A stretch of 64,000 nucleotides of DNA from Psychrobacter sp. TAE2020. GTDB taxonomy: Bacteria > Pseudomonadota > Gammaproteobacteria > Pseudomonadales > Moraxellaceae. The stretch spans positions 2,765,351 to 2,829,350 of the forward strand of contig NZ_JAHLMU010000001.1 in the NCBI RefSeq assembly GCF_018919485.1, given 5' to 3'. The position numbers were made by a program, and so were the translations under genes. The notes below the pieces were generated by a model that searched no databases, was not told the DNA's origin, and saw nothing but the letters and a program-made list of their open reading frames with translations. Below, one piece after another: positions 1-64,000 of this stretch (position 1 is the stretch's first letter; the number at the start of each line of letters is the position of its first letter).

Positions 1-1830
1 GTAGACTTTAGCGTTGATGCGACTGTTCCTGGTGACACCACTGGTGATGGCGTGACTGACACGGCTCCTGTGATTACCATTCCAGAAGCTTTGGATGGCG
101 TGAATGCAGCAGAGCTTGCCGATGGTATTCAAACCAATGTGACTGTGCCAACAGGCAGTGAAGAAGGTGACATGGTTACGGTAACCATCACCAATCCAGA
201 TCTTAGCACCAGCACCGTTGAGCAAGCCTTAACACAAGCTGATGTGGAGGCGGGCACTGTAGCTGTGACCATTCCTAAGGGTCAGATTCCAGAAGATGGC
301 GACTACAGCGTAACCGCTCAAATCACCGATGCCGCTGGTAACAGCACAGCACCAAGTGAGTCAGTAGACTTTAGCGTTGATGCGACTGTTCCTGGTGACA
401 CCACTGGTGATGGCGTGACTGACACGGCTCCTGTGATTACCATTCCAGAAGCTTTGGATGGCGTGAATGCAGCAGAGCTTGCCGATGGTATTCAAACCAA
501 TGTGACTGTGCCAACAGGCAGTGAAGAAGGTGACATGGTTACGGTAACCATCACCAATCCAGATCTTAGCACCAGCACCGTTGAGCAAGCCTTAACACAA
601 GCTGATGTGGAGGCGGGCACTGTAGCTGTGACCATTCCTAAGGGTCAGATTCCAGAAGATGGCGACTACAGCGTAACCGCTCAAATCACCGATGCCGCTG
701 GTAACAGCACAGCACCAAGTGAGTCAGTAGACTTTAGCGTTGATGCGACTGTTCCTGGTGACACCACTGGTGATGGCATTGCAGATGCTGCAGGTGCGCC
801 AGTGGTCGCTATCAATGATGGTGATGATGGGTTTATTAACCCAGAAGATCTCAATGCTGATGGCACTTTAGACGTTGCGATCACCTTCCCAGCGGGCAGT
901 GGTTATGCAGCAGGTGACATCCTGACAGTCACGGGTCCTGATGGTATAGAGACTGAGTACGAACTGACAGCAGACCACATTACCAATGGCATCACTGTGC
1001 CAGTAACGCCAGTTGACGGTCAGTTAAACGAAGTGACTGCTGTGGTGACTGATGCAGCAGGCAACAGCTCTACAGAAGGCCGTGATGACTCAACCGCTGA
1101 CTTAATTGTTCCTGGTGATTCTGATGGCGATGGCATCACTGACACCGCTCCTGCGATTACCATTCCAGAAGCTGTGGATGGCGTAAACGCAGCAGAGTTA
1201 GCTGATGGCGTTCAAACCAATGTGACTGTGCCTAAAGGCACACAAGCGGGTGATAATTTAACCTTGACGGTAACCAATCCAGATAGCAGCACCAGCACCG
1301 TTACTCATCCTGTCACTCAAGAAGAGATTGATGCCAGTACAGCAGCCGTTACTATTCCTAAAGATCAAATTCCAGCAGATGGTAACTACAAGGTTGTGGC
1401 AGAGATTAAAGATGCCGCTGGTAACAGCACCGCCCCAAGTGCGCCGGTAGACTTTAGCGTTGATGCGACTGTTCCTGGTGACACCACTGGTGATGGCATC
1501 ACTGACACCGCTCCTGTAATCACTATTCCAGAAGCTGTGGATGGCGTAAACGCAGCAGAGTTAGCTAGTGGCATTCAAACCAATGTGACTGTGCCAACAG
1601 GCAGTGAAGAAGGTGACATGGTTACGGTAACCATCACCAATTCAGATGGCAGCACCAGCACCGTTGAGCAAGCCTTAACGCAAGCTGATGTGGAGGCGGG
1701 CACTGTCGCCGTGACCATTCCTAAGGGTCAGATTCCAGAAGATGGCGACTACAGCGTAACCGCTCAAATCACCGATGGCGCTGGCAACAGCACCGAAGCA
1801 AGTGCGCCGGTAGACTTTGCAGTTGACGCT
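1..1830 (+). repeat. Tandem 363-bp coding repeats in the adhesin
   Basis: The block beginning GTAGACTTTAGCGTTGATGC recurs at 1, 364 and 727, giving a period of 363 bp (121 codons). Copies 1-363 and 364-726 look identical base for base by eye. A diverged module fills about 772-1134. Two more related units begin with the same motif family near 1135 and 1495, with the linker motif again at 1447 and, diverged, near 1809. Identity at the nucleotide level, including third positions, points to recent duplication or gene conversion. The array probably continues upstream of the window. Confidence 0.95.
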
Positions 1831-4800
1831 AGCATTACCCCGCCAACGACTCAATTGCCTGCGGATGCGGCCAATGACACGGGCGTATCAGCTACTGACA
1901 ACATCACTAGCAACAAAACCCCAACCCTTACCGGAACGGGGGATGCTGGTGACACCATCACCGTTGTAATTGGAGGTCAGACACTAACCACCAAAGTAGC
2001 TACTGATGGCACATGGTCAGTAACACCAGCAGCATTGGCGGATGGCGTGTATACGCCAACAGTCACAGCGACAGATGCTGCGGGCAACATTGCTACTGCT
2101 AACGGTGAAAAATTTACGATTGACACCAAAATTACTACGCCAACGCTTAAATTGCCAGAAGATCCAGCCAATGACACTGGCATATCAGCAAGTGACAACA
2201 TCACCAAGAACAAAACCCCAACTCTTACCGGAACGGGGGATGCTGGTGACACCATCACTGTTGTGATTGGGGGTCAGACCCTAACTACCACTGTGGGCGT
2301 CAATGGCACTTGGTCAGTAACGCCAACAGCATTAGCTGATGGAACTTATACACCAACCGTCACAGCGACAGATGTTGCGGGTAATAGTGTTGCTGGTACT
2401 GGTGAAAGCTTTAAGTTGGATACTATAGCCCCAACTTTAGCGATCACTACAAACGTTCAAGGTATTCTGCTACCGGGTGCTATGGCTAATATGACATTTA
2501 CTTTCTCAGAGCCAGTTCCAGGCTTTAAGGCCGCAGACATAGCTGTCGTGGGCGGGAATCTTGGATCATTGAGCACTAACGATAGCGGTAAGACTTGGAC
2601 CGCTAAATTTACCAATGATTCTGATCCTGCTACCAAACCAAGTATCACGGTAAATGATAATAAATATACGGACATTGCTGGTAATAATGGTACAGGTGCA
2701 ACGATTAACTGGGTGCCACCGGTTATAAAAGCATTTGAAGTTGTGGATAATTTTAGTGGAGACGGAAAGAATAATACGGGCTCTGAATTTGGGGTAAACA
2801 GTGGTAACTATGGTACTTCTTATAAGTATCAAGGCGTTGTGGTCAATCAGACTGGGCCAAGTATTACTCAAGGCTTGACCAATGATCGCACACCGACGCT
2901 CAATATTACCTTAAATGAAGCAGTAAACTCTGCAGCTGGTGAAAAGCTTGTGATTCAGCGCTATATTAAAGATCCTATCAAAGGATGGGTGGTTCAAGAA
3001 GACGTAACGTCAAAATTAACCACCACCGATGGGCTAACTTATACTCTGACTGATAAGCAGCTGCCAGATACGTATGGCCAAGAGTACCGTTATCAGATGC
3101 AGGTTAAGTCAAATGATAGTGCAGGCCAGTCTATTGTGGTGTCTCAGCAGCAAGCTGCCTTTACCTTAGACACCAAAGCTGATGTTTTACAGAACCTTAA
3201 CTATGCGGGTAGTGTCCTGACAGGATCCAACATGGAGCAAGGCACGGTATTCGTTGATAACATGTCAATTGATCCTATTACCGGCAAGCTTAAAGGTAAT
3301 GGTGTCTTGGATGCAGGGGAACTAAGTGCTAAAGTTGGCACTGATGGCTCTTGGTCTATCAACTTCTCAGGAGCTAGCAGAAAGCCAACAGATAGCGATA
3401 CTTGGGATGAAGCGAATGGCAGGCCTTTCGTTAATATCTACGACGAATTTGTGGCACTTGATTTTGTGGATAAAGCTGGGAATACCATAGCTAGAGATCA
3501 GCGTTTATACTTATTCGACCTAGATGATAACCTATCTGATAACCAAAAAGCCTCGCTAGATCGAGATGATCGTCCAAGGGATGCACAGATTACTATGAAG
3601 GATATTAATTCAGGAGCGGCTTGGATCGATTCGGATGGTGATGGTGTCTTGAACTATGCGCTTGTATGGGATCATCAGACAGTAACTGGTGCAGGGCCAA
3701 GTGGATTAGTTAATGAATCAAAAGAGCTTGCAGGCACCGATCAGCTAGTGGTGGTAGTGGGTGATGTTGGCTCGCAAGGTCAGAATGCAAGAGACTTGTT
3801 TGATATCTATACTGGTAGCGGCAATGATTCATTCAACATTCAAAACGGCAATATGCAGATCAATACTCGGATCAATTTAGGCAGTGGTAATGATGTGTTT
3901 ACTTTGGATGGTACTATGGATGGTGGCTCTGGTACTAATAGATATGATAACTATAGTCTCAGACTTGATACCGGTACAGGTGATGACACTGCCATTATTG
4001 GTAGAGGGAATGTGGGTAACAAGAGAAAAGATTACGTAACTGACGGGGTAGTAATCTCCATGGGTCTTGGTAATGACAAACTGATTTTTGAAAATGGTAA
4101 TTTGATTGATACTATCATTACCATGGATCAGTCGGTCACCAACTTAGGCAGTAATAGCAATAAGGCGCCAACCGTAACAGCCGATGGTCCTAATGATGGC
4201 AATGACTTCCTTCAAATCAAAGGTAATATCGATTATGACACCTTTATTTATATGGGTGGCGGTAATGATATTGCTAAGATCGGCTCAATGAACAATACCG
4301 GCTTCTTGGTAGGTAAAGATCGTTCTGCTAAAGTCTATATGGGTGCTGGCAATGATCTAGTAGAGTACTCGGGTGATGATATTGACGGCATTATTGATGG
4401 CGGTGATGGATTCGATATTATTCGTTATGATGCAGGAAGTCCGCAAACCTTATATTCAGATGATATTATTCACATGGAGCTTATCGATATGATCGGTGAC
4501 TCGCGTCATGCTGATACTTTCGTTATTCAGGCTCAAGCTGATATTAGGAATAATGGTGCTCTCAATAGTACTTCCAACAAGACACAGCTATTCATTGATG
4601 GTGAGAGAGGCGACTATGTTCAGCAAGCAGGCACTAATAATAAGCTTACTAAAACCGATTTATTTGCCGATAGTGATGGGGATCTTGTTACTAGATCAAT
4701 GGATGGCAGCTTTAAGCTTGATACTGGACGCAATATCAAGGCGGAGTTTGATACCGGGTCGCAAGATACCAAATTTGTCTATCTAGACTCAGAGGGTAAT

Positions 4801-4926
4801 AAGACTGCGGAAAACTATGAAGGTAATATCTACCGAGTATTTGATGCTAATGGCAGCGCTGGCTATCAATGGCTGATCGATACTGACATTAGTGTAGAAG
4901 GGTTTACTTTGCCGCCAATAATATAA
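1..4926 (+). CDS. Giant Ig-repeat/RTX-type surface adhesin, 3' part (5' end outside window)
   Basis: The reading frame is open from base 1 and ends at TAA 4924-4926, so this is the C-terminal 1641 residues of a larger protein. It starts with about five Ig-like (Big/BapA-type) modules of roughly 120 residues separated by Asp/Gly linkers such as VPGDTTGDG and VPGDSDGDG, then two modules of about 96 residues that begin near PPTTQLPADAANDTG. A unique middle part follows. Near the C-terminus are degenerate calcium-binding nonapeptides (GSGNDSF, GSGNDVF, GTGDDTA, GLGNDKL, GGGNDIA, GAGNDLV, GGDGFDI), as in type I secreted RTX adhesins. The three following genes encode a matching type I exporter, which supports secretion and surface display for biofilm or attachment. 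There is almost no cysteine. The Ig/RTX adhesin class is secure; the ligand is unknown and the N-terminal retention module lies outside the window. Confidence 0.93.
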   Translation, partial: VDFSVDATVPGDTTGDGVTDTAPVITIPEALDGVNAAELADGIQTNVTVPTGSEEGDMVTVTITNPDLSTSTVEQALTQADVEAGTVAVTIPKGQIPEDGDYSVTAQITDAAGNSTAPSESVDFSVDATVPGDTTGDGVTDTAPVITIPEALDGVNAAELADGIQTNVTVPTGSEEGDMVTVTITNPDLSTSTVEQALTQADVEAGTVAVTIPKGQIPEDGDYSVTAQITDAAGNSTAPSESVDFSVDATVPGDTTGDGIADAAGAPVVAINDGDDGFINPEDLNADGTLDVAITFPAGSGYAAGDILTVTGPDGIETEYELTADHITNGITVPVTPVDGQLNEVTAVVTDAAGNSSTEGRDDSTADLIVPGDSDGDGITDTAPAITIPEAVDGVNAAELADGVQTNVTVPKGTQAGDNLTLTVTNPDSSTSTVTHPVTQEEIDASTAAVTIPKDQIPADGNYKVVAEIKDAAGNSTAPSAPVDFSVDATVPGDTTGDGITDTAPVITIPEAVDGVNAAELASGIQTNVTVPTGSEEGDMVTVTITNSDGSTSTVEQALTQADVEAGTVAVTIPKGQIPEDGDYSVTAQITDGAGNSTEASAPVDFAVDASITPPTTQLPADAANDTGVSATDNITSNKTPTLTGTGDAGDTITVVIGGQTLTTKVATDGTWSVTPAALADGVYTPTVTATDAAGNIATANGEKFTIDTKITTPTLKLPEDPANDTGISASDNITKNKTPTLTGTGDAGDTITVVIGGQTLTTTVGVNGTWSVTPTALADGTYTPTVTATDVAGNSVAGTGESFKLDTIAPTLAITTNVQGILLPGAMANMTFTFSEPVPGFKAADIAVVGGNLGSLSTNDSGKTWTAKFTNDSDPATKPSITVNDNKYTDIAGNNGTGATINWVPPVIKAFEVVDNFSGDGKNNTGSEFGVNSGNYGTSYKYQGVVVNQTGPSITQGLTNDRTPTLNITLNEAVNSAAGEKLVIQRYIKDPIKGWVVQEDVTSKLTTTDGLTYTLTDKQLPDTYGQEYRYQMQVKSNDSAGQSIVVSQQQAAFTLDTKADVLQNLNYAGSVLTGSNMEQGTVFVDNMSIDPITGKLKGNGVLDAGELSAKVGTDGSWSINFSGASRKPTDSDTWDEANGRPFVNIYDEFVALDFVDKAGNTIARDQRLYLFDLDDNLSDNQKASLDRDDRPRDAQITMKDINSGAAWIDSDGDGVLNYALVWDHQTVTGAGPSGLVNESKELAGTDQLVVVVGDVGSQGQNARDLFDIYTGSGNDSFNIQNGNMQINTRINLGSGNDVFTLDGTMDGGSGTNRYDNYSLRLDTGTGDDTAIIGRGNVGNKRKDYVTDGVVISMGLGNDKLIFENGNLIDTIITMDQSVTNLGSNSNKAPTVTADGPNDGNDFLQIKGNIDYDTFIYMGGGNDIAKIGSMNNTGFLVGKDRSAKVYMGAGNDLVEYSGDDIDGIIDGGDGFDIIRYDAGSPQTLYSDDIIHMELIDMIGDSRHADTFVIQAQADIRNNGALNSTSNKTQLFIDGERGDYVQQAGTNNKLTKTDLFADSDGDLVTRSMDGSFKLDTGRNIKAEFDTGSQDTKFVYLDSEGNKTAENYEGNIYRVFDANGSAGYQWLIDTDISVEGFTLPPII

Positions 4927-4971
4927 TATTAGCTTTAGTATCTACTGAGGTTGTAATAAATACTAATAATG

Positions 4972-5001
4972 AAAAACGCTCCCAATAGGGGGCGTTTTTT
5001 T
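4972..5001 (+). terminator. Rho-independent terminator after the adhesin gene
   Basis: A GC-rich stem, AACGCTCCC / GGGGGCGTT with loop AATA, is followed by a run of seven T. It starts 45 bases after the adhesin stop codon and separates the adhesin transcript from the secretion genes. Confidence 0.9.
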
Positions 5002-5510
5002 ACACCTACATTATTGAGCAAATGAAAAGATAATTTAGGATCAGCGGTTAATAATTATTCCTATACGGTCATCGTTATTTTTAATAAGCACTTTACTATT
5101 ATAGGGTATAAATATCTATTAAGACCACTCGTGATATCTGCTATAGTGCGTTATATAATGAGCATAAAGTTTTATATACATACTCATATATTTAATTAAA
5201 GCCTATTGTTAGCAGTAAGTAGGCTATTCAAATAAGAGTATTTAGTAAGTCAGATTAATAAATATAGATAATGCTAATAGTGAGTAAAGTTACTTTTAAC
5301 TATATGAATTTATTTTTCAAAATTTAGACGTAGATCAAATCAAGGTTTTTTTAATCTATAACTATTAGATAAATAGATGATAAGATTAAACGAGTAATCT
5401 ATTTATCCAATACCGCTATTGTTTTTATAGTAGGGTGGCTAACTTAATAGCACCAATATAAAGTAAAACAATAAAATAGTAACTATGTTCATAGGGACAG
5501 TCCAGAAATT
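5002..5510. other. Non-coding gap before the secretion genes
   Basis: About 510 bases of AT-rich sequence with no plausible ORF. It presumably carries the promoter of the exporter genes. I see no convincing operator or RNA structure in it. Confidence 0.6.
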
Positions 5511-7040
5511 ATGTCACGAACCTATAATCGACCGCACTGTCCTATCAGTCGTATATTATTAGGCTGTTTGCTATCTTGGTTTGGTGCCACGGTAAACGCT
5601 TACGCAGCCGTCACTGATATACAAGTTAATAGTTTGATTACGCAAGCGGTTAAGACACATCCGTTAGTGAATTCAGCTAGAGCCAGTCAAGAGGCTACTA
5701 CAGAAGGTATTAACGCCGCTAAGCTAAACCTGTTGCCATCCCCAAGTGTGAGCTCAGGCTTCGATAGAGATAATGATTTTGTCTCACAAGTCACCATTCG
5801 TCAGCCTCTATGGACTGGAGGCAAGCTTACAGCTGATGTCAATCAAGCCATATTCGATGATAAGGCAGCAGTAGAGTATATTTATGAGCAGCAAAATCAA
5901 GTCGCCAAAACCACTATTGACGCTTGGCAAAGTTATATCCAAGCTATTACAAAGCAGGATATTCATCTTGAGGGTCTAAAAGAACTTAACGAATTTGAAG
6001 CCATGATGCAGCGCCGTGTTGGTCAAGGTGTATCTGCCCGTATTGAGCTTGATTTAGTAACCAACCGTATTCTACAAGAGCAAAATGCTTATCAAGGTGC
6101 AGTAGAGCAGCAACGTATTGCTGTCGCCAGACTTGAACAAATTATCGGTCAGCCCTTACCACAAATTAGTAGCACTAGTATGCCAAACATAAAGGAGTTG
6201 GTAAACCAGGCGAAACAGCAGTCGGCTGGCTTTGAGCAACTGGCCTTTAGTCAAACTGGGTTCTATAACCCAACAGTGGTAAAAGAACACTTTCAAATTG
6301 AATCAGCAAAGCAAGGCGTTGAAGCTCGGCAGGCGTCCAAATTCCCTACGGTGTATGCGCAATATGAGTATGCTTATTATCATGAAGATAACAGAGACGA
6401 TAAAGACAAGAGAGACAGTGGTAAGTTCTCTTTAGGTTTAAATTACACTCCTGGTGCTGGTTTTTCTAATTTTGCGTTAGCACGTGCCTCCCAAGCCCAA
6501 GTTAATAGTCTAGTGCAAACTCAAGAAGCTGCGCGCCGTACTGTGATAGAAAATATTCAGATACAGTATCAGCAGTTTGTCAGTGCTAAAGATCGAGAGA
6601 GCTCTTTGGTTGCAGCAGTAGCAGGGGCACAGCTCGTAGTTAGCTCTTATCGTCGGCAGTTTATCGCCGGCCGCAAGTCATGGCTTGAAGTACTAAATGC
6701 GGTTCGCGAACATAATGAGTATCAGGTGCAACTGGTACAGACACGAGCAGATATGCTGGGCGCATTCTATAAGTTACAAGTGGACTTTGGTAGTATGCCC
6801 TGGCAACAATACGCTCATAACCGTGAGCCAGTGACTTTATTTAGACCACTAGATCCAGTCAAGAAGTGGATTAATAAGCAAGAGGCAAAAAGATCAAGCG
6901 CTAGCCTTGGTTATATTACAGCAGTCGCAGATGATGACTATATAGAAATTAGACTGCCTGCAAATGTAGAGGATAGCCTCAACAATGGTGAGCGAATTAT
7001 GCTAAATGAAGACTATAGTATTACCCCTATAGTTGATTAG
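5511..7040 (+). CDS. TolC-family outer-membrane channel of a type I secretion system
   Basis: A 509-residue protein with an N-terminal signal peptide (hydrophobic ILLGCLLSWFGATVNAYA, cleavage likely after AYAA). The body shows the alternating long helices and internal duplication of TolC/LapE-type proteins, with motifs such as VTIRQPLWTGGKLTADVNQA and FIAGRKSWLEVLNAVREHNEYQ that are usual in this family. It should form the outer-membrane exit duct that joins the ABC exporter and HlyD adaptor encoded next. The C-terminal tail of about 70 residues is longer than the core needs and is acidic. The start at 5511 is preceded only by a weak AGGGA. It lies between the adhesin and the exporter, the order known from BapA and LapA systems, so the adhesin is its probable cargo. 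Confidence 0.9.
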   Translation: MSRTYNRPHCPISRILLGCLLSWFGATVNAYAAVTDIQVNSLITQAVKTHPLVNSARASQEATTEGINAAKLNLLPSPSVSSGFDRDNDFVSQVTIRQPLWTGGKLTADVNQAIFDDKAAVEYIYEQQNQVAKTTIDAWQSYIQAITKQDIHLEGLKELNEFEAMMQRRVGQGVSARIELDLVTNRILQEQNAYQGAVEQQRIAVARLEQIIGQPLPQISSTSMPNIKELVNQAKQQSAGFEQLAFSQTGFYNPTVVKEHFQIESAKQGVEARQASKFPTVYAQYEYAYYHEDNRDDKDKRDSGKFSLGLNYTPGAGFSNFALARASQAQVNSLVQTQEAARRTVIENIQIQYQQFVSAKDRESSLVAAVAGAQLVVSSYRRQFIAGRKSWLEVLNAVREHNEYQVQLVQTRADMLGAFYKLQVDFGSMPWQQYAHNREPVTLFRPLDPVKKWINKQEAKRSSASLGYITAVADDDYIEIRLPANVEDSLNNGERIMLNEDYSITPIVD

Positions 7041-7195
7041 AAAAACATGATAAGCAATTAAAGCAGTAAGTTACATGAATGAAAATCTTGCTATCAGTAG
7101 TTTAAAATCGATGCGTCAATGATGACCGTAAAGGTTAGAGTAACGATTTGAATTAAAACATAGCTGATAATCTTCATTGTTTTAATATTAAAAAA

Positions 7196-9553
7196 GTGAT
7201 TGTTATGAGTTCGAACTTAAATCCTATGTCCCCCAATTCATATAGTAGTGATATTACTAGTGTGACAGGCCAAGTGCTGTCTCCGTCTGAGTTGACGCAA
7301 ACTTTAGCGGATGCTGTGAGGCATTTGTTAAGTCAGCAAGGTTATCCAATAGATAACGTACGCCTGCAAGACGTCATTGCGCGCCACGATGGACTATCAG
7401 CTAATAATAAAGGACAAGCTATTAACGAGCTGGGCGGCGTCATTGGCGTGTTAAAAGATGTGGGCATTAACAATACACCAGAAATATTAGAACAACCCGA
7501 TGCGGCTTTTCTACCTCTATTAGCCTATCGTGCCGACTTAGGTTGGGGTGTCATCGATGGTCAGACGCCACAAGGCAGCTGGAACTTTAGACAAGAAAAA
7601 AGTAACACTCATACTCGAGTAAATGAGCTGACGTTGATTTTACGGCTTCGCCTCACTGATGAGCATATTCAAAAGCGCAAAGCCTCCTTTGCCGATCTGT
7701 TAAAGTCAGACTTAGGAAACTACAAAGGCGTACTTTTTGAAGCTATTCTTGCCACATTTTTAATCAATATGTTGGCACTGGCCGTATCACTATTCTCCAT
7801 GCAAGTTTATGATCGAGTGATACCAACCCGTAGCGAATATACGCTCATTATTTTAGCTAGTGGTGTATTCCTAGTGATTCTCTTTGAAGCGTTTATGAAG
7901 TTTTCGCGCTCGAGAATTATGGACAAAGTGGTTGTGGGGCTTGACCAGTATTTGTCTCGTGAGGTATTTCAACGACTACTTAAAGTACGTATCGATCAGA
8001 TGCCAGGATCAGTAGGGTCTATGGCAGCACAGCTACGGGGCTATGAGCAAGTCCGTAGTTTTTTCACTGCCAGTACCTTATTTGGACTGGTCGATTTACC
8101 GATGACCATTATCTTTATTACTTTAATGGCGGTTATTGGCTCACCATTAGTGGCAGTTGTTCCCGTTATTGCGGCAGTGATAGCTGTAGTAATGGGACTA
8201 TCTGCTCGCAAACGTATCGATGCTATTGCTGCTGAAGGTGCTACTGCTTCTTATTATAAGACTGGCCTATTGGTAGAGGCAGTAGAAGGGGTCGAGACTA
8301 TAAAAGCAGGGGCAGGAAGCTGGAAGTTCTTATCGCGTTGGCTTGATGTGATGAATATCACTATCAAAAACGACTTAGATATGAAGCACACTAATGATAA
8401 TTTGACATACTTTACCCAAATGCTGCAACAAATCAGTTATGTTGGGATTGTGATTGTGGGCTCGTTCGTTGTCATTTCAGGTGACATGACTATGGGTGGG
8501 TTGATTGCTTGTTCGATATTAGGCGGTAGAGTGTTAGCCCCTGTCATGATGCTCCCTGGCCTTTTAGTACAATATTCACATGCTAAAGCCGCTAAGCTCA
8601 ATATCGAATCGTTGTTTGCATTAGAGCAAGACAATCATGGTGTGGCTTATCCGCTGTCACCTAGTCGTATCAAAGGTTTTTATCAATGCGATGGACTAGT
8701 GTTTAATTACCAAGATAATGATAGACCAGCTATCGATATCAAGAGGTTAACCATTCGTCCTGGAGAGCGTATAGCGATTCTTGGGCCTATTGGATCAGGT
8801 AAGTCCACCCTTCTCAAGGTACTGGCTGGACTATATGCACCTACTAAAGGGCGTATATTATTAGATGGTCTAGATATTCATCAAATCAGTCGTGAGACCT
8901 TGAGTGAACGTTTGGGATATTTACAACAAGACCATCGTTTGTTTCAAGGAACCTTAAGGGAGAATTTACTGATAGGTATGCCGGCGCCAGATGATGATTT
9001 GATGCAAGAAGTGCTAATGAAAACAGGGTTGATAAATTTAGTATCTAGCCACTCTAGTGGTCTTGAGCTACCTATCAGCGAAGGGGGACGCGGACTATCA
9101 GGTGGACAAAAACAGCTGGTTGCTTTCACTCGTTTATTATTGTCCAAGCCCAATGTGTTTTTGCTCGATGAACCGACTGCTTCTATGGACAATAGACAGG
9201 AACAACGCTGCATACGAGTTCTAAAGCACGAACTGACAGAAGGTCAAACCTTTATCGTATCTACCCATAAAATGGCTCTTTTAGAGTTGGTTGATCGGAT
9301 CATCATAATGGATAATCAACGCATTGTGATGGATGGCCCCAAACAGGCAGTACTTGATGAGTTAGGCAAGAACGAACAAGCAAAATCTCAAGGTACTATA
9401 CAATCAAGGGGGGAAGCTAAGAAAAACATTGAGCAGCAGCAGCCAGAAAACCCAGCAAAATCTGAAGCGGAAAAACCGAATAATCCCCCAACTAGACGGC
9501 TCACTATAAAGCCTACAATTACAAAAACTGCAACAGACGCTGAAGGTAAGTAG
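7196..9553 (+). CDS. Type I secretion ABC exporter (HlyB/LapB class, permease-ATPase fusion)
   Basis: A 785-residue protein. Residues 1-150 form an N-terminal C39-peptidase-like domain with no visible catalytic Cys-His pair, as in LapB/RTX exporters that do not cleave their cargo. A six-helix ABC transmembrane domain spans about 175-460. The nucleotide-binding domain has Walker A GPIGSGKST near residue 530, signature LSGGQ, Walker B VFLLDEPTASMD and the H-loop STHK. The C-terminal 70 residues are hydrophilic and rich in Gln, Lys, Pro and Glu. The start is uncertain: GTG 7196 and ATG 7205 are in frame and neither has a clear Shine-Dalgarno. The gene ends two bases before the adaptor gene, so the two are translationally close. 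It should drive ATP-dependent export of the upstream adhesin. Confidence 0.92.
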   Translation: MIVMSSNLNPMSPNSYSSDITSVTGQVLSPSELTQTLADAVRHLLSQQGYPIDNVRLQDVIARHDGLSANNKGQAINELGGVIGVLKDVGINNTPEILEQPDAAFLPLLAYRADLGWGVIDGQTPQGSWNFRQEKSNTHTRVNELTLILRLRLTDEHIQKRKASFADLLKSDLGNYKGVLFEAILATFLINMLALAVSLFSMQVYDRVIPTRSEYTLIILASGVFLVILFEAFMKFSRSRIMDKVVVGLDQYLSREVFQRLLKVRIDQMPGSVGSMAAQLRGYEQVRSFFTASTLFGLVDLPMTIIFITLMAVIGSPLVAVVPVIAAVIAVVMGLSARKRIDAIAAEGATASYYKTGLLVEAVEGVETIKAGAGSWKFLSRWLDVMNITIKNDLDMKHTNDNLTYFTQMLQQISYVGIVIVGSFVVISGDMTMGGLIACSILGGRVLAPVMMLPGLLVQYSHAKAAKLNIESLFALEQDNHGVAYPLSPSRIKGFYQCDGLVFNYQDNDRPAIDIKRLTIRPGERIAILGPIGSGKSTLLKVLAGLYAPTKGRILLDGLDIHQISRETLSERLGYLQQDHRLFQGTLRENLLIGMPAPDDDLMQEVLMKTGLINLVSSHSSGLELPISEGGRGLSGGQKQLVAFTRLLLSKPNVFLLDEPTASMDNRQEQRCIRVLKHELTEGQTFIVSTHKMALLELVDRIIIMDNQRIVMDGPKQAVLDELGKNEQAKSQGTIQSRGEAKKNIEQQQPENPAKSEAEKPNNPPTRRLTIKPTITKTATDAEGK

Positions 9554-9555
9554 GT

Positions 9556-10725
9556 ATGGCAGACTATAAATATACCCCCAATAAGGTTAAAGTTGGTCGT
9601 TCAAGACTGAGTATTTGGATCGGTTTTCTCGGCATTTTAGTTTTAGTCATCTGGGCCTCATTTGCTAAAATTGATCAAGTGACTCGTGCAAAAGCTACAG
9701 TGATCGCCAGCGCTCGAACGCAAGAGATTCAAGCGTCAGAGGGCGGTGTCTTGACAGAATTGGCAGTCACTGAAGGACAAGAGGTCAAAGCAGGACAGCT
9801 GCTAGTAGTTTTAGAAGAAGAGCGAGCTAAAGCGGCATTGGATAATTCTGCCTCCAAAACTGCTGCTTTAAAAGCTAAGCTCGCCCGACTTAATGCAGAG
9901 ATTTTTGAGAAACCGTTAGTATTTACGGCAGATGTCGAAAAATACCCTGAATACGTCCAAAACCAAACCGCACTTTATAATCGTCGTCGTCAGGCTATTA
10001 ATGAGGAGGTTTCTTCTCTTGAAGCTATGCTAGTTCTGGCTAACAAAGAGCTTAGTATGAATGAGCCGTTATTGGAGTATGGCGATGTCAGCCAAGCTGA
10101 TGTCATTAAGCTACGCCGTCAGGTTGCTGAGATTGAAGCACAGATTAATAATAAACGTAATAAGTATTTCGAAGAAGCGCAAGCAGAGATGACTAAAGCC
10201 CAAGAAGAGCTGGACACCGAACTTGAGCTGTTACGAGATCGGGTGCAGGTGTTGGATGAGAAGCGTTTGACCTCGCCAACAGATGGCAAAATCAAAAATA
10301 TTAACGTCACTACTATCGGCGGTGTGGTCAAGCCAGGTGAAGTCATTATGCAGATTCTACCAACCAGTAGCGATCTAATCATAGATGCAAAAGTCAGTCC
10401 TGCTGATATTGCTTATGTGAAAGAAGGGCAAGACGCTACCGTAAAACTTGATGCTTATGACTATTCGATTTTTGGTGCGATGAACGGTACAGTAAATTAT
10501 ATCAGTCCGGATACGCTAATGGAGCAAACCCCTAAAGGGGAAGAGCCTTACTATCGCGTATTGATCGTTATTACTGGTGCTGAGTTCAAAGGTCGGGCGG
10601 ATAAAATAGTTATCAAGCCTGGTATGACGGCTTCTGTTGATATTAAAGCCATGGAACGTACAGTATTGTCTTATCTAACCAAACCTATTACTAAAACCTT
10701 GTCAGAAGGCATGGGCGAACGTTAA
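9556..10725 (+). CDS. HlyD-family periplasmic adaptor of the type I secretion system
   Basis: A 389-residue membrane fusion protein. There is a short cytoplasmic N-terminus, one membrane span at about residues 20-38 (LSIWIGFLGILVLVIWASF), then a lipoyl/barrel-sandwich half motif (EGGVLTELAVTEGQEVKAGQ), a central alpha-helical hairpin of about 130 residues, and the second lipoyl half with the beta-barrel (SPTDGKIKNINVTTIGGVVK). It bridges the inner-membrane exporter and the TolC-type channel. The start is well supported, with AGGTAAGTAGGT just upstream, and follows the exporter stop by two bases. The adhesin, TolC, ABC and HlyD genes all lie on the same strand and form one functional unit. Confidence 0.94.
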   Translation: MADYKYTPNKVKVGRSRLSIWIGFLGILVLVIWASFAKIDQVTRAKATVIASARTQEIQASEGGVLTELAVTEGQEVKAGQLLVVLEEERAKAALDNSASKTAALKAKLARLNAEIFEKPLVFTADVEKYPEYVQNQTALYNRRRQAINEEVSSLEAMLVLANKELSMNEPLLEYGDVSQADVIKLRRQVAEIEAQINNKRNKYFEEAQAEMTKAQEELDTELELLRDRVQVLDEKRLTSPTDGKIKNINVTTIGGVVKPGEVIMQILPTSSDLIIDAKVSPADIAYVKEGQDATVKLDAYDYSIFGAMNGTVNYISPDTLMEQTPKGEEPYYRVLIVITGAEFKGRADKIVIKPGMTASVDIKAMERTVLSYLTKPITKTLSEGMGER

Positions 10726-10895
10726 ATTAGTTTTGATAAAGTCTATAAGTTGGGTTGGAAACTACTTCAGTCATCTAGAGAGCCGTTTAAGCCTAGCACT
10801 ATAGTTATCTGTTCTTATAGATAGCTAATAATAAATTAATAATAAGTCATGAATAAAGACTGCCTTTAACGTGACTTCCCTATATTTTAAAAGCA

Positions 10896-10934
10896 AAAAA
10901 GCCCCAGTCCATTTAAGTAATGAGCTGGGGTTTA
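10896..10934 (+). terminator. Terminator-like hairpin after the secretion operon
   Basis: An A-rich run precedes the arm GCCCCAG (from 10901), which pairs with CTGGGG about 17 bases on and is followed by TTTATTAT. It lies 170 bases downstream of the HlyD gene. The A-run on the other side means it could also act on minus-strand transcription. The loop is long, so strength is uncertain. The same GCCCCA motif recurs in the hairpin at 12938-12972. Confidence 0.6.
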
Positions 10935-11713
10935 TTATATCGCAAATCTGCCAAGCGTAACGATAAGCGAGCTGGCAAGTTCTACTATGGCAGCTTTAAG
11001 TTATGCTGAAGAAATGAGAGAAATTAACAGGGGATATTTTAATCAGAAAGCTCGATTATAATGACTTATGTTGTCGATTTACTAGTCATTAAGTTGATAT
11101 GTAATACTAGCAGCTCAAAGCCTGTATAGCGCACTGAACGCAAATTAATGTAAATCAGTGCAATGATTAGACTATTTTAGACATTTATATTATTCGTTTG
11201 AATAAAGTTTATCAGTAATCGCAAGTAATACCGTATTTTTCTTACCGCTCCGAAAGTAAAAATATAATCAAATTCAAACATGGCTAATTATGCTTTGTAA
11301 ACAGGAGTTAGTAGTGATACTGGTTTTGTGCTAACGCTAACCTCAGTAACTAGTGAATAAAATTCAGTAAGTGCGGCTGAACATCCACCATGTCAAATTA
11401 GGTCAACTAAATCTTATAATATGAGATTATCTTACTTATATCGATTACATTGCTTTATAACTATTTTATAATTAAAAATAGCAAGGTAAATTAATCTAAG
11501 ATAAAATTTAACAGATATTTAGGTCCTATAATTTCATAGTCTTTTTGCCTGCGCTGTGGCGTCGATTCATCTAAAAATAATACCTCTATTATAAAAGAAT
11601 GTTTATTCCATATTATTATTTAACCTACTTTGTCGAAGATTGTTATATGTTTCTTTTCTCTGCATAATATAAGAAGATTCAGGGTTTAATCTCTGCCTAT
11701 AATTGAGAAAAAT
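10935..11713. other. Gap holding the first copy of the duplicated Fic upstream region
   Basis: No gene is visible. From about 11390 onward the sequence is a diverged copy of 13010-13355, including a scrap of the tRNA-Val-like sequence (CCACCATGTCAAATTAGGTC at 11387-11406), and it leads straight into the broken Fic copy. A short stretch near 11000 (AGTTATGCTGAAGAAAT) resembles the IS3-type terminal repeat used elsewhere in the window but is isolated. Confidence 0.6.
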
Positions 11714-12613
11714 ATGAGGCATATTATCTATATTCATCAATATTCAGACTAGACTGAGTGACAATGGTCAGATAAAACACTTTTGCCATTAGTCAGTGGT
11801 GTGCGAATATTACAAGGCGGTTTGCTTGGAAAGTTACTAACGATAGGGTTTGATCTAAACATTGAGGCACAGTTAGACGCAGTGACTTTGGAGATCGTTA
11901 AAACTTCAGAGATTGAAGGTGAGTCATTAAATAACAAGCAACTAAGGTCTTCTGTCGCGCGCCACTTAGGGATAGATGACGAGGGCATGCCAACGGCTAT
12001 TTGTGAGGTTGATGAGGTTGCGGAGATGATGCTAAATGCAACCTATCACTATCAACAGCCATTATTGTTGGACGATTTACTAGGAGGGCACAGGGCATTA
12101 TTTCCAAATGGTTATAGTGGACTTTATCGTATTAAAGTGGGTAGTATCTGTGATGATAGTCAAGGACCTATGCAGGTAGTTTATGGTGGTTATGGTAGTG
12201 AGCAGGTGCATTTTGTTGCACCTAGTGCTGATACATTGGCAGATGAAATAGGCAATTTTTTATCCTAGTTTAACACCTAACCAAATGAGCAGGACAATAT
12301 AGATCTGGTGATCCAAGCAGATATCGCTCCTTTATGGTGTGTGACGATTCATCCCTTTGATGATGGCAATGGGCGATTGACCCGTGCTATTAGGGAGAGA
12401 GTGCTGGCGCAAAGTAACAATAGCGCCCAACGTTTTTATAGTATGTCAGAGCAGACTCTTAAAAAAGGTAATTACTATTATAAAATACTGGAGCGAACGC
12501 AAAAAGGTAATACTGATATCATTGATTGGCTGTGCTGGTTTCTACAAACGCTACAACAAGTATTCATTACTGCTCAAACGACTACAGATAAAATAATTCA
12601 TATCAATATGTAA
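11714..12613 (+). pseudogene. Fic-domain protein, decayed paralogue with four in-frame stops
   Basis: This is a diverged duplicate of the intact Fic gene at 13356. It keeps one reading frame from ATG 11714, but codons that are Trp or Ser in the intact copy are stops here: TAG 11750, TGA 11759, TAG 12266 and TAA 12278. The Fic core HPFDDGNGRLTRAI survives (from about 12350), as does the N-terminal inhibitory-type motif TSEIEGES. The C-terminal winged-helix portion is gone, and the frame ends at 12613 in unrelated sequence. No frameshift has occurred, so decay is recent and driven by point mutations. Short internal starts (TTG 11783, ATG 12308) could make fragments, but none would be a complete Fic enzyme. 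It is certainly related to the downstream gene and almost certainly non-functional. Confidence 0.9.
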
Positions 12614-12621
12614 CGTTTGTA

Positions 12622-12797
12622 TCTTTATTTCTAGCTGCCGAGGTGTTGCACTTAAGTTACCCTTGCTGTCTGCAATTTTTTAACCGCTTCTGCTTTGTAT
12701 CCTGTGCTATCACTTTGCTTTTTCTTGGTCATGCTAAACTCCTTATCCAGTCGTTAGTTTACCAAGCTTGTTTCTATAATTTCTTCAGCATAGCTCA
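12622..12797 (-). mobile_element. IS3-family remnant: left end and start of orfA
   Basis: On the minus strand the terminal repeat TGAGCTATGCTGAAGAAAT (ending at 12797) is followed by the typical leader and an orfA start at 12732 (MTKKKQSDSTGYKAEAVKK). One A has been lost in the run after GTT, which throws it out of frame. The remainder still matches SKGNLSATPRQLEIK in the shifted frame. It is the same IS type as at 33787-35183 and 44205-44720. Confidence 0.8.
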
Positions 12798-12937
12798 AGT
12801 TTGAAAGACAGGTAAAATTGATAGAAGGCACAATCTAGGCACACAGGTTTTTGATGCAGTTTGGCTACGGCCATAAGTAAGCAAGTTTTGACCAAGCACA
12901 CCTTTATATTTCCGCTGCCGACCATATTTTATGGACA

Positions 12938-12972
12938 AAAAAAGCCCCAATCGTTAGACTGGGGCTTTCTAA
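12938..12972 (-). terminator. Rho-independent terminator downstream of the tRNA-Val-like sequence
   Basis: On the minus strand the stem AAAGCCCCA / TGGGGCTTT ends in a run of seven T. It lies just beyond the 3' CCA of the tRNA-like sequence, as a normal tRNA terminator would. Confidence 0.82.
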
Positions 12973-12977
12973 ATATT

Positions 12978-13052
12978 TGGTAGGCATAAGCAGACTCGAA
13001 CTGCTGACCTCTACCATGTCAAGGTAGGTCAACCAAATCTTATAATATGCCG
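12978..13052 (-). tRNA. tRNA-Val(GAC)-like sequence, probably degenerate
   Basis: On the minus strand the 75-base sequence has an intact anticodon arm (CTACC TTGACAT GGTAG, anticodon GAC), an intact T-arm (AGCAG TTCGAGT CTGCT), six of seven acceptor pairs (GGCATA with TATGCC) and an encoded CCA. The first acceptor pair is C against T, and the D-stem (ATAA against TTGA) pairs at only three positions, including one G-T. The D-loop keeps GG. The sequence is followed by a terminator. It could be a decaying tRNA gene or a divergent working one. A shorter, worse copy lies near 11390. Confidence 0.55.
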
Positions 13053-13355
13053 TTATCTTACATGTGTTGATTTTATTAGCTTACAGTTATTCTATAATTA
13101 AAAAATGGCAAGGTCAATTCATGCAAGATAAAATTTAGCACGTATTTGGGCACTATATTTTTATAGTCTTTTTACTTCCACTCTAGCGTCGATTAAGCCA
13201 AAAATAATACTTTTATCATAGAAGAATGCTTATTCCACATTATTATTTAAACTACTTCCTTGTTCCAAAAGTTTTTATACATTGTATCCTCCTTATTTTC
13301 TCTGCATAATATAAGGAGATTAATGTTTTAATCTCTGCGTATAATTGAGAAGAAT

Positions 13356-14477
13356 ATGAAGCATATTACCTATATTCATGAACATCCAGACTGGACTGAG
13401 TGGCAATGGTCAGATAAAAAACTGCTGCCATTGGTCAGTAGTGTGCGGATATTACAAGGGCGTTTGCTTGGAAAGTTGCTAACGCTAGGGTTCGATATAA
13501 ATGTTGAGGCGCAACTAGATGCCGTGACTTTAGAGATTGTTAAAACTTCAGAGATCGAGGGTGAGTCATTAAATAATGAGCAAGTACGATCTTCTGTCGC
13601 GCGCCACTTAGGGGTAGATGACGGCGGTATACAAATTGCTAGTAGTGAGATTGATGCAGTAGTGGAGATGATGCTTGTGGCTACTTATTACTATCAACGT
13701 CCATTATTATTGGACGATTTACTGGGATGGCACAGAGCATTATTTCCAGAGGGATATAGTGGGCTTTATCTTATCAAAGTGGGCAGTATCCGTGATGACA
13801 GTCAAGGATCTATGCAGGTAGTTTCTGGTGGTTATGGTCGTGAGCAGGTTCATTTCGTTGCACCTAGTGCGAATATATTGTCAGATGAGCTAGACAAGTT
13901 TTTATCCTGGTTTAATACCTCACCAAATGAGCAGGAAAATATAGATCTGGTCATTAAAGCCGGTATCGCTCATTTATGGTTTGTGACTATCCATCCCTTT
14001 GATGATGGCAATGGGCGTTTGACCCGTGCTATTACGGAGAGAGTGCTGGCGCAAAGCGATGATAGCGCCCAACGTTTTTATAGTATGTCAGCGCAGATTC
14101 TTAAAAAACGTAATGACTATTATAAAGTACTGGAGCGAACGCAAAAAGGCGATACTGATATCACTGATTGGCTGTGCTGGTTTTTACAAACGCTAGAACA
14201 AGCACTCATCGCTGCTCAAACGACCACAGATAAAATTATGCATAAAGCGAATTTTTGGCAGACTCATCGACAGCATGCTTTGAACACTAGACAAGTTAAT
14301 ATGCTAAATACTTTACTCACAGAGTTTTATGGCAAGCTGACTACCAAGAAATGGTCAGTGATGACTAAGTGTTCCATAGATACAGCACTGCGAGATATCA
14401 ATGATTTGATAGAGAAGGGGATGCTGAAAAAATCTAAGGCTTTGGGGCGTAGTACGAGCTATGAGGTAGCTTTATAA
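13356..14477 (+). CDS. Fic-family protein, putative AMP transferase (class II, DUF4172 N-terminus)
   Basis: A 373-residue protein. The N-terminus (HPDWTEWQWSDKKLLPLV) matches the DUF4172 domain seen in front of many Fic cores. The inhibitory-helix motif TSEIEG ([S/T]xxxE[G/N]) lies near residue 66, so the enzyme should be self-inhibited by an N-terminal helix (class II). The catalytic loop HPFDDGNGRLTR is complete, with the His that attacks and the Gly-Asn-Gly-Arg anion cradle, near residue 212. The C-terminal 70 residues look like a winged helix (MTKCSIDTALRDINDLIEKG). Such proteins usually transfer AMP to a protein hydroxyl or remove it; the target cannot be told from sequence. ATG 13356 has GAGAAG upstream. 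No antitoxin-like partner is adjacent. It is an intact paralogue of the broken copy upstream. Confidence 0.92.
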   Translation: MKHITYIHEHPDWTEWQWSDKKLLPLVSSVRILQGRLLGKLLTLGFDINVEAQLDAVTLEIVKTSEIEGESLNNEQVRSSVARHLGVDDGGIQIASSEIDAVVEMMLVATYYYQRPLLLDDLLGWHRALFPEGYSGLYLIKVGSIRDDSQGSMQVVSGGYGREQVHFVAPSANILSDELDKFLSWFNTSPNEQENIDLVIKAGIAHLWFVTIHPFDDGNGRLTRAITERVLAQSDDSAQRFYSMSAQILKKRNDYYKVLERTQKGDTDITDWLCWFLQTLEQALIAAQTTTDKIMHKANFWQTHRQHALNTRQVNMLNTLLTEFYGKLTTKKWSVMTKCSIDTALRDINDLIEKGMLKKSKALGRSTSYEVAL

Positions 14478-14608
14478 TGAAGATTATGTGGTTCTATGAT
14501 GCATAACGTAATAGACCACATGGTTCAGCAGCCTGATATAAGTAGTTCCAATATAGTAGTCTACTATGAGTAGTCTATGAATTGATTAATGAGCCTTCTT
14601 AGATGGTT

Positions 14609-14707
14609 CGTTCGGAATATAGATCGCCAAGACAGACGTGGTTTAATTTTTATCGTCATGCTGCGTCATCAGAATCTCCCAAGTTTAGTTATACGGATTT
14701 GACAGCA
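14609..14707 (+). mobile_element. IS3-family remnant: 3' end of orfB plus right terminal repeat
   Basis: The sequence encodes SPRQTWFNFYRHAA, matching the orfB C-terminus TPRQMWFDFYRQAA of the element at 33787. It continues through the same post-orfB tail (ATCTCCCAAGTT...GATTTGACAGCAGAGGTCA), whose final bases are the right inverted repeat. The rest of the element is missing. Its reading frame runs on into the next gene and creates a false N-terminal extension there. Confidence 0.85.
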
Positions 14708-14725
14708 GAGGTCATGGAGAGTGGG

Positions 14726-15985
14726 ATGAATTTCATAATAGAGAATACATTTACGATTGAACCTGTCCAACATTTAATGACTGCATCTACTGCAGCACTA
14801 GGTTGTGGACTACTCATTGGTCTAGAAAGAGAGCGTAGCAAACAACGTGAAAATCAACACAGCTTTGCAGGTATTAGATCTTTTGCAATTTGCTCTTTAT
14901 TAGGGGCAATTTGTTTTTCTTTTGGTTTATTTATGGGACTCATGGGGGCATTAATAGTAGGTGGTATAAGTATCATCTCTATTAATAAACAAATTGAAGA
15001 TCCAGGTGTAACAACTGAACTTGCTTTTATACTCACCTATTTTATAGGTGGACTATGTTTATGGCATATTCCTTATGCAGCTGCACTTACAGTCGTCCTT
15101 ACCTTCCTTCTAGTGACAAAGCATTCAATGCATGGAGTAGCAGTTAGATGGATTACTGAGCCTGAATTCAAAGATGGTATATTTTTACTTGCTTTACTTT
15201 TAATTGCACTTCCTTTAATACCCAATAGGGCTCTTTGGGGTTCAGTACTAAATCCTTATATTATTTTAAAATTATTGACATTGATTTTAGCCATTCAAGC
15301 ACTAGCACATATGGCAAAGAGGCTTCTACCATCACGCCACGCCATGTTTTTATCTGCTTTAGCATCAGGATTTGTATCCAGTACAGCCACAATTGCAAGC
15401 CTTGGAATGGAAGTTCGTCATGGTCGTGCAGATGCAAAAGAAAATGCTGGAGCTGCCCTTATATCCTGTGTCGCAACAGTGGTACAACTTCTTATTATTG
15501 TTGCAGGTGTAAGTTTTAGTTGGCTTAAAATTTTATTATTTCCATCTATTATTGCAATTATAATTTTAATTATTCCTGCAATATGGTTGATGAGAAAACC
15601 TCGATCCGGAGAGAAAGTTAAGTTAACTGATACACCCATGTTCAGTTTAAAAGAGGCAGGTATCATTGTAGTTTCACTTACTATTATTCAAGTACTTGTT
15701 TATGGTTTAAGTTTATGGCTGGGTGACGCGGGTCTTATTGCAGGAACCGTACTTAGTTCTATGTTTGAGGTGCATGCAGCAATGGCTGCCGTAGTAATGC
15801 AAGGGAACCCAACTAACCCTATTTTATTGCTCGCCTTATTGTTAGGTTTAGCGACACATGCAATTTCTAAATCAATTAATGCGGCAATTACTGGTGGCTT
15901 TCAATACGCACTTGCTTTTGTTCCAACCCAAATTATTCACATGACTGTTTTAATTATCTTGATCTATACTATGACGAATAATTAA
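14726..15985 (+). CDS. MgtC/SapB-type integral membrane protein with DUF4010
   Basis: The open frame begins at 14603, but its first 35 or so residues are translated IS3 remnant. I place the start at ATG 14726 (419 aa), which has GGAGA six bases upstream; ATG 14714 is an alternative. The N-terminal part (STAALGCGLLIGLERERSKQ) is the MgtC-type signature. The remaining sequence is about 11-13 hydrophobic helices, with the DUF4010 region containing SALASGFVSSTATIASLGME and GLATHAISKSINAA. The family sits in the inner membrane; its biochemical role is unsettled, and ion transport or adaptation to low magnesium has been suggested for relatives. Codon use is AT-rich relative to the betaine genes. 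It stands alone on the plus strand, and the IS end just upstream may now supply its 5' region. Confidence 0.85.
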   Translation: MNFIIENTFTIEPVQHLMTASTAALGCGLLIGLERERSKQRENQHSFAGIRSFAICSLLGAICFSFGLFMGLMGALIVGGISIISINKQIEDPGVTTELAFILTYFIGGLCLWHIPYAAALTVVLTFLLVTKHSMHGVAVRWITEPEFKDGIFLLALLLIALPLIPNRALWGSVLNPYIILKLLTLILAIQALAHMAKRLLPSRHAMFLSALASGFVSSTATIASLGMEVRHGRADAKENAGAALISCVATVVQLLIIVAGVSFSWLKILLFPSIIAIIILIIPAIWLMRKPRSGEKVKLTDTPMFSLKEAGIIVVSLTIIQVLVYGLSLWLGDAGLIAGTVLSSMFEVHAAMAAVVMQGNPTNPILLLALLLGLATHAISKSINAAITGGFQYALAFVPTQIIHMTVLIILIYTMTNN

Positions 15986-16328
15986 AATATCTCTCTACTT
16001 CATTGGTGTAATGGACATTTTTCATGCTGATACAGGGTCTAATGACATATGCACCTTTAAGTCAGAGCGTTTCTAAAAGTTTAAGGTAAATTGCTTCACA
16101 CCCTCGACTTGAGGTCGAACCCATCGAAAAACCTCGAAATATCATCAACAAGTACACTGTGATGTACACTAAAAGCAATAATATACAGTTAATGATATAA
16201 ATAACAGTAACTTACCTATCAAGCATGGTAGCTAAATGAGAGGGGGGGGGCGAACCCATTTAATGGGGTAGTATCACTTAACTGATGCAATAAGCTTAGA
16301 TTCTACAATAAAAAATTAGCCCAGCTGT
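15986..16328. other. Gap with a G-tract and a repeated AAGTACACTG motif
   Basis: No gene is visible. The stretch includes AAGTACACTGTGAT at about 16150, which recurs near the serine recombinase at 44762 and, inverted, at 45684; a nearby TAACTTACCTATCA recurs at 44843. A run of nine G lies at 16242-16250, odd in this AT-rich stretch. Confidence 0.6.
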
Positions 16329-17215
16329 AAAAGCTTAATAAGGCAAATAAAATTAATATCCATGTTTTAAACGAGTTTGATGAAATATATTCTGACTTAA
16401 GTAAGCTTAGTGCAGATAATATCTATTATAAAAATCGAATTAGATCTTTAGGACTTGATCGATTTCGTCATGACCCATTGAATTTCAAAGACGATAAGCC
16501 TAAAGAGCAGAGTTTTCATGAACACTTCTTTACGCCTTCTAAAGACACTCAACCTGAAACTTACAAGGTCTTATCTAAGGTTAAAGAAGAGTTTTTCTAT
16601 GCTATTGAAAGAACAACTCTTCCAGAGATAGTTTCAGATATCACGGTGTTTGGTATCAATATAAATGGCATTATTATTTATCTGCGGTATACGCCTTATA
16701 TTGCTGATGATGCTCAGGAAAACTAGTTTAACTTTCCAATAGAGATTATTCAGTCTTGGCTGTGGCACAGTGCTGGTTGGTATATCCCTGAGGATACTGT
16801 TTATGGACCATTAGCTTCAAGCGGCTTACCATCGAGTAACAATCGGCCTATCGGATCAATTTGCCCAGATATTGAAGGTAAAAATAAAAAAGCTCATAAG
16901 AAGGTGGCATTTTTAGAGGAGAAGTTTCAACAGCCATTGCTAGTCGACTATGAAGATGACGCGAGTTATGAGACGCACTTTCAACTTCGCACCTTACTCG
17001 ATACTAGGTTTAATGGTCTAGAGCAAGAGAAGAATTTTCAGGTATTTTCTGTCGCTAACCATATCCAAAAAGATATATATTTGATACAAGATCAGGATAT
17101 CTATAGTATCCAAAAGCTAATCAAACCAGCAGAAGCAATTGATCATTATGCTGCTCACTTACTGTCAAGACAGGCTGGAGAATTCGAATTTTTACAATAT
17201 GCTGAAGACTTTTAA
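16329..17215 (+). pseudogene. Unrecognised protein, broken by one in-frame TAG and lacking a clear start
   Basis: One frame is open from 16329 to TAA at 17213-17215 except for a TAG at 16724-16726. Joined, it gives about 294 residues, hydrophilic, with aromatic-rich stretches such as IIQSWLWHSAGWYIPEDTVY and, near the C-terminus, KLIKPAEAIDHYAAHLLSRQ. There is no ATG with a ribosome-binding site at the beginning, so the 5' end is probably also truncated. No membrane segment, signal or known motif is visible. I cannot assign a family. The conserved composition on both sides of the stop argues for a recently lost gene rather than two small ones. Confidence 0.65.
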
Positions 17216-17342
17216 CGGCATTCCTAGCTCGATTACTAGCGTAATATGGCTGCTACTCCCTGTAGGGCTATTCTAGTTGCCCCCTTAAACTTCGCTTATC
17301 AGGCAAGTTGAGCTTTATTTCCATAACGAACGTTATCACAAA

Positions 17343-17607
17343 TGACGTTGGATAGAAGAGGTCGGTTTAGGGAGTGGTTATGACTCATTTCGTATGTATT
17401 TCATCATCTATAAAATTCGGCAACATTTGGATGTTGGAAGTACTGCAAAAGAAATTGATAGTGCGATTGGGGGGGGAGTCCCGTGAGTATTTAAGTCTGT
17501 ACTCGGGTATATACACCCAATTAAAAGAAAGAGTAGGCAAATATGGCGTATGCACTAGTCAAATTGTTATGAATGGCAGCAAAATGGTTCAAATACCTCT
17601 AAATTAA
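17343..17607 (+). pseudogene. Unrecognised gene fragment frameshifted at a run of eight G
   Basis: The frame read from about 17343 gives RWIEEVGLGSGYDSFRMYF, then IIYKIRQHLDVGSTAKEID, up to a run of eight G at 17469-17476, after which it stops. With seven G it would continue as SREYLSLYSGIYTQLKERVG to the TAA at 17605-17607. Both parts look like one protein of at least 87 residues. No start is visible and no family is recognised. Confidence 0.5.
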
Positions 17608-17819
17608 CATCGAAAAATACTAAATTTTTTGAGTATGAGAAAATAAGAAATACAATCACTGTTGTAAAAAAATATTTTTTATATTGGTTATAGCAGTCTT
17701 ATTACTAATCTAATATTTTTCATACAAAAGGTCTCATTAGTTCCGATGCTAATCATAGCTTAAAATTAGACAGGCTATAATTGAGGAATTGGTATTATTA
17801 CTAGACGAAGTAACTAATC

Positions 17820-18017
17820 TTGTATTATTCGATTAACTACGGCAAAGAAGTAGTATTTTCAAATGTAATAAGTAGTGTGTTTTCTGCAATTAGACTCATA
17901 GTAATTGCACTGTTATTTTTCGATAAAATATTACTAATAGAAGCCGTCCCTATCTCGTCAATCATAGGCTCATTATACTTAGTCTGTATTGGTCATAGTA
18001 TAGTTAAGTCTTTATAA
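17820..18017 (+). pseudogene. Fragment of a membrane protein, possibly a polysaccharide flippase, cut by the IS630 element
   Basis: A 65-codon frame with two hydrophobic segments (FSAIRLIVIALLFF and ISSIIGSLYLVCIGH) and a preceding NYGKEVVFSNVISS. This arrangement of a short loop then paired helices resembles part of a Wzx-type exporter, but the match is weak. It begins without a proper start and runs into the left end of the IS630 element at 18014, so it is a truncated fragment. Confidence 0.35.
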
Positions 18018-18847
18018 AATCGATACAGCCTATATCATGAAACAGTTTAGGTGGATTATTCTCCATCCACTCTTGGCGCAGAAACTTAGCCTGTGCCCAT
18101 TTTTTCTCGATAGGGTTCAGATCAGGGCTGTACGGCGGCAGCCAAAGAATACGATGGCCATGTCTGTTGAGTAGTTTTTGGATACGTCTGCTTTTATGAA
18201 ACCGAGCGTTATCCATGACAATCACGCTCTTGATTTTAAGACTTGGAATAAGTGTGAACTTACACCAGTCATAAAATATAGTGCTATTGATATTTGTCTC
18301 AACGTACTCAAGCGCAAACAGCATTTTTTCATACAGAGCTCCGATGACATTCGTACGCTTCTTTGCTTGCTAGTTGTAGCTGTCGATACAGGGTTTACCA
18401 ATCGGTGCATAGCCATGAGAACGAATGGTTTCAGCCTCAAAGCCGCTTTCATCCATATAGACAATGGGATTGCCTTGCTGCGTAAAGCGATCAAGCCTAC
18501 TCTGGAATATCGCTCTTTTTATCGGACACGCTTTTGGATGTTCTAAGGTCTTTTTTTTGACTGATACCAAGACGCTTTAAAGCATTAAAGATGCCCGTTT
18601 TACTACAGTTTAAGCGACGAGCTCTTTCATAGTTATAATCATCTGGGTATTTTTTTACGTCTTCAATCAAGGCGTCATCAGGTATTTTAGTCGGTGCTTT
18701 ATTTCTGGTGGTTTTAGGAGCTAAATTCTGCTGCCAACTATGAATGGTGCTGGTACTAAGTCCATAAAAAAGCGCAGCTTCTCGAATGGTCATACCTTCA
18801 GCGATGCTAGAAAGTACCTGTTTGCGATAGTTGATTGAATAAGTCAT
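18004..18847 (-). pseudogene. IS630-family transposase, frameshifted and with one nonsense codon
   Basis: Translation begins at ATG 18847 with a helix-turn-helix domain (MTIREAALFYGLSTSTIHSW). At a run of eight A on the minus strand (18550-18557) the frame must change by one base to continue into the DDE domain. With seven A the frame would be continuous, so either a slip mutation or recoding is possible. The catalytic parts are VYMDESGFE (first D), VIVMDNARFHK (second D) and WLPPYSPDLNPIEKKW (E). A TAG near 18370 replaces the Trp expected in DSYNWQAKKR. The C-terminus runs through the terminal repeat and stops 10 bases outside it. The element is therefore unlikely to move on its own. Confidence 0.88.
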
Positions 18848-18895
18848 CGTTTATTTCATTAAATGCAATTGTTAATAGGATTGTATCGATTTTAT
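18014..18895 (-). mobile_element. IS630-family insertion sequence (about 0.88 kb)
   Basis: Matching inverted ends ATAAAATCGATACA at 18014-18027 and, reversed, at 18882-18895 enclose a broken IS630-type transposase gene on the minus strand. IS630 elements insert at TA, and both ends are TA-rich. The left flank is a truncated membrane-protein fragment. Confidence 0.85.
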
Positions 18896-18937
18896 TTAGA
18901 TTAGACTATAGAAAGTTTATTAATATATTATAAAGAG

Positions 18938-19132
18938 ATGAAAGTTGGTAAAGATTGGATCGGTAGTGACTTAGCTCTCGCAATGCTAAAGCGTAGTGAT
19001 GAACACATATAGTGTGCTATCTATGACGATAGCGACGAACAAGCAATAAAAGCTCATGATAATGATGTTTTTACAGTTTATATCGTATCTTTTAGGGATG
19101 ATAGTTTCTATTGTACTGGCGATATACCTTAG
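18938..19132 (+). pseudogene. Small unrecognised protein with one in-frame stop
   Basis: ATG 18938, preceded by AAAGAG, opens MKVGKDWIGSDLALAMLKRS, then a TAG about 25 codons in, then CAIYDDSDEQAIKAHDNDVF and onward to TAG 19130-19132. It would be 64 residues, acidic, with no membrane segment. It is followed by a strong terminator, which suggests it was once a normal 3' gene of a transcript now cut by the IS630 element. The family is not recognised. Confidence 0.5.
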
Positions 19133-19212
19133 TTATACGATTTGCCAATTAATATAAACGAATTCATAAAAAATTATGTGATGTGTGTAATTCATACTTT
19201 TACTGTTTGAAT

Positions 19213-19239
19213 AAACCTGCTAATTACAGCAGGTTTTTT
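19213..19239 (+). terminator. Rho-independent terminator
   Basis: A perfect stem AACCTGCT / AGCAGGTT with loop AATTAC is followed by TTTTTTA. It closes the plus-strand remnants before the carnitine region and faces the end of the LysR gene. Confidence 0.92.
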
Positions 19240-19329
19240 ATTGCTTGAAAATTCTCTTTTAATCAATTGAGAACTCTATTTCTGGTATGGCCAATGTTTA
19301 GAAATTTTCTAAGTTTTGACATTCGAATA

Positions 19330-20313
19330 TTATATAAAGATTTTTTCTATAGGAAGTCTAATGTTATCTACTTCAGCCAAAATCGGTTTACCTCTTGTTA
19401 GACTATTTAGGCTTTGCAAACGATTTAATAACTCAGTTTGAATAAATAGAATACAAATCTTTAATTTAGATGAACTTTTCAAACGAGAAGGGTAAACTGC
19501 CCATATATCGGCATCCTGCCAATAACTAGTCAAAACATGTTGTAGCTTACCAATTCTTATTTCTTCTATAACGTCCCATACCGAACAGAGCATGACACCT
19601 TGGCCATCAATTGCTAACTGCTTAATTACAGCACTGCTATTTGATATAAATTTTGGTTCAATGGAAATGGAAATATCTTCCATAGGGCTACGTAACTTCC
19701 ATACATGTTTTGACTGATCTCTTTGCTTGGTTGCTAAGCAATTATGATTTATTAAATCATCCAAATCGTCTGGTTCATCATTAATTTTTAAATAATGAGG
19801 AGAAGCACATAAGATTCTATAGTTAGGTAGTAGTTTTTTAGCAATCATGTTTGGAGCTATATCGTTACCTACACAAATATCTAAATCTAAGCCATGTTCG
19901 ATCAAATCTAAAGTGCGATCAACTGTATCAAACTGGATGGTTAAATCAGAATATATCGTCATTAGTTTCGAGAGAATTGGAGCAATATGAGTATGTCCGA
20001 AGCTGAAGTTACTGACAATATTAATTTTGCCAGTGGGTAAACTTTCTGGATTATTTATTATATTTTCAAGTTTTTCATACTCACTAAGAATATGAAAAAC
20101 CCGTTCAAGTATCAGTTTCCCATCTTCCGTTAAACTGATGTGACGTGTACTGCGATGAAATAGAGAGCATTTGAGGGTTTCTTCTAAAATACGTATGCGT
20201 TTGCTGACATAGGCAGGCGACGAACTAAGTTCATCTGCAGCTGCAGTGAAACTTTTCTTCCTTGCGACGGTATAAAAAACGTTCAGATCGGAAAGACTAG
20301 GTAGATTGTTCAC
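19330..20313 (-). CDS. LysR-type regulator of the carnitine/D-malate cluster
   Basis: A 327-residue LysR-family protein. The winged HTH occupies the first 60 residues (LSDLNVFYTVARKKSFTAAA, then YVSKRIRILEETLKCSLFHR) and is followed by a periplasmic-binding-like effector domain (GKINIVSNFSFGHTHIAPIL). It resembles DmlR/TtuA-type activators. The start is GTG 20313 with AAGGAAC seven bases upstream. It is divergent from the D-malate dehydrogenase gene across 100 bases, the usual arrangement for a LysR activator and its target, so it probably controls the carnitine cluster in response to an intermediate such as malate or carnitine. The effector is inferred, not seen. Psychrobacter-like AT-rich codon use. 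Confidence 0.88.
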   Translation of the reverse strand: MNNLPSLSDLNVFYTVARKKSFTAAADELSSSPAYVSKRIRILEETLKCSLFHRSTRHISLTEDGKLILERVFHILSEYEKLENIINNPESLPTGKINIVSNFSFGHTHIAPILSKLMTIYSDLTIQFDTVDRTLDLIEHGLDLDICVGNDIAPNMIAKKLLPNYRILCASPHYLKINDEPDDLDDLINHNCLATKQRDQSKHVWKLRSPMEDISISIEPKFISNSSAVIKQLAIDGQGVMLCSVWDVIEEIRIGKLQHVLTSYWQDADIWAVYPSRLKSSSKLKICILFIQTELLNRLQSLNSLTRGKPILAEVDNIRLPIEKIFI

Positions 20314-20413
20314 GATTCGTGTTCCTTATGTTGATGATTAGGGTGTTGATCCTCTATTCTTACCGACGCATGATGGGGTCAAGGAAGCAATTGATAACCA
20401 CAAGGAACGTTTT

Positions 20414-21502
20414 ATGATCAAGAGTTTAAGAATAGCTGCACTTGCAGGCGATGGTATAGGATTAGAAGTTTTACCACAAGGCATCAAAGTAGTAAATGCC
20501 GTTGCAAAAAAACATAATATTCCATTACATTTTGAGAGCTTTGATTGGGCTAGCTGTGACTACTATCTCAAGCATGGCAAGATGATGCCGGACAATTGGT
20601 TTGAAGTCCTCAAAGAGTACGACGCTATATTTTTTGGCGCGGTTGGTCTGCCAGAAAAAGTTCCAGACCATATTTCTTTATGGGGTTCGTTACTACAGTT
20701 TCGACGTCGATTTGATCAATATGTCAACTTGCGTCCTGTTCGATTGATGGAAGGGGTGAGTTCACCTCTTGCTAATAAAAAGCCTGGAGATATAGATTTT
20801 TATGTGGTTCGTGAAAATAGCGAGGGTGAATACTCAAATATCGGTGGTAAAGCGTTTGAAGGTACAGAACGAGAGTTTGTATTACAAGAAGCAGTATTTA
20901 CACGTTATGGTGTAGATCGTATTCTAAAATATGCTTTTGAACTAGCTAGTGAGCGTGAAGCTAAAAAACTGACAGCTGCTACTAAGTCCAATGGAATTGC
21001 TGTAAGTATGCCATATTGGGATGAACGTGTTGATGCAATGTCTACGAATTATCCTGAAGTTAAGATGGACATACAGCATATTGATATTCTAGCAGCCCGA
21101 TTCGTATTACAGCCAGAACGCTTTGATGTCGTGGTTGCATCTAATCTTTTTGGAGATATTCTATCAGACCTTGGTCCTGCCTGTACTGGCACTATGGGCT
21201 TAGCTGCTTCAGCTAACTTAAATCCTGAACGAAATTTCCCGTCTCTTTTTGAGCCAGTACATGGTTCTGCGCCTGATATATCTGGAAAAAATATTGCTAA
21301 CCCAATCGGGGCAATTTGGTCCGGTGCCATGATGCTTGATTTCTTGGGTAATGGCGATGAGTCTTTTATGAAAGCAAGCCAAGATATAATGAAGGCTATT
21401 AAATATGTATTGATAAATGGTCCAAAAACTATGGATGTGGGTGGTATAGCAAATACAAACGAAGCGGGTGATGCCATTGTTTCGTGGATAATGAATAACT
21501 AA
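20414..21502 (+). CDS. dmlA: D-malate/tartrate dehydrogenase (isocitrate/isopropylmalate dehydrogenase family)
   Basis: A 362-residue decarboxylating dehydrogenase, the normal length for DmlA/TtuC. Visible features are AALAGDGIGLEVLPQG at the N-terminus, the arginines and Tyr of the active site (FRRRFDQYVNLRPVRLMEG, YVVRENSEGEYSNIGG), the metal-binding aspartates (SNLFGDILSDLGP) and the NAD-binding EPVHGSAPDISGKNIANP. It oxidises D-malate to pyruvate and CO2. In carnitine breakdown the malic semialdehyde released from carnitine is oxidised to malate, which this enzyme would feed into central metabolism. AAGGAA lies seven bases before the ATG. It is the first gene of the cluster, divergent from the LysR regulator, and is followed after 160 bases by the transporter. 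Confidence 0.9.
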   Translation: MIKSLRIAALAGDGIGLEVLPQGIKVVNAVAKKHNIPLHFESFDWASCDYYLKHGKMMPDNWFEVLKEYDAIFFGAVGLPEKVPDHISLWGSLLQFRRRFDQYVNLRPVRLMEGVSSPLANKKPGDIDFYVVRENSEGEYSNIGGKAFEGTEREFVLQEAVFTRYGVDRILKYAFELASEREAKKLTAATKSNGIAVSMPYWDERVDAMSTNYPEVKMDIQHIDILAARFVLQPERFDVVVASNLFGDILSDLGPACTGTMGLAASANLNPERNFPSLFEPVHGSAPDISGKNIANPIGAIWSGAMMLDFLGNGDESFMKASQDIMKAIKYVLINGPKTMDVGGIANTNEAGDAIVSWIMNN

Positions 21503-21664
21503 ACATACCTTTATTCTAAAATTAGTCTTCAAGATATTGTTTTACTGAATATTGAAAATCTATACTAATTTTAAACTAAAAAAATCAAGTGATTTCTTGA
21601 GATCGAGAGTGGTTATAAAAAATGTGCTAAGTATTACTTTAACTACATAAAAGGATTTGTTGAT

Positions 21665-23368
21665 ATGGATATCGACCAAGCTCATACAGTAAAAATAGAT
21701 AAAGTTTTAGCAGTCATTAGTTTATCTATAGTTTTTATTTCTGTGATTGCACTTTCAGTTTTTTCAGAAGAATCAATTGATTTTGCAGCCAAGCTTTTGT
21801 ATTGGAGTACAACAGTTTTCTCCACTCCAGTTTTATTATTTACAATTTTTTCATTTGTATTTGTTATTAGTTTAGCTTTTAGCAAATATGGTCATATAAA
21901 ATTAGGTGAAGGTAAGCCTGACTATAAGACATCCTCGTGGATTTTTATGTTCATGATGGCCGGACTCGGCTCTTCATTATTGTACTGGGGGTTTTTGGAT
22001 TGGGCATATTATTATCAGACTCCTGGATTAAATGTTGAACCCAACAGCTCTGAATCATTAAAATATAGCGTCCCATATACAATGTTTCACTATAGCTTTA
22101 GTGCATGGGCAATCTATGCGATAGCTTCAATATCTGTCTGCTACAGCTTCCACGTTCGCAAGAATAAAGGCTTAAGTCTTGCTTCAATGATAGAGTCGAT
22201 CACTGGTTTTAAGGCAACGGGTATTGTCGGGCGTCTTGTTGATTTGATGTTCTTGTTATGCATGTTTGGCGCCCTAACCATATCACTAGTGCTCACCGCA
22301 CTCACTTTTACTAATATTTTGTCCTCCCTCACAGGTATACCTGATACTTTCATGACAAATGCTATCTTTGTTTTGGGGGCTTCAGTATTGTTTGCGATAA
22401 GTTCGTATATTGGTATGGACAAGGGTATGCAACGGCTCAGTTCCATGGTGTGTTACGCATTGATGGCTTTCGTCGCGTATATTTTTATTTTTGGCCCTAC
22501 GAAGTTTATTTTAGATAATACCATCTCAAGTGTAGGACATATGGCTACTAATTTTGTAAGCATGAGCCTGTTTACTGATCCGTTAGGTGATGGCAAATTT
22601 ACCCGTGAATGGACTGTTTTTTATTGGCTATGGTGGATCTCCTATGCACCAGGTGTAGCTTTATTCGTCACGCGCGTCTCAAAGGGTCGAACAATTAAAG
22701 AAGTTATCTTAGCGATGGTGTTAGGTGGCTCTGTTGGTATGCTGATTCTCTTTGGTATCATGGAAAGCTTCAGTGTTTATCAATTTATCAACGGATTCGT
22801 TAATGTTCCAGAAGTATTGAGCTCACAAGGCGGTGAGTTTGCCATTGTTCAGCTATTAGGTATGCTTCCTGGTGGAACTATGATGATGTGGTTTTTGCTA
22901 GCAATTATGGTGATCTTTTTAGCGGCGCATATGGATGCCGTTGGGTATGCCGTGTCAGTAACGTGCTCCAAGGACTTAATGGAAGGTCAAGATCCTGCCC
23001 CAAGAACTCGATTATTTTGGTGTGTGATGTTAACACTACTACCTTTAGCAATGATTTTCTCTAAAGCCCCTTTAGACACTATGAAAACGGCAACAGTTGT
23101 AACAGCCATTCCCTTTATTGTCATTATTTTAATCCAAACCTTCGGCTTTGTAAGGTGGTTACGTGAAGACTATTCAGATTTGCCATCTTACTTGATTGAA
23201 AAAGGCGAAAAGAGTGAGTCTCTAAGACTTATTCAAACAGAAAAGCTTATTCAAGGAAGTGAAAAGATAGCTACAAATAAGCATTCTAATTTAATTGAGA
23301 AAGATGAAGTGAGTGATTCTTCAAGCTTTATTCAAGAAAATCAAAAGGTGATAATAGATAAGCCTTAG
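21665..23368 (+). CDS. BCCT-family transporter, probably for carnitine
   Basis: A 567-residue inner-membrane protein with twelve hydrophobic helices and the BCCT signature region (YWLWWISYAPGVALFVTRVS followed by KGRTIKE). The last 70 residues are a hydrophilic charged tail, with imperfect repeats of LIEKG/LIEKD and SLRLIQ/SSFIQ, which may act in regulation. BCCT carriers move quaternary amines such as betaine, choline and carnitine. The position between D-malate dehydrogenase and the carnitine oxygenase points to carnitine. The start ATG 21665 has AAAAGGA upstream. No obvious terminator separates it from cntA, so co-transcription is likely. Confidence 0.88.
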   Translation: MDIDQAHTVKIDKVLAVISLSIVFISVIALSVFSEESIDFAAKLLYWSTTVFSTPVLLFTIFSFVFVISLAFSKYGHIKLGEGKPDYKTSSWIFMFMMAGLGSSLLYWGFLDWAYYYQTPGLNVEPNSSESLKYSVPYTMFHYSFSAWAIYAIASISVCYSFHVRKNKGLSLASMIESITGFKATGIVGRLVDLMFLLCMFGALTISLVLTALTFTNILSSLTGIPDTFMTNAIFVLGASVLFAISSYIGMDKGMQRLSSMVCYALMAFVAYIFIFGPTKFILDNTISSVGHMATNFVSMSLFTDPLGDGKFTREWTVFYWLWWISYAPGVALFVTRVSKGRTIKEVILAMVLGGSVGMLILFGIMESFSVYQFINGFVNVPEVLSSQGGEFAIVQLLGMLPGGTMMMWFLLAIMVIFLAAHMDAVGYAVSVTCSKDLMEGQDPAPRTRLFWCVMLTLLPLAMIFSKAPLDTMKTATVVTAIPFIVIILIQTFGFVRWLREDYSDLPSYLIEKGEKSESLRLIQTEKLIQGSEKIATNKHSNLIEKDEVSDSSSFIQENQKVIIDKP

Positions 23369-23448
23369 GTTTATAAAATATTTAAACTTTGTGCTTTGTC
23401 TATAAGTGAATTGATTTTAGGTCAATACTTTAGATACCTAACTTTATC

Positions 23449-23640
23449 TTTGACAAGGAGGTCACTATAAATACTAACAAGGAAAACCATATGAAATTTA
23501 ACGAAGAAAGCACTATAGACGTTAACAAGGAAGCCACTATGAATGTTAATAAGGAAGACATTATGAACGTTAATAAGGAAGACACTATGAATACTAATAA
23601 GGAAGCTGCTATGAATGCTAACAAGGAAAACGCTCTCAGA
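23449..23640 (+). repeat. Eight 24-bp tandem units carrying a Shine-Dalgarno and ATG, across the cntA start
   Basis: Units begin at 23449, 23473, 23497, 23521, 23545, 23569, 23593 and 23617. The consensus is AACAAGGA followed, 6-8 bases later, by ATGAAT, so most units hold both a ribosome-binding site and an in-frame ATG. The first unit (ACAAGGAGGTCACTATAAAT) has the best Shine-Dalgarno but ATA in place of ATG. The third lost both elements. The repeat length is a multiple of three, so every ATG is in frame with cntA. Confidence 0.93.
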
Positions 23641-24774
23641 GGATCCAACAGTTCTACAATGGGGGTAACAGATAAACTACCTGAAGATTTCGATCAGGAT
23701 GCAGATAATGCTTGGACATTACCTAAGGTTTTTTATACTTCTAAAACGGTATTCGAAAAAGAAAAAGAAGAAATTTTTGCAAAGAGCTGGATTTGCGTTT
23801 CACACATGAATGAAGTTGCAAATCCTAATGATTATTTTACGCGTAAAATAATTGGCGAAAATATTATTGTTATTCGTGGTAAAGATTCTGTTTTACGTGC
23901 TTTTTACAATGTATGTCCTCACCGCGGTCATGAATTATTAACAGGATCAGGCAAGTCTAAAAACGTAATTACTTGTCCATATCATGCTTGGACTTTTAAG
24001 CTTGATGGTTCATTGGCATTAGCACGTAATTGTGAAAATGTTGCTAACTTTGATAAAGAAGAATTTGGCCTTGTTTCTTTAAAAGTTGAAGAATATGGTG
24101 GGTTTGTCTTTATTAATATGGATCCTGAGGCAACGTGTGTTGAAGATCAACTTCCTGGCTTTGCTGCCAAATTAAATGAATCATGTGCAGTGATCAAAGA
24201 CTTGAAACTTGCAGCAAGGTTCATGACTGATACACCAGCAAACTGGAAAGTTATTGTCGATAACTATATGGAGTGTTACCACTGTAGTAATGCCCATCCT
24301 GGCTTTGCAGACTCTGTTCAAGTCGATAAATACTGGCATACCATGCATGGCAATTGGACCCTTCAGTTTGGTTATGCAAAATCTTCTGAAAAGTCATTCA
24401 AACTAGATCCATCAGCGGGGGATGCGTCTTTTAGTGGGTTTTGGACATGGCCTAGTACCATGTTTAACGTAAACCCTGGAGGAGACTTCATGACTGTTAT
24501 ATATGAGTTTCCAGTCGATGAAGAAACGACTATACAGCAATATGATATCTATTTTATGAACGAAGAGTTGACTCAAGCTCAAAAAGACTTGATTGAATGG
24601 TACAAGCATGTATTCCGCCCTGAAGATTTAAGTCTAGTAGAAAGTGTACAACGTGGACTAAACTCACGGGGCTACAGAGGCCAAGGACGTGTCATGACTG
24701 ACCAACAACGTTCTGGAATTAGTGAACATGGTATCGCTCATTTTAATAATCTTGTAGCGAAGTATCATCAGTAA
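23491..24774 (+). CDS. cntA: Carnitine monooxygenase oxygenase component, with a repeat-derived N-terminal extension
   Basis: A Rieske oxygenase that, with CntB, splits carnitine into trimethylamine and malic semialdehyde. The Rieske [2Fe-2S] ligands are in CPHRGH and CPYHAW. The mononuclear iron site is in NYMECYHCSNAHPGF. Its Glu-Cys-Tyr-His spacing gives the Glu that marks CntA/YeaW-type enzymes in place of the usual bridging Asp, followed by the two His ligands. The longest frame (ATG 23491) gives 427 residues. The family-like N-terminus, MGVTDKLPEDF, starts at ATG 23659 and would give 371, which is the length I recall for Acinetobacter CntA. The extra 56 residues come from the 24-bp repeats, so several starts are possible. 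A hairpin and the aldehyde dehydrogenase gene follow. Confidence 0.92.
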   Translation: MKFNEESTIDVNKEATMNVNKEDIMNVNKEDTMNTNKEAAMNANKENALRGSNSSTMGVTDKLPEDFDQDADNAWTLPKVFYTSKTVFEKEKEEIFAKSWICVSHMNEVANPNDYFTRKIIGENIIVIRGKDSVLRAFYNVCPHRGHELLTGSGKSKNVITCPYHAWTFKLDGSLALARNCENVANFDKEEFGLVSLKVEEYGGFVFINMDPEATCVEDQLPGFAAKLNESCAVIKDLKLAARFMTDTPANWKVIVDNYMECYHCSNAHPGFADSVQVDKYWHTMHGNWTLQFGYAKSSEKSFKLDPSAGDASFSGFWTWPSTMFNVNPGGDFMTVIYEFPVDEETTIQQYDIYFMNEELTQAQKDLIEWYKHVFRPEDLSLVESVQRGLNSRGYRGQGRVMTDQQRSGISEHGIAHFNNLVAKYHQ

Positions 24775-24791
24775 TTGTTTTAAATTTTTGG

Positions 24792-24819
24792 ATAGGAGAA
24801 GGATACACTCTTCTCCTAT
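24792..24819 (+). other. Perfect 10-bp hairpin between cntA and the dehydrogenase gene
   Basis: ATAGGAGAAG pairs with CTTCTCCTAT across an 8-base loop. No T-run follows, so it is not a typical terminator. It may stabilise the cntA mRNA end or lower expression of the downstream genes. It also sequesters a GGAGAAGG that looks like a ribosome-binding site. Confidence 0.7.
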
Positions 24820-24847
24820 TTAACTAAAAAATATAGTAGGAAAGACT

Positions 24848-26299
24848 ATGCAGACACTCAACGATATAAATTTATTTCAGCAGTCTGCTTTTATCAATGG
24901 CGAATGGGTAGAAGCACAAAGTAAAGCTCGAGTGATAGTTACAAATCCGGCTACAGGTGAAGAAATAGGTTCTGTACCGGATATGGGCTCTGCTGAAGCA
25001 CTAAAGGCAGTTGACGGTTCGCATGATGCCTTACAGTCTTGGAAAGCCATGACTGCTCAAGCGAGAGCCGACATACTTACGTCATGGTACAAGCTAACTC
25101 TAGATAATGCGGAAGAGATTGCTTTTATTATGACCATGGAGCAGGGTAAACCACTTGCTGAGGCATTAGGCGAAGTAAAATATGCAGCTTCATTTATTCA
25201 GTGGTTTGCAGAGGAAGGAAAACGCATTTATGGAGACGTTATTCCATCAACAAATAAAGACCAACGTTTTATTATAACTAAAGAGCCCTTAGGTGTAGTA
25301 GCAGCAATAACACCTTGGAATTTCCCGCTTGCTATGATTACTCGTAAAGCAGCTCCAGCGCTAGCAGCAGGCTGCACTATTGTGATAAAACCAGCAAATG
25401 AAACGCCATTTTGTGCTTTAGCAATCGCAAAACTAGCAGAACAAGCAGGTGTCCCGGCAGGCGTTATCAATGTTATAACAGGGAATTCAGAAGCGATTGG
25501 AAGTGTTTTTACAACACATGAGAAAGTAAAAAAATTAACATTTACAGGCTCTACCCCTATTGGGCGCATATTGATGCAACAATGTTCCTCAACGGTTAAA
25601 AAACTTGCTTTAGAACTTGGTGGTAATGCGCCGCTAATTATTTTTGAAGATGCAGACCTAGATAAAGCTATACAAGGTGCACTATTTGCAAAATTCCGAA
25701 ATGCGGGACAAACTTGCGTTTGTGCAAATCGTATTTATGTACATAAAAAAATATACAGTGAATTTGCAGCGAAATTTACAGAAGCGGTTAAAAGTTTAAA
25801 GGTCGGTAATGGTCTTGACAACCAAGTACAAGTTGGTCCTTTAATTAATGAGAAGGCTATTATCAAAGCTGAGAAGTTGATTGAAGATGCTTGTAGTAAA
25901 GGTGCCTCCTTAGTTTGTGGTGGCAAGCGCCATGAACTTGGTAATGGCTTCTTTGAACCAACAGTTTTAATTGATGTAGATAAAAGTATGGACATCGTAT
26001 CCGAAGAAATATTTGGTCCTGTTGCACCTTTAATTAGATTTGAAAGCGATAAAGAAGTAATCGAACAGGCGAACGATACAATATATGGTTTAGCTGCTTA
26101 TATTTATACTGAAAATATTTCTCGAATTTTTGAAGTTGCAGAGCAGCTTGAATATGGAATGGTTGGTATGAATTCAACCGCTATTTCAAATGAAGTGGTG
26201 CCTTTTGGTGGAGTAAAGCAATCTGGTTTTGGCCGTGAAGGTTCTAAATATGGCTTAGAAGAGTTTGTAACTACAAAGTATCTATGCCTAGAACTTTAG
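24848..26299 (+). CDS. NAD(P)-dependent semialdehyde dehydrogenase, probably malic semialdehyde dehydrogenase
   Basis: A 483-residue aldehyde dehydrogenase of the succinate-semialdehyde (GabD) type. It shows ITPWNFPLAMITRKAAPALA, the FTGSTPIGR cofactor-binding motif, the catalytic Glu in LELGGNAPLIIFEDADLDK and the nucleophilic Cys in FRNAGQTCVCANR. The gene sits between cntA and cntB, so the likely substrate is the malic semialdehyde made by carnitine cleavage, with malate as product for the D-malate dehydrogenase. ATG 24848 has AGTAGGAAAG upstream. Succinate semialdehyde cannot be ruled out as a substrate from sequence. The length is normal and nothing is missing. Confidence 0.88.
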   Translation: MQTLNDINLFQQSAFINGEWVEAQSKARVIVTNPATGEEIGSVPDMGSAEALKAVDGSHDALQSWKAMTAQARADILTSWYKLTLDNAEEIAFIMTMEQGKPLAEALGEVKYAASFIQWFAEEGKRIYGDVIPSTNKDQRFIITKEPLGVVAAITPWNFPLAMITRKAAPALAAGCTIVIKPANETPFCALAIAKLAEQAGVPAGVINVITGNSEAIGSVFTTHEKVKKLTFTGSTPIGRILMQQCSSTVKKLALELGGNAPLIIFEDADLDKAIQGALFAKFRNAGQTCVCANRIYVHKKIYSEFAAKFTEAVKSLKVGNGLDNQVQVGPLINEKAIIKAEKLIEDACSKGASLVCGGKRHELGNGFFEPTVLIDVDKSMDIVSEEIFGPVAPLIRFESDKEVIEQANDTIYGLAAYIYTENISRIFEVAEQLEYGMVGMNSTAISNEVVPFGGVKQSGFGREGSKYGLEEFVTTKYLCLEL

Positions 26300-26368
26300 C
26301 GTTAACCTAAAACATTAATTTTAAAATATTAATAACATACTAAATTATATTTAGAGTAGGAGTTAAAG

Positions 26369-27328
26369 ATGACTGAAAGTTATCAAATGTTCCCTTCTAT
26401 AGTAGCCGAAGTTGAACAGCTTACCCCCTTAGTAAAGCGATTTACGTTCAAACGTATTGATGGTGAATCTTACCCTGAGTTTACAGCGGGGAGTCATATG
26501 TTTGTGAAGATGAACGATAAGCTCTCTAATGCCTACTCGCTAGTAAGTAATGCTAAAGACTTGTCCAGTTATCAGATTTGTGTGCAACAAGAAGTAAACG
26601 GTAAGGGAGGGTCTACCTTTATGCATGAGCATTGCGTCAAAGGTTTTCAATTAGAGATCTCTTCACCTAAAAACTTATTTGAATTATCCCATACTGGTCA
26701 AAAACATCTTCTTATTGCCGGTGGTATCGGCATCACACCGTTTATGACTCAGATGGAGGAGTTGGCTCAACGCAATGCAGATTATGAATTAAAGTATGCG
26801 TGTCGCGGTCCAGAATATGAAGCTTTACTGAATAATTTGGATAAGAATATTCATGCTGATCGTATTCAAACGTACGTTAGTAGTGAAGGCGTATTTTTAG
26901 ACTTGGATCAGCTGATTTCTCAACAGCCTTTAGGGACCCATATATACGTATGTGGGCCAAAACCCATGATTGACGCTACTGTTGAAGCTTGTGATAAGTA
27001 TCGGCACCGTGACGAGTATGTCCATTGGGAGCAGTTTTCTTCAAACGTATCTGAAAGTGGCAATGCTTTTACAGTAATTTTAGCTAAATCAAATCATCGT
27101 ATTGAGGTACAACATGATCAGACTATCTTACAAGCGATAGAATCATTGAATATTGATGTCGAATGTCTATGTCGAGAAGGTGTCTGTGGTACCTGTGAGA
27201 CAGTTATTCTTGAAGGTGAGGCTGAACACCTTGATAAGTACTTAGATGATGATGAAAAAATATCGCAGAAAACGATGATGATTTGCGTATCTCGTGCAAA
27301 AAATAAAGAAATTACCTTGGATCTTTAG
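26369..27328 (+). CDS. cntB: Carnitine monooxygenase reductase component
   Basis: A 319-residue class IA oxygenase reductase. There is an N-terminal flavin-binding barrel (SHMFVKMNDKLSNAYSLVSN), an NAD-binding region (LIAGGIGITPFMTQMEELA, then YVCGPKPMID) and a C-terminal plant-type [2Fe-2S] ferredoxin domain whose ligands are in CLCREGVCGTCE with the fourth Cys in MMICVSRA. It passes electrons from NAD(P)H to the CntA Rieske centre. ATG 26369 is preceded by TAGGAG. As the last gene of the cluster it follows the dehydrogenase by 69 bases with no terminator. The order regulator, dehydrogenase, BCCT, oxygenase, semialdehyde dehydrogenase, reductase fits carnitine-degradation loci of Acinetobacter as I remember them. 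Confidence 0.9.
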   Translation: MTESYQMFPSIVAEVEQLTPLVKRFTFKRIDGESYPEFTAGSHMFVKMNDKLSNAYSLVSNAKDLSSYQICVQQEVNGKGGSTFMHEHCVKGFQLEISSPKNLFELSHTGQKHLLIAGGIGITPFMTQMEELAQRNADYELKYACRGPEYEALLNNLDKNIHADRIQTYVSSEGVFLDLDQLISQQPLGTHIYVCGPKPMIDATVEACDKYRHRDEYVHWEQFSSNVSESGNAFTVILAKSNHRIEVQHDQTILQAIESLNIDVECLCREGVCGTCETVILEGEAEHLDKYLDDDEKISQKTMMICVSRAKNKEITLDL

Positions 27329-27447
27329 AGGGCTTAAAGATTTAATCCATAGTAGTTGATTATTTTTAGATAAAGTTAAAATAATTTATTAAGACATTTT
27401 TGATATTAGACTATAACTCTGACAGTAAAATTTAAGGATGAATTTTT

Positions 27448-29160
27448 ATGACGCAATCGATACTGACACCGACAGTAACCACTCCACCAACTATTCCAGC
27501 GCTGACTTGTGGAGAACTATTGGTACAATGGTTGGAATATTATGGAGTAGAGACTGTATTTGGTATCCCTGGTGTACATACCGTAGAGTTATATCGTGGT
27601 CTGCCAAATACTAATATTCGCCATATCACACCGCGTCATGAGCAAGGTGCTGGGTTTATGGCCGACGGCTATTACCGAGCGTCTGGAAAAGTTGGGGTCT
27701 GTTTTATAATTACCGGACCTGGTATGACCAATATTATGACAGCGATGGCACAAGCAGCGGCTGATTCAATACCAATGTTAGTAATTTCTAGTGTTAATAA
27801 AATCGAAAATACTGGTAGCGGTGAAGGTCACTTGCATGAATTACTGGATCAGCAAGGTCTAGTTAGTAAGGTTGCGTTATTTAGTAAAACCATCTGGCAA
27901 CCTGAGGCTCTACCTAAAATTCTTGCAGAAGCTTTCTCATTATTCAATGGTGGACGACCAGGACCAGTTCACATTCAATTACCCATTGACGTAATCACAG
28001 CGGATGCCAGTCATGTTGCCAAGCCGCCAAATAGTAATCAAATCAATTCAAATAACTTCATGCTACCACAAGTCATGAGACCGCTTCCTAATCCAGCACA
28101 ATTAGATCTAATCATTGACTGCTTAAAAAATTCGAAGAATCCAGTTTTACTCTATGGTGGTGGCTGCGTTGGCGTCGATAGTGATGCGCAAAAGTTAGCA
28201 GAACTCATAGATGTGCCAACATTTTTGACTATTAATGGTAAAGGTCTGTTGCCACCTGGTCACCCATTAAGCTTGGGTAGTAATCAATCATCAGTTGCAG
28301 GTCGTGCGCTTATCGCTGAGGCAGACCTAGTACTAGCGATCGGCACTGAGCTTGGTGAAACCGATTATGATATCGTTTTTGATAAAGGCTTTCATATCAA
28401 TGGCACCCTGATTCGAATTGATTGCGATGCACGACAGTTGCAACGTCCATTTAGAGCCGATATTGCTGTATTAGCGGATGCTCAAATGGCGATTACTGGA
28501 TTATGTGAACGCTTAGAGAATCAACGCTTTAGTCGTGATGCGAGTGAGCGAGTAGCACAGATAAAGCAGAAAATAGCAGCGTCTATGCCAGCAAGCTTTG
28601 CCGGTCAAAGTGCACTACTTAAACTGATTAGAGATACACTAAAAGACGTTATCATGGTTGGTGATTCAACCCAGCCTGTTTATAGTGGTAATAATGGATT
28701 TGAGGCCTTGGGTACTCGCAAGTGGTTTAATTCAGCGACGGGGTTTGGTACGTTAGGCTACGGACTACCAGCTGCCATTGGTGCCATGCTAGCAAGCGAT
28801 AATGCGGTTGTTAGCATAATCGGTGATGGCGGTATTCAGTTTACGATAGCTGAGCTAATTTGTGCTGCAGAGCTTGAGCTACCACTCATTGTATTGTTGT
28901 GGAATAACCAAGGCTATGGTGAGATTCGTCGCTATATGCAGGAGCAAGGTTTACCTTTAATTGGCGTTAGTATTAAAACCCCTAACTTTGAGCCGTTAGC
29001 AGAAGGGTTTGGCGCAGGCTACCGCAGAATTATAGATAAACAACAGCTGGTAGAAGCGCTGCAGCAAGACATTAAAGGAAAGCAGCCGATTATTTACGAG
29101 ATCGATGAAGCCGATGGGTTTATCGCTGAAATGGGTAAGTCATATACTTATTTTAGCTAA
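27448..29160 (+). CDS. ThDP-dependent decarboxylase, possibly 5-guanidino-2-oxopentanoate decarboxylase
   Basis: A 570-residue acetolactate-synthase-like enzyme. The N-terminal PYR domain has the ThDP-activating Glu in ITPRHEQGAGFMADGY. A central Rossmann-like domain follows. The C-terminal PP domain has the diphosphate/metal motif GDGGIQFTIAELICAAELEL followed by WNNQGYGE. The opening LTCGELLVQWLEYYGVETVF and IPGVHTVELYRGL resemble AruI, which decarboxylates the 2-oxo acid made from arginine by transamination. The two following oxidoreductase genes, one an aldehyde dehydrogenase, would fit removal of the resulting aldehyde. No transaminase gene is present here, so the arginine link is inference. 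It is separated from cntB by 119 bases with its own AAGGAT site, and may or may not be in the same transcript. Confidence 0.75.
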   Translation: MTQSILTPTVTTPPTIPALTCGELLVQWLEYYGVETVFGIPGVHTVELYRGLPNTNIRHITPRHEQGAGFMADGYYRASGKVGVCFIITGPGMTNIMTAMAQAAADSIPMLVISSVNKIENTGSGEGHLHELLDQQGLVSKVALFSKTIWQPEALPKILAEAFSLFNGGRPGPVHIQLPIDVITADASHVAKPPNSNQINSNNFMLPQVMRPLPNPAQLDLIIDCLKNSKNPVLLYGGGCVGVDSDAQKLAELIDVPTFLTINGKGLLPPGHPLSLGSNQSSVAGRALIAEADLVLAIGTELGETDYDIVFDKGFHINGTLIRIDCDARQLQRPFRADIAVLADAQMAITGLCERLENQRFSRDASERVAQIKQKIAASMPASFAGQSALLKLIRDTLKDVIMVGDSTQPVYSGNNGFEALGTRKWFNSATGFGTLGYGLPAAIGAMLASDNAVVSIIGDGGIQFTIAELICAAELELPLIVLLWNNQGYGEIRRYMQEQGLPLIGVSIKTPNFEPLAEGFGAGYRRIIDKQQLVEALQQDIKGKQPIIYEIDEADGFIAEMGKSYTYFS

Positions 29161-29468
29161 GTAGGCTTGGGTTTGGTCAATCCAATAATAAAAGTAAACA
29201 ATATTTTATTTTAGAGTGGTTTTATCATCAATAGCATGGGTTTATTTGAAAACAAGCCTAGTGTGGCTAGCATGAATTTTTAAACTCGCTGTAGTGCTAT
29301 ATCCATACAGCAAGCAATTTTTTTACTAGCTGCATTTGAGTATTACTATATTTATGTTATTGAGAGTGAGCTATGACAATGTTATTTATTAAAAAAACCA
29401 TTACCCAATAAGCTATTAAGACCGAGATTACAGGGGTGAATTGATAAATAAAATAAGGATGTTTTACG
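29161..29468. other. Non-coding gap with a probable promoter
   Basis: About 310 AT-rich bases without an ORF or clear terminator. The adjacent gene has AAGGATG close to its start. I see nothing else in it. Confidence 0.5.
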
Positions 29469-30482
29469 ATGTTTAATGCTTCTGCTACGCCTCAGCCGTT
29501 ACCTAGCACCCAAAATGCGGTGCTTATCCAAGAGTTTGGTACTCCTTACGTTTTGAGATATCAATCTGGCGTTTCTATCCCTAAGCTTGCTGATGAACAG
29601 GTGTTAATAAAAGTGGCTTACGCAGGTATCAATCCTGTTGATTATAAAACTCGCCAAGGTAAAGGCTGGGGTGCAGACATTATCCGTGAACATACGTTTG
29701 AATATGATAAGGGTGCAATTCTAGGCTTTGATGTGGTAGGTGAAGTTGTGAGTAGTAATACTCGACAGTTTACTATCGGTGACACAGTCGCTGCTCTTAC
29801 ATTCAATGGCGGCTGTTATGCTGAATATGTGACTGTAGACGCAAATCTACTAGCCAAAGTACCATATGGCGTTACTTCAGAAGAGGCGGGTGCATTACCT
29901 TGTATAGGACAAACAGCGATACAGTTTATGGAATTTGCTGATATCAAAAAAGGCGAGCATGTCGTGATGAACGCCCCAGCAGGCGGTGTTGGGCATCTTT
30001 TGATTCAGTTGTTAATGATAAAAGTAGCGCAAGATGGCATTAAGTTAACAGTTATTTGCTCACCCGGAAAGTACGCTAAGCTTGACGAGTTAATAGAAAG
30101 AAATAAGCTTACGAGTTGGATTGATTATACTAAAGATACCGATTTTCCTGATCTTCAAGCCGATCTTCTACTTGACTTGGTTGGTGGTGATGCAGGTGTA
30201 CGAGCGCTTAGCATTTTGAGATCAGGAGGGCGCGTTAAGGTACTGCCAACAATTTGGGTGGATAAGTTAAAACAGGCTGGTAATTATAAAGGTTTAAGTG
30301 TCGATGGCTATGGGGTTGAGCAAAATGGCCAAGATATGGCGCGAGTGCTGCAACAGCTAGCTGATGGAGAAATTACGTTACGTATCCAAAAAATTTACCC
30401 ATTGTCTGAAATAGTCGCAGCACACCGGCAACTACAAAAAGGCCATACCTTTGGCAAAATTGTATTGAAAATATCTGCATAA
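29469..30482 (+). CDS. MDR-superfamily NAD(P)H oxidoreductase (quinone-reductase-like)
   Basis: A 337-residue medium-chain dehydrogenase/reductase. It has the GroES-like N-terminus (VLIKVAYAGINPVDYKTRQG), the FDVVGEVVS core and a Rossmann motif NAPAGGVGHLLIQLLMIKVA. The structural and catalytic zinc Cys clusters of alcohol dehydrogenases are absent, so it belongs to the zinc-free quinone-reductase or enoyl-reductase-like branch. The substrate is unknown. It is flanked by a decarboxylase and an aldehyde dehydrogenase on the same strand, so it may act on an intermediate of that pathway. ATG 29469 has AAGGATG nine bases upstream. Confidence 0.82.
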   Translation: MFNASATPQPLPSTQNAVLIQEFGTPYVLRYQSGVSIPKLADEQVLIKVAYAGINPVDYKTRQGKGWGADIIREHTFEYDKGAILGFDVVGEVVSSNTRQFTIGDTVAALTFNGGCYAEYVTVDANLLAKVPYGVTSEEAGALPCIGQTAIQFMEFADIKKGEHVVMNAPAGGVGHLLIQLLMIKVAQDGIKLTVICSPGKYAKLDELIERNKLTSWIDYTKDTDFPDLQADLLLDLVGGDAGVRALSILRSGGRVKVLPTIWVDKLKQAGNYKGLSVDGYGVEQNGQDMARVLQQLADGEITLRIQKIYPLSEIVAAHRQLQKGHTFGKIVLKISA

Positions 30483-30604
30483 ATAATCTTAAAAAATTAA
30501 GTGCAAATATTTTATATTTTGTATGGATATTCCTATACCCGTGACAGCACAGTAATGACTATGCTTATGATTTCTATCAAAAATATTAAAGGTAATAACC
30601 TATT

Positions 30605-32116
30605 ATGAACACTATAGAACCTAACGATATAACGCGAGACTTGGCCAAACAGTTGGTTAAAACTAAAGTGGTGTTAAATGCAGCCTATATAGATGGCAAT
30701 TGGGAAGCTATTGTGCCTTCATCTACCATTGATAACAAAAATAATGTCCATTCTTTGTATGACCCAAGCTCAGGCGAAGTTATTGCTACTACTCAATTGT
30801 GTACTAAGGTTCATGTAGATGCTGCGGTTAACGCGGCCTCTCGAGCTTTACCGTTATGGTCACAAACAACGGTAAGCGAGCGTGCTAGTTACTTGAATTC
30901 TATTGCAGATGAGATGGAGCAGCAATGCCGTGAACTAATAGCCTTGTCTGTATTGAATACTGGCAAACCTATTGAAGAAGCAAAAATGGATGTCAGTGAT
31001 GCCATCGCTTGCTACCGTTATTATGCCAATCTCATTGTAAAGCAAGAAACTTGGTCTGAAGTGTCAATTCTTGAATCTGGTGTACGTCTACTTAAAACAT
31101 ATGCCCCTATAGGTGTCTGCGCTCTCATCGTACCTTGGAACTTTCCTATGGTGACCACATCTTGGAAATTGGCATCGGCTTTGGCGGCGGGGTGTACAGT
31201 AGTGTTAAAACCATCTGAGGTAACATTGTTACCAGAATTGATACTGGGTAATATATTGTCCGCTATTGGCTTGCCAAAAGGGGTCGTCAATATTCTACCG
31301 GGCGCTGCCGAAGTAGGCACAGCAATGACTAGTCATATTCTGGTTGATAAAGTTTCTTTCACTGGCAGTAATGGGGTGGGTGAAAAGGTTATGAGCCAAG
31401 CAGCCAAAGGCGTAAAAGACATTAGTCTTGAGCTTGGCGGTAAGTCTGCCATTATTATCCGCGCGGATGCGGACATAGCGGCAGCATGCGAAATTATTAT
31501 TGGTGGTATCTTCACCAATGCAGGTCAGATGTGTTCTGCGACCTCAAGGCTGCTCGTACATCAGGATATCGCTGAGTCTTTATATCAAAAACTTAAAGAA
31601 TATACTCAAAATATTCATGTTGGTGATGGCTTTGATCCTATGACTCAAATGGGACCATTAGTCAGTCAGCAACAGCTGCAACAAATAGAAAGATATTTCA
31701 ATATCGCTATCGAAGAAGACCTTGATTGCCTCATAGGCGGTACAGTATTAGATAGATCAGGATATTTTGCTTGCCCAACAATTTATACAAGTGTAACAAC
31801 GAGTAGTGGATTATGGCAAGAGGAAATATTCGGACCAGTACTTGTAAGCACAACGTTTAAAAATGATGACGAAGCAATAAAGTTGGCAAATGACAGCCTG
31901 TTTGCATTGGCTTCGACCATCGTCAGCTCAGATGAGCAAGTAGCGTTAGAAATGGTTTTACAGATTAAAGCCGGTCATTTTTGGATTAATGAACAACAAA
32001 TTTTACTTCCTCAGGCTGGCTGGGGCGGATTCAAGCAAAGTGGTATTGGACGCGAACTTGGAGCAGATGGTTTGTCGGCTTATCAAAAAAGCAAACATGT
32101 CATATTACCTGACTAA
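30605..32116 (+). CDS. NAD-dependent aldehyde dehydrogenase (betaine/aminoaldehyde type)
   Basis: A 503-residue aldehyde dehydrogenase. The key motifs are IVPWNFPMVTTSWKLASALA, FTGSNGVGE, the Glu in SLELGGKSAIIIRADADI and the catalytic Cys in FTNAGQMCSATSRL. Relatives oxidise betaine aldehyde, aminobutyraldehydes or guanidinobutyraldehyde. Paired with the upstream ThDP decarboxylase it could finish a 2-oxo acid to carboxylate route (decarboxylation, then oxidation). The exact substrate is not determined. AAAGGTAATAACC precedes the ATG. The next plus-strand gene is 770 bases away, so this ends the group. Confidence 0.85.
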   Translation: MNTIEPNDITRDLAKQLVKTKVVLNAAYIDGNWEAIVPSSTIDNKNNVHSLYDPSSGEVIATTQLCTKVHVDAAVNAASRALPLWSQTTVSERASYLNSIADEMEQQCRELIALSVLNTGKPIEEAKMDVSDAIACYRYYANLIVKQETWSEVSILESGVRLLKTYAPIGVCALIVPWNFPMVTTSWKLASALAAGCTVVLKPSEVTLLPELILGNILSAIGLPKGVVNILPGAAEVGTAMTSHILVDKVSFTGSNGVGEKVMSQAAKGVKDISLELGGKSAIIIRADADIAAACEIIIGGIFTNAGQMCSATSRLLVHQDIAESLYQKLKEYTQNIHVGDGFDPMTQMGPLVSQQQLQQIERYFNIAIEEDLDCLIGGTVLDRSGYFACPTIYTSVTTSSGLWQEEIFGPVLVSTTFKNDDEAIKLANDSLFALASTIVSSDEQVALEMVLQIKAGHFWINEQQILLPQAGWGGFKQSGIGRELGADGLSAYQKSKHVILPD

Positions 32117-32337
32117 TAAATAAGATAGCTTCAAACGTTCAAACTGAAACTTACAGTTCTTTAAACGGTAGTACTTCTATTGCTTAACTAGTTATAGGTG
32201 TACTACCCTTAACTAAGCTCATTTATCAGCACCCATTTTTGTCACGCATTTTTCATAAAAATTAGTCATAAATAGTTTGGTGTCCTTAGTTGGCGCACAT
32301 TAAATCCGTGAAATATAAGTCACTATCTAATAGCTTT

Positions 32338-32748
32338 TAATTGCGCGTGGTTATAATCCTCTGCAAATAAATGCTCTTGCAGATTACTATTAATGATGGA
32401 TTATCTTGCTGGCGAGCTAGCCGCATAAAAAGTACGCCCAATAGCGGTTCGGGCGACGAGCACTGCTGAGCCAACTTGCAAATTGACTGATAGCCGAGCA
32501 GGGCTACAACAACAAGCGTGATAGCGCATTTCTCCTTCGACATCGGTTGCCAAGTTTACTGATACCTCATTGCTACTGGCAAACTGTCGCAGTAAAGGCT
32601 CAGTTGCAGCGACCATATCATGACGACTCCATGCAGTGGCGCTAAGTCGTACCGCACTGCTGCCCAATTGATACTGTCCGTACTCCGTAATGCGCAAAAA
32701 TCCAGCAAATATAGGTAACCAAAGATTACTTAATATACAGTTTTTCAA
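32338..32748 (-). pseudogene. IclR-family regulator remnant
   Basis: From 32748 the minus strand reads LWLPIFAGFLRITEYGQYQL, then GSSAVRLSA, WSRHDMVAATEPLLRQFASS and VGSAVLVARTAIGRTFYAAS, which follows the IclR pattern across the wing and the start of the ligand-binding domain. The first helices of the HTH are missing. A stop after SSPAR (TAA near 32401) interrupts a frame that continues as SIINSNLQEHLFAEDYNHAQ to 32338, where it ends well short of a full domain. It is a truncated, non-functional remnant. It lies just downstream of the aldehyde dehydrogenase on the opposite strand and may once have regulated that group. Confidence 0.7.
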
Positions 32749-32887
32749 ACTTGTGTATTAAGATCAGTTTAAACGGTAAAGCTGCAAACTCAAACGGTCT
32801 TTTTTATAGTCAGTAAAAACATATAAGATAGCCGCTATACGGTTTCTATAGAAAATTCTAACCAACAGCGCTTCCACCAATATCAAT

Positions 32888-33241
32888 ATGAGCATTTTAA
32901 ATATGAGTCCTACCACTATTGCTTACTTCTACCTTGGAATGGCTATTATATGTGAAGTCATCGGCACGACTTTTTTGGTTAAATCACAACAGTTTACCCG
33001 TTTAGTTCCAACCCTTATTATGGGTGTACTTTATGTATTTTCGTTTTATCTATTGACTCACACTCTAAAAACTTTACCTCTAGGTGTTGCTTATGCTTTA
33101 TGGGGTGGACTTGGTATCGTACTAACTTCTATTGTTAGCATAGTAATATTTAAGCAAAATTTAGATACACCAGCCTTAATTGGTATTGCAATGATTGTCA
33201 GTGGTGTGGTGGTCATGAATATATTTTCTAATTCTGTATGA
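32888..33241 (+). CDS. Small multidrug resistance (SMR) efflux protein, EmrE type
   Basis: A 117-residue protein with four membrane helices. The essential Glu is in helix 1 (YFYLGMAIICEVIGTTFLVK), and TLPLGVAYALWGGLGIVLTS and the usual C-terminal helix are present. Such proteins dimerise in the inner membrane and exchange protons for cationic drugs or quaternary ammonium compounds, which is notable beside betaine and carnitine genes. ATG 32888 gives the longest form; ATG 32903 (MSPTTIAY) is an alternative. The stop TGA overlaps the ATG of a broken DUF305 gene (ATGA), so the two were translationally coupled. Confidence 0.9.
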   Translation: MSILNMSPTTIAYFYLGMAIICEVIGTTFLVKSQQFTRLVPTLIMGVLYVFSFYLLTHTLKTLPLGVAYALWGGLGIVLTSIVSIVIFKQNLDTPALIGIAMIVSGVVVMNIFSNSV

Positions 33242-33534
33242 GTGCAGATGATATGGTAGCAGACGGAACTCCGATGACCCCTATGCTCAAAGAGTACAGC
33301 GAATCAATGACTAAAACGCATTAAGAGATGATGGTTGGCATGGATTATAAGGATCCTGATGCGGCATTTGCTCAAGGTATGATCGGTCATCATATCGGTG
33401 CAGTGGATATGGCAGAGATTGAGCTCAAGTACGGTATTGATTAAGAGATGCGTAAGCTTGCTCAAGAAATTATTGATGTACAGAAGGCTGAAATTGAGCA
33501 AATGCAAACTTTGATTGCAGCGAGCAAGGCATAA
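33238..33534 (+). pseudogene. DUF305-family protein with two Glu-to-stop changes
   Basis: The frame from ATG 33238 to TAA 33532-33534 reads as a 98-residue DUF305 domain, with the signature FAQGMIGHHIGAVDMAEIEL and LAQEIIDVQKAEIEQMQ. TAA codons stand at 33322-33324 and 33442-33444, each directly before GAG where Glu-Glu is expected. Frame is otherwise intact. DUF305 proteins are often periplasmic or lipid-anchored and linked to metal or copper handling, but no signal peptide is visible here because the gene starts inside the SMR stop codon. It is probably inactive and recently so. Confidence 0.85.
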
Positions 33535-33630
33535 GTAAGGTGCTTAAAAACCTTTCCTTTAATTAAGGGCGTTATTGTTAAGCCTTTTGTTAATTAAAGG
33601 CCTTAACAGCTATTTGTAATGCTCAAATCT

Positions 33631-33677
33631 AAAAAAGCAGCACCCTAGAATAGATTTCTAAGGTGCTGCTTTTTTTA
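33631..33677 (+). terminator. Strong Rho-independent terminator
   Basis: A 13-bp GC-rich stem, AAAAAGCAGCACC with GGTGCTGCTTTTT, extends further through CTAGAA/TTTCTA and ends in a run of T. It works for the SMR/DUF305 transcript and, because of the A-run on the other side, probably also in reverse. Confidence 0.92.
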
Positions 33678-33832
33678 ATCATTATTAGTAGCTTCAAACG
33701 CTATATTCAAGAATATTACTTTTTACCACATTTACAGTATTTCGAGCACCTATCACATTTATTACAAGTTGATGCACACGTGCATCTGACCTATGCTGTC
33801 AAATTTGTAGACATTAACTTGAGAGATTTTAG

Positions 33833-34775
33833 TTATGCAGCCTGACGATAAAAGTCAAACCACATCTGTCTTGGCGTTTTATAGCCCAAACCCTTTTGGA
33901 TTCTAATCCCACTGTGAGCATAGCTCTTGTCTTGCGTCGCTGCAAAGCAGTGCTTTACTAATCGCTCCTCATTATACTTAAGCTCAATATATTTAATGAT
34001 GTCATTGACAGCTTTGAATCTCGTTTTATAATCCTGATAATACAACAACTCATTTTTCAATATGCCCCAGAAACTCTCTATCGGAGCATTATCAAAGCAA
34101 TTACTACGTCTGGACATTGAGCCCTTAAATTTATGCTGCTTGATGATCTTGTGGTATGCGTGGCTACAGTACTGACCGCCTCTATCAGAATGCACAATCA
34201 GCTGTTTGTTGGGTCGTTTATTCTTGATTGCCATATTGAGTGCACGGCATACTAAATCAGTGGTCATGCGCTGATCAATGGCATAGCCGACTAGCTCTTT
34301 AGTATAGACGTCTTTAACATCTGCTAAGTATAGCCAACCTTCATTTGTCCATATGTAAGTGATGTCACTAACCCAAGCTTCGTTAGGACGACTGGTATCA
34401 AATTTTTGATCGAGCAGGTTTGGATAGATAAGCTTGTTATGGTTTGAGTTGGTGGTAACTTTAAAACGCTTGTGACGACGGCAAACAATGCCGTATTCTA
34501 CTTTAATGCGTCTTACCATGTATTGACTGATATGATGGCCTTGCCCTGCAAGATGAGCATGCAATCGCTCACAGCCATAGCGCTGCTTAGTTTCATCATG
34601 AGCCACGCGAACCAGCAGCTCACACTAGTTGCGGTGGATCTGCTGATTACTAACACCACGATTTACCCAGTTGTAATAGCTTGATAACTTGACATTTAAT
34701 ACGTGACACATGCAGGTAATTCTAAATATCTTCTGGTTATCCTTGATAAAGACGTACTTCATCAACTGTGTTTCG
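33833..34775 (-). pseudogene. IS3-family transposase orfB (DDE integrase) with one nonsense codon
   Basis: The open part from 34606 reads as the rve integrase domain: first Asp in WVSDITYIWTNEGWLYLADV, second in IVHSDRGGQYCS, and Glu in NCFDNAPIESFWGILKNEL. It ends TPRQMWFDFYRQAA. Upstream, the same frame continues through a TAG near 34627 (before CELLVRVAHDET) back to about 34775 (YVFIKDNQKIF), so the real gene was longer. Between ERL and SGIRIQ is an in-frame insert, VKHCFAATQDKSYAH, encoded by a small palindromic element. The catalytic triad is intact, but the stop and insert make activity doubtful. Confidence 0.85.
33917..33963. repeat. Small palindromic element, copy A, inside orfB
   Basis: GAGCATAGCTC, then CTTGCGTCG, then an inverted repeat centred on AAAGCAGTGCTTT. 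The insert keeps the orfB frame open and adds about 15 residues. It is closely related to copy B at 34799. Confidence 0.75.
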
Positions 34776-34798
34776 CGAAGTACGTCGTGGCTTCATTC

Positions 34799-34849
34799 GA
34801 GCATAGCTCTCATCTTGCGTCGGGGCGAAGCAATGCTTCGCTTTATCCT
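34799..34849. repeat. Small palindromic element, copy B, at the end of orfA
   Basis: GAGCATAGCTC, CATCTTGCGTCGGGGC and the inverted repeat GCGAAGCAATGCTTCGC. Comparison with the orfA at 44276 places it as an insert of about 58 bases between the codons for ILNK and ATTYFAKHS. Confidence 0.78.
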
Positions 34850-35118
34850 TCCTTATTTAAAATATCTTGCTCTTCCTGAACAACTTTGAGGTCACGTTTA
34901 AGACTTTTATTCTCTTCTATAATGGCTATGAGTTCAGGGTCATACTGCTTAGTGCCAATCAGCTTGCCTTTATCAGCTTTGTTTTGCCAGTTAGATAAGG
35001 TCTGCATGGCTATGCCTAGCTACTTTGCCGTCGCTGAAACATTGCCATTATTATCTGCTATCTTTTTAACGGCTTCAGCTTTGAAAGCTGCACTATAGGT
35101 CCTGATTTTCTTAGTCAT
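34848..35118 (-). pseudogene. IS3-family orfA with one nonsense codon and a disrupted 3' end
   Basis: From ATG 35118 the minus strand reads MTKKIRTYSAAFKAEAVKKI, then DNNGNVSATAK, TAG in place of Gln, then LGIAMQTLSNWQNKADKGKL and YDPELIAIIEENKSLKRDLK. This is an HTH_Tnp_1 protein with a C-terminal coiled coil, matching the intact orfA at 44276. The last codons (expected KATAYFAKHS) are displaced by a palindromic insert beginning near 34850. Confidence 0.82.
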
Positions 35119-35380
35119 GATAAACTCCTCATTGAGTCGTTAGTTTACCAAGTTTGGTTTTACAGTTTTTTCAGCATAGCTCAACCTTTCACATTAATAG
35201 TTTTTATTTTATTCTCATAAGAGACATTATGATAAATGGGTTATAGATTAGTGTCTCAAGCGTTTTCAATGTATATATTTACTCACTTAATAAAATATTT
35301 CCTTTAGGGCGTACCTTATTATTACAATCTAAAGCCATGAGTAGTAACAAATAAAAGTCTTCTAATAAGTTATTAGGAGA

Positions 35381-36271
35381 TTACAACAAGTAGTTCTCCT
35401 GAACATACTCAATACACAGCTCATAAAATGCTTGAGCTGGTGGAGATATAGACTTATTAGCCAGTTTAAAAATACCGATTTGTCTATTTAAAGAAGGGTC
35501 AAATAAGTTTATCCAGATCAGTTCAGGTTCATTAGAAGGGAAGGCAAGTTTCGGCAGGGTAGTAATACCAAGATCGTTTCTTAACAATGAGAACAGTGAT
35601 GTGATATTTTCTATGGTGTAGCGAGCTTTTCGATTGAGCGCTTCAGCGGGTGTATTCTCGAGCAACCGACAAGTACCGTTATAAATAAATGGCTCTTCTG
35701 TAAGTTGTTGCCATTTTAACCCCTGCAACTGACTTAGCTCAGTATTGAGCTCGTTACTTTTAAGACAGACCACACCGATAGGATCCGATATAAGCAGGGT
35801 AAAATCAATTTCTTTTTCATCTATACTCGTGCAATTTCCCAATGCTAGGTCTACCTCACCAGTCCGTAATCGATTGGCCACGCCAATCGCATTATCATCT
35901 ATCAAGACGATTTCAATATCGGGATATTTTTTCGAATAGGCTACTAGTACGCTAGGTAGTAGTTTAGTTACCAGTGATGGCACACTAGCAATTCTGATTT
36001 TCCCTTTATCTCCTGATGCGATTGCTTGTAAATCATCCTCTAATGTTTGATAAACACTAAGAAACTGTTGAATCTTAGGTACACAGCTTTCTCCAAAAGA
36101 TGTCAATGTCGCTTTATTACCGACTTCAAACAAACGCTGATCCAGCGTCTTCTCAAGCTCTTTTATTGATGCCGATATCGCAGCTTGTGAGCGATTAGCG
36201 CGATTGGCTGCCGCGCGAAAACCGCCTTCTTCTACCACAAATAAAAAATGTCGTAACTGCCGTAGTTTCAT
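35381..36271 (-). CDS. LysR-type regulator, divergent from a betaine-type catabolic operon
   Basis: A 296-residue LysR protein. The HTH lies in the first 60 residues (MKLRQLRHFLFVVEEGGFRA, then SQAAISASIKELEKTL) and is followed by the effector domain (GKIRIASVPSLVTKLLPSVL). It faces away from the RidA-dehydrogenase-dipeptidase-BCCT operon with about 185 bases between the two starts, so it most likely regulates that operon. It is not a close copy of the other LysR protein in the window. The inducer is unknown. Confidence 0.88.
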   Translation of the reverse strand: MKLRQLRHFLFVVEEGGFRAAANRANRSQAAISASIKELEKTLDQRLFEVGNKATLTSFGESCVPKIQQFLSVYQTLEDDLQAIASGDKGKIRIASVPSLVTKLLPSVLVAYSKKYPDIEIVLIDDNAIGVANRLRTGEVDLALGNCTSIDEKEIDFTLLISDPIGVVCLKSNELNTELSQLQGLKWQQLTEEPFIYNGTCRLLENTPAEALNRKARYTIENITSLFSLLRNDLGITTLPKLAFPSNEPELIWINLFDPSLNRQIGIFKLANKSISPPAQAFYELCIEYVQENYLL

Positions 36272-36456
36272 AGTAGTTAGCGCCTATATGCTTATTAAAA
36301 TGATTAGAAATACTATAATCTTAGTGATAGATTAAATCTATCATATTTAATATTTAATTGGTTAGATTTATCAGTAATAAGTGCGTAGCATGAATGTCAT
36401 ACCAGATAAAAGCTAAGAAAGAGTTTATCAAATCTCCATTCAAAGGAATTGAATCT

Positions 36457-36846
36457 ATGACCACTCATTCAACCAAACAAGCGGTTAAAACCTCACTTTA
36501 TGCTTCTAAGTCGCCACTTGAGTGGGCAGTCACTAACAACGGCACATTATATACAGCACAAATTCCTATTGATGAGAATGGTGAAGTAGTTGCGGGTGGT
36601 ATCGAAGCCCAAACTCGAAAAACGCTAGATAACCTTAAACACACCCTAGAATGTGCTGGTACAAACAAGGATTCGGTATTGCAAGTACTGATTTATGTCA
36701 CAGACCGTGAATATCTAAAAACGGTCAATCAAGTCTACGCTGAATACTTTACTGCACCCTATCCAAATCGAGCTGCTTTAGTCATATCAGGATTGGCGCG
36801 AGAAGAAATGCTGGTTGAGCTGGTTGTTTATGCAGCTGTACCTTAG
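36457..36846 (+). CDS. RidA/YjgF-family enamine/imine deaminase
   Basis: A 129-residue protein. I chose ATG 36457 because CAAAGGA precedes it and the encoded N-terminus MTTHSTKQAVKTSLYAS is typical; the longer frame from 36394 adds 21 atypical residues. The conserved Arg in PYPNRAALVISGLA and the C-terminal VELVVYAAVP are present. RidA proteins hydrolyse reactive enamines and imines and form cytosolic trimers. Relatives often sit in operons where amine oxidation or amino-acid breakdown makes such intermediates, which fits a betaine or cyclic-amine route here. It is the first gene of the operon, 95 bases before the dehydrogenase. Confidence 0.88.
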   Translation: MTTHSTKQAVKTSLYASKSPLEWAVTNNGTLYTAQIPIDENGEVVAGGIEAQTRKTLDNLKHTLECAGTNKDSVLQVLIYVTDREYLKTVNQVYAEYFTAPYPNRAALVISGLAREEMLVELVVYAAVP

Positions 36847-36941
36847 GCTTTCATTTGCAAGTTCTATTTATTTCATTACTCAAGTTTGCCATATTTTTTA
36901 TTTAAAAAAACTCACTCAAACTTCTTATTAAGGATGTTCTT

Positions 36942-38405
36942 ATGTCAACTCAAGTGCTCAAACAAGACCCAAAAAAATCACTCTATATTAATGGTGAATG
37001 GTTAAGTGGTACAGATACGATTACTAATATCAACCCATCAGATATCAGTGAAACTATTGGTGAGTTTGCACAAGCAAGTAGCGATCAAGTGGTAGAGGCC
37101 ATTGCCGCTGCACGCCTTGCGCAGCCAAAATGGGAAAAAACGCCCATGGAAAAAAAGCAGTCAATTCTGCAAGCGATTGGCGATGAGATGATTGCGCGTT
37201 GTGATGAGTTAGGTACTTTGCTATCACGTGAAGAAGGCAAGCCTTTTGCTGAAGGTCGGGGCGAGATTTATCGTGCTGGTCAATTCTTTCATTATTATGC
37301 TGCTGAAGTGTTACGTCAGATGGGTGATATTGCTGACTCAGTACGCCCTGGCGTGAAAGTTGAAGTGACTCGTGAAGCTGTCGGTGTTGTCGCTATCATT
37401 TCACCTTGGAACTTCCCAACCGCTACCGCTGTCTGGAAAATTGCCCCAGCATTAGCCTATGGTAATAGTGTGATTTGGAAGCCTGCGAATCTAACGCCAG
37501 CCAGTGCCGTTGCTTTAGCTGAAATCATTCACCGTCAAGGGTTGCCCGAAGGGACGTTTAACTTGGTACTCGGTGGTGGCTCATCAGTCGGTGATACTTT
37601 AATCAATTCAAAAGATATTGATGCGGTCAGCTTTACTGGTTCAGTCGCAACAGGCCGCAAAGTTGCTGCGGCAACCGCGCCAAACTTTGTCCGTTGCCAA
37701 CTTGAGATGGGTAGTAAAAATGCGTTGGTCATCGCGGATGATGCTGATTTGCAAGTTGCCATTGATGCTGCGGTTGCTGGTGCGTTTGGTGGCTCAGGAC
37801 AAAAATGTACAGCTTCTTCACGCTTGATCGTCATGGACGGTATTCATGATGCTTTCGTCGACGGTGTAGTGGCGAAAATGAAAACTCTAAAAGTTGGTCA
37901 CGCGCTTGATGACGGTATTTTTATGGGTCCGATTGTTGACGACAAGCAGCTTGCGTCTAACATGGATTGGATCGAAAAAGCCAAACAAGCCGGTGCCAAT
38001 TTAACCTTTGGTGGTGAGCGTTTAGACATGCCGCATGAGGGTTACTATATGTCGCCAACTTTGTTCACCGAGACTGATAATAGCTGGGACGTTAACCAAG
38101 AAGAAGTATTCGCACCAATGGCTTGTGTGATGCGTGTGAAGAATTTAGAAGAAGCGATTGCTATGACCAATGACACGCGTTTTGGTTTGACTGGTGGCAT
38201 CATTACGCAAAGCTTGCGTAATAGCGCGATGTTTAAGGAACAAGTACAAGCAGGCTGTGTCATGGTTAATCTAGCGACTGCTGGTACCGATTATCATGTG
38301 CCGTTTGGTGGTCGTAAAGAGTCAAGCTTCGGTCCACGCGAACAAGGAACGTATGCCAAAGAGTTTTATACCATTGTTAAAACTGCTTATCAGAAAGCGT
38401 ACTAG
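36942..38405 (+). CDS. Aldehyde dehydrogenase of the 2-oxoglutarate-semialdehyde type
   Basis: A 487-residue dehydrogenase. The nucleophile is in GAFGGSGQKCTASSRLIV and the general base in CQLEMGSKNALVIADDADLQ; these variants (EMGSKNA and GSGQKCTASSR) and the end VPFGGRKESSFGPREQGTYA are those of 2-oxoglutarate semialdehyde (2,5-dioxovalerate) dehydrogenases. That enzyme ends routes from hydroxyproline, pentoses or glucarate at 2-oxoglutarate. Beside a betaine transporter, a proline- or hydroxyproline-betaine-like substrate is an attractive guess. The class is fairly secure, the pathway is inference. AAGGATG precedes ATG 36942. Confidence 0.8.
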   Translation: MSTQVLKQDPKKSLYINGEWLSGTDTITNINPSDISETIGEFAQASSDQVVEAIAAARLAQPKWEKTPMEKKQSILQAIGDEMIARCDELGTLLSREEGKPFAEGRGEIYRAGQFFHYYAAEVLRQMGDIADSVRPGVKVEVTREAVGVVAIISPWNFPTATAVWKIAPALAYGNSVIWKPANLTPASAVALAEIIHRQGLPEGTFNLVLGGGSSVGDTLINSKDIDAVSFTGSVATGRKVAAATAPNFVRCQLEMGSKNALVIADDADLQVAIDAAVAGAFGGSGQKCTASSRLIVMDGIHDAFVDGVVAKMKTLKVGHALDDGIFMGPIVDDKQLASNMDWIEKAKQAGANLTFGGERLDMPHEGYYMSPTLFTETDNSWDVNQEEVFAPMACVMRVKNLEEAIAMTNDTRFGLTGGIITQSLRNSAMFKEQVQAGCVMVNLATAGTDYHVPFGGRKESSFGPREQGTYAKEFYTIVKTAYQKAY

Positions 38406-38519
38406 AAGCGGATCAAAAAGGATGCTAGCCGCAGTTAATTAATTAGTTAATTAAAAATGGCGCAACTGGTTGGACCTGCGCCGAGCGGCTACTTATAAAA
38501 AGCATAAAAGGAGTTTTAG

Positions 38520-39509
38520 ATGTACCAAGACTATATCATCATTGACGGATTACAGTATAGCCATTGGGATCGTGATTATTTCAAGATGCTACACGCCAGT
38601 GGTATCAACGCGGTACACGCTACCTTGGTCTATCACGAGGATGCACGCCAAACCCTAACGCGCTTTGCTGAATGGAATGTACGCTTTGAGCAAAATAGCG
38701 ATTTGATTTTGCCCGTTTATTCGGTCGCTGATATTGAGACTGCTAGGCAACAAGGCAAAGTTGGTATCTTTTTTGGCGCGCAAAACTGCTCGCCTATCGA
38801 TGATGAAATTGGTTTGATTAGCGTCATGCGCCGCTTAGGTTTACTGATTATGCAACTGACTTATAACAACCAGAGCTTACTGGCAACTGGTTGTTATGAG
38901 CAGAATGATTCTGGGGTGACACGTTTTGGTCAACAAGCAATAGCAGAGATGAATCGAGTCGGTATGATTATTGATATGTCGCACAGCGCAGAGCAATCAA
39001 CTCTTGAAGCCATTGAGATATCGAGCCGTCCAATCTGTATCAGTCATGCCAATCCAACTACTGCCCATGAGGCGTTACGTAATAAATCCGATACCGTTAT
39101 TAGTGCTTTAACCAAAGCGGGCGGATTATTAGGTTTCAGCTTATATCCGTTTCACTTACCGAATGGTAGCGCCTGTACGCTCAATGATTTTTGTAGCATG
39201 ATTGCTGATTGTGCCGATAAATATGGCGTTGAGCACTTAGCAATTGGCAGTGATTTGTGCCTTAACCAACCACAAGCCGTGCTTGAGTGGATGCGTAACG
39301 GTCGCTGGTCAAAGGCGATGGATTATGGTGAAGGCAATGCCAATAATTCAGGCTGGCCAGATACCTTGCCGTGGTTCGCTGGCAAAGACGGTATGGAAAA
39401 TATTTATAACGGTCTATTGCAACATGGTTTCAATGACACAGACGCCGGAAAAATTATCGGTCAAAACTGGTTTGACTTTCTTGAGAGTGGCATAAAACCT
39501 TTAGCTTAA
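38520..39509 (+). CDS. M19 (renal-dipeptidase-like) amidohydrolase with an altered metal motif
   Basis: A 329-residue protein of the membrane-dipeptidase fold: MRRLGLLIMQLTYNNQS, GMIIDMSHSAEQSTLEAIEI, PICISHANPT and LAIGSDL all follow M19 enzymes. The first metal-binding motif, normally HxD in a context like DGHND, reads DGLQYS here, so two ligands seem absent. I recall the same feature in the PA5396-type proteins of betaine and dimethylglycine gene clusters, whose function is not clear to me. It may hydrolyse an unusual amide or imino bond, or act non-catalytically. AAAAGGAG gives a strong ribosome-binding site. It lies between the dehydrogenase and a BCCT transporter on the same strand. Confidence 0.8.
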   Translation: MYQDYIIIDGLQYSHWDRDYFKMLHASGINAVHATLVYHEDARQTLTRFAEWNVRFEQNSDLILPVYSVADIETARQQGKVGIFFGAQNCSPIDDEIGLISVMRRLGLLIMQLTYNNQSLLATGCYEQNDSGVTRFGQQAIAEMNRVGMIIDMSHSAEQSTLEAIEISSRPICISHANPTTAHEALRNKSDTVISALTKAGGLLGFSLYPFHLPNGSACTLNDFCSMIADCADKYGVEHLAIGSDLCLNQPQAVLEWMRNGRWSKAMDYGEGNANNSGWPDTLPWFAGKDGMENIYNGLLQHGFNDTDAGKIIGQNWFDFLESGIKPLA

Positions 39510-39647
39510 ATGGTTACGCAGTATCCTGCGTTGCAAAGCCCTTAATATTATTTGATTTATCAAAAATAAAATATGGAAAGGCTAAGTAAGACTATCTAGA
39601 TGTAACGCTAATTTAAATGACGCAACATTATCATATGGAGCCACATC

Positions 39648-41315
39648 ATGGCCGACTTAAAGGGACTTAACCGAAATAATGAGCAAGGACGCTCGCATAA
39701 TACTGTAGAAGCAGACGGGGGTTTGAATCAAGTAAAAGACTCAACTGATACCTTGGGCCTTAAAAACCCCGCATTTTGGTACAGTGGCGGCTTTATTGTT
39801 ATCTTTGTCTTAATGGCGATCTTTGCAGAAGAACGCTTAGCAACTATCGTTGATATAGGCTTTGTGTGGTCAGCTAGAATCTTTGGCCCCTTTTGGCAAA
39901 TTCTGCTACTGGCGACGTTTGTGATTGCGTTAGCCGTCGCAGCGGGTCGAACAGGACAAGTGATTTTAGGTAATCTGCCTAAGCCTGAAATGGATGCCTT
40001 TAAGTGGATGGCTATTTTATTTTGTACGTTACTGGCGGGCGGTGGTGTGTTTTGGGCCGCTGCTGAACCCATCGCTCATTTCGTGACCGCGCCACCTCTT
40101 TATGGTGAATCCACTAATATCCAACAAAGAGCTATTAATGCATTGTCTCAATCATTTATGCATTGGGGTTTTTTAGCCTGGTCGATTGTCGGTAGCTTGA
40201 CCGCCATTGTTGTAATGCACCTGCATTATGATAAAGGCTTGCCGCTTAAGCCGCGCACGCTGTTATACCCTATGTTTGGTGAACGCGTACTAACGGGTCA
40301 AACGGGAGCGATCATTGATGCGTGCTGTATCGTCGCTGTTGCGGCCGGTACCATTGGCCCCATTGGTTTCTTAGGTTTGCAAACCAGTTATGCTCTCAAC
40401 ACGCTATTTGGTATTCCTGATACCTTTACCACGCAGCTGATCGTTATTATATTTGCAATTGTCCTTTATACCATATCAGCGATCAGTGGACTTGCCCGTG
40501 GCATGCAATTGCTTAGCCGCTTTAACGTCATATTAGCGGCTGGGCTGATGGTTTTTATTCTCATGTTTGGGCCGACTAAATTTATTGTTAATGGTTATAT
40601 TCAAGGTGTCGGCACCATGGTACAAAACTTTATCCCAATGGCAACTTATCGCGGTGATGAAGGTTGGTTGGGTGGTTGGACGGTGTTCTTTTGGGGTTGG
40701 TTCTTAGGCTATGGACCAATGATGGCAATCTTTATTGCTCGTATCTCACGCGGTCGCACTATTCGCCAGTTAATTACCACCGTCTGTATCATTGCGCCAC
40801 TGGTTACCTGCTTTTGGTTCACCGTTATTGGTGGTTCAGGCCTAGCGTTTGAAGTTGCCAATCCTGGTAGTGTCAGCAAAGCTTTTGAAGGCTTTAATCT
40901 GCCCGGTGCTTTGTTAGCTATTACTCAACAGCTACCATTCCCGTTGATTACCTCGTTACTGTTTATCATTTTAACCATGATATTTATCGTCACTACCGGT
41001 GACTCGATGACTTATACCATCAGTGTCGTGATCAGTGGTGAGCGTGAGCCGAACGCGACGATTCGTACCTTTTGGGGCGTGATGATGGGGGTGACGGCGA
41101 TTGCTTTAATCTCGCTTGGCGCTGGCGGCGTGACCGCCTTGCAATCCTTTATTGTGATTACAGCAGTGCCAGTATCTTTCATACTACTGCCATCATTGTG
41201 GAATGGACCAAAAATTGCCCAGCAAATGGCTCGTGATCAAGACCTTTATCGTCCTAATCGAGTGGAAACTGCTCATCGACTTGCTGAAGAAAAGCGTGCC
41301 AAAGAAATCGATTAA
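39648..41315 (+). CDS. BCCT-family betaine/quaternary-amine transporter
   Basis: A 555-residue inner-membrane carrier with twelve helices and the family signature (TVFFWGWFLGYGPMMAIFIA followed by RISRGRTIR). It is clearly distinct from the carnitine transporter at 21665, with a short C-terminal tail and different substrate-region aromatics. It should import a quaternary ammonium compound for the surrounding catabolic genes; osmoprotection alone is less likely because of that context. GGAGCC precedes ATG 39648. A long hairpin follows in the next gap. Confidence 0.88.
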   Translation: MADLKGLNRNNEQGRSHNTVEADGGLNQVKDSTDTLGLKNPAFWYSGGFIVIFVLMAIFAEERLATIVDIGFVWSARIFGPFWQILLLATFVIALAVAAGRTGQVILGNLPKPEMDAFKWMAILFCTLLAGGGVFWAAAEPIAHFVTAPPLYGESTNIQQRAINALSQSFMHWGFLAWSIVGSLTAIVVMHLHYDKGLPLKPRTLLYPMFGERVLTGQTGAIIDACCIVAVAAGTIGPIGFLGLQTSYALNTLFGIPDTFTTQLIVIIFAIVLYTISAISGLARGMQLLSRFNVILAAGLMVFILMFGPTKFIVNGYIQGVGTMVQNFIPMATYRGDEGWLGGWTVFFWGWFLGYGPMMAIFIARISRGRTIRQLITTVCIIAPLVTCFWFTVIGGSGLAFEVANPGSVSKAFEGFNLPGALLAITQQLPFPLITSLLFIILTMIFIVTTGDSMTYTISVVISGEREPNATIRTFWGVMMGVTAIALISLGAGGVTALQSFIVITAVPVSFILLPSLWNGPKIAQQMARDQDLYRPNRVETAHRLAEEKRAKEID

Positions 41316-41334
41316 GTGCGTCATTAATATAGCG

Positions 41335-41387
41335 AATAACTTATTTACTCGTTTAGCTCAGTGTTTTTGAGTAGCAAATAAGTTATT
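41335..41387 (+). other. Long hairpin between the transporter and the next operon genes
   Basis: AATAACTTATTTACTC pairs with GAGTA(GC)AAATAAGTTATT across about 18 bases. It lacks a T-run after the stem, so it may be an mRNA-processing or stability element in the operon rather than a terminator. Confidence 0.6.
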
Positions 41388-41418
41388 GGCTTAACCCATT
41401 ATTTAAGGTGATAGTTAT

Positions 41419-43176
41419 ATGGAACATACTTTGCCAGTCAATGAAAAGCTAGCCAATCAACAGCTAACAAATGAAAATCTAGACGCGGTCAGCTTCCGTA
41501 CCCCTGATGTGGTGATGCACTCTGAAAGATTGGGCGCGATGCACCAAACCCGTATCAGCTTCGTGCGCACGCTACTGCGTAAAATCGATAAAGAAAATTG
41601 GACGCTAACTAAGCATCTTTGGGATTTAGATGATAATGGCTATGGACAAGTTATCTATCGTTTGCAAACGCCTGAGCACGTTTATCACTTAGTGATATTC
41701 TGTAATAAAATCGCTGATGAAGAGCGTAACGACCGCGTAATTGCGCAAAAATGGGACGTGACATTTGCTTTGGTTTATGGCGAAATCGGCGATGAGCTAT
41801 TGGCAAACCTAAAAGCCAATGTGCCGCTACAAGAAGCCGGTCGCAACTCAAACATGGTGATGGTGCTGGCACGTGCTAATAAAAGCGTGCGCGTCTTTGA
41901 TCATATTGTCACCTCGCTTGCCGAAGGGGAACAGCCTGATTTGGACGTACTGGCGCAAGTCGGTTATATCTTGCGCACCACTGCCGTTTATGGCAATGGT
42001 AAATTCGGTATTTACGACTTTAAACCCCTCGATCATAGCGAAGATTTTAACCAATCTTTCCGCGCGCAGATGTGTGCAGTTTATCTAATTCGAGAATTTA
42101 GTCTTGATTGGGTTGATTATTTGGCGAAGAAAAAAGGTGGCGATAAGGCAGTTAGCTTACATCCAGAGATTAAGCAATATTTGGGTATCGGTAATGCCAC
42201 GGGTCTTGGCATGGCACCTTATTTAATTAATCATCCTTGTGTCGTTGATCAATGGTTAAGTACCCGCGAAGGGGCGCTACAAGCCGTATTGGTCTGTGAT
42301 ATTGAGCATGAATCTGATAATAGCAAAATACAGCAATTCTCAATCTTAATGAATCGCGCCATTCAACACTTCTCGGAAGTGGTCACCATCAATGAGCCAC
42401 AAATTCTACTAAACAGTGCGGTTGTTAAAGATTTGACAGCGTTGCAAGAAAACCTTGAAGCTGAGATTAAAGACTCCGACACGTGGGCAGATTTTTTACA
42501 GCGCAATGACCATCTCAGTTATGAGAGTCAAGAAGTCATTATCTCGTGCATGATGGAGCTTTATCCTGAGCTTGTAGATGGATTTGCAGTGCAAGTAAAT
42601 GCTGATGAAACCATGTCTCTGCCCAGTGGCAAAGTCGTTCAAGACTTGATTGAGGTATTAGAAGCGCGTTATCAGTGGGCAATTAACATTGATTTTGCCG
42701 CAGAAGAAAATGTCTATTGGTTTTGGTATCGCTCAGAGGATAAAGAAGAGCCGAGAATGGGCGTGCGTGGACAAGAGCATGGTGATGATAAAGAATTCTT
42801 GTTAGATATTGGCAGACAAGCGAATACACTGTATTTGGCATTACAACAAGCAGATCCACAACAGTTGCTATCGGAATTTATTTTAACGCAGCCAAAATAT
42901 CGTACAATCGCCCGTCGCGTTTGGACGATGGGTCATAAAAAGATGGGCGATATTCAGATTAACGTCTTGCAAAAAACCGCATTACCGATGCATTTATTGC
43001 GTTGTAAATTGTCTATGTTTGGTGCAACCAAGTTTGATCCGCGTTCAGATCGTTGGGTGCGCGTGACCTTGTTCCAAGGTGCGCCGTTATTCGATGATGT
43101 CCATAGTGATGAGTGGCTATTTCCTTTATTACCGAAAATAAACGAGTTTCCGACTTTACCATTAGCTGCCCAATAA
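41419..43176 (+). CDS. Conserved protein of unknown function in the betaine-type operon
   Basis: A 585-residue soluble protein with no signal peptide or membrane segment. Features visible are FRTPDVVMHSERLGAMHQTR near the N-terminus, a stretch GYGQVIYRLQTPEHVYHLVI that resembles a beta-rich domain, and a C-terminal MHLLRCKLSMFGATKFDPRS. I do not recognise the family. It follows the BCCT gene by about 100 bases and precedes the DUF3726-like gene by only 13 bases, so the last two genes are translated together and probably act together. Codon use matches the operon, so it is a native part of it. Confidence 0.75.
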   Translation: MEHTLPVNEKLANQQLTNENLDAVSFRTPDVVMHSERLGAMHQTRISFVRTLLRKIDKENWTLTKHLWDLDDNGYGQVIYRLQTPEHVYHLVIFCNKIADEERNDRVIAQKWDVTFALVYGEIGDELLANLKANVPLQEAGRNSNMVMVLARANKSVRVFDHIVTSLAEGEQPDLDVLAQVGYILRTTAVYGNGKFGIYDFKPLDHSEDFNQSFRAQMCAVYLIREFSLDWVDYLAKKKGGDKAVSLHPEIKQYLGIGNATGLGMAPYLINHPCVVDQWLSTREGALQAVLVCDIEHESDNSKIQQFSILMNRAIQHFSEVVTINEPQILLNSAVVKDLTALQENLEAEIKDSDTWADFLQRNDHLSYESQEVIISCMMELYPELVDGFAVQVNADETMSLPSGKVVQDLIEVLEARYQWAINIDFAAEENVYWFWYRSEDKEEPRMGVRGQEHGDDKEFLLDIGRQANTLYLALQQADPQQLLSEFILTQPKYRTIARRVWTMGHKKMGDIQINVLQKTALPMHLLRCKLSMFGATKFDPRSDRWVRVTLFQGAPLFDDVHSDEWLFPLLPKINEFPTLPLAAQ

Positions 43177-43189
43177 GGAGTATTGAGAC

Positions 43190-43915
43190 ATGATTGTATC
43201 GCATAATGAAATCGTGACCATGGTGAACAAGGCCTTTTTGGGGTTGCAACGTGAAGTCGGGGAAGCTGATCTGATTGCCTCTATGGTAGCAGAGCTACAG
43301 ATGGCAGGTCTTAACGGTATCACACACTTTAATAATGCCAGTCCATTTATTTTATCTGAACGTGATGAACCTATTGATATCGTCCATCAAGCTGACGGTG
43401 AGGTCAGTTTAGATCTACATGGCAGCAGTTTGGTCTGTCATCTGCCAGCAGTGATGGACTATGCCATTGAAAAAATGGGTGATCGTGATCATTTTAAAAT
43501 CTATTTGCATAACTGTCATAACCGCTGGTTAGCGTATAGTGAGCTTGCAAAACTGGCAGCAAAAGGCATTGCTTGTTTGGCTAAATGGGACAATGGCAGT
43601 GCCCCTAAGCATACGGTATTTACGTTAGATAAAAGATTTGTTTATCCTGATCTGTATTTTTTCAATGAGGCGCAGAACAACTATAATACCAATGATATGG
43701 TGATTGAGCTATCGACGGCTAACTTTGATATTGAACAAGAAATCCAACATTTTGACCAAAAAGTATCAACGGATGAGCTGTTTGAAACCCATAAACGCGC
43801 ATGGAAAGAAGGCATTTATATCGATGATGAACAATGGGCGCTACTTAAGAAAAGTGCTGCGGCGATATTGGTTGAAAATAGCGAGACGTCAAGTAAAGGG
43901 GCGGGCGGCGTATAA
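43190..43915 (+). CDS. DUF3726-like protein at the end of the betaine-type operon
   Basis: A 241-residue soluble protein. The N-terminus MIVSHNEIVTMVNKAFLGLQ and the EVGEADLIASMVAELQMAGL helix resemble DUF3726 proteins as I recall them (SxNEIxxxxxKAxxGxG...A). No catalytic motif is evident. GGAGTATTGAG precedes the ATG, 13 bases after the 585-residue gene, so expression is coupled. The C-terminus is low in complexity (SETSSKGAGGV). The family assignment is tentative; the role is unknown. Confidence 0.65.
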   Translation: MIVSHNEIVTMVNKAFLGLQREVGEADLIASMVAELQMAGLNGITHFNNASPFILSERDEPIDIVHQADGEVSLDLHGSSLVCHLPAVMDYAIEKMGDRDHFKIYLHNCHNRWLAYSELAKLAAKGIACLAKWDNGSAPKHTVFTLDKRFVYPDLYFFNEAQNNYNTNDMVIELSTANFDIEQEIQHFDQKVSTDELFETHKRAWKEGIYIDDEQWALLKKSAAAILVENSETSSKGAGGV

Positions 43916-44013
43916 ACTATAAAAGTGCTTTTAGCGATACTTTTTAAAATTTACTCATGCGTAAGCCAAGGTGATAGAAATTCTATAAAGCCCATCCCAC
44001 ATTCTGTGTAACT

Positions 44014-44203
44014 GCCCTTTAGATTAAATGCTTACTGATACAGTCATTAAATATAATCATAAATCGATTAAGGTCAGACGTCCAGTTACGGATTGGCATC
44101 GACCACTTTTTGGATGCCTGCTGGGTTACTAAGTACACCACTTTAAACGCGGCTTAATCAGACGGTAACACCTTACGATTATTCACCGCAGTACGAATGA
44201 CAC
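44014..44203 (-). mobile_element. IS256-family transposase remnant (C-terminal end)
   Basis: On the minus strand the sequence encodes NSVIRTAVNNRKVLPSD, a stop (TAA) where Glu is expected, then AAFKVVYLVTQQASKKWSMP and IRNWTSDLNRFMIIF. This is the well-known C-terminal block of IS256/Mutator-type transposases. It is followed by GGCAGTTACACAGAAT, typical of the IS256 end. Only the last 60 or so codons remain. Confidence 0.85.
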
Positions 44204-44204
44204 T

Positions 44205-44720
44205 GTTTAGTGAGCTATGCTGAAGAAATCGTGCAAGTAAACTTGGTAAACTAAGTGTATTGATCGGAATTTATCATGACCAAGAAAGTAAGAAGCTACA
44301 GCGACGAATTTAAAGCAGAAGCCGTCAAAAAGATAGCGGACAATAATGGCAATATCTTAGCGACCGCAAAGCAGCTTGGTAGCGCCATACATACCTTATC
44401 TAACTGGCACAAGAAAGCCAACCAAGGCAAACTTGAGGGAACAGAGTATTACGATCCTGAACTTATGAGCGCACTTGAAGAAACCAAGTGCCTCAAACGA
44501 CAGCTTAAAGTGGCCGAAGAGGAAAGGGAAATATTAAAAAAGGCCACCGCGTACTTCGCAAAGCACAGTTAGTGAAGTACGCCTTCATTAAAGATAATCA
44601 GCCTCTCTTCAGAATTACTACTATGTGCCGTATGCTAAAGATTAAGCTGATCCCTGCTATCAATCACGCATAAAAATACTTGGTAGATTATGTTATGCAG
44701 TCTGACGGCAGAAGTATTGC
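44205..44720 (+). mobile_element. IS3-family remnant with intact orfA and truncated orfB
   Basis: It begins with the left repeat TGAGCTATGCTGAAGAAATC, directly after the IS256 remnant. orfA is complete. The orfB start follows (VKYAFIKDNQPLFRITTMCR) but stops after about 33 codons. A right-end scrap (TTATGCAGTCTGACGGCAGAAG, inverted) lies near 44694. Confidence 0.82.
44276..44572 (+). CDS. IS3-family orfA (HTH protein)
   Basis: A 98-residue IS3 orfA. The N-terminal helix-turn-helix (MTKKVRSYSDEFKAEAVKKI, then ILATAKQLGSAIHTLSNWHK) binds the IS ends, and the C-terminal leucine-rich coiled coil (LMSALEETKCLKRQLKVAEE) dimerises. It normally produces a fused OrfAB transposase through a frameshift at the overlap with orfB, but orfB here is truncated. 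The gene can still make OrfA, which represses transposition in related elements. It serves as the intact reference for the decayed copies elsewhere in the window. Confidence 0.88.
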   Translation: MTKKVRSYSDEFKAEAVKKIADNNGNILATAKQLGSAIHTLSNWHKKANQGKLEGTEYYDPELMSALEETKCLKRQLKVAEEEREILKKATAYFAKHS

Positions 44721-44760
44721 TATACTTGGATAGGTGGCTTAAAAAACCTTGCATCGTTCA

Positions 44761-44778
44761 ACAAGTACACTGCGATTA
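44761..44778 (+). repeat. Inverted 18-bp motif, left copy, by the serine recombinase
   Basis: CAAGTACACTGCGATTAT lies about 170 bases before the recombinase gene. A reversed, near-identical copy lies at 45676-45693, and a further direct copy near 16149. Confidence 0.55.
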
Positions 44779-44943
44779 TCTCAACAATTTAAAATATTGA
44801 TATCATTAGTCTATACTCAAAACATAAAATCCCTATACGATAACTTACCTATCATTAGACTTGTTTCTATTATTAAATAACATTAATATCTTGCTATTAT
44901 CAATGAACATTAATTATTAAGTCTAAGTAATAGAGGTGGTGTT

Positions 44944-45534
44944 ATGACCGTTCGTATTTATGTGAGAGCCAGCACTAAGGATCAAGACGCTAAGAGAGCC
45001 TTATCCGACTTGATTAGTTTTAGCCAAAGCTATGATGATAACCATGTTGAATACGTTGAGCATTTCAGTGGTACAAAGCTCGATAGACCAGTATTAGCCA
45101 AGCTGCTAAAGGACGCTGAGCAAGGCGATATTCTGCTGGTTGAAAGCGTGGATAGATTAAGCAGATTATCTCAAGATGATTTTGCGATTCTAAAGCAGCG
45201 TATCAAAGATAAAGGATTACGATTGGTGGTGGCGGATCTGCCAACGACACATACGGTAAGTAAGGGCATGACAGGTGAGATCCTAACAGTGATTAACCAT
45301 ATGCTGATCGATTTGTTAGCAACGATGGCAAAGCTTGATAATGACAAGCGTAGAGAGCGCATCAAGCAGGGATTGGCTAACAGTGGCTATAAGCCCACTG
45401 GTAAGAAGCCTAATACAACGAAACACAACCGTATTAGAGAATTAAACAGTCAAAATAATATGACAAAAGAGGAAATCGCTAAGGCTGTTGGTGTTGGTGT
45501 CGCTACGGTTTATCGGGTCTTAAAGCAGGGCTAA
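44944..45534 (+). CDS. Serine recombinase (resolvase/invertase family)
   Basis: A 196-residue small serine recombinase. The nucleophilic Ser is in VRIYVRASTKDQDAKRA, the catalytic-domain motif in LLVESVDRLSRLSQDDF, and GMTGEILTVINHMLIDLLAT precedes the long E-helix. The C-terminal HTH (MTKEEIAKAVGVGVATVYRV) binds DNA. Such enzymes resolve plasmid or transposon co-integrates or invert DNA. Here the gene is flanked by inverted copies of an 18-bp motif and by IS remnants, so it may belong to a small mobile unit. GAGGTGGTGTT precedes ATG 44944. It is intact. Confidence 0.92.
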   Translation: MTVRIYVRASTKDQDAKRALSDLISFSQSYDDNHVEYVEHFSGTKLDRPVLAKLLKDAEQGDILLVESVDRLSRLSQDDFAILKQRIKDKGLRLVVADLPTTHTVSKGMTGEILTVINHMLIDLLATMAKLDNDKRRERIKQGLANSGYKPTGKKPNTTKHNRIRELNSQNNMTKEEIAKAVGVGVATVYRVLKQG

Positions 45535-45675
45535 TAACTGATGTATTTTAAATATTAGCCCATCACTATTATGATGAGTACTATATTTTGGAAAATATTG
45601 CCCTTCGTGATCACTCACTGTCGTCTAAAATGGACGCTTAGATATTTATGCTAGTAGCACCAATAGTTTTACTCC

Positions 45676-45693
45676 CTGAAATAGTCACAGTGT
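45676..45693 (-). repeat. Inverted 18-bp motif, right copy, by the serine recombinase
   Basis: The minus strand reads GAAGTACACTGTGACTAT, matching 15 of 18 positions in the left copy at 44761. Together they bracket the recombinase gene. Confidence 0.55.
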
Positions 45694-45807
45694 ACTTCGT
45701 GATGCACATGCAGTGAGCTTCTGGTCATTATTTTTATTTACCATAAGACTCGTTGTGGGAACAGTCGGGAGTTTTTGGGATTTGACCTGATAGTGAGCTT
45801 CTTAATT

Positions 45808-46074
45808 TTACTGCTTATATTGAGGATCAGATTTAAACCTATAGTTAGAGTTAGTAGTGCATTTTTCAAAAATATCCTGATCAATTGCTTTGTTATAGCT
45901 ATCTTGTAATTGTACCCTCGCAACACTTTGTTGGTCAGTAGTACAAATACTCCGATTCTTATAATCTTTTCTTTTATCGAGATTTTGATTATTCCAATCG
46001 AAAATACCGTAATTACAAGCGGAAAGACTTAAGTAGAAAACAACTGCTATAACACTAGAGAAGATTTTCATCAT
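45808..46074 (-). CDS. Small lipoprotein, paralogue 1 of a tandem triplet
   Basis: An 88-residue precursor with an N-terminal signal and lipobox (FYLSLSAC), which would be cleaved and lipidated at Cys 20. The mature part begins CNYGIFDWNNQNLDKRKDYK and continues with QQSVARVQLQDSYNKAIDQD and a third Cys in FEKC. It shares this frame with the two upstream neighbours: CNYGxFDWN, C in the middle, QxSxAR, YxxxID and a late Cys. The two non-lipidated Cys may form a disulfide. No function is recognised. Being on the periplasmic side of a membrane, it could act in exclusion or immunity, but nothing in the sequence shows that. Confidence 0.8.
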   Translation of the reverse strand: MMKIFSSVIAVVFYLSLSACNYGIFDWNNQNLDKRKDYKNRSICTTDQQSVARVQLQDSYNKAIDQDIFEKCTTNSNYRFKSDPQYKQ

Positions 46075-46163
46075 AAATTGCTTCTGACTGAGGTTTTTTA
46101 GGTTTAATTATCTCGAGTCTATTAGTATGAATCCAATTTTTAAATTATGATTAAGACTACAAC

Positions 46164-46418
46164 TTAGTTTGTGCTCTTAAATTTGTAGCTTGTGTTTTGA
46201 ATACAGCTATTCCCTATTTCACTATCTATTTTGTCAGAATATCTGTCTTTAAGAATATTTTTTGCAATACTCCTTTGAGTACTTTGGCATTTATCAATAT
46301 TTTTAGACCATGTAGGGTCTATTTGGCTACAATTCCAGTCCCCGAACTTACACGGAAAACATCCTGATAATATCAGACATGATATCATTATAATTTTGAT
46401 CTTAATAAGGCTTTTCAT
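46164..46418 (-). CDS. Small lipoprotein, paralogue 2 of a tandem triplet
   Basis: An 84-residue precursor with lipobox LILSGC. The mature form CFPCKFGDWNCSQIDPTWSK is the most diverged of the three and has two extra Cys, but it keeps the middle Cys followed by QSTQRSIAKNILKDRYSDKI and ends SCIQNTSYKFKS like the others. ATG 46418 has GGGGAG upstream. It is the middle gene of three tandem minus-strand copies. Family unknown. Confidence 0.8.
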   Translation of the reverse strand: MKSLIKIKIIMISCLILSGCFPCKFGDWNCSQIDPTWSKNIDKCQSTQRSIAKNILKDRYSDKIDSEIGNSCIQNTSYKFKSTN

Positions 46419-46438
46419 TGTGTATAAGCTCCCCGATA

Positions 46439-46702
46439 CTACCTGTATTTAGAATCAGATTTGAGTTTATAATTATGATTTTTAATACACTTATTAAAAA
46501 TATAGGTATCAATCTCATCTTTATATTTGGCATCTAGTTTATTTCTTGCAATACTCTGCTGCTCTATACGGCATTTCTCTGTTAGTTTATAAGCTCTAGT
46601 CTTATCAATATTTTGTTTATTCCAGTCAAAAACACCGTAGTTACAAGCGGATAGACTTAAGCAGAAAACTACTGTCATAACACTAAAAAGCATTTTTCCC
46701 AA
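46439..46702 (-). CDS. Small lipoprotein, paralogue 3 of a tandem triplet
   Basis: An 87-residue precursor starting at TTG 46702, chosen because it aligns with the start of paralogue 1; ATG 46693 is an alternative. Lipobox CLSLSAC; mature CNYGVFDWNKQNIDKTRAYK, then EKCRIEQQSIARNKLDAKYK, IDTYIFNKCIKNHNYKLK. It is closest to paralogue 1. It is first in the minus-strand order and 20 bases before paralogue 2, so the three may share a transcript. Confidence 0.8.
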   Translation of the reverse strand: MGKMLFSVMTVVFCLSLSACNYGVFDWNKQNIDKTRAYKLTEKCRIEQQSIARNKLDAKYKDEIDTYIFNKCIKNHNYKLKSDSKYR

Positions 46703-46837
46703 TGATTCTATAACGTTATCTTCCTAAAAAGTGGTTCAAAACAAGGTCGGTGCGCTATACAGGCACCGAACTGCCAGTGTTAGATATGAACTTAATAACT
46801 ATAAAATCGACTGTAGAGAATATAATTATCTAGCTGT

Positions 46838-47345
46838 ATGATTAAAATCTCCCAAGTTAATTTCGATGGGATTGACGGCAGAGGTCAAATAACTATGAGC
46901 AGAAAAATCCTTATTGAAAGAAGTAAGCATAATGAAATATATATCTTCGAGGGAAACATGCGTACATTTTCTTTAAAGGAGGATTTGTTTTGTTTACACA
47001 TGTCATCAGGTGTTGAGTATTTTGATACTATTGTCGAAGATGAGAATATTCCCGGTTACTATGATGAAAGTAAGATATTCTTTTTAGGAATTACTTATTT
47101 AAAGCTAGATTTTGTTGGACCTATGGAGAGCATTATAGAAATAGGTAATATCAAAGAAAATGATGTGGTTTTAGATTATGGAGGAGGATGGGGGGGATTT
47201 TAGTACTTATCAGATTCCTACTGGATTTAGTTTAGATATTGTCTGTAAAGATATCGAGCTAGAATTTTTTGATATAAAACCATTAGTAATTAATAATAAC
47301 CTAAGTATTGTATCTCGTTTATTCAGCTATTTGAAAGGTGCTTAG
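46838..47345 (+). pseudogene. Unrecognised protein frameshifted at a run of seven G
   Basis: The frame from ATG 46838 begins inside an IS3 end; a better start is ATG 46895 (MSRKILIERSKHNEIYIFEG), with AGAGGT nine bases upstream. It stops at TAG 47203, just after a run of seven G (47190-47196). If the run had six G, the frame would continue as WGDFSTYQIPTGFSLDIVCK and on to TAG 47343-47345, about 149 residues from the better start. The segment after the G-run keeps a natural amino-acid pattern, so this is one gene and either a phase-variable or a broken one. No family is recognised; it is soluble and beta-rich in appearance. Confidence 0.6.
46848..46886 (+). mobile_element. IS3-family right-end scrap
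   Basis: ATCTCCCAAGTTAATTTCGA and ATTGACGGCAGAGGTCAA match the post-orfB tail and right terminal repeat of the IS3 elements in this window. It supplies the apparent N-terminus of the gene that follows. Confidence 0.7.
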
Positions 47346-47376
47346 AAAAGTATAGCATAATCGGTCTTTTAGACGC

Positions 47377-47477
47377 TAGTAAGACAGATGTGGTTTGACT
47401 TCTATCGTCAGGCTACGTAACTAAAATCTCTCAAGTTAATGTCTACGGATTTAACATCATAGGTCAAACAGTATTTA
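47377..47477 (+). mobile_element. IS3-family right-end remnant
   Basis: It encodes KTDVWFDFYRQAT at the end of orfB and then the standard tail ATCTCTCAAGTTAATGTCTA and GGATTTAACATCATAGGTCA. Nothing of the element remains upstream of it. Confidence 0.82.
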
Positions 47478-47646
47478 TTATGTTGGATGTCTGTTTTACT
47501 GTTTCCATTTAGGTATACCCCAAGGGAACTATCTATTTCACCCCTCAAACGTATTAACAGACTACTTAAACAGACTGGCATAATGGAACCACTTATATTA
47601 GACCGCTAAGCCAGTTATGTTTATTACAACCTATTCATATATAGCA
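47478..47646. other. Short gap without a recognisable feature
   Basis: About 170 bases between the IS3 end and the replication pseudogene. No ORF, repeat or terminator is seen. Confidence 0.5.
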
Positions 47647-48333
47647 CTAAATACTTCGACGTCCAAACCCTTTTAAAAATGTATCTACGGTTGGTGCCAT
47701 AGGGCTATCATTAGACATAGGTATATGTTTATGAGCAATTTGCCGCGATTTAGGTAATGCGAATGTCGCGCCGTTGCTATATTCCTGGCATACCTTTGGA
47801 TATATTTGCTGCCAAGAGGGATAGGTAAGGGCTTCTGCTTTATTTCTTATGTCTGAAAAGCCAACCCTTCGAGCGGTCTCATAAACCACAGCATGAACAT
47901 ACTTTTGTTGAGCGGCATCAAGATAAGCGTGGCGACTGTTTGGATATTCTTGCTTGCTAGCATCCGCTAATGCCAGCAAGTCACGTGCTGAGCTTGGTGG
48001 CCACTCTTCAAGGATAGAGCGCTGCCGAGCTTGATGTCACTGATCACCAGTTGGCTTCAAATGCATGATGACTCTGACCCATAATATGGCTTTATGTATA
48101 GGGTAGTCTGCCTTTTTCGCTTTATTGCCAAAGCTTAGCTGCCATTCACCAAACAATCGCACTAGCTCTTTGGTTATTTGTCGCATCTGTTTGTTATCAT
48201 CAGTAGCATCGTCATCACGCCATGCGGTCGAAGTAGGCATCAACGTCTTGCTGTCCTTGTTCAACGTAGCGGGCAGCATGGTCAAATGCGTCGCCAGATG
48301 CATGTTTTTGATTGGTTTTTGAGGCTGACTCAT
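47647..48333 (-). pseudogene. Phage/plasmid replication-type protein with one in-frame TGA
   Basis: The frame from ATG 48333 (GGAGAG just upstream) to the stop at 47647 is interrupted only by TGA at 48037-48039. Joined, it gives 228 residues: MSQPQKPIKNMHLATHLTML at the start, QMRQITKELVRLFGEWQLSF, then after the stop HQARQRSILEEWPPSSARDL and YPSWQQIYPKVCQEY. The VRLFGEWQ helix and position after a DUF1376 replication gene suggest a replication P-like protein (helicase loader), but this is tentative. It overlaps the 3' end of the DUF1376 gene by 119 bases. A Trp or Arg codon turned into TGA is the likely lesion. Confidence 0.6.
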
Positions 48334-49120
48334 AGTGCTCTCCTTTGCTTTTTTTGTTTTTAGATTGGTACTGACGGTCGTTATTGATCCATGTAACAAA
48401 CACATCACATCGTCTGTCATCCGTTAAAATGGGATTGTTTTTTAGTTCTTGCTCTGTGTAGTACTTTTTGAAACTCTTAATATGATTGGCATAAGCTTTT
48501 GAATCTAATACTGGTGCTGATGACGATGCGTTTTTAAGTAAAGTGTTTGTCTGACTCAGTGTAGGTGCTGCCCAGTCTTTAATAGGATCAATATTTAAAC
48601 GGTTATTATTTAAGTGAGAGAGAGAAGAGTTATTAGATGAAGATAAAGATGATGATGACGGGCATTGCTCAAGCATATCGTTAGCATTGCTTAGGCATGG
48701 CTCAGATACTTCTTGTGCATTAGTTTTATCATCAGCAGACTTAAGGTTTTGACTATCAATGCTTTCATGTTTACCCCACCGAGCGTCCGCAGCTTTTTTA
48801 GCCCGTTCGGTTTTGACCCTTCTATTATTGGTCGCAGTTTCTTTTTTATCATTAAGATATGAGCTGAATAATAGCTCGCCATTACTTTCAAAGAGCTGAA
48901 TACTCAAAAGTAATTTGATAAACGTCTTTGTTTTAATGGCGGACAGTCCAGTGATCGCAGCAATGATTCTGTCATCATGTGGTATCTCACCATTCTTCCA
49001 ATAATCCATCATGAGTAAATACAGCGCGCCGACTTGCTCAGTACTAAAACGCGTGGTCATGGCAAGCATCTCACCAATATAAACGGGTAGCCAAATGCCC
49101 ACATCATCCTTACTCATCAT
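48215..49120 (-). CDS. DUF1376 (YdaU-like) phage replication protein
   Basis: A 301-residue protein. The N-terminal 90 residues (DVGIWLPVYIGEMLAMTTRF, then EQVGALYLLMMDYWKNGEIP) are a clear DUF1376 domain, found in replication-initiation (O-like) proteins of lambdoid prophages. A long low-complexity Ser/Asn linker follows (SSSSLSSSNNSSLSHLNNNR), then a C-terminal KSFKKYYTEQELKNNP segment. It overlaps the HTH gene upstream by 11 bases and the replication pseudogene downstream by 119 bases, in the compact order typical of phage early genes. Confidence 0.8.
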   Translation of the reverse strand: MMSKDDVGIWLPVYIGEMLAMTTRFSTEQVGALYLLMMDYWKNGEIPHDDRIIAAITGLSAIKTKTFIKLLLSIQLFESNGELLFSSYLNDKKETATNNRRVKTERAKKAADARWGKHESIDSQNLKSADDKTNAQEVSEPCLSNANDMLEQCPSSSSLSSSNNSSLSHLNNNRLNIDPIKDWAAPTLSQTNTLLKNASSSAPVLDSKAYANHIKSFKKYYTEQELKNNPILTDDRRCDVFVTWINNDRQYQSKNKKSKGEHYESASKTNQKHASGDAFDHAARYVEQGQQDVDAYFDRMA

Positions 49121-49457
49121 GTTCTCCTTGATTAGTTATTCTTGGTATAAAAAAATCCTCTGCGACGTCTAAGCGATCAAAGCTGTTTTTTGCGAGTCTG
49201 AATAGGATGTCAATCTTCTTTATGTCATAGCATTTCATATCAGCAGGTACTACTTTTAAATCACACATCGCCAGAATAGTGGCAAATTGCATCAGTTTGC
49301 TTTCTGTATGACTGCTATCTAACCAGCGCCCGACGGTGGTGGTATCAACACCGATGCCTTGTGCTAGTTGACCTCTTTTATACTTTGCAGCGCTTTGCAG
49401 TATTTGCGCCTGAATGCTGCGTGACTGTTCAAGTTGTTCTTTAGATAATGGGTACAT
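49110..49457 (-). CDS. Phage HTH regulator, CII-like or Cro-like
   Basis: A 115-residue protein with a helix-turn-helix (SAAKYKRGQLAQGIGVDTTT, then VGRWLDSS), a recognised pattern in CII-type activators (YKRxxLAxxIGVDxxTVxRW). It is divergent from the CI-type repressor over a shared operator region and starts an early operon with the DUF1376 gene. ATG 49457 has AGGAGA upstream. The length is a little greater than lambda CII. Whether it activates or represses cannot be told. Confidence 0.72.
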   Translation of the reverse strand: MYPLSKEQLEQSRSIQAQILQSAAKYKRGQLAQGIGVDTTTVGRWLDSSHTESKLMQFATILAMCDLKVVPADMKCYDIKKIDILFRLAKNSFDRLDVAEDFFIPRITNQGEHDE

Positions 49458-49533
49458 GGGATTCTCCTGTTATTCATTGGTAAATTTCACTTAGAGAAAT
49501 CTTTCCTAATGTAATAACGCTCTAAAATATTTA

Positions 49534-49609
49534 AGGTAAGTTTACTTACCTATTAAAGCATAGAAAACTTACCTTCTCAACTGATAAGATAAGTTACTTA
49601 TAGGTAAGG
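49534..49609. promoter_or_regulatory. Repressor operator cluster between the divergent phage-type genes
   Basis: An 18-bp palindrome AGGTAAGTTTACTTACCT at 49534-49551, a half-site ACTTACCT at 49567-49574 and a reverse half-site AGGTAAGG at 49602-49609. The last overlaps the Shine-Dalgarno of the CI-type gene, which suggests that the repressor controls its own synthesis as well as the divergent early operon. Confidence 0.78.
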
Positions 49610-49616
49610 TGATTTT

Positions 49617-50261
49617 ATGCAAACACTTGGAAAGCGATTATATAATCTTAGAAGAGAGAAGAAACTTGCTCGGGATGCTTTAGGGAAAAAGATTGGTGTT
49701 TCTAAAACAGCTATTAAGAATTGGGAAGACGATGAAAATGCACCTAAATTTGAGTACTTACAATTACTATCAAATTACTTTGGTTGTAGTATTGAGTATT
49801 TAACTGAAGGCACAGTATCGAAAAACGATCCTTCTTCAATATGTACAGAAAGTATGTACTATGCTCCTGTCCTAAACTTTACTCAAGCGGCTAAGTTCTA
49901 CATAGATTCTGAAAATATAGTAGTTGATAAATATATACCTATTTTAGGTGCTGAATATAGTGAATATCATTACTGGTTGATCCTAGAAAACGAAAGTATG
50001 CAGCCAGATTTCAAGGTCGGTGAACTAATTCTCATAAATCCTAAGTTAAGTCCTAGTCCTGGCGACTATATTGTTGCATTAGAAAAAAAATCAAAAGAAG
50101 TTGTTTTTAGGAAGTGGCGGTCACCAGGGATTGATGAAGGTACAGCCAAAAATTATTCACAGCTAGTTTCAAATAATAACGACTTTCCGATCATTGATAG
50201 TCGTTACACCCTTTTTGAGATATGTGGCGTCGCTATAGAGCATAGAATTAAACTGAGATAA
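49617..50261 (+). CDS. CI-type prophage repressor (XRE HTH plus S24 peptidase domain)
   Basis: A 214-residue repressor. Residues 1-60 form an XRE helix-turn-helix (LYNLRREKKLARDALGKKIG, then VSKTAIKNWE). The C-terminal half is an S24/LexA-like domain with the catalytic Ser in ENESMQPDFKVGELILI and the Lys in VALEKKSKEVVFRKW, so self-cleavage after DNA damage should be possible. It is divergent from the HTH/DUF1376 operon and has operator-like repeats in front. A following tyrosine recombinase gene converges on it. It shows that a prophage or phage-derived island was or is under SOS-type control here. Confidence 0.9.
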   Translation: MQTLGKRLYNLRREKKLARDALGKKIGVSKTAIKNWEDDENAPKFEYLQLLSNYFGCSIEYLTEGTVSKNDPSSICTESMYYAPVLNFTQAAKFYIDSENIVVDKYIPILGAEYSEYHYWLILENESMQPDFKVGELILINPKLSPSPGDYIVALEKKSKEVVFRKWRSPGIDEGTAKNYSQLVSNNNDFPIIDSRYTLFEICGVAIEHRIKLR

Positions 50262-50296
50262 TCTATTTTACTTTGTAACTATACTCAGCAAACTTT

Positions 50297-53200
50297 CTAA
50301 GACTCCTTATCAATAATGGACAGGGTTTCGTCAGTGATGAGCATCATGTGTACAAAAAATCTTAGTAGCGGTGAGTATTGCCATTTTCTTGTTTCACTTC
50401 TATTATCTCGGCTAGCAATACCAATATTGATAGTGTTTATCGAATCATTAGACTGTTGCTTAGCGTTTCGAAAATCAGCAGATGACATGGTTTTCATCAA
50501 TATAGATTTGTTACTAGTTATCAGCCAATGCTTTAAAGGTAGTAGTTCTTTAGCGATATTGATAAAGCGCTGTAATTCTTTGTCCTCTTCTCTTGAGAAT
50601 GATATATAGGCTCTACTATTAGATATTTTCCGACTGCATATTTCAAAGAACCAAGCCCAGTCAGACTCTAATGTTTCTCGTAGCCGATAAGCATTACTTA
50701 ATAAGGGTGACAGTAGTCTTAGGTCACTTTGATATTGGATATTAAGTGGGCTTAAGGGAGTAGTCTCTAAATCTGTAGTATTTACAAAGCGGGGCTTACC
50801 GCGTTTGGTGGTGATGACGACTACATCTCTTGCACGTTCTATTAAAATATCTGCATCGTACATAGAAATATTTGCAAGTTGTGCGGCTTTGTTTAATGGT
50901 ATTTCGTCATCAGATGCTTGTAGGAGCAGTTGTATTCGGTTTATGCCATAGCGACTAAACAGCTCGTCAGTGGCTGGCGTCTCAGTGCTGAATAAAAGAT
51001 ACTTATCAGAGTTTTCGACTGCAAATCGCGGTGACTTGCGTTTGCCTTTTATAACACTTTTGAATAAAGGCTTACGGATACTGGGTATATTGATCATACC
51101 GTTATCAGTAATGTCGCCGTTATCATTAATCATTCTTTCAGTAAGCTCAGTAAATCTGGTGATACTAAGTAGCGTTTTTTTAGGTAGTTCTATATCAGAG
51201 AAGCTTAAAGCATAAGTAGCCATAAGAGTAGCAAAGTGGTTGTAATACTCAAAGCTACGCTGCGGCGATAAATGCCCCATTATACCGGACAAGGCGTACC
51301 AGCGATCTTGCCCATCTATATGCTCACCAAGTAAGCCATGTTTGATACGTAATACATCGCTGTTATCATAATTAGTTAATGACTGAACTAGATCTGGATG
51401 ACCTAATAGTACTAATGATAAGTTGCTCACCGCAGTATGCCTAAAGCCATGGAAGGTATGTTTGGCAAATTTATCATCCAACGAGATGTCTTTTAAGACT
51501 TGTTTGAGTAACTGTAGGGGGACATGGTCATCGATAGGGAGCTGATCAGATGACAAGGTAAAGATAAACTTGTTTGAGTTGTTGACGATATTGCTTTGCA
51601 CAAAGGTCATAAAAAAGTGCAATTCATCGGGTTTTAAAAGAGCAAAAATGGGAACGCGGCGGTTGCTGCTTTGGGTCTTAATTGGGCGGTAGCTATTAGG
51701 CCTGATTACAACTGAAGGCGTCGCTTCCTTCAAACCTTCGATGTCGTCATACTTTAGTCCAAGTAGCTCTTTTTTACGCATGCCAGTACGGTAGACTAAT
51801 ATAAATAACAGCGCGAACATCTCTCGTTCTAATATATCTATAGACCCCATTATTTGATCGATAATCGCTTTGTAAGCTTGCGGTGATATCAGCTCCGCAC
51901 GCACACGCCGACCGTTTTCGGACTGTTGGAAGTTCACTGAGGGTAGGTTATATTTGCTCTTAGCAAAGTTGTGCATACTCTTGAATAAGTTGGCAGAGTA
52001 TCCAATGTCAGTATTGTTTCGTACGACAGCCTTATATTCTAAAATATCTTCATAAAGCTCCTCAAACTCTTCTTCTGACCAAATATCAAGTGGCTGCGCC
52101 GTTGTGAAATATAACCATTCATATCCTACGGTTCTAATATATTTCAAAATAGACTCATTACTAAGCGATTTTGACTCCTTTCGATTGAGTAAACTTAGTA
52201 CCCAATCTAATAAAATCTTTTCACTTAAGTCATCATATTGCTCGTAGCGTTTTTGTACTCTTTTGATAAGGGTGTAAGTCTTCTGAACGATTTTTTTCTT
52301 ATTCTGTTTTTCATCCATTTTGAAGTCTTTAGTAAGATTCATAATTAAATCTGACTTTCTAACCTCTATCTTTTTGCTAGAACTACTAGGTGTCTCTTTT
52401 TGATTAATAGAGTTTTGGTTGATAGACAGCATTAAGATATGTTCTAGATCATACGGCTCATCTTTATACTGATGTTTTTGGTTTAAAAAACGGTTAAAGT
52501 CCTGCGTACTTAGTCCAACAGTGTTATGTACACCTCGCAGCACCCCAACTGAAGCATGGTCAATATCAGCGCCATCGAGCCACTCCCAGTGATAACTGGC
52601 GTAATATAAAAACCTTGAAAAAGGAGGTGGCTTAATACCTAAAGGCCTGATCACGTCAGACAATGCCACGGTCAAGTATTGTTTTATCTTATTTTCTGAA
52701 AGCTTGGCAATGATATGTTTAATCTCTGCTTGATTACTGTTTTTATGGTAACGCATCAGCCAGCATTGACTGACTACATCTAAGACGATTTGCTTGGTGT
52801 TATAAAGCGTATCACTACTTTCTATACGTTCGTTACCATAGCGTTTTTGCACAAAGCGTGGCGAGACCACTATTCTTTCATTAATAAACGGCTGATACTC
52901 CCTATTAAGTAAAGAATCAAGCCACCCTTGAAGCATCTGTACCTCATTAATGCCGCCATATACAATACCTGAGAATACCAGCCAACCTAAGATTTGCTCT
53001 TGGCTGTAATCACTTGTTTGATTCCAGTGGTGTTGTACTGCGCGAATAGTTTTGACCAGTAACTTGCCATTTTTTACCCAATCTGCATTTATAATCAGTG
53101 GATTGGTTTTAATAGGTTGTGGCGCTATTATTTTAGGGTAATGATGCTCAGCTAACATGTAATGATGATTTTGATAGTCAATAAACTTACTGATGGTTTG

Positions 53201-53650
53201 CCATGTTTGTTTTAGTATTTTGGTTGACTCATAAGCCCTTGAAATCTTATCCTGAACCATAGCTTGGAATTCATCGAATCCTTGGTTAGATAAAGGTCGT
53301 AGCTGCTCATAAAAGACACGGTTAAATCGACTCACCACTTGGCTCGGTGGTAACCATAACTCATCATAAAAACTAGTTAGTGCAGGTACAGCAAAAAAGA
53401 TACGATCATCTGGCCAAAGTATTTGTTTGTAATGTTTATCAAAACACTTAATAAAATTAATATTACCAGGATAGGCCTTTTGCAAGGACTCCCACTCGGT
53501 CTGTAAGTCAGCCAGCAGGTTTAGTTCACGTACTCTAGCAGGGCTACTGTCTTTAACTACCGAAGAATAAGGCACATAGCAATTTTTTCTGCCATTAAAC
53601 TTTGCTAGATCATCGATGATTTTTGGTAAGCATAATTTATCTATTAGCAT
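50297..53650 (-). CDS. Very large tyrosine recombinase, third gene of a recombinase trio
   Basis: A 1117-residue protein. The C-terminal part has the recombinase residues: Arg in YRTGMRKKELLGLKYDDIE (about residue 621), HxxR in HTFHGFRHTAVSNL (about 737), His in IMGHLSPQ and the catalytic Tyr in SFEYYNHF (about 801). The first 600 or so residues are much longer than in a phage integrase and are unrecognised. About 300 more residues follow the Tyr. The gene overlaps the upstream recombinase gene by 14 bases, so the two are translated together. It should perform site-specific insertion or excision of an element; the attachment sites are not seen. Confidence 0.85.
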   Translation of the reverse strand: MLIDKLCLPKIIDDLAKFNGRKNCYVPYSSVVKDSSPARVRELNLLADLQTEWESLQKAYPGNINFIKCFDKHYKQILWPDDRIFFAVPALTSFYDELWLPPSQVVSRFNRVFYEQLRPLSNQGFDEFQAMVQDKISRAYESTKILKQTWQTISKFIDYQNHHYMLAEHHYPKIIAPQPIKTNPLIINADWVKNGKLLVKTIRAVQHHWNQTSDYSQEQILGWLVFSGIVYGGINEVQMLQGWLDSLLNREYQPFINERIVVSPRFVQKRYGNERIESSDTLYNTKQIVLDVVSQCWLMRYHKNSNQAEIKHIIAKLSENKIKQYLTVALSDVIRPLGIKPPPFSRFLYYASYHWEWLDGADIDHASVGVLRGVHNTVGLSTQDFNRFLNQKHQYKDEPYDLEHILMLSINQNSINQKETPSSSSKKIEVRKSDLIMNLTKDFKMDEKQNKKKIVQKTYTLIKRVQKRYEQYDDLSEKILLDWVLSLLNRKESKSLSNESILKYIRTVGYEWLYFTTAQPLDIWSEEEFEELYEDILEYKAVVRNNTDIGYSANLFKSMHNFAKSKYNLPSVNFQQSENGRRVRAELISPQAYKAIIDQIMGSIDILEREMFALLFILVYRTGMRKKELLGLKYDDIEGLKEATPSVVIRPNSYRPIKTQSSNRRVPIFALLKPDELHFFMTFVQSNIVNNSNKFIFTLSSDQLPIDDHVPLQLLKQVLKDISLDDKFAKHTFHGFRHTAVSNLSLVLLGHPDLVQSLTNYDNSDVLRIKHGLLGEHIDGQDRWYALSGIMGHLSPQRSFEYYNHFATLMATYALSFSDIELPKKTLLSITRFTELTERMINDNGDITDNGMINIPSIRKPLFKSVIKGKRKSPRFAVENSDKYLLFSTETPATDELFSRYGINRIQLLLQASDDEIPLNKAAQLANISMYDADILIERARDVVVITTKRGKPRFVNTTDLETTPLSPLNIQYQSDLRLLSPLLSNAYRLRETLESDWAWFFEICSRKISNSRAYISFSREEDKELQRFINIAKELLPLKHWLITSNKSILMKTMSSADFRNAKQQSNDSINTINIGIASRDNRSETRKWQYSPLLRFFVHMMLITDETLSIIDKES

Positions 53651-56168
53651 GGTCTACCTCTGCGAGTCTTATGCCAACATGATTTGGAAGAGTGTAATTG
53701 TCGATTTTTATATCGGTTAGTCCTAGCTGTTCAGCGATCTGCTCAAACGCGGATGCCACACGCTTAATATTCGCTTTACTAGTTGATGAGAAGCGCCCCA
53801 ATACTTCTTGACGGGCTTTTTCATGACCGATAACCGTGTTGATTAACAAGAGCTGAACGCCATGCCTTTCAAGCTGAGTGCGCACAAAGTGGCGTGTCCA
53901 ATAGGGGTTGGCGTCAATGATTTCTTTAGTCATATGGTAAGCATCGCCGCGCTTGATATCCTTTAATATAAAGGTACTCTCTGACAAAAGCTTTAATAAT
54001 GCTTCATCGTTACCTAAGCGGATATCATCAATGGTTGCGCTGATATCATGTTTTGTTTGATGCTTAATCTGATAATCAATTAAATAATTTCTATAGCCTA
54101 TTAGATGACGTATAAGAGTAGGACATAGTGGTATCAAACGGTCACTTTTTACTTTTTTAACTGGCTTATCGTTGATTTCCAGCCAACCCATATCAAGATC
54201 AATATTGTACATTTTGCCAAGACCATTATTTGGTCGTACACCAGTTAAGAGGCAGAATATAAACCATACAAGAATACTGGTTCGATTGAAATGCTCATCA
54301 TCATTTGTACTTTGGTCTGCCCAGACTTTAAATTTATCAATGATGTTTCGAACGGTTTCTAGCTTAAGCGCGAACCCTGATCCTACGGTATATTTATGCC
54401 AAGGGGTGATATAATTCAAATCAAAACCACTTAAGCTGCTAAATACGCTTAGCGCTGATTTATAGTGAGCAATGATCATTTCACTGGTGTGGCTGCTGTA
54501 GTACATGGCTGGAGCATGTGGCGCTGGCGTGCGACAAATGAGGTCGGCAATGTGCGCATGACAATTAGGCGTATAACGAGAGAGCACGACATGTAGTGCG
54601 GTTTCTATGCGATTGATTGACAAGTACGGTAGTCCAAAACTGCTACGTAAGGTAGCAAGATAAGTCGTAATATCCTTCTTTTCCGGTAATTCACAATCAA
54701 GCAAATTATCTATCAGCCACACCGGTAGTGGAACTTTAATGGTATCGGAATTATTTTCATAATCCTTTTTAGCCAGTGTTTGGCTTGTGGACCTTTTGGT
54801 AATACCTAAGCTGTGTCTAATATAATACCTTTTACTCTCAATGTTAAAAATACCAGGATGACCGATATAGCCGGATATTAGTAAGGATTTAACTGGCAGT
54901 CCGGTAATCATAGATAACAGCAAAATACCTGCGCAGGTTTTATGAGTTTCTGATTCTGGTAAGGTGCTTGAATCTTGGTTGAGCGCCGCAAATAGTGCTT
55001 GGTAACCAGCAACAGAGAGCAATCGCGTGTTAGAGTTGAGCGCGAGATTGCGCTGAGACATGTAGTTTTGCTGTAGCGATAAATCTATAGTTTGCAGCGG
55101 TATAGAGTTTTTGATCAACGGGTTTGGATATTCGCCATAGCTGACATAGGGTGGCTCATAGTGGTCAATATGCTCTTCAAAGTTGGTAGTTAACCCTTCA
55201 TAGATTTCGGTATTAGGGTCTAAAAATGCGAGATCTACAGCGGTAGCACTGTGTTCTATATCATCACGTATCCTGCTCCATGTATCATTACTGGGCGTAG
55301 TATTCCAGTTATGGCTCGTTGCAGTAGAGTCTAAGGGAGATGTAGATGTATTATCTGCTAAGTTGATAGCTTTGATTTTAATGTTTTTAGGTGGCTTCTT
55401 ACGTTTAGGTCTTGGCTTCTGTAATACGTGCGCATTTTGATATGCGGTCGTTATTTTCTCTATTTGGCTGAGTTTTGCTTTTGCATCAGATTTAGCCTTT
55501 TTTATTTTCTCTTTATGCTTGGCTTTTGCATCAGAATTATCTTTTGCTACTTTTTTTTCTTCAATATGAATAGATTGTTTATTATTTAACAAATCAAGTG
55601 CGCTTTTTTGTTGCTTCAATATACCATCGAATACTGATAATACACGCTCTATGTTTATCTCAGTTTGGGCGATACCAGGAAGTGTGTCCCATAGCCAGGT
55701 GCGCCTAGGAGATGCTGAGAACTGTGCCATCTTAAATTGCATGAGTACATTATTGGTATCGGTTTTTCTATCGGACACGATAAGCAGCGCTGCGGTGTGC
55801 TGCGCTATAGCCAGCCAAATCAGACGCGATGAGTGATCGAGCCACTGACGACTGACAATATCTTGCATTAAAATAAGTAGCTGAAAAATTAGTGGTTTTT
55901 GTGCCAAAGCCTTGCGAGTAATTTGCATGTACTGATCGGCAACTGGCCTCTCTTGCAGTGTCTGTATAATCGTTTTTGACAAATCTGCAATCGCGTTTTC
56001 TTCGCTTTGATAACTGTTATGCATCGCGCTAACAATAGTGGAAATGGCCTCTATGACGGTTTCTGGGTAATCAAAGCTTTCATCATTCTTTAATGCGCTA
56101 ATAGTCTTTCTTAAATTCTCCGATGATATCTGTTGTTGGCTGGATGAGGCGTTATTATTTTGAGTCAT
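53637..56168 (-). CDS. Tyrosine-recombinase-like protein lacking the catalytic tyrosine, second gene of the trio
   Basis: An 843-residue protein with the recombinase fold near its C-terminus: Arg in CLLTGVRPNNGLGKM (about 644), HxxR in TRHFVRTQLERHG (about 759) and GH in TVIGHEKARQEVLGRF (about 786). The stretch after this GH, where Tyr should follow, has no Tyr; only a Phe (GRFSSTSK) lies nearby. It therefore cannot cleave DNA in the usual way and is likely a structural or DNA-binding partner. A charged coiled-coil-like stretch (EEKKVAKDNSDAKAKHKEKI) lies near residue 210. ATGA overlap with the 186-residue gene upstream and a 14-base overlap downstream point to one complex. Confidence 0.82.
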   Translation of the reverse strand: MTQNNNASSSQQQISSENLRKTISALKNDESFDYPETVIEAISTIVSAMHNSYQSEENAIADLSKTIIQTLQERPVADQYMQITRKALAQKPLIFQLLILMQDIVSRQWLDHSSRLIWLAIAQHTAALLIVSDRKTDTNNVLMQFKMAQFSASPRRTWLWDTLPGIAQTEINIERVLSVFDGILKQQKSALDLLNNKQSIHIEEKKVAKDNSDAKAKHKEKIKKAKSDAKAKLSQIEKITTAYQNAHVLQKPRPKRKKPPKNIKIKAINLADNTSTSPLDSTATSHNWNTTPSNDTWSRIRDDIEHSATAVDLAFLDPNTEIYEGLTTNFEEHIDHYEPPYVSYGEYPNPLIKNSIPLQTIDLSLQQNYMSQRNLALNSNTRLLSVAGYQALFAALNQDSSTLPESETHKTCAGILLLSMITGLPVKSLLISGYIGHPGIFNIESKRYYIRHSLGITKRSTSQTLAKKDYENNSDTIKVPLPVWLIDNLLDCELPEKKDITTYLATLRSSFGLPYLSINRIETALHVVLSRYTPNCHAHIADLICRTPAPHAPAMYYSSHTSEMIIAHYKSALSVFSSLSGFDLNYITPWHKYTVGSGFALKLETVRNIIDKFKVWADQSTNDDEHFNRTSILVWFIFCLLTGVRPNNGLGKMYNIDLDMGWLEINDKPVKKVKSDRLIPLCPTLIRHLIGYRNYLIDYQIKHQTKHDISATIDDIRLGNDEALLKLLSESTFILKDIKRGDAYHMTKEIIDANPYWTRHFVRTQLERHGVQLLLINTVIGHEKARQEVLGRFSSTSKANIKRVASAFEQIAEQLGLTDIKIDNYTLPNHVGIRLAEVDHANR

Positions 56169-56725
56169 ATCGATACTCCAGAGCGGCGTGCATGATAAGT
56201 TTGTTCAGTAATGTCGATAAGCTCACAAAATTTGGTGACGGCAAAGATATTTTTGCCAAATAACTGTTGGGTCATCTGTTTATCTAAAATATTTTTTAGA
56301 TGACTATAAATTAGTTTGATATCTAGCTTCTTGTTATGTTGAGCAATCAATTCAATAAGCTCATAAAAACAGAGATCAAATTTAAAATCATCTTTTGGGA
56401 TATATCTCACAGACACTTGTTGTCTAAGTACATTAAAATCAACATCAGGACTTTTGATCAGGTGAAAAAGCTCAAAATTATTGACCATAAACTGTTTTTT
56501 ATCCTCTTTGATAAATAAGGTAGGTCTAGTCCAGGCAGCGCTATGCTCAAGCTTAAAGGCTTCAGTAATAAACGGTCTGATACAACAGGTATAAATATTA
56601 AATAGATCAAAGATGCCTTGAAATACGAGCACCGATGTTGTCTGCAACTTGGCAATCGATAATGATTTAAGTGACTTCATAGACACTCCACTAAGGTTAT
56701 GATCTAATGTGGTCGATACGCCCAT
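56165..56725 (-). CDS. Small first gene of the recombinase trio, unknown function
   Basis: A 186-residue soluble protein, or 171 if it starts at ATG 56680, which has GGAGTG seven bases upstream and gives MKSLKSLSIAKLQTTSVLVF. There is no HTH that I can recognise; the C-terminus CELIDITEQTYHARRSGVSI might be a DNA-contacting tail. Its stop overlaps the start of the 843-residue gene (ATGA). Known trios of recombinases and Tn554-type elements also carry a small accessory protein, but the order here (small gene first) differs. Function is inferred from linkage alone. Confidence 0.65.
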   Translation of the reverse strand: MGVSTTLDHNLSGVSMKSLKSLSIAKLQTTSVLVFQGIFDLFNIYTCCIRPFITEAFKLEHSAAWTRPTLFIKEDKKQFMVNNFELFHLIKSPDVDFNVLRQQVSVRYIPKDDFKFDLCFYELIELIAQHNKKLDIKLIYSHLKNILDKQMTQQLFGKNIFAVTKFCELIDITEQTYHARRSGVSI

Positions 56726-57019
56726 TTATTGACCTCTACTCATATCTTACTATTACTGGCGAGCAATTAGATCCCACTTCGTTAACTAGGCGACAACATG
56801 TGACGCCTTATCTTACTTTTAAAGTTATGTAGAGAGGAATTACGATGACTTTATCTAAATCACTTTAGAAGTGAGCTAGAGTTAGCAAGCGAATGGGCAG
56901 GGTAAATAGAGAAGCCGTTTAGGAAAATGTATAAAGGTCTTAGATGAAATAAAAATAGTATATTAGGTGAATTTCAGAATGAAATGACTGCGATAGCGGT
57001 CAGGATAGCTAAAAAGTAA
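56726..57019. other. Gap between the recombinase trio and the CRISPR array
   Basis: About 294 AT-rich bases with no convincing gene. It holds the probable promoter of the trio and an imperfect palindrome GGCGACAACATGTGACGCC near 56792. The CRISPR array starts directly after it, at its old end. Confidence 0.5.
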
Positions 57020-60000
57020 GTTTCAATCCACGCACCTGCGATAGGTGCGAATTTTGAGTATCATGCTTTATTGTCTCCATAAAGTTTTAATCCACGCGCC
57101 CGTTATGGACGCGAAACCGTTCTCTATATGCGGTGTCGCTATTGAGAGTTTCAATCCACGCGCCCGTGATGGACGCGAAAAGATGAGTGTCAATTACTAG
57201 CTTCTATCAACTGTTTCAATCCACGCGCCCGTGATGGACGCGAACTTGTATTTCAAGCATGGAGCGATGCCGGTATTGTTTCAATCCACGCGCCCGTGAT
57301 GGACGCGAACACCGCATAGGTGGCTTAGAAGATGTCGTACAGTTTCAATCCACGCGCCCGTGATGGACGCGAACCGATATCTTATCTACGGTCACGCGCT
57401 CAAGCGTTTCAATCCACGCGCCCGTGATGGACGCGAAACCAACCTTGCCAAAGCGTTTCGCTCTCAGTTGTTTCAATCCACGCGCCCGTGATGGACGCGA
57501 AATCATCATCGTGATAACTACTAGTTTCTGAGCGTTTCAATCCACGCGCCCGTGATGGACGCGAAGGCACTGGCTCTAATAGCGTCTAGCTCAGTAGGGT
57601 TTCAATCCACGCGCCCGTGATGGACGCGAAACCGTTTTCTATATGCGGTGTCGCTATTGAGAGTTTCAATCCACGCGCCCGTGATGGACGCGAACAGTCT
57701 TAGCATTTTACGAGGATTTGCTCGAGAGTTTCAATCCACGCGCCCGTGATGGACGCGAAGGGTTTTCACACGATATGCTAGACCGTCTGATGTTTCAATC
57801 CACGCGCCCGTGATGGACGCGAACAAGGTCAAGTTTATATGATGCTGTGGGGCAAGTTTCAATCCACGCGCCCGTGATGGACGCGAAACTAGGAAACTAG
57901 GAAACTAACATGAGCTTAAAAGTTTCAATCCACGCGCCCGTGATGGACGCGAAATTTGCTAATACCAAACAACAAGGTTTACTCAGTTTCAATCCACGCG
58001 CCCGTGATGGACGCGAATTTTCTAATGGCTTGAAATGATTGCGCTCTAAGTTTCAATCCACGCGCCCGTGATGGACGCGAAAACTGGAACGGTATTTGTT
58101 ATCGAGTCATTGGAGTTTCAATCCACGCGCCCGTGATGGACGCGAATTGCAGCTTGTTTAAATGAGCTGACTATCTGTAGCGTTTCAATCCACGCGCCCG
58201 TGATGGACGCGAATTTTATCAGAATCACATATAAATGGATTATTTTGTTTCAATCCACGCGCCCGTGATGGACGCGAAAACCTTCGCTGCTGATGTGAAG
58301 ATGTCACCCGTACCGTTTCAATCCACGCGCCCGTGATGGACGCGAAATTCTTACTGTCACAGCTTAACCGTGCTGTAGAGTTTCAATCCACGCGCCCGTG
58401 ATGGACGCGAATTTTAGGCTTACGTATCAAGACAACGGTAGTTTGTTTCAATCCACGCGCCCGTGATGGACGCGAATGATCCGTCATATAGCCATTGCAC
58501 AGCGTTCTGTTTCAATCCACGCGCCCGTGATGGACGCGAACTTTGACAACATAGCAGAGGCCATTGTTGCTAAGTTTCAATCCACGCGCCCGTGATGGAC
58601 GCGAACTGACAAGTTTACGTCTGAGTATGCGTTATCTGAGTTTCAATCCACGCGCCCGTGATGGACGCGAATTGCCCTTTAGGTAACCAAACTCTATCTT
58701 CTTGTTTCAATCCACGCGCCCGTGATGGACGCGAAAGATATGCGCCTACCTCGTCGACAATTGCTAAAGTGTTTCAATCCACGCGCCCGTGATGGACGCG
58801 AATTTATTAATACAGATATGTTATTATATCTATATCGTTTCAATCCACGCGCCCGTGATGGACGCGAAGTCAGGATTATGACCACCATATCACTGATAAC
58901 ATGGTTTCAATCCACGCGCCCGTGATGGACGCGAATCGGTTTGATTATGACTTTAATCACCTTGGATGTTTCAATCCACGCGCCCGTGATGGACGCGAAG
59001 AATCCTTACCTAGGATTCTGCCGACTTGGATTGTTTCAATCCACGCGCCCGTGATGGACGCGAATATTGGCAATGAATTTAACCACTGCTTCACTAGTTT
59101 CAATCCACGCGCCCGTGATGGACGCGAATGTTTGTCAAAAAGATAACTAAGCAAAAGTATGACGTTTCAATCCACGCGCCCGTGATGGACGCGAACATGG
59201 CAGTTGTTTGAAATCATCCAAGAATAGTTTCAATCCACGCGCCCGTGATGGACGCGAATAACATCGCTATCGTCTAGCGGCACATCAATAGTGTTTCAAT
59301 CCACGCGCCCGTGATGGACGCGAACTTGAGCGGTTAGAGTTTATTATCTATTCATGGTTTCAATCCACGCGCCCGTGATGGACGCGAACCATTCGCTGCG
59401 TGGCGCTTTCTATGACTTTGCTGTTTCAATCCACGCGCCCGTGATGGACGCGAACCTCATGGCTTAGTTTGGTGTTATTGATGACAGGTTTCAATCCACG
59501 CGCCCGTGATGGACGCGAAGGTATTTGGTGCAATAAAACAAGTAGCTACATTGTTTCAATCCACGCGCCCGTGATGGACGCGAACAGAAAATCGCTATCA
59601 TCAATGATATTGACCAAGTTTCAATCCACGCGCCCGTGATGGACGCGAATGATGCTGCTAACGAGTCGGCTGACGCTAACAAGTTTCAATCCACGCGCCC
59701 GTGATGGACGCGAAATGAGGGCCTTATTTTATCCACAGGTGCAATTAGTTTCAATCCACGCGCCCGTGATGGACGCGAATACAGGGTTTAGGCCCTTAAT
59801 ATTAGTTACCTTGTTTCAATCCACGCGCCCGTGATGGACGCGAAGACACTGGGGCAATATCCATCTGTGACTTTAGCGTTTCAATCCACGCGCCCGTGAT
59901 GGACGCGAAATTACGGCTGCTGCCCTCGTATCATCATTAAGAGTTTCAATCCACGCGCCCGTGATGGACGCGAATGGGGTCACATCACTGGTCGTATTGA

Positions 60001-60685
60001 TGAAATGTTTCAATCCACGCGCCCGTGATGGACGCGAAAAAGTAGGCGCTGCCCTTGGTGAAGGTAGCACGTTTCAATCCACGCGCCCGTGATGGACGCG
60101 AATATTTTAGTACAGATATGTTATTATATCTATATCGTTTCAATCCACGCGCCCGTGATGGACGCGAAGCCTTATGGGCAGTCGTTTTGTTTATGTATCG
60201 GTTTCAATCCACGCGCCCGTGATGGACGCGAAGCGACGTACTCAAGCGCCCATTTGTTTATCATGTTTCAATCCACGCGCCCGTGATGGACGCGAAGTTA
60301 CGGCCCGTACGCTAATTAAGTGGGGTAACGTTTCAATCCACGCGCCCGTGATGGACGCGAAGCGCCCATGTTGCCCGTGTAACCGCCTTGCTTGTTTCAA
60401 TCCACGCGCCCGTGATGGACGCGAACACGCTGTTTTTACCTGCTACAGTTGCATTGGAGTTTCAATCCACGCGCCCGTGATGGACGCGAAATGTTTTTTT
60501 GGTGCGCGATGTGGTTGAGTTGGTTTCAATCCACGCGCCCGTGATGGACGCGAAGAAGTCATTGTTATAACAGACAAATACAACGACAGTTTCAATCCAC
60601 GCGCCCGTGATGGACGCGAAGGCCTAAACCCTGTACAATTAGGCCAGTTAGTAGTTTCAATCCACGCGCCCGTGATGGACGCGAA
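57020..60685 (-). CRISPR. Type I-C CRISPR array, 57 repeats and 56 spacers
   Basis: Repeats are 32 bp; on the transcribed (minus) strand they start TTCGCGTCC and end GTGGATTGAAAC, as in type I-C. Spacers are mostly 32-36 bp. The first repeat at 57020-57051 (plus-strand coordinates) is heavily altered (CACCTGCGATAGGTGCG) and the second at 57084 has two changes, so that end is the old, trailer end. The other end, at 60685, abuts the leader and cas2. I counted repeats by reading starts at 57020, 57084, 57148, 57213 and so on to 60654. Spacer pairs 57116/57631 and 58803/60103 are near-identical, and 59780 and 60621 overlap as inverse sequences. Confidence 0.97.
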
Positions 60686-60942
60686 AGCCCCTAGTCTAAG
60701 TCGCTAATAAGATTAAGAAAAAACCTTGAAATTTGCGAACGTCTAAACCATGAGCAAATTTGGCAAGCATTTCGCTTACCAAAGTTTTAACGTACGAAAA
60801 TAAATGTGGTAAAATCAAGTTGTTAAATAGCATTGAGACCCCTTTGCGAGTCTCCTAGAGATTTTATGTACGCTATAGGTTCGCATCGACCTTATTACAG
60901 TCAGATAGTAGGTTTAAAGATAATTATTTATGATGATAACGA
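60686..60942 (-). promoter_or_regulatory. CRISPR leader
   Basis: About 255 AT-rich bases between the newest repeat and cas2, with no ORF. It should carry the array promoter and the site that directs spacer insertion. It contains an inverted repeat GAGAC...GTCTC near 60835-60853 and runs of A and T. Confidence 0.7.
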
Positions 60943-61233
60943 CTAAAACAGCAATACATCGTTTAAGTCTAGCACAGGTTTTGTCCCTATATGTTCTACT
61001 TTATTTTGCCAGTTTTTACCGAGATAATAATAGCGCAAACTATCAACGCTATGATCGATAATATCTTCAAGCTTGGCTCTAAGCATCGTCCACTCAGCAG
61101 GATTGACCTCAATTTCAAATACTGAATATTGTACTCGTTGCCCATAGTTCAAACAATGCTTGGCAATATGGCGTAGACGTTTGGCACTTGATGTACCCTC
61201 TGAACTGATATCATAAGTGACCAATACCATCAT
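60943..61233 (-). CDS. cas2: Type I-C Cas2 adaptation protein
   Basis: A 96-residue Cas2. The ferredoxin-like fold begins MMVLVTYDISSEGTSSAKRL, with the conserved Asp in YDI, and continues YGQRVQYSVFEIEVNPAEW. It forms the core of the Cas1-Cas2 integrase that inserts new spacers. It is the last cas gene, 35 bases after cas1 and directly before the leader, the normal type I-C order. Length and residues are complete. Confidence 0.95.
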   Translation of the reverse strand: MMVLVTYDISSEGTSSAKRLRHIAKHCLNYGQRVQYSVFEIEVNPAEWTMLRAKLEDIIDHSVDSLRYYYLGKNWQNKVEHIGTKPVLDLNDVLLF

Positions 61234-61268
61234 AATAGAAATCCTTTTTTATTGCTTATTTAAGAGAC

Positions 61269-62300
61269 TTACTTCCATAGGAACGGAATATAAGCATCAA
61301 TATCACCTCGAATATGACGCGCCATAATCGTTGCCTGTAAATGGGGGAGCAAACCAAACGGTACTGTCTCTTCAAACCATTCATGATAGATAGTCTGCTG
61401 TTTACGGTTATGCCATGCCTTAAAAAAGGTTTGCCTAGCATCATCTTTAAGCCAGACCGCGCCACTTGCCTCTGTCTTAAAATCAGACTTACCAAGCTGC
61501 TTTTTATTAATCAAAGACAATACAAATCTGTCAGCCATAGGACGAAACTCCTCGACCAAATCAAGTGCTAAAGAAGGACGTCCGGGACGCAGTTGATGAA
61601 ATACTCCGCATGCAGGGTCAAGTCCTACGGTCTCAAGCGCACTACGGCAATCATGAGTCATCAAGGTATAAGTAAAAGAGAGTAGGGCATTGACCGCATC
61701 AGTGGGCGGATTGCGAGTGCGTTTAGGAAAGCTAAAGTCAGGGTTGCGAATAAAATGTGGAAACACACTAAAGTAAGTGCTCGCCATCTCACCTTCCCGA
61801 CCTAATAGGTCAGGCAAATTTTGAGTTGCTAGAATTTTATTTAGACCATGCTCTAAACGCTTTTGAGCTGATTCTAATTTATCAATAGTTGCCTCATCTA
61901 ACTGATTTTTATAATCTCGCAAGTAGCGACGAATAACTTGGCGCTGATTATGCACTTTACCTAAGATGACGCTGTGACAGATGGGCTGCACTCGCTCAGG
62001 GTCATCGCTGATACGATACTGCTCACGACGTAGCAGCACATTACCACTGACCGCGCCTTCAATACGGGCTTGAAACTTGCCATAGCGATTTAGATGTGTA
62101 ATTGTCATAGCGTTATCAGTACAGTGCGCCATAAGGGCTGGTGAAATTGATACTTGCCCAAAACAAACAATAGCATCAAGCTTATGAATCGGTACACGTC
62201 CTTTAACTTCATGGTCAATATTCATGACCACATTTTCGCCTTGCTTATTAAGCCATGCGCCTTGAGTCTGCACAAATAGCGTATTTTTTAGTGGACGCAT
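61269..62300 (-). CDS. cas1: Type I-C Cas1 integrase
   Basis: A 343-residue Cas1. The metal ligands are visible: Glu in LLGREGEMASTYF (about residue 167), His in GVFHQLRPGRPS (about 236) and Asp/Glu in LDLVEEFRP (about 248). It starts MRPLKNTLFVQTQGAWLNKQ, typical of the I-C subtype (Cas1c). It catalyses spacer integration with Cas2. It is 297 bases downstream of cas4, a larger gap than usual for this operon because a small plus-strand gene lies between them. Confidence 0.95.
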   Translation of the reverse strand: MRPLKNTLFVQTQGAWLNKQGENVVMNIDHEVKGRVPIHKLDAIVCFGQVSISPALMAHCTDNAMTITHLNRYGKFQARIEGAVSGNVLLRREQYRISDDPERVQPICHSVILGKVHNQRQVIRRYLRDYKNQLDEATIDKLESAQKRLEHGLNKILATQNLPDLLGREGEMASTYFSVFPHFIRNPDFSFPKRTRNPPTDAVNALLSFTYTLMTHDCRSALETVGLDPACGVFHQLRPGRPSLALDLVEEFRPMADRFVLSLINKKQLGKSDFKTEASGAVWLKDDARQTFFKAWHNRKQQTIYHEWFEETVPFGLLPHLQATIMARHIRGDIDAYIPFLWK

Positions 62301-62412
62301 AGAGTTTCCTAAGGATTATTTTAAGTACATCATTCCATTTATATTTTGAATATTATTTTATATTATGCTACGTTAAATCAGCTATTTCTTAACTGTTATC
62401 AAGGAATAAGAT

Positions 62413-62565
62413 ATGAGTACATCTAACAACGAAGCTGATATGCAAAACCCTAATAAAGTGACTGATGGTACTAAAAAAGCTTATGATCAAGCGCAATGCA
62501 ATAAAGGCAAGCAATTAAATCCGCAAGAGCCCAAGAACGATGCGCAGCCTCAAAAAGAGGATTGA
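62413..62565 (+). CDS. Small hydrophilic protein encoded between cas4 and cas1 on the opposite strand
   Basis: ATG 62413 to TGA 62563-62565 encodes 50 residues: MSTSNNEADMQNPNKVTDGT, then KKAYDQAQCNKGKQLNPQEP and onward to KED. AAGGA seven bases upstream is a good ribosome-binding site. The protein is acidic and basic in turn, rich in Asn, Gln and Lys, with one Cys and no hydrophobic segment; it is probably disordered. It is convergent to cas4 and divergent from cas1. Its reading frame, start signal and composition look genuine. No family is recognised. It might be a stress-type protein or a regulator or inhibitor of the neighbouring Cas proteins, for which there is no direct evidence. Confidence 0.62.
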   Translation: MSTSNNEADMQNPNKVTDGTKKAYDQAQCNKGKQLNPQEPKNDAQPQKED

Positions 62566-62597
62566 TATCTTTATGCCAATAATAATGCATCAATAAA

Positions 62598-63233
62598 TTA
62601 GTAATCCGTTTCCTTTAAACTGGTCGCTATTTTTTTGCTTAACCAAGCCTTGGCATTTTTATTAAAAATCTTTGGGTGACAGATATCTTTAAGCGAGCAA
62701 TTGCGGCATTTACTGGTGCTATAAGTGGGCTTTGGTGTCTGTCCACTCTCTATAATGTGACGGCAATCATTAATAGCATCTAAAGTAATCTGTCGTAGCT
62801 CATCATCGAAATCTACTGCGTGACGGCGGCGCGTTTTGCCGTAAAATAGCGCACCCTTTGTAACTGTGCAATCATGCATATCTCCCAAACATAGAGCCTG
62901 GGCGCATAGTTGCACCTCATCAGCACGATGCGACTTAGGCTTACCACGTTTATATTCAATAGGGAAAGGCGTTTGCTTACCGTCTTCATCAGTGTGATAC
63001 TCAACGACATCAGCAACGCCTTCTAGTCCTAGTGCTTTGTGACCTAGTCGCAAAGTACGAACCGTTTTGATATTACCGCGCGTATCATGCCCGCCAGAGT
63101 TAACTTTTTCATGCATGACCTGCCCTTCGGCAGTAAAGATATTCTCCTCCCACGCGCATTCAAGCTCAATCAGTGCAAACTGACGTGGGCAAAATAAGTA
63201 ATGCTGAAGACGAGATAGGTAGAGAGTTTGCAT
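62598..63233 (-). CDS. cas4: Type I-C Cas4 RecB-like nuclease
   Basis: A 211-residue Cas4. The first iron-sulfur Cys is in HYLFCPRQFALIELECAW, the nuclease motifs are in GVADVVEYH (Asp) and PIEYKRGKPKSH (Glu-x-Lys), and the last three Cys are in KCRNCSLKDICHP. It trims prespacers and helps select the PAM for Cas1-Cas2. It is 83 bases after cas7. All family residues seem present. Confidence 0.94.
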   Translation of the reverse strand: MQTLYLSRLQHYLFCPRQFALIELECAWEENIFTAEGQVMHEKVNSGGHDTRGNIKTVRTLRLGHKALGLEGVADVVEYHTDEDGKQTPFPIEYKRGKPKSHRADEVQLCAQALCLGDMHDCTVTKGALFYGKTRRRHAVDFDDELRQITLDAINDCRHIIESGQTPKPTYSTSKCRNCSLKDICHPKIFNKNAKAWLSKKIATSLKETDY

Positions 63234-63316
63234 GGTTAGTTTTACTCTGAATTAATAATAAGTTTTGAGCAAACCTTACTCCGTAAAATTCGTTCAAGTA
63301 TTAAAAGTTAAGTAAT

Positions 63317-64000
63317 TTAAAACCCTTCAATAATTTCAGGCTCTAATCCTCCTAACGCTGATTTTAAGGCATCTTCATCAAACTCACCGTTATTTTTGTC
63401 CAGCAATTCTTTTAAACTGCGATGAACCTTAGCTGAAGAATATTGACCTGATTTACTACTATGTTCCCACCAAATCACCTTTTTAACTTGCATACTACCT
63501 TCAGGGCGAGCAGATGACGCATCGCCTTCAAACAGATTGGGTAAAAGCTCTTTTATTTTTTCAGCATCGATATCACTAAAACCTGTTCGTTCTGCCAATT
63601 GCGGAGTGATCGCCCCATAAGTGACATAAACACCCTCATCAACACGGTGCTTCATACCCATGGTATCGCTACCCTTTTTCGTTCCATCACCTTCACCACT
63701 GACACTTTTAGTAATTTGGGTGCTAGTAATGTCAACAGGTTGCAAGCTAAATGCAGACTGTATGGTAACAGGACCACGTATAGGGATAGACACACCATCC
63801 GCGCCCTTAGTATCGGCTTTAAAAGCAAATACTTGACCAAACGCACGCACATCAAACCATTTATCACAGGCTTTCTGTGCGGTTTCGTCACGTTTGGCTT
63901 CTATGTTTTCTTTTTTATTGGCTTCAAACGCACCTTTACCTAAGCCAACTACTTCATCATAAGCACGATTTTTTAGACTTGTCATACCGTCAGTCTTTTT
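63317..64000 (-). CDS. cas7: Type I-C Cas7 (Csd2) backbone protein, 3' part
   Basis: The frame is open to the window edge at 64000, so the N-terminus is missing. The visible 227 codons end EPEIIEGF. Motifs FDVRAFGQVFAF, SIPIRGPVTIQSAFSLQPVD, ITSTQITKSV and YVTYGAITPQLAERTGFSD are characteristic of Csd2. Cas7 polymerises along the crRNA in the Cascade complex. cas3, cas5 and cas8c are expected further right. ATG 63985 is internal and not the start, since the frame continues upstream and full Csd2 proteins are near 285 residues. Confidence 0.93.
   Translation of the reverse strand, partial: KKTDGMTSLKNRAYDEVVGLGKGAFEANKKENIEAKRDETAQKACDKWFDVRAFGQVFAFKADTKGADGVSIPIRGPVTIQSAFSLQPVDITSTQITKSVSGEGDGTKKGSDTMGMKHRVDEGVYVTYGAITPQLAERTGFSDIDAEKIKELLPNLFEGDASSARPEGSMQVKKVIWWEHSSKSGQYSSAKVHRSLKELLDKNNGEFDEDALKSALGGLEPEIIEGF

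Follow-up and report, generated by a model that had tools for sequence, protein, structure and literature searches.

The closest described counterparts of the locus reported here are engineered. Zhang et al. (2022, Nucleic Acids Res., PMC9723656) placed tandem units, each with a ribosome-binding site (RBS) and a start codon, in frame before one gene. According to the parts of that paper covered here, every RBS was used in B. licheniformis, each with its own protein band, and with six units output increased as much as 5-fold; the start codons were required. A spacing of 8 nt was best, and distances of 15-21 nt between Shine-Dalgarno (SD) sequences were effective, with 12-24 nt tested. E. coli DH5alpha initiated solely at the gene-proximal RBS and lost output; BL21(DE3) initiated at two, the nearest and the farthest. 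The authors expect the design to fail in Gram-negatives and call multi-RBS genes rarely reported. In B. megaterium, tandem initiation sites brought no titre gain for a silk protein, as described in the covered parts of PMC10821235.

Natural tandem repeats at the 5' end that affect the productive start are known from the phase-variable lic1 and modA genes of Haemophilus and Neisseria. In the covered parts of the two sources (PMC3899988, PMC2651432), these repeats are short, mostly tetranucleotides, and switch expression ON or OFF by shifting the frame. The TAACTGA direct repeats of Beggiatoaceae overlap the ribosome-binding region of many genes; as far as the covered parts of PMC4679880 go, their 7-bp unit has little SD character and holds no ATG.

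In the 64-kb stretch of DNA analyzed here (the window), eight imperfect 24-bp units lie at 23449-23640 on the forward strand, ahead of the core of cntA. Like the engineered multiple initiation sites, this array strings SD and start codon together in frame, keeps an SD-start spacing of 7-8 nt and is expected to yield a series of N-terminally extended products. The engineered arrays, judging from the covered parts of both papers, are hairpin-based, comprise 1-6 repeated units and were effective in three Gram-positives and proved ineffective in E. coli and, with a silk protein, in B. megaterium, whereas the cntA array is natural and degenerate, has 24 nt between SDs and sits in a Gram-negative host. 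It differs from lic1 and modA in that its imperfect 24-bp units contain the initiation site itself and keep the frame. The array looks like the natural counterpart of the known engineered leaders. The initial annotation had remarked that such an arrangement had not been seen described; this holds for natural arrays of tandem RBSs or start codons in the largely open-access literature searched, and fails for engineered ones, whose equivalents are published (PMC9723656, PMC10821235).

The array has one known relative, on plasmid pP32BP2 (NZ_MK422609) of Psychrobacter sp. DAB_AL32B. The CAR module of this plasmid (PMC6514802, covered in part) contains the orthologous operon, with cntA and the array, which there has 7.5 units and a 36-bp duplication. 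The covered parts of that paper make no mention of the array. They report that the module turns carnitine into trimethylamine (5.46 mM after 120 h from 5 mM carnitine), so a cntA led by the array functions in vivo, and that trimethylamine from carnitine halts growth of DAB_AL32B.

Architecture of the cntA array

The gene behind the array is cntA, as first annotated, and encodes the oxygenase subunit of carnitine monooxygenase. Its product is similar over its full length to the solved CntA structure 6y8j (E 1e-215), with the alignment covering residues 54-427 of the extended protein and beginning only at residue 54. The surrounding genes form the carnitine operon context expected of CntA, and the gene order LysR / dehydrogenase / BCCT / cntA / aldehyde dehydrogenase / reductase is that of the pP32BP2 CAR module. 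The BCCT transporter gene adjoins the array upstream, with its stop at 23368. Among the NCBIfam models, none scored above its cutoff for CntA; the best, glycine betaine monooxygenase, stayed well under cutoff. Other CntA proteins begin at or near the position equivalent to ATG 23659, the canonical start.

Tandem Repeats Finder reported a period of 24, as well as 48 and 72, within 23453-23631. The lag-24 identity of the array is 0.714, compared with 0.30 +/- 0.033 in 2000 shuffles that kept dinucleotide composition (shuffle maximum 0.417), and the repeat is therefore far beyond chance. A typical unit, xxT AAY AAG GAA GAC ACT ATG AAY, consists of an AAGGA SD, 7 nt and an ATG. Five of the eight units combine AAGGA with an in-frame ATG 7 nt downstream, and the longest exact direct repeat within the window array is 16 bp. 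The initial description of eight 24-bp units repeating the initiation region, at least five of them with AAGGA and an in-frame ATG, and of nested starts that extend the protein by up to 56 residues proved accurate on each point (Table 1).

Table 1. Features of the cntA array and its surroundings (positions in the window)
Feature	Coordinates	Strand	Description
Inverted repeat	23417..23441	+	Perfect TTAGGT-N13-ACCTAA just 5' of the array; putative operator or hairpin
In-frame stop TAG	23431..23433	+	5 codons upstream of unit 1; TAA at the equivalent place in pP32BP2
Unit 1	23449..23472	+	Strongest SD of the array, AAGGAGGT, then ATA (23467), not ATG; 23/24 identical in pP32BP2
Unit 2	23473..23496	+	AAGGA and ATG 23491; +56 residues
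Unit 3	23497..23520	+	Degenerate: ACGAAGA and ATA; neither good SD nor ATG
Unit 4	23521..23544	+	AAGGA and ATG 23539; +40 residues
Unit 5	23545..23568	+	AAGGA and ATG 23563; +32 residues
Unit 6	23569..23592	+	AAGGA and ATG 23587; +24 residues
Unit 7	23593..23616	+	AAGGA and ATG 23611; +16 residues; SD-ATG pair closest to the enzyme core
Unit 8	23617..23640	+	AAGGA, but CTC where ATG is expected; 23/24 identical in pP32BP2
Linker, array to core	23641..23658	+	18/18 identical in pP32BP2
cntA core	23659..24774	+	371 codons; its first codon corresponds to the start of other CntA proteins; SD context poor
Longest ATG-initiated cntA reading frame	23491..24774	+	427 aa

The cntA frame is open from the TAG upstream of unit 1 through the array to the cntA stop at 24774. 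The remaining two frames are interrupted by one or more stops in almost every unit of the array. The open frame alone is little proof, because the probability of meeting no stop in 28 substitutions is about 0.5.

The dyad just 5' of the array is the single exact match to TTAGGT-N13-ACCTAA in the window; with up to 3 mismatches, 33 matches were found and 33.4 are expected by chance. Both of its arms are unchanged in pP32BP2, and its spacer carries 3 changes. Starts in the first units would be lost if a promoter lay further down within the array; our promoter scan returned nothing exceeding shuffles.

Divergence between the window and pP32BP2

The two replicons agree at 1067/1116 positions of the cntA core, at 152/180 of the array, with one 12-bp gap, and throughout the linker. 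The core is under strong constraint (dN/dS 0.0068/0.220, or 0.03), in contrast to the array (0.171/0.191, or ~0.9), where dN may be inflated by unit turnover, which blurs positional orthology. Differing codons are synonymous or non-synonymous in a ratio of 41/4 in the core and 4/17 in the array (Fisher p 1e-8). These two comparisons indicate that the tail peptide is hardly constrained as protein. A functional N-terminal protein repeat, another candidate for what the array might be, is rejected on the same values, which speak against purifying selection on the peptide.

The initiation signals behave differently from the rest of the array. SD and ATG sites changed at 3/59 positions, compared with 25/121 at other array positions (p 0.008), a count that depends on where the 12-bp gap is placed and becomes 4 to 5 with other placements. 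Excluding unit 3, degenerate in the window and the plasmid alike, leaves 1/51 and 22/105 (p 0.001). Within units 2-7, SD and ATG positions changed at 3/43 compared with 23/89 elsewhere (p 0.01). The outer units 1 and 8 are nearly identical in the two replicons (Table 1), and the five inner units comparable over their full length match at 18-20 of 24 positions.

Only two alleles are known, with 8 units in the window and 7.5 in pP32BP2. Units 4 and 6 of the plasmid copy are identical and lie inside a 36-bp internal tandem duplication, and the plasmid array contains an exact repeat of 35 bp. AAGGA precedes an ATG in plasmid units 2, 4 and 6, and the SD-ATG pairs of units 3 and 7 are weaker. The array lengths differ by a net 12 bp. 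Both this difference and the 36-bp duplication are divisible by three, and the frame is kept; the annotated expectation that units could be gained or lost without breaking the frame is thus matched by turnover between two relatives.

Choice of start codon and competing explanations

We compared candidate starts with a simplified, home-made thermodynamic model of ribosome binding, whose terms are SD pairing, spacing, local folding and start codon. The five array ATGs of the window have model energies of -0.2 to -5.8 kcal/mol, compared with +8.1 for the canonical ATG 23659, whose aligned SD spacing is 12 nt. Set against the starts of the 23 window ORFs that begin with ATG and span at least 250 aa (the array-led cntA ORF is among them), the array ATGs outscore 18-23, whereas 23659 outscores 2. 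The strongest are those of units 6 and 2, not 7, by a small margin. The score of unit 1 was left out, since its start codon, ATA in both replicons, had only an assumed start term in the model. For pP32BP2, the model gives +5.7 at the canonical ATG and -3.6 to +1.0 at the four array ATGs preceded by AAGGA or GGAA as SD; three array ATGs that have neither SD score +4.9 to +9.7, overall no better than the canonical start. Unit 7 of the plasmid has lost AAGGA (ATGGA) and scores +0.5, about equal to its units 4 and 6. The canonical cntA starts of Acinetobacter score -3.9 to +0.9 (six of 22 loci). By these model energies, initiation very probably occurs inside the array. Further down the operon, the modelled starts of aldehyde dehydrogenase (24848, +1.7) and reductase (26369, +3.0) fall short of the array ATGs, which predicts a steep translation ratio inside the operon.

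We consider it probable that the array is a natural multi-start leader, with ribosomes starting at one or more array units and not at the ancestral ATG 23659. A 24-bp block of SD, 7-nt spacer and ATG would have been tandemly duplicated in frame upstream of cntA, and one or several of the five units with SD and ATG would be used in place of the ancestral ATG, whose SD context is poor here. Each initiation in the array would read on into CntA, adding 16 to 56 dispensable residues to the N-terminus of the enzyme. These additional sites would most likely raise or secure cntA initiation relative to its operon neighbors, and units may have been gained, lost and degraded over evolutionary time with the frame intact. 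A multi-start leader calls for at least two tandem in-frame units of SD and start, and the window has five. The success of engineered tandem RBS-start units (PMC9723656, in the parts covered) supports the multi-start reading. We infer from these data that array starts are used in the cell, that more than one may be used and that output may be boosted.

Under the multi-start reading, the annotated N-terminus of cntA is probably wrong. The array apparently replaces the ancestral start in two replicons, which would show that duplication of an initiation region tunes a single cistron within an operon, and length steps divisible by three would keep every variant functional. More tentatively, and short of favoring the idea, we can envisage array units loading ribosomes additively on this one metabolic cistron, with tails that are selectively almost free and unit turnover tuning dosage over evolution. 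The main counter-evidence to additive use comes from the engineered arrays (PMC9723656 and PMC10821235, as covered), which relied on one or two starts in E. coli, brought no gain in B. megaterium and were effective at SD distances shorter than the 24 nt seen here. If true, additive loading would run contrary to the E. coli-based expectation that such arrays fail in Gram-negatives, and the locus offers a test case for start choice in arrays in E. coli and in other Gram-negatives.

An alternative that we regard as unlikely, although it survives best, is that the array is a degenerating relic of duplication in which only unit 7 (ATG 23611) is used, adding 16 residues, with the other units as passengers. 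SD and/or ATG have already been lost in units 1, 3 and 8 and exact repeats in the window array reach just 16 bp, yet the SD and ATG sites of units 2-7 have changed less than their surroundings. The sole use of the gene-nearest RBS by E. coli DH5alpha (PMC9723656) and the lack of gain from tandem sites in B. megaterium (PMC10821235), both in the parts covered, also fit one working start; nevertheless, unit 7 is not the strongest modelled ATG in the window, if by little, and in pP32BP2 it lacks AAGGA and scores similarly to units 4 and 6.

It is improbable that the array is a non-coding 5' UTR repeat ahead of a start at 23659. The open frame upstream of 23659 holds strong SD-ATG pairs and no intervening stop, and 23659 itself, with its 12-nt aligned spacing, is among the weakest starts compared, even though the pP32BP2 gene is annotated from its canonical ATG, the array peptide is unconstrained and other CntA proteins start at or near the equivalent position.

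Most improbable is the contingency-type switch put forward in the initial annotation, in which a rapidly flipping unit number would switch cntA output, to the benefit of a host for which trimethylamine from carnitine is toxic (as in DAB_AL32B; PMC6514802, parts covered): the frame-preserving rearrangement between the alleles and possible instability at the 35-bp exact repeat of the plasmid copy would suit it, but the window units are only about 71% alike at lag 24 and so are not near-perfect repeats, this degeneracy and the 16-bp limit of exact repetition argue against fast slippage, and the two alleles, all that are known, both keep good-looking in-frame starts, neither being OFF.

Similar arrays in other genomes

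At E <= 1e-60, cntA occurs in 1/105 genomes of the genus, this one, which is part of the set. Three SD-ATG units in a row, in patterns that fixed AAGGA and a 7-nt spacer and would miss other designs, were found in 1/348 Moraxellaceae genomes and in 1/369 sampled genomes of the class Gammaproteobacteria, in both cases this genome only; the two sets share this genome and one other (G309) and make up 715 distinct genomes. Reversed-pattern controls gave 7 matches in one Moraxellaceae genome and one each in two genomes of the class sample, which indicates that unrelated repeats of similar form exist at a low rate.

At other cntA loci, none of the best 80 of 540 relatives has two RGGA-N5-10-ATG pairs within 250 nt upstream, a pattern that misses weaker SDs such as the TGGAG of Acinetobacter. 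Tandem Repeats Finder recovered the pP32BP2 array and, at the same best 80 loci, detected short repeats in four (L018, L034, L040 and L041), none spanning SD and start. A search of the array against plasmids returned 13 records at E <= 10, with pP32BP2 at 3e-55 and the rest at E 2 to 8; phage records gave a single match at E 0.7. No cntA was confirmed in viral contigs.

Viral contigs contain 51 stretches with three SD-ATG units, which on reading are for the most part plain repeats within repetitive coding sequence, or lie in frames that hold no gene. Three IMG/VR contigs have in-frame SD-ATG arrays with periods of 33, 21 and 18 bp (L140:3999-4079 on the minus strand, L108:2826-2903 and L139:1409-1459, respectively), and these resemble genuine arrays of an initiation region, three or four units long, at apparent gene starts. 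Duplicated initiation regions recur in viral contigs. Another IMG/VR contig has an octanucleotide run, (AAGGATGC)n, directly 5' of a membrane-protein-like ORF (L091:133-195); it looks like a classical switch, in that SD and ATG overlap in every unit and the period of 8 shifts the frame. In a congener (G075), a 24-bp stretch with SD and ATG stands in two perfect tandem copies (L084:1498-1545) at the start of a gene for an exported-looking protein of ~200 residues, unrelated to cntA. The first step toward an array such as that of cntA would likely look like this.

Among the matches listed, 17 duplicated SD-ATG pairs precede an ORF of at least 60 codons, or 15 when two in-phase pairs deeper in an open frame (L232, L262) are left out. 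The period is divisible by three in 10/15 of these (p 0.0085 against 1/3), although two of the ten stop before the second start. Non-duplicated pairs before such ORFs are in phase in 32/68, from which 10/15 is not different (p 0.25), so the excess of in-frame periods among duplicates is not evidence.

Two other repeat regions stand out in the window. A long CRISPR-like array spans 57083-60620, with ~32-bp repeats beginning GTTTCAATCCACGCGCCCGTGATGGACGC and a period of ~64-66 bp in Tandem Repeats Finder. Large tandem repeats of 363 and 297 bp occupy 1-2407, the first array (1-777) with 100% matches, and are adhesin-like by appearance only.
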